Translations under genes and position numbers: made by a program
Virus record (IMG/VR): IMGVR_UViG_3300046524_000415
Coordinates: 1-35,232 of that record
Reading direction: 5' to 3' (one strand)
From: a virus
Length of the DNA: 35,232 bases
Notes under the pieces: model-generated
What the model saw: the letters and a program-made list of their open reading frames with translations, nothing else
Databases searched by the model: none
What the model was told of the DNA's origin: nothing
In this document: positions 1 to 35,232 of the stretch, piece after piece
Position numbering within the stretch: position 1 is the stretch's first letter
Layout of the letters: each line of letters begins with the position of its first letter

Positions 1-1
1 T

Positions 2-70
2 GAAGACAATGACAGCTACTTCTGGCGCGACGCCGCTCATGTCGTCCAAGAAGCCAACCGGAGCATCTAA
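2..70 (+). CDS. 3' end of an unidentified gene (partial)
   Basis: The first bases contain an open frame cut by the window edge. It reads 22 residues (beginning EDNDSYFWRD and ending ANRSI) before a TAA at 68-70. The composition is plausible for a protein C-terminus, but the piece is too short to identify. It may equally be chance. It lies just before the point (about 168) where similarity to the second higBA locus begins. Confidence 0.25.
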   Translation, partial: EDNDSYFWRDAAHVVQEANRSI

Positions 71-153
71 GGTTTGCTGAAACCCGTCACCCCCGTCGAA
101 TAACAAGTGCCCCGAATCGAACCCCGCGTGCCACCCAGTAGCTTGCTGAGTTA

Positions 154-177
154 AAACTTAACCGAGTTACCAGTCAT
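154..177 (-). pseudogene. higA remnant, first codons only
   Basis: The start codon and first codons (M-T-G) of the antitoxin gene seen intact at 4448-4780 are present here, then similarity stops and the frame closes after eight codons. The antitoxin body (helix-turn-helix) is absent. This leaves the neighbouring toxin gene at 239-517 without a visible partner. The break at about 168 marks a recombination or insertion junction. Confidence 0.55.
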
Positions 178-238
178 AGCTTTCTTCACTATGTGAACTC
201 AATAGACCCCATGCTTCGGCGTTGGAATATGGAAATTG

Positions 239-517
239 CTAATGGTAATCTTCGTAATCGATAAGGATCGCGTCCTCGCCGTCAAACTCGAATGTCAGTC
301 GCCAGTTGCCGTTGACCTGAACCGACCAGCACGCCTTCCGTTTTCTCTCCAATTCGTGGAGTCCCCAGCCAGGCTGGTTCATATCGTCCGGTGACTTTGT
401 CCTGTTCAGGGCGGTCAGTAGACGACCCAGTTTCGATGCTTGCGCCGCCTGAATGCCGGCTTTGGAGCCGTTCGAGAAAAAGCGCTCCACACCCTTGTGT
501 TTGAAAGTTTTGATCAT
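239..517 (-). CDS. higB: Orphan HigB-type RelE-superfamily toxin
   Basis: This 92-residue protein matches the usual length of HigB/RelE-fold toxins, ribosome-dependent mRNA interferases that cut translated mRNA. The family pattern is visible: an N-terminal IKTFKHKGVERFF, a central PGWGLHELERKRKACWSVQVNG and a C-terminal WRLTFEFDGEDA followed by an acidic tail. It is about 90% identical by eye to the second HigB at 4842-5120. Unlike that copy it is not followed by a complete higA; only the first codons remain. Its promoter region is also changed: the position matching TATAAT of the intact locus reads ACTAAT. It is probably silenced, or neutralised in trans by the other HigA. Confidence 0.8.
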   Translation of the reverse strand: MIKTFKHKGVERFFSNGSKAGIQAAQASKLGRLLTALNRTKSPDDMNQPGWGLHELERKRKACWSVQVNGNWRLTFEFDGEDAILIDYEDYH

Positions 518-726
518 CTGTCATAGCTTTGGCGTCGCGCCGACCCGTCGCGACGATTACGACCCCGATCTGAGCAGCATTAGTAACTGTAAATTAACGC
601 TTTACAAATTAACACGCGCATCGGCACTCGGTATAGGTGCGCGGCACGCGGCCGAAGCCGCGCGTCGATGGGAGGTGATGATAGGGCGCGGCCTAACGCG
701 CCCATTGCATAACACCTCCAGCGCCT
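518..726. other. Diverged upstream region of the orphan higB
   Basis: There is no gene here. The stretch is alignable with the promoter region of the intact higBA operon (5121-5287) but is more diverged than the coding part. The spaced elements are still recognisable (TTGTAA, 17 bases, ACTAAT on the minus strand). The operator-like palindrome of the intact locus is no longer symmetrical. A GATGATAGGG motif at 677-686 sits at the position matching 5278-5287. Confidence 0.5.
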
Positions 727-1095
727 TTAAGTTGGCGACGGTTTTGGGACTATCTGTAGCGTTGTCCAGTCAGGTCCTTGCAGCCCCCCGTCTCCCCAGC
801 GCAGGAATTCTAGTTCCAATAGTCGGTTTCCTGGGTCAGCGAACAGGAGAACACAAACCTCTGCACCATCCGCATCACGTACCATCCCCTCAAACGGGAA
901 CGTATGCTGCCCGATATGGTGGGGCCGCTGGTAGCCGTCAATGTGAAAGAGAATCAACGACCCATCCTCAAGTGTTTGCTCTGCACGCGCGCTCTCCATG
1001 TCAGACAAGAGCCTGTCCCGGTCCTCAGGAGCGAGCCGAGACGCAATACTGCGAACAAACGCTCGTTCGTTTTCAGTTAGTTCACGAAGCATCAT
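727..1095 (-). CDS. Immunity-like protein, partner of upstream toxin fragment
   Basis: This 122-residue soluble, acidic protein (opening MMLRELTENERAFV, with GSLILFHIDGY and GMVRDADGAEVCVLLF) resembles small single-domain proteins encoded after polymorphic toxins, possibly of the DUF6984 type; I am not certain of the family. Its ATG overlaps the stop of the preceding frame (ATGA at 1092-1095), so translation is coupled, the usual layout of a toxin C-terminus and its immunity gene. Immunity function is inferred from this context only. Confidence 0.55.
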   Translation of the reverse strand: MMLRELTENERAFVRSIASRLAPEDRDRLLSDMESARAEQTLEDGSLILFHIDGYQRPHHIGQHTFPFEGMVRDADGAEVCVLLFADPGNRLLELEFLRWGDGGLQGPDWTTLQIVPKPSPT

Positions 1096-1292
1096 TTGAT
1101 CACGAAAATTGTTCCAACACTCACCTGTCCGTCCGCGTGCGTGTACGCTCTGAATTCCACTGGAAGTCCGTCCACAGTAATCTGCTTAATCGTGTTTGTG
1201 TTAGGAAGCATATCCGACCTCGTTGCGTTGATCTCGTCCGCCACCGCCGGCTCCGCATGATCAAGATCGAGACCGTATTCAGGTATGGACAT
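1092..1292 (-). pseudogene. C-terminal fragment of a polymorphic toxin (probable)
   Basis: About 66 residues from the ATG at 1292 look like real protein (starting MSIPEYGLDLDHAEPAVADE and ending VSVGTIFVIK). The frame is open further upstream to 1574, but that part has the odd composition of non-coding DNA. The end overlaps the immunity-like gene as ATGA. I read it as the toxic tip of an Rhs- or CdiA-like protein left after loss of the large N-terminal part. Such orphan toxin/immunity tails are known in these families. The toxin class is not recognised. Confidence 0.4.
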
Positions 1293-1417
1293 GTCAGGCT
1301 TCACCGGACAAGACAGCGGCAACAGGCATCGCAAACGCAAGAAATTCCAGCGCCCCACCTGGCACAAGGGAAGTAAGGAGTAGGGTACTGCGCACGTCTG
1401 GCCCGCATATCTGTCGT

Positions 1418-1675
1418 TCATGCGGCGCCGCGCGTTGCGTCGGTGATAGGGGCTTCTATTGCACCAGGCGCAGTGCGTCCGCCCTCCGCAATGCGGACCG
1501 CCGGTTTCACCGAGCGCAGTACAAAGCCAGTCCAGTAATCGGCCGTGAGAATGCCAGGCACAACCGGCACACAATCGAAGTCACGGTCCAGCGTCGCAAC
1601 CAGACGCACGATGTCATCGCTGGTTACGTCGAAGGCGCGACCTGGACACACACAGTGCGAGGTGGTTCGCTGCAC
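1418..1675 (-). pseudogene. Unidentified ORF with a C-terminus like the 11.1-kb gene
   Basis: This 85-residue frame has no recognisable family. The middle part (DDIVRLVATLDRDFD, ADYWTGFVLRSV) looks protein-like. Its last residues (EAPITDATRGAA) match the end of the gene at 11098-11502 (ETPITNAQKDAA), and both follow a methyltransferase copy in the same order. It therefore looks like a diverged or replaced counterpart of that gene, in a partial duplicate of the 11-12 kb module. It may be a fragment rather than a working gene. Confidence 0.35.
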
Positions 1676-1711
1676 GCGTCACCATCCACAATCGGAGGAA
1701 CTGCCCTAGCT

Positions 1712-2187
1712 GCGAACAGCAGCGTATGCACACCGGTTCCCTGTTCACTGAACGTGCCAGACGGCAACGCCCGTCACGTGCCTCCGCGTTCCTGCACGAG
1801 CGGCACGAGCTGCTCCGCCTGACGCGGACCTGCTGCACAGATCGCCGCCATGCGGCCGTCCGGTTTGAGCATGGACAGCGCACGGCGGATATGCACGATG
1901 TCCGCGCCGCGTTCGAACGGTGGATTCATGAGGATGCAGTCGAAACGATAGGCCGGCACCCATTCGAGGAAGTCCGCGTGCATCACGTCGCCCTCGGGAT
2001 CGATGCGCCTGAGTGCCTTCACCAGCTCCGCGTTTATCCCCACCGACATGCGTCTGCATGCGGGCTGCGCACGCAGGATGGCGCGCAGAATCTGGCCGGT
2101 GCCAGCGCTCCGCTCCAGCACGCTCCCGTCTGGCTGTGGCGACACGAGCTGCACCATGTGGTCCGCCAGTGATGCCGGAGTCGGGCC
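1712..2187 (-). pseudogene. Broken copy of the phage DNA methyltransferase gene
   Basis: The DNA is a close copy of 11530-12008 inside the intact methyltransferase gene. The NPPF catalytic motif and most of the SAM-binding region are kept. The copy has lost its first ~30 codons and its motif I reads VLERSAGTG instead of VLEPSAGTG. A TGG codon has become TGA (complement at 1774-1776), which removes the last ~30 residues. On its upstream side it is joined to an integrase-like remnant. It is non-functional, and shows that related phage DNA was once here or recombined here. Confidence 0.8.
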
Positions 2188-2545
2188 CCTCTGGGTGTGT
2201 TGTACTTCGTCGCCTCGGGATGCCATGCGTCGAACATGTCCTGCACGGCAGTTGTGCCTGCGCGCTCTCGCGCTCGCGCTCGGCCAGCTCCTGCTGCTGC
2301 TGGACGACCTGGGCCTGTTCGACCCTGATCTTGTCTGCGACCAGTTTGCGCTCGCCGGCCGGATCGCCGCCGAGCTGTACGCGCAGCTTCGTTTCTTCGA
2401 GTTGCAACCGAATGGAAGCCAGCGGATCGCGCGGCCAGGCACCCAGCGGCATTTCGCGGTCCTCTCCCCTGAAGCGGTAGCGGTGGCGAAAGTGAACACT
2501 GACACGTTTCTTCCCGGCGTGCACCTTGTGCGTTGCCTGATGAAA
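2188..2545 (-). pseudogene. N-terminal fragment of a tyrosine-recombinase integrase
   Basis: The frame reading HFRHRYRFRGEDREMPLGAW, then SIRLQLEETKLRVQLGGDPAGERK, has the pattern of the arm-type DNA-binding domain (DUF4102-like) of phage and island integrases: an RYRF strand, a PLGAWP turn, and a GxDPAxERK end. A Gln/Glu-rich linker follows. After a frame change comes AVQDMFDAWHPEATKYN, typical of the start of the core-binding domain, and then the sequence switches abruptly to the methyltransferase remnant. No catalytic domain is present, so it is inactive. Family assignment is by pattern only. Confidence 0.5.
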
Positions 2546-2580
2546 TTATCCACAGATTCTGTTCGCAAAGCTGTGGACAA
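2546..2580. promoter_or_regulatory. Two inverted DnaA boxes
   Basis: TTATCCACA at 2546-2554 is a perfect DnaA-box consensus. TGTGGACAA at 2572-2580 (complement TTGTCCACA) is a one-mismatch box in opposite orientation. They directly abut a family I repeat. They could be part of an old origin or a DnaA-responsive promoter. Confidence 0.5.
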
Positions 2581-2595
2581 ATCACACCCTGTGAT
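2581..2595. repeat. Family I repeat, site 1 (ATCACACCCTGTGAT)
   Basis: This is a perfect 6-3-6 inverted repeat. It lies upstream of the leftward integrase remnant and next to two DnaA boxes. Confidence 0.85.
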
Positions 2596-3175
2596 AAACA
2601 GCCACGCTGCACAAGGCTTTCCGGGCGACGTGTGGGGAAAATTTCTTTCCCCTCGCGCCCTCAAACATCCATTCCCCCACGTTTCCCCACACGCTGCGGT
2701 GCGGGAAAACCTTCGTCCCCCCCAGAGGGACTGCCCTACATATTAGACATCTGTCTCGTTTGAGATTCAAGCTAACAGCGGTCCCTCGCGAGGACTTACA
2801 AGGCACGTGCCTTGTTTAAAGTACGAACAGGTGAACTGTCGATGCTGCGGTGCACGCAGTGCGGGTAACGACGCACGCGTTCCCCCAGGAAGTGTCCGGT
2901 CACCATTGCGGCTAAACCTGTGTGACGGCAGCACTCCGCCGTGAATGGGTTGGACCGGATCAGAAAGACGCATTACGGCGTTGCTCAACTAAGTTCGCGC
3001 TCCCGACCCGTCTGTTTAATCGCCTCAAAAAGACATCCGTGAGGTCGTTTTAGACATTAGATCGACTTGGTCGCGTGAGCGCTGTGCTGCCTCGGATGAC
3101 CAGTAATTGAGATAGTCTTTCGCGGGCGGCCGATATATATAATTTGCCGCTCCACGGATACCTCGAAAATTCTTC
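2596..3175. other. Gene-free stretch with palindromes
   Basis: No convincing gene is seen on either strand. It contains CCTCGCGAGG (2783-2792) and a perfect 18-base palindrome at 2798-2815 centred on GGCACGTGCC. Just before the glycosyltransferase gene there is a TATAAT at 3138-3143 that may be its -10 box, without a clear -35. The rest may be remnants of mobile DNA. Confidence 0.4.
2798..2815. repeat. Perfect 18-base palindrome
   Basis: ACAAGGCAC followed by GTGCCTTGT is perfectly self-complementary with no loop. It has the form of a dimeric regulator site rather than a terminator, as no T-run follows. No gene starts immediately beside it. Confidence 0.6.
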
Positions 3176-3895
3176 ATGCGAGTCGCCGTCATTAGCGCGT
3201 ACTACAAAGAGCCGCTTCACGTTTTACGAAGGTGCCACGAAAGCGTCCTTGCACAGCAAGGTGACGTCACTCACTTTATCGTCGCCGATGGATTCCCTGC
3301 CGCCGACGTTGATAGCTGGGACAACGTGGTCCACATCAAGATTCCAAATCACGCTGACTTTGGTGATACTCCTCGCGGTGTAGGTGCCGCTTGTGCGGCT
3401 GCCAATGGGTTTGATGCGATCTGCTTTCTCGATGCCGACAACTGGTACGAGCCAAACCACGTCGAAACGATGCACACAATAGCCGAGATAACGGGTGCGC
3501 ACGTGGTCACGGCAGCTCGGACAATTTTTGCGACAGACGGCCGCATGCTCGGCATCTGCAAGGAATCCAACGGAGTCGATTTCAACGACACCAATTGCTA
3601 TTTCCTCACGCGAACTGCTTTTCCCGCATGCGCAGCATGGCTCTTCAAAGACTCGTCTGAAAGCATCGTCGGCGACAAGGTATTCTGGAACGCCGTGCAA
3701 ACCGGCGGCTACATGCGAGTCCACTCAACTGTGCCAACCGTCAACTACGTGACCACACTCGCATTTCACTACGAAATGTTTGGAGAAACCCCGCCCGACG
3801 ACTCAAAGCTCATCGTACAGTTGAACGGCCACCAGCATTTTCAGACAATCAGTTACGCGCAGCTTAAAGCGATGCGCCGAGATGCCGGCTGCTAA
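3176..3895 (+). CDS. Family 2 (GT-A fold) glycosyltransferase
   Basis: This 239-residue protein has a GT-A fold start (MRVAVISAYYKEPLHVLRRC, then SVLAQQG, typical of glycosyltransferase family 2) and a metal/nucleotide-sugar binding DAD motif in CFLDADNWYEPNHV near residue 84. It would transfer a sugar from a nucleotide-sugar donor. The acceptor cannot be told. No transmembrane segment is visible, and it lacks the long C-terminus of polysaccharide synthases. It is the only clear rightward gene in the left 8 kb and stands alone, so it may be a cargo gene that modifies the cell surface (for example a serotype-conversion role); that is inference. Confidence 0.75.
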   Translation: MRVAVISAYYKEPLHVLRRCHESVLAQQGDVTHFIVADGFPAADVDSWDNVVHIKIPNHADFGDTPRGVGAACAAANGFDAICFLDADNWYEPNHVETMHTIAEITGAHVVTAARTIFATDGRMLGICKESNGVDFNDTNCYFLTRTAFPACAAWLFKDSSESIVGDKVFWNAVQTGGYMRVHSTVPTVNYVTTLAFHYEMFGETPPDDSKLIVQLNGHQHFQTISYAQLKAMRRDAGC

Positions 3896-4177
3896 CAACG
3901 ATCGTGTACCTAGCCATTTTCAGTTGTAGTTGCGCGTCGTGGCCGTCCGCTTAGGCTCCGCGATACGGCACGAGATGCGATAGCCTGAACGCAAGTCTAA
4001 TACCGTGGTTGCCCGCAAGCGTGGTGGGACTTCTACTCCGCCACGGAGTCGCGCTGACTGAAGCGACGACTACCGAAAAACAGTGGCCCCGACTGACCGA
4101 CCGCTTCGTAAGGACCGCAGTGAGGTACGCGTCGTGGGCAACGATGTGCGCGTTCGCCACGGTGCATGATGATAGGG

Positions 4178-4444
4178 CTACAGGTTCCAGCGCTGGCCGT
4201 CGGCTGCAACCAGCCAGGGAACGCGGCAGCAGGGGTCTTCCACCACAGGTATGTTATTGAAGCTGCACGTGTTGTACGTGACGCCAGCACTCCGTACCCG
4301 CAACTCGTCGCTCAGCACACGCTTATGTTCCGAGTGAAGAACCAGCTCCGCAGGTTCCTCCCCCTCTTACTCTTTCAGATACCGGTAAAGCCCATCCACG
4401 ATGAAGGAACAGGCGCTCATGCCCCGCCAGAAACTCAAGATCAT
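4178..4444 (-). pseudogene. Small gene behind a family I repeat, interrupted by TAA
   Basis: The ATG at 4444 lies two bases after a family I repeat, whose AGGGTG would act as ribosome-binding site, the same layout as at 11502 and 12096. The frame runs 25 codons to a TAA (complement at 4367-4369), then continues open to codon 88 with protein-like content (ELVLHSEHKRVLSDELRVR, later NNIPVVEDPCCRVPWLVAAD). I interpret this as an 88-codon gene with an in-frame nonsense codon. The family is not recognised. Two separate small proteins are an alternative, but the second part has no good start. Confidence 0.5.
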
Positions 4445-4446
4445 GA

Positions 4447-4461
4447 ATCACACCCTACGAT
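4447..4461. repeat. Family I repeat, site 2 (ATCACACCCTACGAT)
   Basis: The left half and centre are perfect; the right half has one change (TACGAT). On the minus strand it encodes the N-R-R-V-stop end of HigA. It also lies two bases before the ATG at 4444. Confidence 0.8.
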
Positions 4462-4780
4462 TATCAGCGGGACGGCCCGACGCCTCTACCGGTGCCCGCC
4501 TGACCGCCCTGGGTGCGTGCTTACGGGCCTGCCACAGATCGTAGTCAAGCTGCATCCCCAGCCAAAGGTCAGCCCGCCCTCCACGCTCCACACCGAGCCA
4601 CTGCTCGATGCGCAACGCCATTTCAGGGGTGATTGCTGCATGCTCATTCAGAAGCCGCGAAAGCATAACCCGCGACACACCAAGCTGGCTGGCCGCCTCG
4701 GTAACGCTCAAATTGAGCGCGGGTAGAATATCCTCACGCAGGATCGCCGCAGGATGCGGCGGATTAGACATACCAGTCAT
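4448..4780 (-). CDS. higA: HigA-type antitoxin (XRE helix-turn-helix)
   Basis: Downstream partner of HigB at 4842-5120. It carries the classic HigA start (MSNPPHPAAILREDILPALN) and helix-turn-helix segment (SVTEAASQLGVSRVMLSRLL, then NEHAAITPEMALRIEQWLGV). HigA binds and neutralises HigB and represses its own operon. I chose the ATG at 4780; GTG 4792 and ATG 4771 are possible. The stop codon lies inside a family I repeat, so the protein ends DNRRV, matching the NHRV ends of unrelated proteins at 11.5 and 13.6 kb. The C-terminal ~25 residues are a basic tail. Confidence 0.85.
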   Translation of the reverse strand: MTGMSNPPHPAAILREDILPALNLSVTEAASQLGVSRVMLSRLLNEHAAITPEMALRIEQWLGVERGGRADLWLGMQLDYDLWQARKHAPRAVRRAPVEASGRPADNRRV

Positions 4781-4841
4781 AGCTTTCTTCACTATGCGAA
4801 CTCAATAGACGCCATGCTTCGGCGTTGGAATATGGAAAATG

Positions 4842-5120
4842 CTAATGGTAATCTTCGTATTCGACAAGAATCGCGTCCTCGCCGTCAAACTCGAATGTCA
4901 GTCGCCAGTTACCGTTCACCTGAACCGACCAGCACGCCTTCCGTTTTCCCTCCAATTCATGAAGTCCCCAGCCAGGCTGGCTCATATCGTCCGGTGACTT
5001 TGCCCTGTTCAGGGCGGTCAGTAGACGACCCAGTTTCGATGCGTGCGCGGCCTGAATGCCGGCTTTGGAGCCGGTCGAGAAGAAGCGCTCCAGACCTTTG
5101 TGTTTGAAAGACTTGATCAT
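4842..5120 (-). CDS. higB: HigB-type RelE-superfamily toxin
   Basis: This 92-residue HigB homologue is an mRNA interferase, encoded first in the operon as is usual for higBA. It is full length, with the conserved central PGWGLHELEGKRKACWSVQ segment and the WRLTFEFDGEDA strand. It is nearly identical to the orphan copy at 239-517. It is driven by a good promoter at 5179-5207. higA follows after a gap of about 60 bases. The pair would stabilise the element or act as an abortive defence; which one cannot be told. Confidence 0.88.
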   Translation of the reverse strand: MIKSFKHKGLERFFSTGSKAGIQAAHASKLGRLLTALNRAKSPDDMSQPGWGLHELEGKRKACWSVQVNGNWRLTFEFDGEDAILVEYEDYH

Positions 5121-5178
5121 TCTTAATCGCCTGCAACCGCGCGCCCGACGCGTCGATCAGACCCCAATTTTAATATAC

Positions 5179-5207
5179 ATTATAAACTGTAAATTTACAC
5201 TTTACAA
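5179..5207 (-). promoter_or_regulatory. higBA promoter with palindromic operator
   Basis: On the minus strand TTGTAA (5207-5202), 17 bases and a perfect TATAAT (5184-5179) form a sigma-70 promoter about 60 bases upstream of higB. Between the boxes lies the perfect palindrome TGTAAATTTACA (5188-5199), a likely HigA autoregulatory operator. The counterpart at the orphan higB is degraded. Confidence 0.75.
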
Positions 5208-5514
5208 ATTAGCGCGCACGTCGCCACTCCGCTATCCGTGCGCGGCGCGCGACCGAGGCCGCCCGTGGATGGGAGGTGATGATAGGGTCGACCCACGACG
5301 TTGCAGACAGGTCCAGCGCCAGAAACGGCACGCTGGGCCGCCATTTTTTTTACGGATCGACGAGAGATTGAATCGTACGCCAGCGGGCGACGCCAAGGCG
5401 CAGCCTCCCGCTGCAACAAAGTTCACACGCAGTCGTTATCGTCACTGCGACCGGCAAGCCATACCGTCCGAATGAGTGGACGTGGTTCGGCCGAGGCACC
5501 GAACCCCAGACGGA
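5208..5514. other. Gene-free stretch upstream of higBA
   Basis: No supported gene. It includes the GATGATAGGG motif at 5278-5287, shared in position with 677-686. It separates the higBA promoter from the end of the Rhs immunity-like gene. Confidence 0.4.
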
Positions 5515-5787
5515 CTACTCCTCCGACGACCGATCGATCGGGTCATCCGCAACGCTCATGTATTGCTTGATGCTCGGCTGCCCCAGCGCGATCGTGTTAA
5601 GCATCCCGACGCCAAGCTGTCGCGCGAATTCATCGTCAAGCTTGAAATCGTCCTCATCAGCCAGCACCACCCCCATTCGCCCGGCCAGGAGGGGAGCCAG
5701 CAAGTTTGGCTCAATTGTGTAAGCGATTAACTGTTGCAGGTTCTCGTCGTAGCTCAGAACCACGGAATACGGCGGATGTTTGGCCAT
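5515..5787 (-). CDS. Putative immunity protein of the Rhs-like protein
   Basis: This 90-residue protein begins MAKHPPYSVVLSYDENLQQL at an ATG that overlaps the Rhs stop codon (TGATG at 5785-5789), so it is translationally coupled to it. It is soluble and acidic, ending in DDPIDRSSEE. The family is not recognised. Position and coupling behind a YD-repeat protein with a variable tip are those of a cognate immunity gene; protection against that tip is inference. Confidence 0.65.
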   Translation of the reverse strand: MAKHPPYSVVLSYDENLQQLIAYTIEPNLLAPLLAGRMGVVLADEDDFKLDDEFARQLGVGMLNTIALGQPSIKQYMSVADDPIDRSSEE

Positions 5788-8174
5788 CAATAACCTCTGC
5801 ATTCTTGATATCTTGTGAACGCTTTTGCCATGCACAGCGCTTGCAGACGCCTGCTCCTCGGGCCGGCGAGCGCAGTGCACACGTCCCGATCGTACTCGAA
5901 TTGGTTGTAGCACTTACTCTCGTGATCTTCTCGACCGCCGCACTTTACTATTCCCCCGTCCCCGCTTCCGGTTCCGAAGAGGGAACTGTAAAGCGTCGAA
6001 CTCTTCGCCGAACTGGTCAGATCCGGCACAAGCACAGGATACGGGACCTGCGACTGATCGCTCAGCATCAGTTCCGTTGTCTCGCCCCATGCTGGAAGTG
6101 TAGCGCTCAGTTCACTTCCGAAAAGTTTCCCCGTCAACGTGGCTTTCCAACGCATGTAGCACTCGACGCAGATGTCTGGTACGAATGCCGGAGTATCCGA
6201 CTGCAGCCCTGTGAGACTGGCGGACGGTGCAACCGGGTCATTGCCCAGTTCCCAGTTGGTGAGCCACACTCCTAGCTCAGCGTCGCTGATCGGCTGCCAC
6301 CACGCGCCGCTACTTGAGACCTTCGCTGAATGTGACAAAACCGTGCCATTTGCGGCGTACTGGTAATCGACTGCCAGTACACGGGCGAGTCCACCATTTA
6401 CCGAACTTGCCGGTTCGCTATACTGAAAAGACTTTACGCGACCACGCTCGTCGTAAGCGATGCCTGCCTGGCCACTGTTACCCGCAATCTGTGTCGCACG
6501 GTTCGCGGCATCACGACCGAGTGTTCGCATTGCCCAACCTGATACGGCATCCTGCGTCGTCGCGATATTGCCATGTGCGTCATACGTGTAGGTCCAGTCT
6601 TCAGTCTTCGCGCCATTCCGGATGACGGTGGCAGACAGGAGACGGCCGGCCTGATCGTAGCGCGCCCCGACTGTCATCTGATAGCCCGTCCCAACCGCCT
6701 GCATTCCCTGTTCGCCCGTCAGGTCGGTTGTCTGCTGCTCTGCGTAGCCAGTGACGTTGCCTCCTGTGTCGTAGACGAACGCCCTGATCTTGCCCGGTGT
6801 GGAGACCAGATGCGGGCGCAATGAGCTGCTGTCACTGTACTCAATCGTCGTTACTGTCTTGCTGCCGGCGACTATTGCAATTGCTTTCGTTGGTCGGTTG
6901 GCGCCGTCCCACGTGTACTGTGTATTCCCATCCGGGCTAACTCTTTGCTTCAAGTTCCCTGACGTATCCCACGTACGTGACACCGTGCCACCAGGTGTGA
7001 CAATTGAGCCAGGACGCGACGTGTCTCCGACAGTAAAGGAATAGCTGCTGTTGCCCGACATGTCGCTGACCGTGGTCGCGCTCGAGCCATAACTTAGTGA
7101 AACATTGCGTGTCGTGTCAGGATGAGTGACTGAGATTGCACGTCCGCTGGAGTCGTAGGTCCATGTTGCGATCCTCGAGCCGGATTCGTCCTTGACGCCG
7201 GTCAATGCATTCGGAAAGCGGACGTCCTCGTACAGATATTGACGAATGTGGTCGTATGGTGCCGTAACCGAAACAAGATTGCCCTTTCCGTCGTACGCAT
7301 AGGTTGTGGGCATTCCCAAAGGATCGACCAGCATAACGATACGGTCGTTACTGTCATACTCCACGCGGATAGAGGTCGCAGTCTGCGACGTCACGTTATC
7401 GACTGGCCACTGGGCTATCGATGACAGGCGCTGCTTGCCGTCGTAGATAGCCTTGCGGATCACTCCCGTTCGGGTCGTCTCAGAGTAAAGCCGACCGGTG
7501 CTATCCGAGTAAGCCTCAGTCGTACCAAGCCGTTCGTCTTTCAGGTAGAAGTATCCGTCGCCAGCTTTCGTCAACGAAAGACCCGAAGTTCCCGGCACAG
7601 CCCACGCTCCACTGACCCACTTGAATATTAGAGGCTGCCCGTTACCCCGATAAGCGGCGATTTTAGGCACGCTCGCATTGATCGAGGTCAGGTCAAGCCG
7701 TCGCTGCCAGTTGCTGACCCAATAGCCCCCCATCGCTGTCTGGGCTTTATCGAACGGCTTCGAAAGATAGCTACGGCTGAACACAAGTGGCGAAGTGTCG
7801 CCGCTTGCAAAGTCAGCTTCAGAGAGCGTGACAATCCCGTTTGCCGGAAACACCGGGTCTGCCACGGGGCAGGTATCGTCCGGCGTACCGCCACCCGCAC
7901 CGCCGCAATAGTCCGACACATAAGACGTATTCCCGCAATTGTAGTAATACATTGCATTATTGGAATCCTCCGGTCCGTTCGTCCCCGGCATGGTGCCTGC
8001 GACCTGTACCGCGCACATTGGTGTACCGGGTACTCCTAATGACTTTCTGTACAGACTAAAGCATTCATCCTCTGTTGCCGCATTAGTGTGGGCAACAGTC
8101 ATTAGCAGCCCAGTGGCAACAATGAGGCGAATAACCCCGCCCGATAAACTATTAGTGAATTTCCGCGCTTTCAT
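5787..8174 (-). CDS. Sec-exported YD-repeat (Rhs-like) protein with novel tip
   Basis: This 795-residue protein starts at 8174, with GGAG just upstream, and opens with a Sec signal peptide (hydrophobic GGVIRLIVATGLLMTVAHTNA). A DUF6531-like N-terminal module follows (GIVTLSEADFASGDTSPLVF), then many YD/RHS repeats (for example DPLGMPTTYAYDGKGNLVSV). The hyperconserved end of canonical Rhs cores (a DPxGL-type motif) is absent. The last ~200 residues look unrelated to repeats and end in a small Cys-rich segment (CYNQFEYDRDVC, then RLQALCMAKAFTRYQEC). It is probably an exported contact or secreted toxin-like protein. It is shorter than T6SS Rhs proteins and has no PAAR or VgrG neighbour. Confidence 0.8.
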   Translation of the reverse strand: MKARKFTNSLSGGVIRLIVATGLLMTVAHTNAATEDECFSLYRKSLGVPGTPMCAVQVAGTMPGTNGPEDSNNAMYYYNCGNTSYVSDYCGGAGGGTPDDTCPVADPVFPANGIVTLSEADFASGDTSPLVFSRSYLSKPFDKAQTAMGGYWVSNWQRRLDLTSINASVPKIAAYRGNGQPLIFKWVSGAWAVPGTSGLSLTKAGDGYFYLKDERLGTTEAYSDSTGRLYSETTRTGVIRKAIYDGKQRLSSIAQWPVDNVTSQTATSIRVEYDSNDRIVMLVDPLGMPTTYAYDGKGNLVSVTAPYDHIRQYLYEDVRFPNALTGVKDESGSRIATWTYDSSGRAISVTHPDTTRNVSLSYGSSATTVSDMSGNSSYSFTVGDTSRPGSIVTPGGTVSRTWDTSGNLKQRVSPDGNTQYTWDGANRPTKAIAIVAGSKTVTTIEYSDSSSLRPHLVSTPGKIRAFVYDTGGNVTGYAEQQTTDLTGEQGMQAVGTGYQMTVGARYDQAGRLLSATVIRNGAKTEDWTYTYDAHGNIATTQDAVSGWAMRTLGRDAANRATQIAGNSGQAGIAYDERGRVKSFQYSEPASSVNGGLARVLAVDYQYAANGTVLSHSAKVSSSGAWWQPISDAELGVWLTNWELGNDPVAPSASLTGLQSDTPAFVPDICVECYMRWKATLTGKLFGSELSATLPAWGETTELMLSDQSQVPYPVLVPDLTSSAKSSTLYSSLFGTGSGDGGIVKCGGREDHESKCYNQFEYDRDVCTALAGPRSRRLQALCMAKAFTRYQECRGY

Positions 8175-8544
8175 TTTTCTCCTTCGAATTTTCGCTTTTA
8201 AGAACGGTGCGACAACTTTCAGTGAGATTGCAACAGCCGCATATCCGACAACTCCTAAAGTTGTTGCTCTCTTGCGCCGACACAAACACGTTCGGCTAAC
8301 TTACCCAATCGCGCAGGAAAATTCGTACACGTCTGTCAGGGCGGGACGAAATGTGAATGCGGCAAATGAAAAGGCCGGACCAAAACAGAACGTAGAACGC
8401 GCGGGGAAATCACACGACCGAACTCAAGAAAAAGCGGGGCGCCTTGATGGACGCCTCGAAATAAAAGTGAAGGCACTGTAGACGTTTACAATTCCGATAG
8501 TAATCCGACGTACTATCCCGATAAACTCATGCACTTCGCATCTG
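8175..8544. other. Upstream region of the rhs gene
   Basis: No supported gene. It holds the ribosome-binding site of rhs and an inverted repeat at 8496-8517 (GATAGTA, 8 bases, TACTATC) that could be an operator. A lone half-site resembling family I (AAATCACAC) is at about 8408-8416. The border between island and phage genes probably lies here. Confidence 0.35.
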
Positions 8545-8555
8545 CAAGTCACTTG
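8545..8555. repeat. Family II repeat, site 1 (CAAGTCACTTG)
   Basis: Perfect odd palindrome, five bases after the stop codon of the leftward gene 8561-8833. It is the leftmost family II site. Confidence 0.85.
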
Positions 8556-8560
8556 CTGTG

Positions 8561-8833
8561 CTACCCCCTGCTTCCGCCCCCCGTCTCGTACCACCGTACT
8601 CCCGGCATGTCGTCCTCCGTCTGCGCGAGCGCGCGCCGCGCTTCATCGCGCGCATTGCCCTTGCCAAGTTCGGCCCAGCGCTGCAGGCAGCGGTGAATCT
8701 CCAGCACCTGCAATGCGGTGGCACGGTCCTCGCGCACAGCCGTGATGGCGGCACTGCGCGACGAGTCGTACGGCGCGGTAGCCGTAATGCGTGCGAGCAC
8801 GTCCGCCTGCTCGCGTAGCGTCATCGTGTACAT
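8561..8833 (-). CDS. Small phage protein, unknown function
   Basis: This 90-residue protein starts at 8833 behind GGAG (MYTMTLREQADVLARITATA). It has a helical middle (ALQVLEIHRCLQRWAEL) and an acidic/Gly-rich tail. Last gene of the leftward early-type operon; a family II repeat follows the stop. No family is recognised. It looks like the small accessory proteins typical of early phage operons in Burkholderia. Confidence 0.65.
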   Translation of the reverse strand: MYTMTLREQADVLARITATAPYDSSRSAAITAVREDRATALQVLEIHRCLQRWAELGKGNARDEARRALAQTEDDMPGVRWYETGGGSRG

Positions 8834-8919
8834 GGTGTTCTCCTTCAGACTCTGATCGGTATCATCCTTGCGCCTGCCGTGGCTATGCACAGCACTTCGA
8901 AATGACCTGGCTCTGCGCA

Positions 8920-9129
8920 TCACCCGTTCCTCCCTTCCTTTATCTCGTCCATCCGTTCCGCGATGCGCAGTGTGTCGAAGAAGTACCGCCATCGAGTCGA
9001 GTCCTGGTCTCCCATCACATGCGAAACACACAGCACACCCTTGAGCATCGCAAACTCATCGGCATTGCCCCTGAAGTAGTCGACCAGCTTTTCCGTGCGC
9101 GCCTTGCGGCCTTCCAGACGATCGCTCAT
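8920..9129 (-). CDS. Small phage protein, unknown function
   Basis: The 69-residue frame starts at the ATG at 9129 (MSDRLEGRKARTEKLVDYF), which overlaps the stop of the upstream gene (ATGA, 9126-9129) and has GGAG before it. The frame extends upstream, but this coupled start fits best. It is highly charged and helical, with RWRYFFDTLRIAERMDEIKE at the end. Function unknown. Confidence 0.65.
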   Translation of the reverse strand: MSDRLEGRKARTEKLVDYFRGNADEFAMLKGVLCVSHVMGDQDSTRWRYFFDTLRIAERMDEIKEGRNG

Positions 9130-9767
9130 ACCGTCTCCACGTCGCGCTGGTTCCAGTAGAGGCACTCGGCTGCTTCACGCACCAGCCCCTGCGCCAGCCC
9201 CCCGGCCATTTCCCGCGCCGTCTCCCGCAGGCAATCGTCCGCGTCCGACTCCATGCCCCACAGCGAATCGCTTACGCCATCGACCGCATCGCCATCCGCG
9301 TCCAGCAGTTCGACCACCAGGCCAACCCAATGCCACTGGTCGTCGCACCAGCGGCGCAGCTGCTCGAAGTCCCGGCGTACCGCCTCCACCGTGATCTCAG
9401 CACGGGTCAATGGCTTCCACGGACCCGGCAGCTCCTGCAGGATGTAGCGCCCACCCGCTCCGGGCTGCGCAACCCTGGTGCGGCGCAGGCGCTCCAGCAG
9501 TGACGCCTTGTCATCGTCACCCAGCCCCCAGCCATCACGCCGCGCAAGCTTCATGGTTTCCTGCACGTTGTAATAGCGCCGCGAACGGCGCTCGCTTGCC
9601 AGCACGATTTCGCCGGGACGCTTGTCCCGCGTGGTCCAGTCACTGACGACGCCGTGACCGTCGTGTTCTTTCCACGGCTCTCCCATGCCACAGTCCGCCT
9701 CGATGCGTGCACGGAACGTGAAACCCATCGCCTCAACTTCGAACGTCTGTCCCGAGTACATGTCCAT
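9126..9767 (-). CDS. Phage accessory protein, unknown function
   Basis: This 213-residue protein starts at 9767 within a TAATG overlap with the upstream stop; an alternative ATG lies at 9779. The N-terminal part is beta-rich (MDMYSGQTFEVEAMGFTFRA) and the C-terminal part acidic and helical, with a Trp-rich patch (RRWCDDQWHWVGLVVELLDA). No family is recognised. Tight coupling to both neighbours shows a single operon of at least four genes. Confidence 0.65.
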   Translation of the reverse strand: MDMYSGQTFEVEAMGFTFRARIEADCGMGEPWKEHDGHGVVSDWTTRDKRPGEIVLASERRSRRYYNVQETMKLARRDGWGLGDDDKASLLERLRRTRVAQPGAGGRYILQELPGPWKPLTRAEITVEAVRRDFEQLRRWCDDQWHWVGLVVELLDADGDAVDGVSDSLWGMESDADDCLRETAREMAGGLAQGLVREAAECLYWNQRDVETV

Positions 9768-10132
9768 TACCTCACCCAATACGTCACACCGTCGAATTCG
9801 ACCGACAGCCAGTCAACGCGCGCGTCATCGGCGGCGCGCTCCCAGTTGACATGCGACATGGGCCAGCCCGTGCCGCAGCGTTCCTCGGCCTGTGCCCTGA
9901 CGTATTCCGCAAATGCGGTGTCCCGCACCAGGATTTCACCCGACCATGCACGCGCCAGTACATTGCACACATCGCACTCAAGTTTCTTGAGCGTCGTGAA
10001 CTCGGGCATCAGCGAATCACGTTCATCGTCACAGTCGGCGGCGTCAAGCGCCTTGAGCACTGCGTCCAGCTCCACCAGCCGTTTCTTCACGTCTTCACCC
10101 GTGATGAAGCTATCGAATTTTTCGATTCTCAT
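9767..10132 (-). CDS. Conserved phage/plasmid accessory protein
   Basis: This 121-residue protein starts at 10132 behind AAGGAA. The order of features, a helical FDSFITGEDVKKRLVELDAV, an acidic DCDDERDSLMPEF, a central WSGEILVRDTAFAEYV, and the end VEFDGVTYWVR, matches a group of small proteins common on broad-host-range plasmids and phages. They are usually annotated hypothetical or loosely linked to toxin-antitoxin or antirestriction regions. I cannot assign a reaction. Family resemblance is from memory and modest. Confidence 0.65.
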   Translation of the reverse strand: MRIEKFDSFITGEDVKKRLVELDAVLKALDAADCDDERDSLMPEFTTLKKLECDVCNVLARAWSGEILVRDTAFAEYVRAQAEERCGTGWPMSHVNWERAADDARVDWLSVEFDGVTYWVR

Positions 10133-10181
10133 TTTTCGTATTCCTTATTATTTAAATGAAAAAAACACGCCCTGTGGCATT

Positions 10182-10192
10182 CAAGTCACTTG
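10182..10192. repeat. Family II repeat, site 2 (CAAGTCACTTG)
   Basis: Perfect copy overlapping the TGA stop codon of the gene 10186-10800; read on the minus strand it is CAAG-TGA-CTTG. Confidence 0.85.
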
Positions 10193-10800
10193 CTTTCAGC
10201 CGCAGTGCGCAGCACACGCACGGCCTCTTCCACCGTCAGCCCGCCAATGGCGAGCTTCACCCTGCCCTCACGACCGACCGTGCCGAACGCCAGCATCCGG
10301 CCGTCCGGCCCGATTTGCGCCGCGAAACGCCGGTCATCGCTTGCCACCGGCTTCACGCCGCACGCCTGAACCATCTGGTCAACGGCACTGCGTGAGCGCG
10401 CCGACTTCTGCGCCAGTGCGACGCGTGTCATCACCAGTGCGGGCAGATAGAGCGGCAGCAGCAGGTGACGGATCTGTTCCACCATGTCGCGGGTGGAGGA
10501 CGCCAGCGGCGGAAGCAGGATCAGGAATTCACGCGCGCCCGACACGTCTCCAACCTCGTCGTACGGCATCGGCCAGATGTCACGCCGGTGCAGACTGTGG
10601 AAAGGAAAGATGCCGCGGATCGCAACCAGATGGCCGCTTTCATGCTCGACCAGACCCAGCTCAAGATGCGCGTCTGCGTCCTCCTTCGGCAGCGCGAGCA
10701 GGAACAGCGCTGTCTCGGGCGGCACAGCCGAACCCCGCTCGACCGAGCCCTGAAGTTCGGTAGCGATCTCATGCACCTTCGTTTCAAACTCTGTGTTCAT
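10186..10800 (-). CDS. Phage accessory protein, unknown function
   Basis: This 204-residue protein (MNTEFETKVHEIATELQGSV) starts at 10800 behind AGGAG. A family I repeat ends 16 bases upstream. It has an acidic N-terminal half and a helical C-terminal half with a hydrophobic stretch (RHLLLPLYLPALVMTRVALA) too irregular to call a membrane segment. Its stop codon lies inside a family II repeat. Family not recognised. It overlaps the end of the upstream gene by 17 bases. Confidence 0.7.
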   Translation of the reverse strand: MNTEFETKVHEIATELQGSVERGSAVPPETALFLLALPKEDADAHLELGLVEHESGHLVAIRGIFPFHSLHRRDIWPMPYDEVGDVSGAREFLILLPPLASSTRDMVEQIRHLLLPLYLPALVMTRVALAQKSARSRSAVDQMVQACGVKPVASDDRRFAAQIGPDGRMLAFGTVGREGRVKLAIGGLTVEEAVRVLRTAAESK

Positions 10801-11101
10801 GTGTGTCTCCTGAAAAATCACACCCTGTGATTTCCTGCTCCACGCGCACGAAGTACGACGCGTAGTACCCGGTTTCACTGCAGTTACAGTTGTACGATTC
10901 GAAGTCGCGCACCACGTCATCAAACGTGCGGTTTGCGAAGCCCGAACGGTTCGCAAGCATCGACGGCCTCCACCCGCCGAACGGATACAGCCTGTGCGGA
11001 CAGAACACCACGTCCAGTCCCGCGTCCCACGCCTTGCGGGCGCGGGCCTTGTTGACACGGCGATAACGGATATCGCCGTCGATTGCGATGTAGCGGTTCA
11101 T
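10784..11101 (-). CDS. Small phage protein, unknown function
   Basis: This 105-residue basic protein (MNRYIAIDGDIRYRRVNKAR) starts in an ATGA overlap with the upstream gene. Its C-terminal part is translated across a family I repeat (reading EITGCDFSGD), so here the repeat is coding. It ends inside the start of the next gene. Segments NRTFDDVVRDFESYNC and GYYASYFVRVEQE suggest a small mixed alpha/beta fold. No family is recognised. Confidence 0.6.
   Translation of the reverse strand: MNRYIAIDGDIRYRRVNKARARKAWDAGLDVVFCPHRLYPFGGWRPSMLANRSGFANRTFDDVVRDFESYNCNCSETGYYASYFVRVEQEITGCDFSGDTHEHRV
10817..10831. repeat. Family I repeat, site 3 (ATCACACCCTGTGAT)
   Basis: Perfect 6-3-6 palindrome with A/T flanks, inside the C-terminal coding part of 10784-11101 and 16 bases before the ATG at 10800. 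Confidence 0.9.
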
Positions 11102-11502
11102 GCGGCGTCCTTCTGCGCGTTCGTGATAGGGGTTTCTCTGTTGCAGGCCTCAAGCGCCTGGATTGCCGACTTCAGTTTCTCGCACCCATACTCCGCACTA
11201 TTGGCAAGCGAGGTCTGCAGCGTCTCCAGCTCCGCCACCAGTTCCAGCAGTTCCCTGCGGGTGTCGCCCCGCATGCGCTTCGCCAGCTTCTGCATGCGCT
11301 CGATCAGTGCGGCGGCACAGTCCTCATCGGGGAAGCCCGCCTTCGCCTCGTCCACGTCACAGGCCACGCCGCCGAGATCGGGCGCAGCCGCCTCGCGGTC
11401 GAGCAGCGCCTCGATGCGGTCGATGCTCATGGTGCCGTTCAGGCGGTAGAACTCTGCGTTCGACAGTCCTGATGCTTCGATATACCTGTTTAACGAGTCC
11501 AT
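11098..11502 (-). CDS. Phage accessory protein, helical
   Basis: This 134-residue, mostly helical protein starts at 11502, two bases after a family I repeat that supplies its AGGG ribosome-binding element. The N-terminus (MDSLNRYIEASGLSNAEFYRLNGTM, shown in part) has helix-turn-helix-like spacing, but I would not call it DNA-binding. The rest is acidic with coiled-coil character (ELLELVAELETLQTSLANS). The last twelve residues resemble the end of 1418-1675. It follows the methyltransferase gene directly. Confidence 0.65.
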   Translation of the reverse strand: MDSLNRYIEASGLSNAEFYRLNGTMSIDRIEALLDREAAAPDLGGVACDVDEAKAGFPDEDCAAALIERMQKLAKRMRGDTRRELLELVAELETLQTSLANSAEYGCEKLKSAIQALEACNRETPITNAQKDAA

Positions 11503-11504
11503 AA

Positions 11505-11519
11505 ATCACACCCTATGAT
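11505..11519. repeat. Family I repeat, site 4 (ATCACACCCTATGAT)
   Basis: It forms the whole junction between two genes. On the minus strand it encodes N-H-R-V-stop of the methyltransferase, then AGGG and, two bases on, the ATG at 11502. Confidence 0.9.
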
Positions 11520-12096
11520 TGTCACAACCCACTGCGAGCAGCAGCGTATGCACACCGGTTCCCTGTTCACTGAACGTGCCAGACGGCAACGCCCGCCACG
11601 TGCCTCCGCGTTCCTGCACGAGCGACACGAGCTGCTCCGCCTGACGTGGACCCGCTGCACAGATCGCCGCCATGCGGCCGTCCGGTTTGAGCATCGACAG
11701 CGCACGGCGGATATGCACGATGTCCGCGCCGCGTTCGAACGGTGGATTCATGAGGATGCAGTCGAAGCGATAGGCCGGTGCCCATTCGACGAAGTCCGCG
11801 TGTATCACATCGCCCTCGGGGTCGATGCGCCTGAGCGCTTTCACCAGATCAGCATTGATCTCTACCGACATGCGCCTGCACGCGGGCTGCGCACGCAGGA
11901 TGGCGCGCAGAATCTGGCCGGTGCCCGCGCTCGGCTCCAGCACGCTCTCGTCTGACTGTGGCGACACAAGCTGCACCATATGGTTCGCAAGTGATGTGGG
12001 AGTCGGGAACAGCTGGTTCGCAGCGACCACCTGAATACCTGCCTTCAGCTGCTGTTTCATCGCAGCCATGCGCTGCGCCATTTCATTGCGGTCCAT
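11506..12096 (-). CDS. N6-adenine-type DNA methyltransferase (phage)
   Basis: This 196-residue class I SAM-dependent methyltransferase has motif I VLEPSAGTG at residues 52-60, which binds SAM, and the catalytic NPPF at 117-120, the form found in N6-adenine (or N4-cytosine) DNA methylases. An upstream PTPTSLANHMVQL segment is typical of this group. It has no target-recognition domain beyond the core, so specificity is unknown. It probably protects phage DNA from restriction or has a regulatory role. The ATG lies two bases after a family I repeat and the stop within another. A broken paralogue is at 1712-2187. Confidence 0.85.
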   Translation of the reverse strand: MDRNEMAQRMAAMKQQLKAGIQVVAANQLFPTPTSLANHMVQLVSPQSDESVLEPSAGTGQILRAILRAQPACRRMSVEINADLVKALRRIDPEGDVIHADFVEWAPAYRFDCILMNPPFERGADIVHIRRALSMLKPDGRMAAICAAGPRQAEQLVSLVQERGGTWRALPSGTFSEQGTGVHTLLLAVGCDNHRV

Positions 12097-12098
12097 AA

Positions 12099-12113
12099 AT
12101 CACACCCTATGAT
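12099..12113. repeat. Family I repeat, site 5 (ATCACACCCTATGAT)
   Basis: Two bases before the methyltransferase ATG at 12096, with the same spacing as sites 2 and 4. Confidence 0.9.
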
Positions 12114-12151
12114 TTTTCTGTGGGGCGCACTGCGCCCCCTGGTTGTCGGAG

Positions 12152-13516
12152 TTACGCGGCCTGGTCCATCGCGGGCGCAGCAGGTGGGTCGATGCGTTTG
12201 GCATCCGTCAGATAAACTGCGACCAGCCCGCCAGTCCGGACAACCGATCGCACACGGTGCCGCCCGTACTCCGCCGCGCCGTCAACTGCACCCCTGACGT
12301 CCGGACGGTAGCCGCCTGGACGACGCGCACCCTGACCGAGTTCGCGCGAACCCTTGTAGTCCTTGCAAGTGCTGTCCCACTCAGCCTTCGTCATGTGGTG
12401 AAACCCGTCACCGGGGTAATTGCACATCGGCGGCAGCTTCACTGCGGCCTTCATGCGCGCAGCGTCCTCCGCACTCGGAGCGCGGTAGTCCTGCACCTCC
12501 TCGATGCCACGTACCCGCACATAGCGGCACGTGGTGGTTACGCTGACGGTCACGCCGTCCTTGCGGGTAACCCGTACGACGGGCAGCCATTCGCCGCGCA
12601 CCTTTACCTGGCCACCTGGTTCGATCTCGAAGCGATCCGCCATCAGACCACCCTGCTCACCCAGCATCGCGCGCTCGTACAGCAGACGGTTGTCGTAATG
12701 GGCGATCCAGCGGCGGTTCCATGTGATGCCACGCTCGTAGGCAGGTACACAGAGATCGCGTGCCTGTTCGACAGTAACAACGCCGCCCTCAAGCGCCGAC
12801 CAGATGCTCATGTCGCCTTCGTACTGGTTCGCTGGCGGATTGCGCGGGTAGTCGGCTAGCGGGAACGTCCGGTGCAGCGTCGAACGACCTGCCAGCGCAA
12901 GCGCATGCTTCATGTCCAGACCGTCCGTGCGCCACAGCTTCACGAACTTCTCACCACCCTGCAGGCTGCGTTCGAACCTGCGACGGTCACTCTCGATACG
13001 CTTGATGCGGCGGTGACGGACGTCCGGCCGCTCCTTGTACTTCGCATTGCGCAGCGCACCCTGGGCGCGCTGCTCCCAGTATTCGGACGTCTCCCACATC
13101 TTCACGGCATGGCGCATGCCGTTCTCGATGCGCTCGGCATCCTTGCGGGCACGCCGCTCGCTGTGATGGCCCACGAGAATTGGCTGGCCGAACGGAATGT
13201 GTTCCGTGATGGCAGAGACGGCACGATGGGCGCGATCCGCATCCAGGGCGCGGCGCTCGCTATATCCCTCGAAGCGGTCGGCGCGCTGTTCCGCACGGTC
13301 CACCAGACCCGTGTCCTCGTCGCCGATCTCCCCGCACAGTTCAAGCAGCAGGTCCTCACGCAGAGGTGTCCACATGGGGGCGACGAACAGATCCTGCTTC
13401 GGTGCCCAGGAAAAGCCCGCTGCCTTCACGCGCCGGTACGTTTCCTCGTCCAGCCTGAACGTGGAGTACAGACGCAGCTTGTTGTCCTCGGGTGAATAGG
13501 TTGCTGTCAGGGTCAT
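12152..13516 (-). CDS. DUF3560 family protein
   Basis: This 454-residue protein starts at 13516 behind GAAGAA. The N-terminus (MTLTATYSPEDNKLRLYSTF, then VKAAGFSWAPKQDLFVAPMW) and the GQPILVGHHSERRARKDAER segment are the signature of DUF3560, a family widespread on proteobacterial plasmids and phages. Its activity is unknown to me. The middle is rich in Arg and Glu and likely helical (ERPDVRHRRIKRIESDRRRF). The C-terminal ~80 residues are a variable tail. It is the largest gene of the leftward operon, with a family I repeat 39 bases upstream and another downstream. Confidence 0.85.
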   Translation of the reverse strand: MTLTATYSPEDNKLRLYSTFRLDEETYRRVKAAGFSWAPKQDLFVAPMWTPLREDLLLELCGEIGDEDTGLVDRAEQRADRFEGYSERRALDADRAHRAVSAITEHIPFGQPILVGHHSERRARKDAERIENGMRHAVKMWETSEYWEQRAQGALRNAKYKERPDVRHRRIKRIESDRRRFERSLQGGEKFVKLWRTDGLDMKHALALAGRSTLHRTFPLADYPRNPPANQYEGDMSIWSALEGGVVTVEQARDLCVPAYERGITWNRRWIAHYDNRLLYERAMLGEQGGLMADRFEIEPGGQVKVRGEWLPVVRVTRKDGVTVSVTTTCRYVRVRGIEEVQDYRAPSAEDAARMKAAVKLPPMCNYPGDGFHHMTKAEWDSTCKDYKGSRELGQGARRPGGYRPDVRGAVDGAAEYGRHRVRSVVRTGGLVAVYLTDAKRIDPPAAPAMDQAA

Positions 13517-13555
13517 TTCTTCTTCCTTGTCTGAATGGATGGAGTGGTATGAAAA

Positions 13556-13570
13556 ATCACACCCTGTGAT
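13556..13570. repeat. Family I repeat, site 6 (ATCACACCCTGTGAT)
   Basis: Perfect palindrome at the junction of the zinc-finger and DUF3560 genes; it encodes the N-H-R-V-stop end of the former. Confidence 0.9.
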
Positions 13571-13862
13571 TTTCTGGAGCGGCATCTGCGCCGGCATCGC
13601 TTTCCCGCGAGGCGCGCCGCTTGGCGATGCCTGCCGCACCCAGCGCACGCTGGACCCAGTACCCCGCCTGGTTCAGCGTCATGCCCTTCGCCTGCATTTC
13701 CTCTACCGTCATGCAGCGGCGGCGCGCGGCTTCGCCGGGTGTGCCGAAAGGCCCGGTGCGGTGCGCATCGAATGAGGAAGTGGAATTGAAGAACTGGCCG
13801 CAGCCGGGACACTGGTTGCGGTCGCCAGTCAGCCGGCGGCGCGTGTTCTGCATACTGTTCAT
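13557..13862 (-). CDS. FDXHR-type phage zinc-finger protein
   Basis: This 101-residue protein has CPGCGQFFNSTSSFDAHRTG at residues 18-37 and a further Cys at 50: a CxxC...FDxHR...C zinc site as in the phage FDXHR zinc-binding family. Proteins of this type are common in early regions of Burkholderia phages; a nucleic-acid or regulatory role is likely but unproven. The Met at residue 4 is an alternative start. The end ENHRV is encoded by a family I repeat. Confidence 0.8.
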   Translation of the reverse strand: MNSMQNTRRRLTGDRNQCPGCGQFFNSTSSFDAHRTGPFGTPGEAARRRCMTVEEMQAKGMTLNQAGYWVQRALGAAGIAKRRASRESDAGADAAPENHRV

Positions 13863-13927
13863 GGCTTTCTCCGGTTACCCCGTCGAAAACTGCGAACGAA
13901 TGCACCCGCCATGCCGTGAAGGCATGT

Positions 13928-14350
13928 TCAGAAAATCATGGGGTGTGATTTATTTGGACTACTAAGTACAACGTCGAAAAGAAACCGCGCCGCCCGCTGA
14001 CTCACGGGACCTTGCAGCGCGGAGTGGGCGCAGAACGTAGCGCCAGGAAGGCCTGCTCTCCATGCAGAACGGGGTGACTGCATGGAGTTTCCAGTATGGG
14101 TCATCTTTTCCGCGATTTCAAGACAACGCACACTTTCCTGCTGCGATTGTCCGTTTAAACAAAACAAATGTATTGTTAAACCCGACCCTTTAAACGAATC
14201 GCACTGCATGGACATGCCGCCAGCGAAAACCCCGCGTGTCGCCGGACAGTGACGCGTAAAAACCGCTGGCGGGTATAGGCCGGTATCAATACATGGGCGT
14301 GGCCAGCGGCCGGAAAATGCCCGCACTGTCCAAAAGTGCGGGCGCGTCAT
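13928..14350 (-). CDS. Possible small phage protein (uncertain)
   Basis: This 140-residue leftward frame has mixed, Cys/Arg-rich content (GVFAGGMSMQCDSFKGSGLT, later GLPGATFCAHSALQGPV). It resembles poorly understood small ORFs found in Burkholderia prophages, in the way icd-like ORFs occur in enteric ones. It may be non-coding. The frame passes through a reversed family I repeat (reading NKSHPMIF) and ends just beyond. The surrounding DNA is more AT-rich, with a GTTTAAAC palindrome near 14153, and may be regulatory instead. Confidence 0.3.
   Translation of the reverse strand: MTRPHFWTVRAFSGRWPRPCIDTGLYPPAVFTRHCPATRGVFAGGMSMQCDSFKGSGLTIHLFCLNGQSQQESVRCLEIAEKMTHTGNSMQSPRSAWRAGLPGATFCAHSALQGPVSQRAARFLFDVVLSSPNKSHPMIF
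13935..13949. repeat. Family I repeat, site 7, inverted (ATCATGGGGTGTGAT)
   Basis: The only site in the opposite orientation; on the minus strand it reads ATCACACCCCATGAT, one change from the consensus. It marks the upstream end of the zinc-finger gene region. Confidence 0.75.
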
Positions 14351-14399
14351 TTATTCAACGGCTTAACTGTCCAATCCGCAAGAGGCGCGGAGCCGGAAA

Positions 14400-14414
14400 A
14401 TCACACCCTATGAT
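14400..14414. repeat. Family I repeat, site 8 (ATCACACCCTATGAT)
   Basis: The TAG inside the repeat (minus strand, ATAGGG) is the stop codon of gene 14408-14908. Confidence 0.9.
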
Positions 14415-14908
14415 TTTCCGTACTCCTTATCGTTTGCGGCATGCTCAAGCAGTTCAGGCGAGAACGTGAAGCCGCCCGCGTTGTCCGCATCGCCGCGCCG
14501 GTATTTCGCCATGTCGCCGCGCGATATGCCCAGCACGCGGCACGCATCCGCAAACGAGGCGAATATCTGGCCGGTTTCGCTGCACCGCTGGCCGTGCGTG
14601 CGGCGCGTGCCAGGGCCGATTGGTTCCGGTTCGGACTGCAGCGGGAATGCCGCATTGAGCCAGCCGCACGCGTTACGGATGATAGGGCTCGTGTCGTGCG
14701 GCGTGGCATTGGCAAAGCCCCACTCCAGCCAGGCGAGCGCATGGCGCACCGCGTGCGCTTCGTGCGTGTTGCGGGTTATGCGCTGCAGGCGTGCGAGTGC
14801 GCGCCGTGCTGCGCCCAGCGTGTCGGCGCACGGCATCGATTCAAGCGTGACAAGCGCACGGCGCGCGCGGCTGGTTGCGCCTTTGTGCTGCGTGGGATTG
14901 GAAAGCAT
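14408..14908 (-). CDS. Phage protein with NUMOD1-like C-terminal motif
   Basis: This 166-residue protein starts at the ATG at 14908 (MLSNPTQHKG), with GGAG upstream; a TTG six bases earlier is possible. The N-terminal two thirds are helical and Arg/Ala-rich. The C-terminal part (SETGQIFASFADACRVLGIS, then RGDMAKYRRGDADNAGGFTF) has the pattern of a NUMOD1-type helix-turn-helix, a DNA-binding module usually attached to homing endonucleases, but no nuclease domain is visible. It ends in a family I repeat. It may be a DNA-binding accessory protein. Confidence 0.65.
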   Translation of the reverse strand: MLSNPTQHKGATSRARRALVTLESMPCADTLGAARRALARLQRITRNTHEAHAVRHALAWLEWGFANATPHDTSPIIRNACGWLNAAFPLQSEPEPIGPGTRRTHGQRCSETGQIFASFADACRVLGISRGDMAKYRRGDADNAGGFTFSPELLEHAANDKEYGKS

Positions 14909-14999
14909 AGGCAAGACTCCAGAGGTTAAAGGCTATCGGCGAGTTAACGCGGATAGTGGTGGAAGAAAGAAACGAGGCGAATCAAACAGATAGCGTTTT

Positions 15000-15530
15000 G
15001 CGGCTGGAAAATGCAGGTGCGCAGATAAAAATGCAGGCGTGAAATTGCAGAATGCAGGTGCAAAACGGCTAAATGCTTTTGGCCCTGATAAGAGAAAGAC
15101 TAGAACAATCAAAAGTTTAAATTGGGGACATCTGCATTTAAGCAAAATGCAGGCGTTTAAAACAGGAGGCTACACTACCAGTCACTCCAATCTGCACGCG
15201 CGCGCGTGGGCGTGCGAGCGGGCACACGTGCAACGTCTTAAATTTTGGAGCCTGCATTTTATGCATATTTAATATATTTATTATTTATTATATTATTATT
15301 ATGCAGTTTGCCATTCTGCAACAACAAAACACGAACACCATCGGCACGCATTCGCACAAGTCACAGGCATTTTCGTTTGCATTTTAGAAAAACGCCTGCA
15401 TTTTGAGTAAATGCAGTATGAGGCATAGCTGCATATCAGCGTATCTGCATGTTTTTTAAGCACTCTTGGACCAGGCACGCAGCAAAAAGCCCCGCATGTG
15501 CGGGGCGAACGGATCGTAAATGCAGTATCA
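15000..15530. other. Iteron-like, AT-rich candidate replication origin
   Basis: This gene-free region (14909-15527) is packed with AAATGCAGG-type repeats. Direct copies AAAATGCAGGTG (15008-15019), AAAATGCAGGCG (15028-15039) and GAATGCAGGTG (15050-15060) are about 20-21 bases apart; another AAAATGCAGGCG is at 15144-15155. Inverted copies include CCTGCATTTT (15251-15260) and CGCCTGCATTTT (15393-15404). TAAATGCAGTAT occurs at 15408 and 15517. Between the two clusters lies a run of A/T at about 15263-15300. Iterons next to an AT-rich stretch are the classic form of a theta origin or of a site bound by a phage replication/partition protein. Confidence 0.55.
15484..15506 (-). terminator. Rho-independent terminator of the 15.5-16.2 kb gene
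   Basis: A GC stem GCCCCGCA/TGCGGGGC (15489-15506) with a two-base loop is followed on the minus strand by a run of five T. It lies about 20 bases after the stop of gene 15528-16247, inside the repeat-rich region. Confidence 0.85.
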
Positions 15531-16247
15531 GGCGGCACGAATCACGCGCGAATCATTCGCTGCTTCTGCACTACTGCGCGCCCATGCCTTGAACATTGCA
15601 GGGTTGGCGACGGCGTAGGACAGCGCCGTTGTAAATTCCGGATCGGTGTTGAGGAGCGTGTGAAGTGCGCTCAACAATTCCGACCCTTCGCCTGGCGCTT
15701 TCTTGTCGCGCGGCGCGCGGTCAACGTCCGCGTTCGGCGCTTTCGGCGCGACCCAGCCCTCCTTCTCCGCGCGATCTTTCGCCCGCTTCACTGCATTGGC
15801 CGCGACCTTGTAAAGCTCGTGCTCACTCTGTTTTTTCAGGCCGAACCATTTCTCTGCTTCCTGCTTACCCGCACGCCCATGGATATAGCCATAGATTGCG
15901 TGGCGTGTCGCCTGCTTCAACTCTTCCCACGTGCGGATCGGCTTGAACAGGTCTGCGCACACGGCCGTTTTGTTATCCGTGTTCGTATCGGCCTTTGCCG
16001 AATCCGCAAATGCCTTGCGGAATTTTTCAATGTCCAGGTGGAACGCTTCGCGCACGTCGGCGATCTTTGCGGGCGAGTCTTTACCCGATTCGTTCGCCTG
16101 GGGTTTTGCGGCCAACGTGACAACCTTGCCGACTTCCTGAATGACTCGCGTTTGTGCGTTTACGTCCTGCTCAACGGTGACACTCTTCACGGTGGCGTTC
16201 TTTGCCTTAGCGGTCGTTGCCTTTGCTGCGTTTTTCTTCGTGACCAT
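15528..16247 (-). CDS. Basic phage protein next to the candidate origin
   Basis: This 239-residue protein opens with a Lys/Ala/Thr-rich tail (MVTKKNAAKATTAKAKNATV) like histone H1-type or nucleoid-binding proteins. A helical, charged body follows (DLFKPIRTWEELKQATRHAI, then HGRAGKQEAEKWFGLKKQSE). It is a single-gene unit with its own promoter and terminator, and its 3' end enters the iteron-like repeats. It is a candidate origin- or repeat-binding protein, but I recognise no Rep family. The promoter overlaps a family II repeat and a family I repeat lies further upstream, so both putative regulators may act here. Confidence 0.7.
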   Translation of the reverse strand: MVTKKNAAKATTAKAKNATVKSVTVEQDVNAQTRVIQEVGKVVTLAAKPQANESGKDSPAKIADVREAFHLDIEKFRKAFADSAKADTNTDNKTAVCADLFKPIRTWEELKQATRHAIYGYIHGRAGKQEAEKWFGLKKQSEHELYKVAANAVKRAKDRAEKEGWVAPKAPNADVDRAPRDKKAPGEGSELLSALHTLLNTDPEFTTALSYAVANPAMFKAWARSSAEAANDSRVIRAA

Positions 16248-16330
16248 TTGCTATTCCTTTGCAGTACTGACGTTTTGAAGGTTTGCCCCTTGCGGGTTCC
16301 GGGTCTGCTGCATCGCTGCAGCGTTCAATC

Positions 16331-16359
16331 GTTATCCCGACAGACAAGTGACTTGTCAA
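16331..16359 (-). promoter_or_regulatory. Promoter of the 15.5-16.2 kb gene, covered by a family II site
   Basis: On the minus strand a perfect TTGACA (16359-16354), 17 bases, then GATAAC (16336-16331), four of six matches to a -10. The family II palindrome 16345-16355 covers part of the -35 and the spacer, as expected for a repressor operator. Confidence 0.6.
16345..16355. repeat. Family II repeat, site 3 (CAAGTGACTTG)
   Basis: Perfect copy, extended to ACAAGTGACTTGT. It overlaps the -35 box of the leftward promoter. Confidence 0.9.
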
Positions 16360-16376
16360 CACTGCAAATGCACAAA

Positions 16377-16391
16377 ATCACACCCTGTGAT
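16377..16391. repeat. Family I repeat, site 9 (ATCACACCCTGTGAT)
   Basis: Perfect palindrome about 20 bases upstream of the leftward -35 box; it is the rightmost family I site. None occurs in the late operon. Confidence 0.9.
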
Positions 16392-16509
16392 TTCTGGCTT
16401 CTGTGTGTTTTGTACGTATGCCGCCCCCAAATGGACCGCGGGGGGCGTGGGGGGGGCGCGTACACCATATAGGGTGGTACACGAGCGTTTTGCGGTTTTT
16501 AGCCCTATA

Positions 16510-16563
16510 CCCCATACGGTTTTATAGTCCTCAATTGACTTTCGTATGGGGCATTGATATGTA
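16510..16563 (+). promoter_or_regulatory. Rightward promoter flanked by a 9-base inverted repeat
   Basis: TTGACT (16535-16540), 17 bases and TATGTA (16558-16563) with an extended -10 TG one base before form a candidate promoter of the rightward operon. CCCCATACG (16510-16518) and CGTATGGGG (16543-16551) form a perfect 9-base inverted repeat around the -35 and spacer, a likely regulator site. AGGAG and the first gene follow. Confidence 0.55.
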
Positions 16564-16593
16564 CCGTATTAGCGCTTTAATCAGGAGTGCGTG

Positions 16594-16848
16594 ATGCCCG
16601 GTCTGAAAGTCATGCCCCTTCGCGAAGTGTCGCTGTCTGATATCGCGGGAATGCTCCGCAGGCTGGCCGATGCGATCGAGCACGGCGAGCATGAAGGCAT
16701 CCGGGGTCTGGTGGTCGTGCTCGATGCCCCCGCAATGCCGGTGTTCGGTTTCGGCGACGCGCCGCCTGCCGTAGCGGCCGAACTGCTCGCGTGCGCACAC
16801 CTGAAGATGATCCGCGCGCGGCTGGGCGCCTATGGGCTGGAGCTGTAG
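16594..16848 (+). CDS. Small phage protein, first gene of rightward operon
   Basis: This 84-residue protein starts at the ATG at 16594, six bases after AGGAG; the GTG at 16591 is too close. It has a helical first half (LSDIAGMLRRLADAIEHGE) and a hydrophobic strand (RGLVVVLDAPAMPVFGFGD). It looks like small regulatory or accessory proteins upstream of terminase genes in Burkholderia phages. Function unknown. A family II repeat follows the stop codon at once. Confidence 0.7.
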   Translation: MPGLKVMPLREVSLSDIAGMLRRLADAIEHGEHEGIRGLVVVLDAPAMPVFGFGDAPPAVAAELLACAHLKMIRARLGAYGLEL

Positions 16849-16859
16849 CAAGTGACTTG
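16849..16859. repeat. Family II repeat, site 4 (CAAGTGACTTG)
   Basis: Perfect copy starting on the base after the TAG of gene 16594-16848 and 13 bases before the next ATG. Confidence 0.9.
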
Positions 16860-16872
16860 ATGGAGTGCCGCC

Positions 16873-17043
16873 ATGGCAGGCAGGTATCGCAACCCTTCGT
16901 ATCGCCAGTACCTGCCGCAGGAGCTGCTTGACGAACTACGCGCGGTCTCGAAAGCGACGCGCCGCCCGATGCAGCAGATTGTCCGTGTCGCAGTGCGCCG
17001 GTTTCTCAGTGAGCTGCGCGCGCCGGGAGAACATCGTGGATGA
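16873..17043 (+). CDS. Small ribbon-helix-helix (CopG/Arc-like) protein
   Basis: This 56-residue protein is short enough to be missed. It reads MAGRYRNPSYRQYLPQELLD, then a helix-turn-helix stretch ELRAVSKATRRPMQQIVRVA and VRRFLSEL. The short basic strand followed by two helices fits a ribbon-helix-helix DNA-binding dimer. It starts behind GGAG and its stop overlaps the GTG start of the terminase gene (17036-17043). Its size and place make it a candidate binder of one of the palindromic repeat families, or a packaging-site protein; both are inference. Confidence 0.65.
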   Translation: MAGRYRNPSYRQYLPQELLDELRAVSKATRRPMQQIVRVAVRRFLSELRAPGEHRG

Positions 17044-17512
17044 ACCTGCCCTGCCGGGACCGCGTGAGTTCGCCAAGGCGTCGTGGGGTTCGCTTGCGTT
17101 CGATCTCGTGCTGCGCGTCGCGCCGCTACCGGAGATTCTGGCGACCTACCGCCTGACCCAGCGGCAGTTCGCGGTGCTGCTCGACACGCCGGCATTCGTC
17201 GCGGCGCTGCGCGATGCCCAGGCGCAGATGCGTGCGCACGGTGCGCAGGCCGGTTTCGTGTTCCGCTCGCGCGCGCTCGCCGAAGACCTGCTGCCGGATA
17301 TTTATAGCCTCGCGAAGGATGGCCGCACGGATGCGGTGCTGCGCCACCGCATCTTCGAATCGCTGGCGCGTTATGCACTGCTCGATCCGGCCAGCACGGA
17401 AAAAGGCGGCGACGGCGGCGGCGTGCAGGTCGTGTTCAACCTCGCGTCGGGTATCCGTGGCATGGAGCATGTAGTCGGGGCAGGCAAGATAAAGGTGCTG
17501 CCCGACGGATAA
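17036..17512 (+). CDS. terS: Terminase small subunit (probable)
   Basis: This 158-residue protein starts at GTG 17036, overlapping the RHH gene end. It has a helix-turn-helix-like segment (LATYRLTQRQFAVLLDTPAF) and a long helical middle (LRDAQAQMRAHGAQAGFVFR, then LAEDLLPDIYSLAKDGRTDA). It ends in a Gly-rich loop and a short strand (VQVVFNLASG). This pattern and its place before the large subunit are those of small terminases, which recognise the packaging site and form a ring. The identity rests partly on context; an inserted minus-strand gene separates the two subunits. Confidence 0.7.
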   Translation: MDEPALPGPREFAKASWGSLAFDLVLRVAPLPEILATYRLTQRQFAVLLDTPAFVAALRDAQAQMRAHGAQAGFVFRSRALAEDLLPDIYSLAKDGRTDAVLRHRIFESLARYALLDPASTEKGGDGGGVQVVFNLASGIRGMEHVVGAGKIKVLPDG

Positions 17513-17542
17513 CAAATGGAGAGGTTCCGGGTATTCGGTTGT

Positions 17543-17941
17543 CTAGTTGGAGGGCTGCGTCAGCTCCGCCAAGTTTGCTTTCTTAAGCTCCTCCAGTGAT
17601 TTGAACACGGGCCCGTGGGGATATGGCGGAGCATATCGGACGCGCACTCCTGCTATACGGTCACTCCCGATTTCTTCAGGAATTGTCTGGACGCTGTAGT
17701 GATGCACTTCATCAAACAGCTCCCTCAGTGTTTCGTAGTCCGATGCAGCTAGGGATTCGAAACCTGTGTGACGCATGATTTCCTCGTTTGTCACATAAAC
17801 AGTGGGATTGAAGCCGTCGGGCGACGGCGGTGTTCTAGGCGCGACGCCGACTTTTTTACCGGCGTCGATTTCTCGTCTCGTCATTAATTCGTTGCGAATG
17901 TTCCCGGCAAGCTGGTGCAATACGAATGCGCGCATGTCCAT
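17543..17941 (-). CDS. Reverse-strand moron between terminase genes
   Basis: This 132-residue protein (MDMRAFVLHQLAGNIRNELM) points against the late operon and sits exactly between the two terminase genes. Start 17941 is preferred; ATG 17935 is possible. The sequence is mixed alpha/beta with a Pro-rich middle (VAPRTPPSPDGFNPTVYVTN) and a helical end (FKSLEELKKANLAEL). It is less G+C-rich to the eye than its neighbours. No family is recognised. Position and orientation suggest lysogenic expression and a host-benefit or exclusion role. Confidence 0.65.
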   Translation of the reverse strand: MDMRAFVLHQLAGNIRNELMTRREIDAGKKVGVAPRTPPSPDGFNPTVYVTNEEIMRHTGFESLAASDYETLRELFDEVHHYSVQTIPEEIGSDRIAGVRVRYAPPYPHGPVFKSLEELKKANLAELTQPSN

Positions 17942-18033
17942 CCTATGACTCCGTTGAGTAGGGGACTTCATTATCCGGCTCGCTTTTCAAACGCCATCCT
18001 GATATTCACGTGATGCAGCACATGGAGACCAGC

Positions 18034-19527
18034 ATGAATGACGCCCCCGGTATCAGCTACTCGCCTTCGCCAACGATACTCGCGCTGCATAATTCCAGCG
18101 CTTTCATCAAGGCAGTCGCGGGTCCGCCTGGCGGCGGCAAGTCGGTCGGTGCGTTCATGGACGGGCTGCTGCGGTGCATGCGCCAGCCTGCCGACCGTGA
18201 GGGGGTGCGGCGCTTCCGTCTCGCCTGTGCGCGCGCGACCTACCCGAAGCTGAAGACCACGACGCTGAAGACCGTGCAGGACTGGATGCCGCACGAGTTC
18301 GGCGACGTGAAACTGACCGCGCCGATGGAGGGGCTGTACACGTTCCCGCTGCCGGACGGCACGCGCGTGCGATTTGAAGTGCTGTTCATCGCCTTGGAGG
18401 ATGAGCAGGACATCGAGGACATGAAGTCACTTGAAGTGAGCATGTTCTGGCTGCATGAGGCGACGGAACTCTCCGAGGCGATCCTGCGCATCGCGGTGCA
18501 ACGGGTCGGACGCTACCCGTCGATGAAGAATGGCGTGATCTGCGCGGAGCCGGGGGTGGTGCTGGACTTCAACCTGCCGGACCAGGCGCACTGGCTTTAT
18601 AAGCGCTTTGTTGAAGGTGAGCCGTTGCCGGTGATCGAACTGCTGGACGGCAGGACATTCACACCGACGCTCGCGCTGTTCATGCAGCCGCCTGCGGTCA
18701 TTTGCGACAACGAAGAAAGTGTGGAAGCTGACGGCGCGCCGCCCCGCTTCAGGCTCAACCCGGATGCGGAGAACCTGCACAACCTGCTGCCGGACTATTA
18801 CGCGAACCAGCTCGCGACGCTGCGCTGGCCGGAAATCCGTTCGTTCCTGCTGATGCGCTGGACCCCGACCGCGCTCGGCAAGCTCGTGCATCCGGAGTTT
18901 TCCGCGCAGGCGCATGTGGGGAAGCTGCGCACGGCACCCGTGACCGGCGAGGAAACGCTGATTGGCATCGACACGTCGGGGCTGCACCCCGGCGCGGTGT
19001 TCGGCCAGCCGCAGGCGGGCCAGCTCGTCGTGATGGATGAAGGCTATGCGCCGGACATGGCGTTCGAACAGTTCATCCAGGAAGTGCTGCTGACGATCAT
19101 CGCGAAGCGCTACCACGGCACGCCGCTGCTCGCGGTGTGCGACCCATCGAACCCGAGGGATGCGAGAACGGGCCTCACGCCCGTGCAACTGCTGCAGCGC
19201 TACCAGATCAGGGCGATCCCTGCGGCCACGAACCGGTTCGCGCTGCGCAAGGCGGCAGTCGCGCGGCTACTGAACCGCCGTCACGGCTGCGTGATCGACC
19301 CGGCCTGCACGATGCTGATAGATGGCCTGGGCAGGAGCTACGTGCACCGCAAGCTGCGTGCGACCACCACAACCGGGCTCGACTACGCGAACGAGCCGGT
19401 CAAGGGGCCGACCTCGCACGTGGTCGAGGCATTCCAGTACCTCGCCGTGCATCTCGCGCACATCAGCCCCGAGGAGGAAGTCGTGGACCGGTCGAGGGTG
19501 CAGGTCGCGAAGCGACGGGTGGTCTGA
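18034..19527 (+). CDS. terL: Terminase large subunit (packaging ATPase/nuclease)
   Basis: This 497-residue motor protein cuts and pumps phage DNA into the prohead. I chose ATG 18034 because GGAG lies before it. Walker A is GPPGGGKS at residues 30-37. A Walker B-like segment with its catalytic Glu is VSMFWLHEATEL. In the C-terminal nuclease half, LIGIDTSGLHPGAVF and LAVCDPSNPRDA give the expected metal-binding Asp residues. Length is normal. A one-mismatch family II repeat lies in the gene at 18424-18434. It is followed by a group of inserted genes. Confidence 0.9.
   Translation: MNDAPGISYSPSPTILALHNSSAFIKAVAGPPGGGKSVGAFMDGLLRCMRQPADREGVRRFRLACARATYPKLKTTTLKTVQDWMPHEFGDVKLTAPMEGLYTFPLPDGTRVRFEVLFIALEDEQDIEDMKSLEVSMFWLHEATELSEAILRIAVQRVGRYPSMKNGVICAEPGVVLDFNLPDQAHWLYKRFVEGEPLPVIELLDGRTFTPTLALFMQPPAVICDNEESVEADGAPPRFRLNPDAENLHNLLPDYYANQLATLRWPEIRSFLLMRWTPTALGKLVHPEFSAQAHVGKLRTAPVTGEETLIGIDTSGLHPGAVFGQPQAGQLVVMDEGYAPDMAFEQFIQEVLLTIIAKRYHGTPLLAVCDPSNPRDARTGLTPVQLLQRYQIRAIPAATNRFALRKAAVARLLNRRHGCVIDPACTMLIDGLGRSYVHRKLRATTTTGLDYANEPVKGPTSHVVEAFQYLAVHLAHISPEEEVVDRSRVQVAKRRVV
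18424..18434. repeat. Family II repeat, near-perfect (GAAGTCACTTG)
   Basis: One mismatch; inside terL it reads as codons AAG-TCA-CTT (Lys-Ser-Leu), the same frame as at 26639 and 29068. Confidence 0.6.
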
Positions 19528-19539
19528 GAGGGCTACCGC

Positions 19540-20121
19540 TCAGGTCGTCGTGGTGTCCGACTGGCGGGCGTTCTCAACAATCGGTTTCCACTCCCCATTC
19601 CGAAGTTTCCGGTCGACCTGACGCACAACTTTGGCAATTACGTATGCTCTGCCTCCTTGCGCGTCATGGCACTCCTTCTGGCATGTTTCGCAGTAAAAAT
19701 GTGTCCGCCATTCGCCATATTCCCGATTTTCCGAATACACAAGCGTGGTATCACATGAAGGGCAATATGCCCGCGGCTCGCTCATGGTTCCGCCAGGGTA
19801 GCTCCAGCGCCAGACAATGCCGAAGAAGCGATCGGACGTGTAGTCGGTCGTTCGTGGTTCATTGTCCCGCCACTGCTGCACAACGTGAATTCCAAAGGCC
19901 AGAATCCATAGCCCCAGCGCGCCATACCCTAGATAGAGCGACCAGACCGGGACCGTCGCGTGCCCGGCAAAATGCGCGTACATGTTGCCGACAAGCCTCA
20001 TAAGCCAGGCCCACACGCCTGGCATCCATGCCCACACTGCTCCCAACGCTGCCCCGATGACTGTAGTAAGGACGCCTCCGATAACAGTTGTTCTGATGGA
20101 GTCGGTATTGGATGCGCTCAT
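19540..20121 (-). CDS. Membrane protein with C-terminal zinc ribbon (moron)
   Basis: This 193-residue reverse-strand gene follows terL. Two membrane segments are visible: VIGGVLTTVIGAALGAVWAW near residue 13 and SLYLGYGALGLWILAFGIHV near residue 60. After a Trp-rich stretch (FFGIVWRWSYPGG), a cytosolic zinc ribbon follows with CPSC and CETC pairs and a nearby extra Cys, then a basic tail. Inner-membrane proteins with a zinc ribbon occur as prophage cargo. A role in exclusion or defence is plausible but not shown. Confidence 0.7.
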   Translation of the reverse strand: MSASNTDSIRTTVIGGVLTTVIGAALGAVWAWMPGVWAWLMRLVGNMYAHFAGHATVPVWSLYLGYGALGLWILAFGIHVVQQWRDNEPRTTDYTSDRFFGIVWRWSYPGGTMSEPRAYCPSCDTTLVYSENREYGEWRTHFYCETCQKECHDAQGGRAYVIAKVVRQVDRKLRNGEWKPIVENARQSDTTTT

Positions 20122-20193
20122 TCTTTACATGACCGTCGTTCGTTTTGGAGGTCACAATTATGCATGCGCAAAGCGACGAGCGGTCTGGCAGAT

Positions 20194-20493
20194 TTAGAAC
20201 TCGACGTCCCCACTGAGTGGGTCGTCCCCCATGGGTGGCGTGTCCATGGTCGCGTTGCGCCACCCTTCTTCCAGCAGGATCACGCGCAGGTTTTCGAGTG
20301 CAACGAGGTTACCGCCCACGTCGGCCTTCCAGCATTTGTCGATGACCTCGTACAGGCGCTTCATTTCCCCGATCCGGTCGCGCGTACGGATGATCTCCAG
20401 GATCAGGCAGCGCACCTCCGGGCCGTGCCGGTGCTCCACCCACAGGCGGCGCAGGTCATGGATCGTCGGAATGTCGAAGTCGGGTAGCGGCAT
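20194..20493 (-). CDS. Small phage protein under LexA-type control
   Basis: This 99-residue, acidic, helical protein (MPLPDFDIPTIHDLRRLWVE) lies on the reverse strand. Only ten bases before its ATG is a LexA-type box (20504-20519) that also overlaps a TATACT -10 candidate, so it should be induced by DNA damage. The body (CLILEIIRTRDRIGEMKRLY, then NLVALENLRVILLEEGWRNA) has no recognised family. An SOS-controlled small gene in a temperate phage often encodes an antirepressor or cell-cycle effector (Tum of phage 186 is an example). This role is inference. Confidence 0.65.
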   Translation of the reverse strand: MPLPDFDIPTIHDLRRLWVEHRHGPEVRCLILEIIRTRDRIGEMKRLYEVIDKCWKADVGGNLVALENLRVILLEEGWRNATMDTPPMGDDPLSGDVEF

Positions 20494-20503
20494 GGCGAAA
20501 TAC

Positions 20504-20519
20504 CTGTATGGATATACAG
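20504..20519. promoter_or_regulatory. LexA (SOS) box
   Basis: CTGTATGGATATACAG matches CTGT-N8-ACAG exactly and differs from the enterobacterial consensus core CTGTATATATATACAG by two bases; GTA follows, extending the match. On the minus strand a TATACT adjoins it. It would repress the gene at 20194-20493, and perhaps influence the divergent kinase gene. Confidence 0.75.
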
Positions 20520-20631
20520 TATAGTCGCAGCCGTACCTGTGTTGGCTGGTAAGGCAATTTCTGCCCTAGAATCGACGTCCATGTATCGGCATGTCGCCAA
20601 TCAAAACTAGCGCGCGGCGCACGGGGGTTCT

Positions 20632-21978
20632 ATGGAGTTTTATCAGGGTGACGTAATTGACGGGCGATTTCGGGTTGTTCGCAACCTGAGTGATTCGGGC
20701 GGAATGGGTAAGGTACTGGTTGTTACCGACAACCAGCAGCAACTGCAAGGCGAGCTTGCGCTCAAATATTGTCGCGGAGCCGATCAGGAAATCCTCATGC
20801 GGTTTCGTCGTGAGGTACGAATCATGGCCGGTTTCGCGGGTAATTCGCGCGTTGCCCAGGTCTACTATGCAAACGTCGAACACAATCCGCCGTTTTTTGT
20901 GATGCGGTACTACCCCCAGGGCGACCTCTTGGGATTGATCGGCTTGCTTGCAGTCAACCATCTTGCGGCAGAACAGGTTTTCAATCTGATGATCGAGTGC
21001 ATTGGCGAACTCCATGCCAAGAATGTGCTCCATCGCGATATCAAGCCACAGAATTTTCTCCAGGAGAATGGCACCATTGTCGTTTCCGATCTGGGACTCG
21101 GTGCCGAAGTTGATTCGTTGACCCGGTTTACAGACAGCCTGGCTTATGCTGGTACTAGGGGATTTCTGCCGCCCGAATTTCACAACGGTGGCTTCAAACA
21201 CGCCGATGTGACGAGTGACATCTACATGCTGGGAAAGACGTTCTACGTGCTGCTAACAGGGCGTGATCCAACCTACATTGCCGACGATGGAATACACACG
21301 GCGCTGTACTACGTGATCGAGCGGTGCAGCGAGCAGAACAAAACTCGGCGATATGCAAGCCTGGCCGAGCTCAGGCAGTCGTTGAACCTGGCGTTCGACG
21401 TCGTACTGGGACGCGGTGGAGCAATCGGCAAGGCCAGTCAGCTTCTCGACGCCATTCAAAATACGCTCCAGGTTGAGAACAAGTTTTATCCTGAGCAGAT
21501 TGTCGAGTTTTTGAACACGCTAACGGTCCTTGACGCCGCAGACAAAGGAAGAATCTGCTCCCAGCTTGGCGTCCCGTTTATGATGGCGATAAGTCAGGGC
21601 ATGCTGATCGACCACATTCCGACGTTCCTTGGCGTCTACAAGCAGATGGTAGAAGACGGCCAGTACAGTTGGTCCTTCGCGGAGACCATCGCGGACAACA
21701 TGAAACGGATATTCGACGCGCCAGGCGTACCCGATCGGACAAAGGCGCTCGCCTTGGAGATTGCAATCGACGGAGCGGAAAGGATGAACCGGTTCGCCGC
21801 AATGAATACCTGTATCGCAATGATTACGTCGGTCAACGACGAATCGTTGGGAGCTTTGGTTGCAGGTGTGATGCAAAGGAACCAGCATCACTTCATCGGC
21901 AACATCGAGCCGTCGCAGTGTCGGAGTGATGCGATAAGACGCTTCTTGTGGGCAGTGAAGCAGGCTAACTCAAACTAA
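20632..21978 (+). CDS. Eukaryotic-like Ser/Thr protein kinase (phage moron)
   Basis: This 448-residue protein has a complete kinase domain: Gly-rich loop around residues 20-27 (SDSGGMGK), ATP-binding Lys45 in LALKY, helix C Glu near 61, catalytic loop HRDIKPQN at 134-141 with Asp136, and metal-binding Asp153 in DLG (instead of DFG). An activation segment AGTRGFLPPE and a TSDIYMLGKTFY helix follow. No membrane segment is seen, so it is cytosolic. Residues ~265-448 form a helical domain I do not recognise. Phage- and mobile-element-borne kinases of this type can act in anti-phage abortive infection (Stk2 of staphylococci). Placement in the moron block suggests that, by inference. Confidence 0.88.
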   Translation: MEFYQGDVIDGRFRVVRNLSDSGGMGKVLVVTDNQQQLQGELALKYCRGADQEILMRFRREVRIMAGFAGNSRVAQVYYANVEHNPPFFVMRYYPQGDLLGLIGLLAVNHLAAEQVFNLMIECIGELHAKNVLHRDIKPQNFLQENGTIVVSDLGLGAEVDSLTRFTDSLAYAGTRGFLPPEFHNGGFKHADVTSDIYMLGKTFYVLLTGRDPTYIADDGIHTALYYVIERCSEQNKTRRYASLAELRQSLNLAFDVVLGRGGAIGKASQLLDAIQNTLQVENKFYPEQIVEFLNTLTVLDAADKGRICSQLGVPFMMAISQGMLIDHIPTFLGVYKQMVEDGQYSWSFAETIADNMKRIFDAPGVPDRTKALALEIAIDGAERMNRFAAMNTCIAMITSVNDESLGALVAGVMQRNQHHFIGNIEPSQCRSDAIRRFLWAVKQANSN

Positions 21979-22018
21979 GTCTCTGCGGCAGGCAGCTCAG
22001 CGTTAGCTACCCGCCGCG

Positions 22019-22210
22019 TCATTCGCGATCCCGCCGCAACGGAACTTGCAGGCCCTGTTGGTCCGGCTGCGGCGCGAGCACCACGCCGCTGTGCCCGCCT
22101 GTGTCACTGACTGTGTTATTGCTGCCTTCGATTGTCACGAGCGTGCAGGCGGACAGTAATACTGTGGCAATGGCAAAAGCCATTAAAGTGACTTGATGCA
22201 GAGTCGTCAT
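22019..22210 (-). CDS. Small lipoprotein (moron or lysis-type)
   Basis: This 63-residue protein starts at 22210, behind GGAG. It has a lipoprotein signal peptide (hydrophobic LMAFAIATVLLSA followed by Cys, lipobox LSAC), then a short hydrophilic tail rich in Ser, Gly and Gln. It would be anchored in the inner or outer membrane. It could be an Rz1-like spanin part, but proline enrichment is weak and no Rz or holin gene is beside it; a surface-exclusion lipoprotein is equally possible. A near-perfect family II repeat lies in its signal-peptide codons. Confidence 0.7.
   Translation of the reverse strand: MTTLHQVTLMAFAIATVLLSACTLVTIEGSNNTVSDTGGHSGVVLAPQPDQQGLQVPLRRDRE
22185..22195. repeat. Family II repeat, near-perfect (AAAGTGACTTG)
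   Basis: One mismatch; it is in the first codons of the small lipoprotein gene on the minus strand. Confidence 0.55.
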
Positions 22211-22331
22211 GACGTGCTCCGGTTCGCACAACCGGATGTATCACTGCGCAACCGTTGGGTCAACTGTGCGGTCAGCCAGCAGCACGATCACGTTGGACCG
22301 CCCTAGCCTGCTTCGGGTTGGATTCGGTATA

Positions 22332-23009
22332 TCACGAGTCGAATTCATCTTCTGCGAGTTTTGGCAGGATGTAAACATCCTTCAATAGATGTTCGACAAC
22401 ATCCATTGCGAGTCCGAGTTGTCTTTCACTATGCGGCTTCACCTCATGTGCTGCAGCGTTTCCCAACGACCTTATCTTATGCAGAATCGTCGCACTAGCC
22501 GGGGTTAGAACGTGTTGCGCCGCCAAGTTATCAATTTTGGCAAGCAAATTACCCCCAGCCGCATTACGCTCCTTGCAGATCGTTTCTACTAACGCACGAA
22601 GACCGATGCCAGCAAGCACAGGCGAATTGTTAACAAGTGCCTGCAGTGTTTCTTTGTACACACGTCGCGTGTCAGGTGGGAGAAATCTCTCCCCGTCACC
22701 AAGGTCTTTTCGTCCTTCCAGACGCGAAGGATAGAGTTTTTCTTCCGTTGCGTATTCGTACTCTTCATGGCCGATTTGGACATAGTCTTCAGAGTTGCTG
22801 CTCGCGTTTCGGAAAGATGTGAAGCTGCAACCCTTGCAGCGAATTATCTGGTAGTGGTTATTCCAATGATAGTTGTATTCGTCGTCGCTTCCCGATTCGT
22901 CGAGTGAGACGACGACCTCATGCGCAGTCTTTCCGGTGCACTTTGAACAAGGCACCAGAACTTCTTCACCTTTTGAGCCGTTCAATTTTGTTGCAAGCTG
23001 CTCCGCCAT
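22332..23009 (-). CDS. DUF4145 domain protein with zinc-ribbon N-terminus (moron)
   Basis: This 225-residue protein has CSKC at residues 21-24 and CKGC further on, forming a zinc-ribbon-like N-terminal half. The C-terminal half (LAGIGLRALVETICKERNA, then LGNAAAHEVKPHSERQLGLA) is the DUF4145 pattern, found alone or attached to restriction and other defence enzymes, with the RALVE...HKIRxxGN.AAHE signature. It lies on the reverse strand before the portal gene and is less G+C-rich than its neighbours. It is probably an acquired cargo gene, perhaps anti-phage. The biochemical role is unknown. Confidence 0.8.
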   Translation of the reverse strand: MAEQLATKLNGSKGEEVLVPCSKCTGKTAHEVVVSLDESGSDDEYNYHWNNHYQIIRCKGCSFTSFRNASSNSEDYVQIGHEEYEYATEEKLYPSRLEGRKDLGDGERFLPPDTRRVYKETLQALVNNSPVLAGIGLRALVETICKERNAAGGNLLAKIDNLAAQHVLTPASATILHKIRSLGNAAAHEVKPHSERQLGLAMDVVEHLLKDVYILPKLAEDEFDS

Positions 23010-23165
23010 ACACCTTCCCCTAGTAACTGTTAAATTATTCGTAAAGTAAACTGCGAATCAAAAGTGAAATTGCCAGCATCGCGTATTCTCATCGACTTCT
23101 GCGTGCTTGTCGACTGTTCCCGGTAGTGCTTTACCTACCGCTGCCCAGCGTGCTAGAAGCCGTGC

Positions 23166-25154
23166 ATGGACATGACCTCGCAGTTTTCGATCGAGACGCC
23201 CGCCCCGAAAAGCTCCCTGCTCGATCCGGTGGCGGACCTCGTTCGCGACCGCTACCGGCGTGCGCGGCACTGGCGCGCGGTGGATCGCATTGGCAGGTAC
23301 ACCGTCGAACAGGCGCTGCAGAATTCCTACCGCCAGTACCACAGCATTCTCGATCCGCGCGACGCCGAGCTGGTTGATGCGTCGGGCATCGACCTCGATA
23401 TCTCGATCACGAAGCACAAGACTGACGTGCTGGTCGCGTGGATGCGTGACCTGCTTTTAAACAGCGCAGATGCACCGTTTGTCATCAGTCCGACGCCGCA
23501 GCCCGAGCTGTCCCCGATGGGCAAGGCGCAGGTTGTCCAGCAGGTCAAGAAACAGATGCTGACGCAGGGCGCAATGTCCGTGCCCCCCGGTCCCGATGGC
23601 ATCCTTGAAATGGTCCGCACGATGAAGGCGCAGCAGCTCGCCGCCGAGCAGGACGTCGCGCAGGCGGCAGCAAAGGGCATGCAGCAGAAGATTGAGGACC
23701 AGCTCATCGAGGCGTCGTTCCGCGACGAACTGCTGCAGTTCCTCACCAACTTCGCGCTCTACCCGTATGCGGTCATGACCGGGCCGACGCCTGAAATGCG
23801 GCCCGTCTTTGCGTGGCGCGGTGCGCGCCCGAAGCAGTCCTATGAGCCGATGCTGGCGGTACGCAACGTCAGCCCGTTCGACTACTTCTACTCGCCCGAC
23901 TCCCCTGGCGCAGGCAGAGGCACGTTCGATATCGTGCGTGACCGGATGACGAAGTACCGTCTCATGATGAGCGCGACCCTCCCCGGCTACATCACGAAGA
24001 ACGTGGTGGCGGCACTGGAGCACTTCGCACTGCCCGAAACGAACCGCGACTGGCTGAACCCGAACCCCGACAAGCCGATGATCGGTTCAATCCTGTGGGG
24101 GCTGGACGAGTCCATTGATGTGATCCGCCATTTCGGCCTGCTCTCCGGCCGCGAGCTGCGTCAGTACGGAATTTCCGTTGACGACACCGAGTATCACGAG
24201 ACGGAAGCCGTCGTGCTTGGAGGCTGGACGATCAAGCTCATGATTAACCCGAATCCAAATGTCTCGGAGCGCCCGATCTATGCGACGGCCTACCAGCGTA
24301 CGCCGGGCAAGCTCGCGGGGTACGGCATCGGCCAACTCGTGCGCGACATTGAGCGAGCGTTCATGGCCGCGCTGCGCGGCACGCTGGAGAACGTCAGCTA
24401 TTCGGTGGCGCCCCTGGGCGAGGTCGATTACCGGCGCATCCAGCGTTACATGGCCGAAGACCAGATCGGCAACGTGATGGCGGGCACGATGGTGCCGGTC
24501 GATCCCGATCCGGCGTCGGGTGGCAGGCCCGCACACTACTTTCATACCGTCCCGAGCATCACGTCCCAGACGATGCAGCTCATGCAGTTCTTCATTGACA
24601 TGGCAGACAGGTGGACGGGACTTCCGGCCGCGCTTTCGGGCCAGCCGGTCGGCACGGGTGTGAACCGGACATTCCGCGGCATCATGGCCCTGTATGGCAA
24701 TGCGCTGAAGGGCGTGCAGAGCGCACTGACCAATCTCGACATTGACCTGTTCGAACGTCTTGGTAATGCGTACTTCGACTGGAACATGAAGTACACCGAC
24801 GATCCCACGATCAAGGGCGATGCGAAGGTCAAGGCGCGCGGAACAAGTGGCCTGCTGGAAAAAGAAGTGGCGAAGCAGAACGCGCAGGACACGCTGCAGT
24901 TCATCGCCCAGCTCGCGCAGGGCGGTCAGGTTACCCCGGCAGTGCTGCGGTGGGCCATCGATCAGGCGCTGACGGCATCGGGCGTGCCGCTCGACCAGTT
25001 CCCCGCAGAGAGTACGCCCGCTGCACAGCAACAGGCGCTGCAGCAGGCCGTGCAGGGCCAGCCCGGTGCGCCGGGTGCGCCGTCACCACCAGGAGGTGCA
25101 AGTGTCCCGGATTCGAACGTGGTTGCGTCGTCGGCTCCTGGTCAGCCCGTGTGA
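23166..25154 (+). CDS. Phage portal protein
   Basis: This 662-residue protein follows the terminase block and precedes scaffold and capsid genes. The N-terminal part is basic and helical (LVRDRYRRARHWRAVDRIGR). A long middle domain holds portal-like segments (TAYQRTPGKLAGYGIGQLVR, DMADRWTGLPAALSGQPVGT), and the tail is rich in Gln, Pro and Ala. Portals form the dodecameric DNA channel at one capsid vertex. Size and order fit podovirus-like phages of Burkholderia. Identity rests on context and overall pattern rather than a short motif. Confidence 0.8.
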   Translation: MDMTSQFSIETPAPKSSLLDPVADLVRDRYRRARHWRAVDRIGRYTVEQALQNSYRQYHSILDPRDAELVDASGIDLDISITKHKTDVLVAWMRDLLLNSADAPFVISPTPQPELSPMGKAQVVQQVKKQMLTQGAMSVPPGPDGILEMVRTMKAQQLAAEQDVAQAAAKGMQQKIEDQLIEASFRDELLQFLTNFALYPYAVMTGPTPEMRPVFAWRGARPKQSYEPMLAVRNVSPFDYFYSPDSPGAGRGTFDIVRDRMTKYRLMMSATLPGYITKNVVAALEHFALPETNRDWLNPNPDKPMIGSILWGLDESIDVIRHFGLLSGRELRQYGISVDDTEYHETEAVVLGGWTIKLMINPNPNVSERPIYATAYQRTPGKLAGYGIGQLVRDIERAFMAALRGTLENVSYSVAPLGEVDYRRIQRYMAEDQIGNVMAGTMVPVDPDPASGGRPAHYFHTVPSITSQTMQLMQFFIDMADRWTGLPAALSGQPVGTGVNRTFRGIMALYGNALKGVQSALTNLDIDLFERLGNAYFDWNMKYTDDPTIKGDAKVKARGTSGLLEKEVAKQNAQDTLQFIAQLAQGGQVTPAVLRWAIDQALTASGVPLDQFPAESTPAAQQQALQQAVQGQPGAPGAPSPPGGASVPDSNVVASSAPGQPV

Positions 25155-25329
25155 TCTTGATTCGGTGATTGGCGACTGGATGGAGAAGGTATTCCCCACC
25201 GAGTGCTGGTGCTGCGCTGCATTGCGCGGCATGCTGTACGGATTTATGCTTGCTGTGGTTCTTCTGGCAGTTGGGACTGTTTTTTTCGGGCGTAATAGAT
25301 TAGGCATGCCACGGTGGCCGCTGGTATAA
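25102..25329 (+). CDS. Small membrane protein overlapping the portal end
   Basis: This 75-residue protein starts at GTG 25102, behind AGGAGG, and overlaps the portal gene in another frame. It has a basic N-terminus (IRTWLRRRLL), a Cys pair in ECWCCAALRG and one clear membrane segment (MLYGFMLAVVLLAVGTVFFG). It could be a small lysis or exclusion factor; nothing shows which. The strong ribosome site supports that it is real. Confidence 0.65.
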   Translation: MSRIRTWLRRRLLVSPCDLDSVIGDWMEKVFPTECWCCAALRGMLYGFMLAVVLLAVGTVFFGRNRLGMPRWPLV

Positions 25330-25363
25330 ACCTTACACAAAGACAAAAAAAGAAGGCGTTGCG

Positions 25364-26278
25364 ATGGATTATTTTTTGGTGGTTTGGGATTGCTTTCGCG
25401 CGTTTGTCAAGACAGTCCCGGATGTGGTGTGGTCCGGAATAGTCGCCTCCCTGATAACGGTTCTGGGCGTGCTGGTCACGAATTGGGGGCTTTCAATGCG
25501 GCATCGCCAGCAGCTCCAGCACACCGAGGATGAGAACGCGCGGAAACGAATTCACGATGCGTCTGAGAGCGCTTTAGATCGCAAGATGAAATTGCGTCGT
25601 GATGTATATCTCCCTGCGGCTGAAGCGGTACTGACTGGTATGAGTTCAATTGCGATGACGGTCGACCCAAACATTCCCAAGGCCGAGATCAGTCGGAGAT
25701 ACATTGATGCCATCGCGACAATAGGAAAGGTTAACGCCATCGCCGGTATCCAAACCGTCGCTGCTGTCGGCAAACTGCTCGTCTTCATGGGAAACATGAA
25801 CATGGATATGTCCATGCAGCGAGGCATGATTGATCAAATCTGCAACCAGCTTGCTGCAAACAATGGGTCCATAGAGAAAGCCGTCCAGAACCATGGACGC
25901 TGGGTTGAAACTCAAACCTCGATGCTGTTCGAAGGGCCGCCAGACCCCACAAAATGGAATCTCGTACAGAACCAGATTAATTTCTGCGAAGACCAGATCA
26001 AGCAATGGACCGCTGCAAGAGATGACAGTCTCGTGCGTCTGCATCGTGCCCAACTTGCAGCTCTTAAGGTCCTTGCAGGTTTCCAACCTGAGTTTAACGA
26101 CGTGTCTGTTGATGCTGGCATCGCGCTTCGTACCGAGCTTGACCTAAAGGACGAAGATCTGGACGAACTGAGAAAGACCCTCAGACAGAACGGAGACCTG
26201 GCCCAGACCAACATGCGAAATGCAATCGACCGGTTAGAGCAACTTCTGGATCAGATCACTGCCGAACAAGCACACTGA
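25364..26278 (+). CDS. Membrane-anchored coiled-coil protein (moron)
   Basis: This 304-residue protein has one N-terminal membrane segment (VVWSGIVASLITVLGVLVTN, residues ~21-40). A long cytosolic helical region follows: LRRDVYLPAAEAVLTGMSSI, a Met-rich stretch MGNMNMDMSMQRGMIDQ, and a C-terminal acidic coiled coil (DLKDEDLDELRKTLRQNGDL). It is not a recognised virion protein and interrupts the structural order. A new promoter (26353-26381) restarts the late genes behind it. A membrane-linked exclusion or signalling role is possible. Confidence 0.65.
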   Translation: MDYFLVVWDCFRAFVKTVPDVVWSGIVASLITVLGVLVTNWGLSMRHRQQLQHTEDENARKRIHDASESALDRKMKLRRDVYLPAAEAVLTGMSSIAMTVDPNIPKAEISRRYIDAIATIGKVNAIAGIQTVAAVGKLLVFMGNMNMDMSMQRGMIDQICNQLAANNGSIEKAVQNHGRWVETQTSMLFEGPPDPTKWNLVQNQINFCEDQIKQWTAARDDSLVRLHRAQLAALKVLAGFQPEFNDVSVDAGIALRTELDLKDEDLDELRKTLRQNGDLAQTNMRNAIDRLEQLLDQITAEQAH

Positions 26279-26352
26279 TCGTCTCGAATCCTACCTTCAT
26301 CGGCAATACTGAGCGGGCACATGCGCAGAATCGCGGACTGCGCGACCGTGCG

Positions 26353-26381
26353 TTGACAGCGTGCGCCTGGTGGGTTATAGC
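26353..26381 (+). promoter_or_regulatory. Sigma-70-type promoter restarting the late genes
   Basis: TTGACA (26353-26358), exactly 17 bases, then TATAGC (26376-26381). The -10 sits in a small inverted repeat (TGGG...CCCA). It lies after the moron 25364-26278 and 28 bases before the next structural gene. Confidence 0.7.
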
Positions 26382-26408
26382 CCACTCAGCTTGAGCAGGG
26401 GAGGCCCT

Positions 26409-26681
26409 ATGCTGGACGAGGACAAGGTGTTCGCTGGCGACACCGTATGGGACATATTCCTTGGTGCAGGCCAGGTCGAGGAAGTCACACCGGATGGTGG
26501 TTTCTCGGTGCGCTTCGGCTCGCGGCGCACGATGCGCTACACGCCTGACGGTTTCTTTTCCGGTGTGAAGCGTGTGTACTGGTTCAATCCGATCGTCGTC
26601 GTGCCGCGCAAGGGGCAGTACCGGCGTATCGAGTTCATCAAGTCACTTGCCGATGTGCTCGACCGCTACAGGGGTGTCTAG
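26409..26681 (+). CDS. Small phage protein in the head operon
   Basis: This 90-residue protein starts at 26409, behind GGGGAGG. It is beta-rich (DTVWDIFLGAGQVEEVTPDG, FSVRFGSRRTMRYTPDGFFS), resembling small SH3-like barrel proteins. A family II repeat is in its last codons (IKSLAD). It is the first gene behind the 26353 promoter and probably structural or assembly related. Confidence 0.7.
   Translation: MLDEDKVFAGDTVWDIFLGAGQVEEVTPDGGFSVRFGSRRTMRYTPDGFFSGVKRVYWFNPIVVVPRKGQYRRIEFIKSLADVLDRYRGV
26639..26649. repeat. Family II repeat, site 5 (CAAGTCACTTG)
   Basis: Perfect copy inside a gene, read as AAG-TCA-CTT (Lys-Ser-Leu), with Ser and Leu codons unusual in this G+C-rich DNA. Confidence 0.9.
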
Positions 26682-26692
26682 GAGAAACCGTC

Positions 26693-27214
26693 ATGAACTG
26701 CGAGGTCTCCACCGGAACCCTGAGCTGTGCACCGGCCCAGGGAAGCATGGCGGGTGCCGGGTGCGACTCGCGCTACCGTACCGACGTGGTGTTCGATGCG
26801 CACTCCGCAAGCCGTTACAGCGGCGTCTTCGTGGTTGATCCGGGTGCGGTGCTTGTGGTGTCTGCCTTCGATCTGGCCGGCGGCACGATGAATGTTTTCA
26901 AGGTCGCGCTTGCGTCAGGAGACATGCCGCAGGGCTATGCGTGTCCCACGCTGTGCGATGAAGGGTCGTCTGTCATTCCACCCGGCGCGCTTTTTCCGAC
27001 GATCACGCATCAGAAGGCCGTCATCACCAATGGTGTCCCCTGGGTCATGAGTGATTCCGACGACACGAAGCTTATCAGCGTGCCTGGCGCGTACCGCTTT
27101 GAGCTGTCCGGAGATGCACTGGTGGACGAAACCTATGTCGAAGCGCGACTCGTGCGCGGCGGCAGTGTGCCTGCTCTCCTGATCTTTGGCAGCGCCGGGG
27201 CAACCGGGGAATAG
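26693..27214 (+). CDS. Structural-type protein, tandem paralogue A
   Basis: This 173-residue beta-rich protein (DPGAVLVVSAFDLAGGTMNV, SGDMPQGYACPTLCDE, ISVPGAYRFELSGDALVDET) shares a series of motifs with the next gene: PG...VLSAF, MPQG.AC, L..VPG.YR..L and YVEA. Together they suggest a duplicated small virion domain such as a decoration or adhesion protein. It contains five Cys. The family is not recognised. Confidence 0.7.
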   Translation: MNCEVSTGTLSCAPAQGSMAGAGCDSRYRTDVVFDAHSASRYSGVFVVDPGAVLVVSAFDLAGGTMNVFKVALASGDMPQGYACPTLCDEGSSVIPPGALFPTITHQKAVITNGVPWVMSDSDDTKLISVPGAYRFELSGDALVDETYVEARLVRGGSVPALLIFGSAGATGE

Positions 27215-27218
27215 CACG

Positions 27219-27647
27219 ATGATCCTGTTCGACAGCCGCAGCGCCAGCGTGACGAGTCCCACCTTCATGGTGCGTCCCGGCAACGGTGTTGTGCTCAGTG
27301 CCTTCGGCCTGGTACAGATGCTTAATGGCACGCCGCAGATGGCGGTGGTCGAGAAGGTACGGTACGAGGACGGCATCATGCCGCAAGGTGGCGCGTGTGA
27401 AGACCTGGAGCCGCCGCCCGCGATGGTGCTGCAGGCCGAGGACGTGACGCAGTGCGGCGTGTGGGGGCTGACCGCATGCCAGAACCTCGCGCTGCTGACC
27501 GTGCCGGGTTCGTACCGGCTGAACCTGAACGACGCATCGGCTATTGGCACCGTGTATATCGAGGCCGTTCAGATCGATGCGCAGGCGGTGGCGCTCGTGC
27601 CGGATGACCTGTTCCTGGGCGCGGTGAGCTGCGCCTGCGGTTCATGA
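27219..27647 (+). CDS. Structural-type protein, tandem paralogue B
   Basis: This 142-residue protein starts four bases after the stop of its paralogue (MILFDSRSASVTSPTFMVRP). It aligns with it through PGNGVVLSAFGL, DGIMPQGGACEDL, LLTVPGSYRLNLN and VYIEAVQ, so it is a tandem duplication. It ends VSCACGS. A virion surface role is likely from context, without a known family. Confidence 0.7.
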   Translation: MILFDSRSASVTSPTFMVRPGNGVVLSAFGLVQMLNGTPQMAVVEKVRYEDGIMPQGGACEDLEPPPAMVLQAEDVTQCGVWGLTACQNLALLTVPGSYRLNLNDASAIGTVYIEAVQIDAQAVALVPDDLFLGAVSCACGS

Positions 27648-27658
27648 AGGAGTCGAAC

Positions 27659-28810
27659 ATGGGGAACAACTGCTGCCCGATGCCCACCATTCCAGTCACG
27701 TTGCCGCCGTCCGGTCCGGCCGGGGGCGACCTGACCGGCACCTATCCCGATCCGTTGGTTGATCCGCTGAAAGTGGCGGACAGAATGAGCGGGAATTCGA
27801 ACGCGCTGCTGGTTCTCGCGAATGCACTCTGCGCGAAGCTGGATGAGTGTATTGCTTCGGTGTTCAAACGATGTGATGGGTCGGCTCATGTTGCAGGCGA
27901 TCTGATTCCGACGTGTCAGGAAATGCAGGACGCGATTGCCAGGGTGTCGTCTTCGCTAGTTGATTGCAACGGCAACCCGTTCATGCCGGGTGCCCATGTG
28001 CCGACCTGTGACCAGGTCGACAGCAGGATCACGCAGGCGGTCGGCTCAATTCCGGCCGACAAGTTCCTCCAGGACGTGCAGTACGATCCCACAACCCACA
28101 AAATTACCTTCAAGGTGGCGGACGGCGGCGGCACCTTCACTGTCAATCTCTCGGACCTGTTGCCGATTGTCGTCGGCCAGGGACTGAGCGGAAACGGGAC
28201 CGTTGCCACACCTGCTGATATCAGGCTTGCGCCGTCCAGCGGACTGACTGTCAGTTCAACCGGTACAGCGGTAAAGCTGTCAGGCGACGCCGCCAATGCG
28301 CTGGCGCTCGGCAGTGACAAGGGTCTATATGTCCCGAATCTGTCGGGCGGCCAGACATCGCAGGTAACACAAAACAAGGACTATGGTCAGGCCGATTGGG
28401 TCGCGGCAGGTTCACCGGTGAACTGGGCACTCGATGATCTGCTGGTCCCGATTCCCGATGCGATGCTGTCGAAGACGGTTCTCCTTTGCGTCCATCAGGA
28501 CTGTTATCCCGTATTGACATCCGATTTCCTCTATCTGAATACGCGCGTTCAAAACACAGCGGCGGCCAGTGTTCTCCCGATGTTCCAGATGGGTGGTGTT
28601 GCGGCTGGTGTGCTGAACAGCACCTGGAACCAGGGCATTCCGGTTCCGACCTGGGGAATGTATCTCATCAATGCAGAGAAGAAGGCAATGGCAAGCGGCA
28701 CGAAGCTGCAAGTCGTCCGCACGATCTATGACGCGAGTTATACCGGCACGGGTGGCATGCTCGGGATAATCCGGGTGTACCAGACTGCCACACTGATTGC
28801 GCTTGGCTGA
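27659..28810 (+). CDS. Tail-fibre-like phage structural protein
   Basis: This 383-residue protein starts at ATG 27659, with AAGGAG before it. It has GPAGGDLTGTYPDPLVDPLK, a hallmark of phage fibre/adhesin necks, near residue 20. Repeated beta segments follow (GQGLSGNGTVATPADIRLAP) and a globular end (VLNSTWNQGIPVPTWGMYLI). It probably forms a fibre or head-attached adhesin for host binding. Ten Cys residues are unusual for a fibre. Confidence 0.75.
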   Translation: MGNNCCPMPTIPVTLPPSGPAGGDLTGTYPDPLVDPLKVADRMSGNSNALLVLANALCAKLDECIASVFKRCDGSAHVAGDLIPTCQEMQDAIARVSSSLVDCNGNPFMPGAHVPTCDQVDSRITQAVGSIPADKFLQDVQYDPTTHKITFKVADGGGTFTVNLSDLLPIVVGQGLSGNGTVATPADIRLAPSSGLTVSSTGTAVKLSGDAANALALGSDKGLYVPNLSGGQTSQVTQNKDYGQADWVAAGSPVNWALDDLLVPIPDAMLSKTVLLCVHQDCYPVLTSDFLYLNTRVQNTAAASVLPMFQMGGVAAGVLNSTWNQGIPVPTWGMYLINAEKKAMASGTKLQVVRTIYDASYTGTGGMLGIIRVYQTATLIALG

Positions 28811-28873
28811 CCTCAGGCAGTTGATTCCATTGAACAGGCATGCTACATACCAGCGCAATTGCAGGAGCAGATC

Positions 28874-29161
28874 ATGGCGGATTTCACCAACCGTAATAGC
28901 GGCGGCGGCACAAAAGTGTCGGGGAGCGGCGCGGGCCGGGATTTCACGAATCGTTACAACAACGGCTCGTCTGACCGTTCGAACAGTTCGAAGGCGCCCG
29001 ACCTTACTAACGCGAGCTATGGTGCGAAGGCGCCACGGTCGAAGGGCTTCACGACGGTAGTAAAAAACAAGTCACTTGCAGCTCCGTTTCACCGTTCTGA
29101 CCCGGTGCAGTCCACGCCGCGTCCGTTCACGCTGCCGGGTGCGAAACGTGGCAGGCCGTAA
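28874..29161 (+). CDS. Small phage protein, Ser/Asn/Gly-rich
   Basis: This 95-residue protein starts at 28874, behind GGAG. It is low in complexity (DFTNRNSGGGTKVSGSGAGR, later YNNGSSDRSNSSKAPDLTN) and ends basic (PFTLPGAKRGRP). It is probably disordered. A family II repeat lies within it. Possibly a small virion or ejection protein. Confidence 0.65.
   Translation: MADFTNRNSGGGTKVSGSGAGRDFTNRYNNGSSDRSNSSKAPDLTNASYGAKAPRSKGFTTVVKNKSLAAPFHRSDPVQSTPRPFTLPGAKRGRP
29068..29078. repeat. Family II repeat, site 6 (CAAGTCACTTG)
   Basis: Perfect copy inside gene 28874-29161, read as AAG-TCA-CTT (Lys-Ser-Leu). Confidence 0.9.
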
Positions 29162-29402
29162 TTCCATCGGCCTGCGGCGTGAGCAGGTCGCGGCGCTGGG
29201 GGTGCTCATCAAGCAGCCGGAAATCTTCGTGGCGCTGGAGAGTATCTTTTGCGACATGCGTGCAACTGCGCTGCATGACTATGACGCGGCAAAGGAAGCA
29301 CTGGTGTTTGCGGAGGGCGCACGCGGCGTGGCACAGATCGCGCACGGCAAGTTGCTGGTGCTGAACGACATTCTCGACCTGTTCGCGAGGCAGAAAGTCT
29401 GA
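29139..29402 (+). CDS. Small helical phage protein
   Basis: This 87-residue protein probably starts at GTG 29139, overlapping the previous gene by 23 bases; GTG 29148 is an alternative, as no ATG fits the conserved-looking part. Helical content is high (REQVAALGVLIKQPEIFVAL, LHDYDAAKEALVFAEGARGV). It lies just before the scaffold gene and may help head assembly. Confidence 0.6.
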   Translation: MRNVAGRNSIGLRREQVAALGVLIKQPEIFVALESIFCDMRATALHDYDAAKEALVFAEGARGVAQIAHGKLLVLNDILDLFARQKV

Positions 29403-29422
29403 CGAAGGTGCAGGAGTGAAAC

Positions 29423-30448
29423 ATGGCAACACGCCACCCCGCCGCCGAAGCGGCGGAAGCATTCAACAGTGACGCTGGCCAGGGTCGGCGCGCAGCGGAG
29501 CCGTCCGCCGATGCACCGGCAGCGCCAGCGGCGACGAAAGCCGAACCGGCTGCTGCATCTGCCCCTCCCGCAGCGCCTGCGACAACGCCGAAGGCCGAGT
29601 CCCGCACGCCGCCCGACCCTGACATCGACGGCCTGCGGGCGCGGCTCGCGCAGTCCGAGGCTGACCGTGAGAGTTCGCGTCAGGCCGCGCTCGACGCCGC
29701 GCGCCTGATTGAGCAGTACGAGACGAACGGTGTCAATACCGCCGAACAGTTGAAGGCGGCACGCGCACGCATTGCGGAGGTCGAGCGGCAGAACGAGGAT
29801 GCCGCAGCGCAGCTTCGCCAGGCCCAGCGTGAGCGCAGCTATGCGATTGACTACTCCGGGCTGGAAAGTGTCACGGTCGAGGCTGCACGGGAACTGGACG
29901 AAAAGCTCCTGCGTCCGCGCCTGATGCGCATAGAGGACGAATACCAGCGCTCGCTGCGTGACGCGCAGACGGCGTTCGACAACCGTGTGAAGGAACTGAC
30001 TGCAGGTCAGTCACGACTCACGGACACACAGAAGGATACGGCGCTCGCGCTGACCAACCGCGAGATTCTGCGCAAACACGGTGACTTCAAGGCGCTGCTG
30101 GGCCAGCCGGAATTCAACGGCTTTCTCGACAAACGGATACCCGGTTCGCGCCATACCTACGGCGAGGAAATGAGGTCCGCCTATTACGACGGCGACGCGG
30201 ACTACGTGGTCCACGTTGTGGACACATACAAGGAAGCGCGTGGCGAAAACCCCGATCTGACGAAAGTTGCAGACGCGGGCGTGACGAAGGTCGCAACCGA
30301 ACCGGCTGCGCCGACGGGGCGCGTGCACACGATGAAGGAATACGAGGACATGAGCTTCAAATTCCGCAGCCGCCAGATCACGGGGGACACCTGGAAGAAG
30401 TATCGCGCGGACTTTGATCGCGCGGAGGCCGAAGGCCGGGTGCAATAA
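29423..30448 (+). CDS. Scaffolding protein (probable)
   Basis: This 341-residue protein has an Ala/Pro-rich disordered start (PSADAPAAPAATKAEPAAAS), a long charged coiled coil (ADRESSRQAALDAARLIEQY, VERQNEDAAAQLRQAQRERS) and a C-terminal Arg/Lys-rich helix (SRQITGDTWKKYRADFDRA), with no enzyme motif. This and the position directly before the major capsid gene fit an internal scaffold that shapes the prohead and leaves later. Confidence 0.8.
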   Translation: MATRHPAAEAAEAFNSDAGQGRRAAEPSADAPAAPAATKAEPAAASAPPAAPATTPKAESRTPPDPDIDGLRARLAQSEADRESSRQAALDAARLIEQYETNGVNTAEQLKAARARIAEVERQNEDAAAQLRQAQRERSYAIDYSGLESVTVEAARELDEKLLRPRLMRIEDEYQRSLRDAQTAFDNRVKELTAGQSRLTDTQKDTALALTNREILRKHGDFKALLGQPEFNGFLDKRIPGSRHTYGEEMRSAYYDGDADYVVHVVDTYKEARGENPDLTKVADAGVTKVATEPAAPTGRVHTMKEYEDMSFKFRSRQITGDTWKKYRADFDRAEAEGRVQ

Positions 30449-30563
30449 GATGGTACGTTGAAGGCAGGGTACGACCGGCTACGTGTCGGCAATGGGGTTC
30501 TACATAACTGATGTTTAGTTGTGCAGACGATTTCGCATTGCTGATGAGTTGATGGAGGTCGGC
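30449..30563. other. Short leader of the capsid gene
   Basis: No gene. The stretch between scaffold and capsid genes is long for this operon. It holds the GGAGG ribosome site just before 30564 and possibly an extra promoter, which I cannot define. Confidence 0.4.
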
Positions 30564-31511
30564 ATGACTATCGCTACTGCTTCGGGGTTTGGCGGACTCG
30601 AAAACACGCCGCTCGCGCGCATCGGCTACTACAACAAGATCATCGCGCGGGGGTGGGAAAAGGATTTCCTGCCGCTCATCACGAACACCGAGATTGACGA
30701 GCGCATCACGCAGTGCAATCAGGTGGTCCAGTTTACCCGTCAGCCTCTGGCGGGTCCGTGGCGTCCGTATGAGAAGAACCAGGAGCTGGTGCCTGAACAG
30801 GTCACGCCCGAGGGCTTCTGCATGCGTATCTGCAATGCCGCGTACAAGGACCTCAAGTTCGACAAACTGGACATCGCGCGCATCTGTGACCGCTTCGCAC
30901 CGTTTGAGGAATCGCTGCTCGATTCCGCGTATCAGGGCCTCGCTGAAGAATGGCGCTGTTATGTGCTGAACGGCATGGTGCTGGAGACGAGCGCGAAGAA
31001 CAAGGGCAACCACGCAGGCAAGTCCTGCAACATCGACCTGGGCACGATCAATGCGCCGCGCGTGATTACCGGTGTGAGTTTCGGGCGTGAAGTCGCAAAG
31101 CTCAAGCGCACGCTGCAGGAAGCGCGACGGTGGGAAGACGGCAGGATGGTACTCATCATCCCGCCCGCAATCCAGGAACTGCTGGTCGAGTCACCCTATG
31201 CGAACGCGCTGCAGATGGGATCGTGCGTGGACTGCTCGCTGCTTGTGACCGGCCAGCTACCCGGCAAGATCGTCGGTTTCGACGTGTTCGTGACGAACGC
31301 GGTGCCTGCCGTGATCGACGCAACCACGCAGACAGAGGCGTACTACATCGTCGCGGCTCACCGCGACGCTTTCGCGTTTGCAGGCGACCTGATCGAAGGT
31401 GAGCTGGTGCGTCCGAGCCGCTACTTTGGCATCGAGTACCAGATGCTCGCGGTATGGGGTTCAAAAGCGATCCTGCCGGACGCGATGGCGATCGGCTACT
31501 GGACCGTCTGA
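30564..31511 (+). CDS. Major capsid protein (probable)
   Basis: This 315-residue protein starts behind TGGAGG. It lies after the scaffold and has capsid-like features: a helical segment (PFEESLLDSAYQGLAEEWRC), a long spine helix (GREVAKLKRTLQEARRWEDG), then VLIIPPAIQELLVESPYANA and a C-terminal beta part with TNAVPAVIDATTQTEAYYIV. This pattern (P22/N4-like or HK97-fold coat) and a strong initiation site suggest the coat protein. Eight Cys residues are notable. Confidence 0.8.
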   Translation: MTIATASGFGGLENTPLARIGYYNKIIARGWEKDFLPLITNTEIDERITQCNQVVQFTRQPLAGPWRPYEKNQELVPEQVTPEGFCMRICNAAYKDLKFDKLDIARICDRFAPFEESLLDSAYQGLAEEWRCYVLNGMVLETSAKNKGNHAGKSCNIDLGTINAPRVITGVSFGREVAKLKRTLQEARRWEDGRMVLIIPPAIQELLVESPYANALQMGSCVDCSLLVTGQLPGKIVGFDVFVTNAVPAVIDATTQTEAYYIVAAHRDAFAFAGDLIEGELVRPSRYFGIEYQMLAVWGSKAILPDAMAIGYWTV

Positions 31512-31532
31512 TACCACACAAGGGAGGCCAGC

Positions 31533-32153
31533 ATGGCAACGACGCACAACCTCTACAAGGGTGGGAACCAGCTTCTCACTTTCCCGTACTGCGACAGCCA
31601 GCGCGAATTCTCGCTGCCGTATCCCGAGCGTGTCGCAGGTGAATACGGGCGTGGCGACTTTACGCTGGGAGACAACATCCAGCCGTTTTACCGTCCGTAC
31701 CAGCAGGCCGTCATGCGGGACGTGAAGGCGGGCGACATCGTGAACCTGCTGTGCATTCCCGGTGAACATTCACTCAGCGAACTGCTCGTCAAGGTCGAGC
31801 CGGTCGCCCCGGCTATCGCGCCCGGATGCAGCAGCGTCGGGTGTATCGCCAACAGCATGGAGGATGTCACCATTGATATCGTGGGAAGCATCTATAACGT
31901 CGATGACGATGCGCTCGTGAAACCACCGGTTTCCAGGCTGACGATGCCCGGTGTGTTCGCCGGCATCGATGCGTCGGTCGAAAAGTCAATGCACGCTTTC
32001 ATGCCGGAATACGTTGAGCCGCTGAAGGTGCTGCTGATTGGCGTGCTTTTCGTGACGGGTCCAACGAACGCAGGCGAAACTTTCGCCGACCTCGCAGGCC
32101 GGATCACCGTCGTGGCCAAAGCCCACGACTTCCAGTTCCCTTTGATGAACTGA
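31533..32153 (+). CDS. Capsid-associated structural protein
   Basis: This 206-residue protein starts behind GGGAGG. It is beta-rich (MATTHNLYKGGNQLLTFPYC, VMRDVKAGDIVNLLCIPGEH, EPLKVLLIGVLFVTGPTNAG) without an enzyme motif. It directly follows the capsid gene, so a cement, decoration or head-completion role is most likely. No family is recognised. Confidence 0.7.
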   Translation: MATTHNLYKGGNQLLTFPYCDSQREFSLPYPERVAGEYGRGDFTLGDNIQPFYRPYQQAVMRDVKAGDIVNLLCIPGEHSLSELLVKVEPVAPAIAPGCSSVGCIANSMEDVTIDIVGSIYNVDDDALVKPPVSRLTMPGVFAGIDASVEKSMHAFMPEYVEPLKVLLIGVLFVTGPTNAGETFADLAGRITVVAKAHDFQFPLMN

Positions 32154-32157
32154 GGAC

Positions 32158-32280
32158 ATGATGGATCAACGCACGGATCAACAACGGACCGCACAGGCGC
32201 GCACGAACACGCGCTGCCGTTGTGGAAGTTCGCTGGGGTCACAGCGGGCTTCACAACCCGGCCCGCAACGCAACAAGTGA
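32158..32280 (+). CDS. Very small phage protein with CxC motif
   Basis: This 40-residue frame starts at 32158 behind GAGG (MMDQRTDQQRTAQARTNTRC) and contains RCRCGSS, a short zinc-knuckle-like pattern. Its TGA stop lies in the centre of a family II repeat (AAG-TGA-CTTG), as at 10186. The ribosome site and tight fit between neighbours support it, but it is short and could be non-functional. Confidence 0.5.
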   Translation: MMDQRTDQQRTAQARTNTRCRCGSSLGSQRASQPGPQRNK

Positions 32281-32284
32281 CTTG
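32274..32284. repeat. Family II repeat, site 7 (CAAGTGACTTG)
   Basis: Perfect copy with the stop codon of the 40-residue frame at its centre, 11 bases before the next ATG. Confidence 0.9.
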
Positions 32285-32295
32285 CAGAGCGCGCC

Positions 32296-32688
32296 ATGCC
32301 GAAAGGACGATTCAAGCTGCCAGCCGACGAGCGCCCGCGCCCGCCCGAGGAAGCCGAAGACCTTAACGGGCCGCCGCCTGTGGTGCCGCCCTGCGCGTAC
32401 CTGCGCGAGAAGGCAACGGGCGTGGTGCATGTGTACAGCGACTGGATGGCACGGCGCGGTGACCTGGTGGAAGCCTCCGATGGACCGGATGGCCTGCGCC
32501 CCGCTGGTACGTCGCTGGCTCCGCCACCGCCGCCACCGCCTCCACCGCCTCCCCGGCCTGCGCATGCACGGCAGGCGGTGGGTGCCCCCCCGCCACCGCC
32601 GCCACCGCCGCCACCCCGGCGTGAGAACGGAATTCCGCATAGTTCCGTGGAGTTGAGCCTCCATGCTCCTGAGTCAGGTACTCGATGA
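32296..32688 (+). CDS. Polyproline phage protein
   Basis: This 130-residue protein has a folded-looking N-terminal half (AYLREKATGVVHVYSDWMAR, then RGDLVEASDGPDG) and two uninterrupted proline runs of ten or more residues around positions 76 and 98. Such runs form rigid polyproline helices and stall ribosomes unless EF-P is present. It overlaps the start of the next gene by 26 bases. It is probably a virion component with a spacer-like tail. Confidence 0.7.
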   Translation: MPKGRFKLPADERPRPPEEAEDLNGPPPVVPPCAYLREKATGVVHVYSDWMARRGDLVEASDGPDGLRPAGTSLAPPPPPPPPPPPRPAHARQAVGAPPPPPPPPPPRRENGIPHSSVELSLHAPESGTR

Positions 32689-33397
32689 TCTCGCCGTCGA
32701 TCTTAACGACGCGGAAGAAGGCCACGCATTCCAGACCTGGACGCGCGGCCAGCTCCTCGCGTACCTGAACGAAGCGCTCTGCAACGCCTTCACGCTCAAT
32801 CCGTCGCTATTCAGCGAGACCATCGTGATCCAGTTGCAGGCAGGCAGCGACCAGCAGCCGTGCGACTGCACCATCCTGCACTGCATCATCGGGCAGACCG
32901 ATGCGCAGGGAACCCTGCTGGGCGGCTACCTGCCGCGCCGCTCGAATGCCGCCACCTATGCATGGTCAAAGCCGGGGTGCCCTGCCCCTGCCGGTGGGCC
33001 GTTCCGTCTTACGGGCTACAACTTCGATCCGCTGGAGAACGGTGGCTTCAGCGTGACGCCACCTGTGCCACCCGGTGTGAAGGTGTACGTGAAGGCGCGC
33101 TGCTCCACCCTGCCTGAAGCATTCACAAGCGCCGACCTTGACACGGAATGCTGTAGTGGTCGCGGTGGCAGCGACACTGACTGCCGGATGGTCACGGCGG
33201 CCAGGCAGTGGGTGCTGTTCCGCGCGCACATGGTGGACGAACAGAGCCTGTCTTCCGTGAACACGGCGATGATCCACCTGAAGCTGTACTTCCAGTTGCT
33301 TAACGTGCAGTTCAGTCGCCAGCTTGCGCAGCAGATCGGCGCGCTGTCCTCACCCTCCGCGGCTGCGGCGCTCTCAACCGCCCGGGTAACGATATGA
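32663..33397 (+). CDS. Head-tail adaptor-like protein, Cys-rich
   Basis: This 244-residue protein (MLLSQVLDDLAVDLNDAEEG) has an N-terminal helical part like phage head-tail connectors (WTRGQLLAYLNEALCNAFTL). A beta-rich middle with CDCTILHC and a CC pair follows, and helices at the C-terminus (WVLFRAHMVDEQSLSSVNTA). Its order after capsid genes suggests an adaptor or neck protein. It overlaps the next gene by four bases (ATGA). Confidence 0.7.
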   Translation: MLLSQVLDDLAVDLNDAEEGHAFQTWTRGQLLAYLNEALCNAFTLNPSLFSETIVIQLQAGSDQQPCDCTILHCIIGQTDAQGTLLGGYLPRRSNAATYAWSKPGCPAPAGGPFRLTGYNFDPLENGGFSVTPPVPPGVKVYVKARCSTLPEAFTSADLDTECCSGRGGSDTDCRMVTAARQWVLFRAHMVDEQSLSSVNTAMIHLKLYFQLLNVQFSRQLAQQIGALSSPSAAAALSTARVTI

Positions 33398-34041
33398 GCG
33401 TGATCTACGCCCCCTTCGAGACGGTGCCGTTTTCCGCGTTTACGCCGGAAGTGATCCTCGCGACTGGCGACTGTCCTGCCGAGATTGCGGAAAACTACCT
33501 GCGCCATGCGGCGATCGACTTCGCGGAGCGTTCACAGGTGCTCACACGGAAGTTTCATGTCAGCTTCCAGGCCTGCGTGCCGGACTACCTGATTGATCCG
33601 CCCGCGTGCGAGCGCATCGTGTCGATCCAGCGCGTGTGTCTTGACTGCGACTGCGCGGACAGTGTGATGGTCGCCCACGAGCCATGCCGCCTGCCGTCCG
33701 CCTGTGGCAACAGTGCGGTGTGGTACGAACCACCGGACATCATCAATGTGACGCCCGCACCGCGAAGCGATGACGACGGCGGACTCTGGCTGAAGTTCTC
33801 CGTCGCGCCACTGCGTGACGCATGTGAAGTCGACCGGATTTTCTATGAGCGCTACCACGAAGCCATCGTGCACGGCGCGCTCGCGCGACTGTTCGGCGTG
33901 AAGAAGACGGAGTGGCACGACCCGCAGCTTGCCGCGATGCATGATGTCAGGTACGACGACGGCGTGGCCGCTGCGGGCATGAACCGGCTTACCGGAGACA
34001 CCCGTGGTCCGTTCAGGATGAGGCACCGGAGAGTCGTATGA
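33394..34041 (+). CDS. Neck/connector-like phage protein, Cys-rich
   Basis: This 215-residue protein starts in an ATGA overlap (MSVIYAPFETVPFSAFTPEV). It has features of head-tail joining proteins: an early helical segment (AENYLRHAAIDFAERSQVLT), a beta domain, and a late helix near RIFYERYHEAIVHGALARLF. Nine Cys include the cluster CLDCDC. It is coupled to both neighbours, so these three proteins are probably made in fixed ratio. Confidence 0.7.
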   Translation: MSVIYAPFETVPFSAFTPEVILATGDCPAEIAENYLRHAAIDFAERSQVLTRKFHVSFQACVPDYLIDPPACERIVSIQRVCLDCDCADSVMVAHEPCRLPSACGNSAVWYEPPDIINVTPAPRSDDDGGLWLKFSVAPLRDACEVDRIFYERYHEAIVHGALARLFGVKKTEWHDPQLAAMHDVRYDDGVAAAGMNRLTGDTRGPFRMRHRRVV

Positions 34042-34943
34042 GCTGCAGATCGACACGCACGCCGGTCACCTGTCCGCCAGCGGAGCAGGCCGCGAAGCCC
34101 ACACCCTGCGCGCCGTTCTCCGTGTGCGTTGGCAACTACACACTTTGTTATGACGGCACGTGCTGCCAGCTCGCGGCGCGCAAGTGGCGCATTCCCGATG
34201 GGGTGTACAGCGCGATCCAGCTCCAGGACGGCTGCATTGTGGGCGTCGGTCAGGTGCCGGTGCCGTCCTACACCCCGCCGCCCTGCTGCGACCAGGAGTC
34301 GGGCGGCGATCCACCAACCGGTGTTCCGGTGTCGCCAGATGCCTGTAATCTCACTGCGATGGGACCGGCGGGCCTGCAGACCTTCCTCACCGTCGCACCT
34401 GGGAGCGGCGTAACCGTATCGGGCTGCGGCACGACCGGTGACCCGCTGCGGATATCTGCGTCCGCCTCGGGCGGCGGCAGTATCACGGCGCAGGCTGGCG
34501 ACAGTCCCATACGTGTGCAGGGCGACGGCTCGGCAACCGCCCCGCTCATTATTGGCATGAACAGGTCGGTGGACCCTGGCAACTACGGCGGCCTGATGGT
34601 CAACAGATATGGCCTCGTCACCGGTTATCAGCCCGAAAGTGGCGGCGCGACCGTTCACGCACTGGTTGGCATGGCTGGCATTGCCGCCGAAGAACAGCCG
34701 ATAGGCAGTGGCGTCTATGCGGTGGCCCTTGCCGCAACCGGCGTCAATGCAGCAAAGTACCGGCTGGGCCGCTATGACGTGGCGGTGAATGCGCAGGGGC
34801 AGATTACCAGCGTGACTGAAGCGTTCCCGGCGCTTACCGCAGGCACCTTCTACACGCCCGCCGACCCCTCGATTGCGGGTGACCGTCCGAAGCGTGTCAG
34901 CTACAACGCGGACGGGGTCATCACGGGTGTGCAGGCGGTATAG
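34038..34943 (+). CDS. Fibre-like structural protein with Cys-rich head
   Basis: This 301-residue protein starts in an ATGA overlap. The first ~100 residues carry most of twelve Cys (CVGNYTLCYDGTCCQLAARK, PPPCCDQ). The rest is Gly/Ser/Thr-rich beta sequence as in fibres (GPAGLQTFLTVAPGSGVTVS, ISASASGGGSITAQAGDSPI), ending in NAQGQITSVTEAF, a typical fibre repeat. It probably is a tail-spike or neck fibre. Confidence 0.7.
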   Translation: MSCRSTRTPVTCPPAEQAAKPTPCAPFSVCVGNYTLCYDGTCCQLAARKWRIPDGVYSAIQLQDGCIVGVGQVPVPSYTPPPCCDQESGGDPPTGVPVSPDACNLTAMGPAGLQTFLTVAPGSGVTVSGCGTTGDPLRISASASGGGSITAQAGDSPIRVQGDGSATAPLIIGMNRSVDPGNYGGLMVNRYGLVTGYQPESGGATVHALVGMAGIAAEEQPIGSGVYAVALAATGVNAAKYRLGRYDVAVNAQGQITSVTEAFPALTAGTFYTPADPSIAGDRPKRVSYNADGVITGVQAV

Positions 34944-34953
34944 GGAGTGCACG

Positions 34954-35232
34954 GTGCCTTCGATCCGCATCAATGACTTCTACGGCATCGTGCCGCGTCT
35001 GCATCCTGCCGACCTGAAGCCCGGCTACGCATCCATTGCGCACGATGTGCGTCTCTCGCACGGAACACTGATGGCCTGGCGCGAGCCGCAGCCGGTGGCC
35101 GACGTGCCGGCCGGTTCCCTCACCGTGCACGAGCTGGATTGCAAGTGGCTTGCATGGGACCGGTGCGTCGAGGTCGCGCAATGGTTACCTCACTGCATGA
35201 AACTCTTTGTGACGGGCAATGCACCATGGCCT
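34954..35232 (+). CDS. Phage tail-type structural protein (5' part)
   Basis: It starts at GTG 34954, behind GGGAG, and runs off the window. The 93 visible residues (VPSIRINDFYGIVPRLHPAD, then KPGYASIAHDVRLSHGTLMA) have the common start of podovirus tail/structural proteins that bind along the virion. Its place after the neck genes supports a tail-tube or stabiliser role. A one-mismatch family II-like sequence is at 35142-35152. Confidence 0.65.
   Translation, partial: MPSIRINDFYGIVPRLHPADLKPGYASIAHDVRLSHGTLMAWREPQPVADVPAGSLTVHELDCKWLAWDRCVEVAQWLPHCMKLFVTGNAPWP

Follow-up and report, generated by a model that had tools for sequence, protein, structure and literature searches.

The window, i.e. 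the whole stretch of DNA analysed in this study, is a virus record of 35,232 bases. It carries a Ser/Thr kinase gene between the terminase and portal genes of a phage, accompanied by small genes on the reverse strand. The features of this region are as follows.

18010..19527, + strand: terminase large subunit (PHROG_2, 1.6e-12), left neighbour in the phage core
19528..23165, no strand assigned: accessory insert of 3,638 bp between terminase and portal, from the junction comparison with relatives
19540..20121, - strand: cargo gene, 193-aa protein with a putative membrane N-terminus and a Cys-rich C-terminus (sequence reading)
20194..20493, - strand: cargo gene, 99-aa protein (ORF)
20632..21978, + strand: Ser/Thr kinase with C-terminal helical domain, 448 aa (ORF, alignment, AlphaFold2 model)
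20632..21393, + strand: kinase domain, residues 1-254 (GGMG loop 23-26, K45, E61, HRDIKPQN 134-141, DLG 153-155)
21394..21975, + strand: C-terminal all-helical domain, residues 255-448 (alignment, AlphaFold2 model)
22332..23009, - strand: cargo gene, Zn-ribbon-like and DUF4145 protein (PF13643, 1.2e-18; PHROG_1305, 1e-31)
23166..25154, + strand: portal or head-tail adaptor of HMO-2011/SU10 type (PF23899, 2e-7), right neighbour in the phage core

The window terminase is 31-37% identical to the TerL or terminase-like proteins of BcepC6B, MEP301, Pmp11 and pSTEC648_2, and the portal is 81% identical to that of the closest phage relative (L103) and 42% to that of pSTEC648_2. In Pasteurella phage Pmp11, 2 bp separate the terminase gene from the portal gene, and in BcepC6B one small ORF lies between them. 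The two overlap in pSTEC648_2, a circular plasmid with structural genes collinear to those of the window; extra genes are also present in this gap in MEP301. The DNA similarity of L103 to the window resumes at position 23151, 15 bp ahead of the portal. Moreover, GC3 is 0.64 in the kinase gene and 0.50 in the DUF4145 gene, as against 0.73-0.85 in the core phage genes. Since the junction is closed or nearly closed in three relatives and the composition is deviant, the kinase is an accessory insert ('moron'), which separates genes that are neighbours in relatives and is unlike the core genes in composition. The terminase-portal junction is thus an accessory site, and the cargo status which the earlier note had proposed is borne out by the 3,638-bp insert. 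That note had further placed the kinase among reverse-strand cargo genes; the terminase and portal flanks and the orientation of the small neighbours were found as described, but the kinase itself lies on the plus strand, like the structural genes.

The 193-aa and 99-aa cargo proteins have no significant family in Pfam, PHROG or PADLOC, and the DUF4145 protein gives a weak match to the PADLOC system PD-T7-4 (1.9e-5). Its gene, which adjoins the portal, is the strongest composition outlier among the genes measured. A promoter and terminator consensus scan around the kinase performed no better than on shuffled sequence, and no tRNA or structured RNA was found within the window. Elsewhere in the record, an RHS-repeat protein of 832 aa is encoded in the left part (5787-8285, - strand), and methyltransferase and DUF3560 genes are located at 11506-13648. 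Relatives of the latter, common on conjugative plasmids, are 61-64% identical on Burkholderia and Denitratisoma plasmids, and the window may therefore be a phage-plasmid or a phage/plasmid mosaic. The 60.5-kb E. coli plasmid pSTEC648_2 (CP061838.1; L126/L127/L131), which has a ParB-family gene along with phage structural genes, is likely a phage-plasmid.

The kinase ORF is intact with an ATG start. Pfam Pkinase (PF00069) matches its residues 22-219 (3.8e-23), PHROG_2361 'serine-threonine kinase' matches as well, and the closest PDB sequences to the kinase domain are the bacterial StkP/PknB kinases. The VAIK-type lysine (K45), the helix-C Glu (E61), the HRD aspartate (D136) and the DxG aspartate (D153) are all present, in agreement with the earlier reading of a complete Ser/Thr kinase. 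In the alignment of 24 relatives, H134, R135, D136, K138, N141, D153 and G155 are invariant, and likewise S162, T167, P181, E182 and R240; the same holds for K45, E61 and the GGMG loop in every relative whose sequence extends there. The DLG at the DFG position, to which attention had been drawn, was also seen. Residue 154 is Leu in 14 and Phe in 10 of the 24 relatives, and because of this variation DLG is ordinary in the family; its reading as a mark of a degraded kinase was rejected, since Leu and Phe vary freely there. With the family alignment as input, AlphaFold2 models the whole kinase confidently as a protein of two parts (mean pLDDT 87), in which the activation loop (157-170), containing the invariant S162 and T167, has low confidence.

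The C-terminal tail is predicted as an all-helical domain of about 9-11 helices (AlphaFold2: pLDDT 91, pTM 0.87). Y336, E351, A354, R387, A389, M391 and C394 are invariant in it, and its mean identity between the relatives and the window is about 38%, compared with 50% for the kinase half. Pfam and PADLOC models gave nothing above noise on residues 255-448 in any of 24 members, the NCBIfam matches of the window protein all fall in the kinase part, and the PDB sequence search with the tail returned nothing above noise. Fold comparison against PDB and viral structures gave nothing significant; the best matches were generic alpha-solenoids with TM of at most about 0.4, and the assignment of a known fold was dropped on this account. 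No stand-alone tail lacking a kinase was found among the viral contigs searched. The structure prediction and remote homology search recommended earlier have thus produced a confident helical model with no library match and with weakly similar counterparts in distant plasmid kinases (clade B and Streptomyces, below); the claim that this part, about 194 aa, belongs to no recognised family stands for Pfam, PADLOC, PDB sequences and folds. The C-terminal domain is new to the domain libraries and is conserved.

Relatives of the window kinase, full-length or partial and with 38-50% identity across both halves, were found in at least about 25 places. They come from genomes, from two IMG/VR contigs and from plasmids of Acinetobacter, Variovorax and Cupriavidus. 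Some adjoin integrases and some are on chromosomes. In the genome and viral collections they were recovered by alignment-based scan, single-protein pattern scans of the same kinds of collections having found no relatives. The plasmid search gave full-length relatives at 44-46% identity in the three genera named, and the genome scan at least 19 further members, full-length or partial, at 38-50%; among its matches listed, these are clearly separate from generic kinases, which show about 30% identity in the kinase half only. The IMG/VR scan gave two members, one of them frameshifted. Two relatives are disrupted, L089 by a frameshift and L004 by reading in two frames; L004 and L006 are located on small Acinetobacter pittii plasmids which also bear blaOXA-72-type genes. 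Each of 19 genomes or records examined has a single copy (a frameshifted copy appears as two pieces). The family is rare in the sampled taxa: the kinase was found in 2 of 399 Burkholderiales and in 1 of 398 from the phylum of Thiocapsa, all three being carriers already known, and 4 of 176 in the genus Acinetobacter had a match, one of which is clade B and another a short weak match.

In the phylogenetic tree, the window kinase is placed beside a gammaproteobacterial MAG (L008, 50% identity) with support of 88/82; plasmid, chromosomal and IMG/VR copies are interspersed, and a cyanobacterial contig groups with an unclassified bin. The dN/dS of whole genes in close pairs is 0.06-0.16, with dN low relative to dS in both halves, and the kinase is under purifying selection. 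The recurrence of the full-length protein and this selection show that the ORF is not due to chance. The window kinase is a member of an uncatalogued, stand-alone family that is spread over mobile elements and a few chromosomes.

The all-against-all comparison of the relatives' neighbourhoods revealed no conserved partner gene, and the few neighbour genes in common are plasmid-backbone or close-relative matches. Neither the DUF4145 gene nor the other cargo genes of the window have a counterpart beside kinase relatives. The co-occurrence with neighbouring cargo that the earlier note had put forward for checking was accordingly not seen in other genomes, and a kinase-DUF4145 linkage was rejected. 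The known or candidate defence genes Hp1 and Hp2 lie directly downstream of the relative in L014, QatC is near the relative in L024, and HExxH (M78-type) proteins are near those in L002, L024 and L088. This presence of defence-type genes near some relatives, for which there is no matched background, is no more than suggestive of a link to immunity. Several loci have BrnTA, VapBC or RelE/NadS genes beside the kinase. From reading of the sequence, the relatives in L088 (2934-5954) and L089 have PAAR-like and Tae4-like genes as neighbours, and that in L026 (1857-10379) follows VgrG-like and DUF3396-like genes and has a phosphatase-like gene downstream. The earlier note had reckoned homologues in non-mobile contexts with a metabolic role as counting against defence; relatives are on mobile elements and no recurring metabolic operon was seen around them, but some are beside housekeeping genes (L018, L020) or T6SS-type genes (L088, L026). 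As the family also occurs in such non-defence contexts, a role in lysogeny control, addiction or other signalling is possible.

Clade B (L135-L137) comprises distant kinases of Acinetobacter plasmids that share the tail. The match is weak and lies above the controls: hmmsearch gave 4e-7 for L135, hhalign gave E 1.2e-6, and the clade B profile reached 68% against the tail, where none of 99 control proteins exceeded 1.7%. A PP2C phosphatase directly follows the kinase in all three plasmids (L135:4309-6380, L136:3144-5168, L137:2856-4880), with BrnTA nearby; this pairing resembles phosphorylation-based toxin-antitoxin defence. The kinases of two Streptomyces plasmids (L138/L139) share the tail with clade B (96.6%, E 5e-10); their likeness to the tail of the window's clade is weaker (37%, E 3.5e-4). 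Short kinase-PP2C pairs are also found on Acinetobacter baumannii and Vibrio plasmids, beside Septu PtuA/PtuB in L140 (1701-5495) and beside PtuB in L141 (1-5530), and such a pair is possibly a two-gene defence unit. No PP2C was found in the examined loci of the window's own clade (clade A), and the kinase-phosphatase parallel is therefore an indirect one for the window.

Few cases of kinase-based abortive infection are known to us, and to our knowledge the sensing of phages by single-gene kinases is an open question. With a probability of roughly 0.45, the window gene is best explained as a stand-alone, tail-gated kinase of mobile elements that would act like the abortive-infection kinases of Stk2/PD-T4-6 type. 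The carrier would be a tailed phage or phage-plasmid having the kinase as an accessory single-gene signalling gene, and the C-terminal helical domain would be both sensor and restraint. When the tail meets a trigger, which would probably be made by a competing phage, the kinase would autophosphorylate in the activation loop (S162/T167) and phosphorylate host proteins; growth would stop and the intruder could not replicate, as in Stk2. We infer the autoregulation by the tail, the trigger, the targets and the defence outcome, taking the tail as sensor or restraint and the kinase as effector by analogy with Stk2 (PMC6532042) and KKP (PMC11341870). A defence role of the window kinase is plausible on these grounds. 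A wider proposal, which we regard as tentative and somewhat doubtful, is that the tail (Y...[WF]..[AC][ED]..A ... N-R-[FW]) might be the mark of a superfamily of mobile immune kinases that has no name as yet. Its branches on Acinetobacter plasmids would have a PP2C off-switch in the operon, others would be on Streptomyces plasmids, and a further one, self-sufficient with a single gene, would include the window kinase; in all of them the tail would sense the infection.

Several other roles have been weighed against this abortive-infection reading. The kinase could be a regulator of lysogeny or host physiology, phosphorylating a repressor or nucleoid protein and tuning prophage silencing, with no primary role in defence. 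Prophage-borne KKP kinases do act on the silencer MvaU (PMC11341870), and many mobile elements bear the present family singly; but most of its members reside on plasmids and chromosomes where no phage lysogeny module was seen, and no regulator neighbour is conserved, which makes this role rather unlikely. An addiction (toxin-antitoxin) module, with a toxic kinase whose phosphatase antidote is linked in clade B and here is unlinked or replaced by self-restraint, would suit the PP2C genes after all three clade B kinases and the BrnTA, VapBC or RelE/NadS genes adjoining several loci. Given that clade A loci examined have no such phosphatase and that single genes spread partnerless, we assign it a low probability.

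A takeover kinase serving the lytic cycle of the phage itself, like T7 gp0.7, would fit the location in a phage genome and the strand, which is that of the structural genes. Such a function is improbable, since full-length relatives reside on plasmids and chromosomes, the gene is a compositional outlier with reverse-strand neighbours, and the terminase-portal junction is empty in related phages. It is very improbable that the kinase is an effector-linked or immunity-linked component of inter-bacterial competition: the L088/L089 and L026 copies have the PAAR-like, Tae4-like, VgrG-like and DUF3396-like neighbours mentioned above, whereas most relatives have no T6SS gene near and no export marker was noticed. 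Equally slight is the chance of a decayed passenger without function, to which the disrupted L089 and L004 copies would point, because the window copy is intact with all catalytic residues and dN/dS is low in full-length pairs. The compact and well-modelled family would make the trigger, the restraint and the targets directly testable, as it offers a conserved sensor-like domain, a phage-borne member, plasmid members in culturable Acinetobacter and a phosphatase-paired sister clade.

Membership of the window kinase in PD-T4-6, Stk2 or KKP is not established, and the likenesses to known systems are partial. The PASTA kinases StkP/PknB have the closest solved kinase domains, whereas a helical tail takes the place of PASTA repeats in the window protein. 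The stk of phage 933W is reportedly a prophage-encoded kinase that excludes another phage; it is likened here by description.

PD-T4-6, a single-gene kinase defence of E. coli (PMC9519451), shares the kinase domain and the one-gene architecture and is the best PADLOC match of the window (1.6e-34), but the matches cover only about residues 1-238, the kinase part. The relative L008 aligns to two PD-T4-6 models through residue 377-379, past the kinase domain, and there may be a remote link between the tails. The label also marks a PASTA-type kinase that occurs in each of the S. thermophilus genomes studied (PMC11514479; the repeats are read as PASTA from the structural match in that paper) and is therefore not diagnostic. 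PD-T4-6 was rejected as a firm label for both reasons, and 'PD-T4-6' calls made with profile libraries say more about the kinase fold than about a system.

In KKP (PfkA-PfkB-PfpC; Pf and other prophages), the kinases are the toxic part, a PP2C-type phosphatase acts as the antitoxin, and the system serves lysogeny control as well as defence (PMC11341870). The prophage-borne kinase is a point of likeness, and the phosphatase partner recalls clade B. However, KKP combines the phosphatase with two kinases that bear CSD and FHA domains, whereas the window has one kinase with neither domain; the defining set of CSD-kinase, FHA-kinase and phosphatase in one operon is absent at the window locus.

Stk2, an abortive-infection kinase of Staphylococcus, is likewise a bacterial Ser/Thr kinase encoded by a single gene and has a part outside the kinase domain. 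Its PADLOC profile PDLC02375 matches window residues 50-297 (1.5e-20), and this match stops early in the tail, whereas the Streptomyces kinases L138/L139 align to it nearly to the profile end. Comparison of the window tail by hhalign with a Stk2-like protein of the sampled class (L154, a stand-in for Stk2 itself) gave no similarity. For Stk2, activation of the kinase by a phage protein and killing of the cell via phosphorylation of core host proteins are described (PMC6532042).
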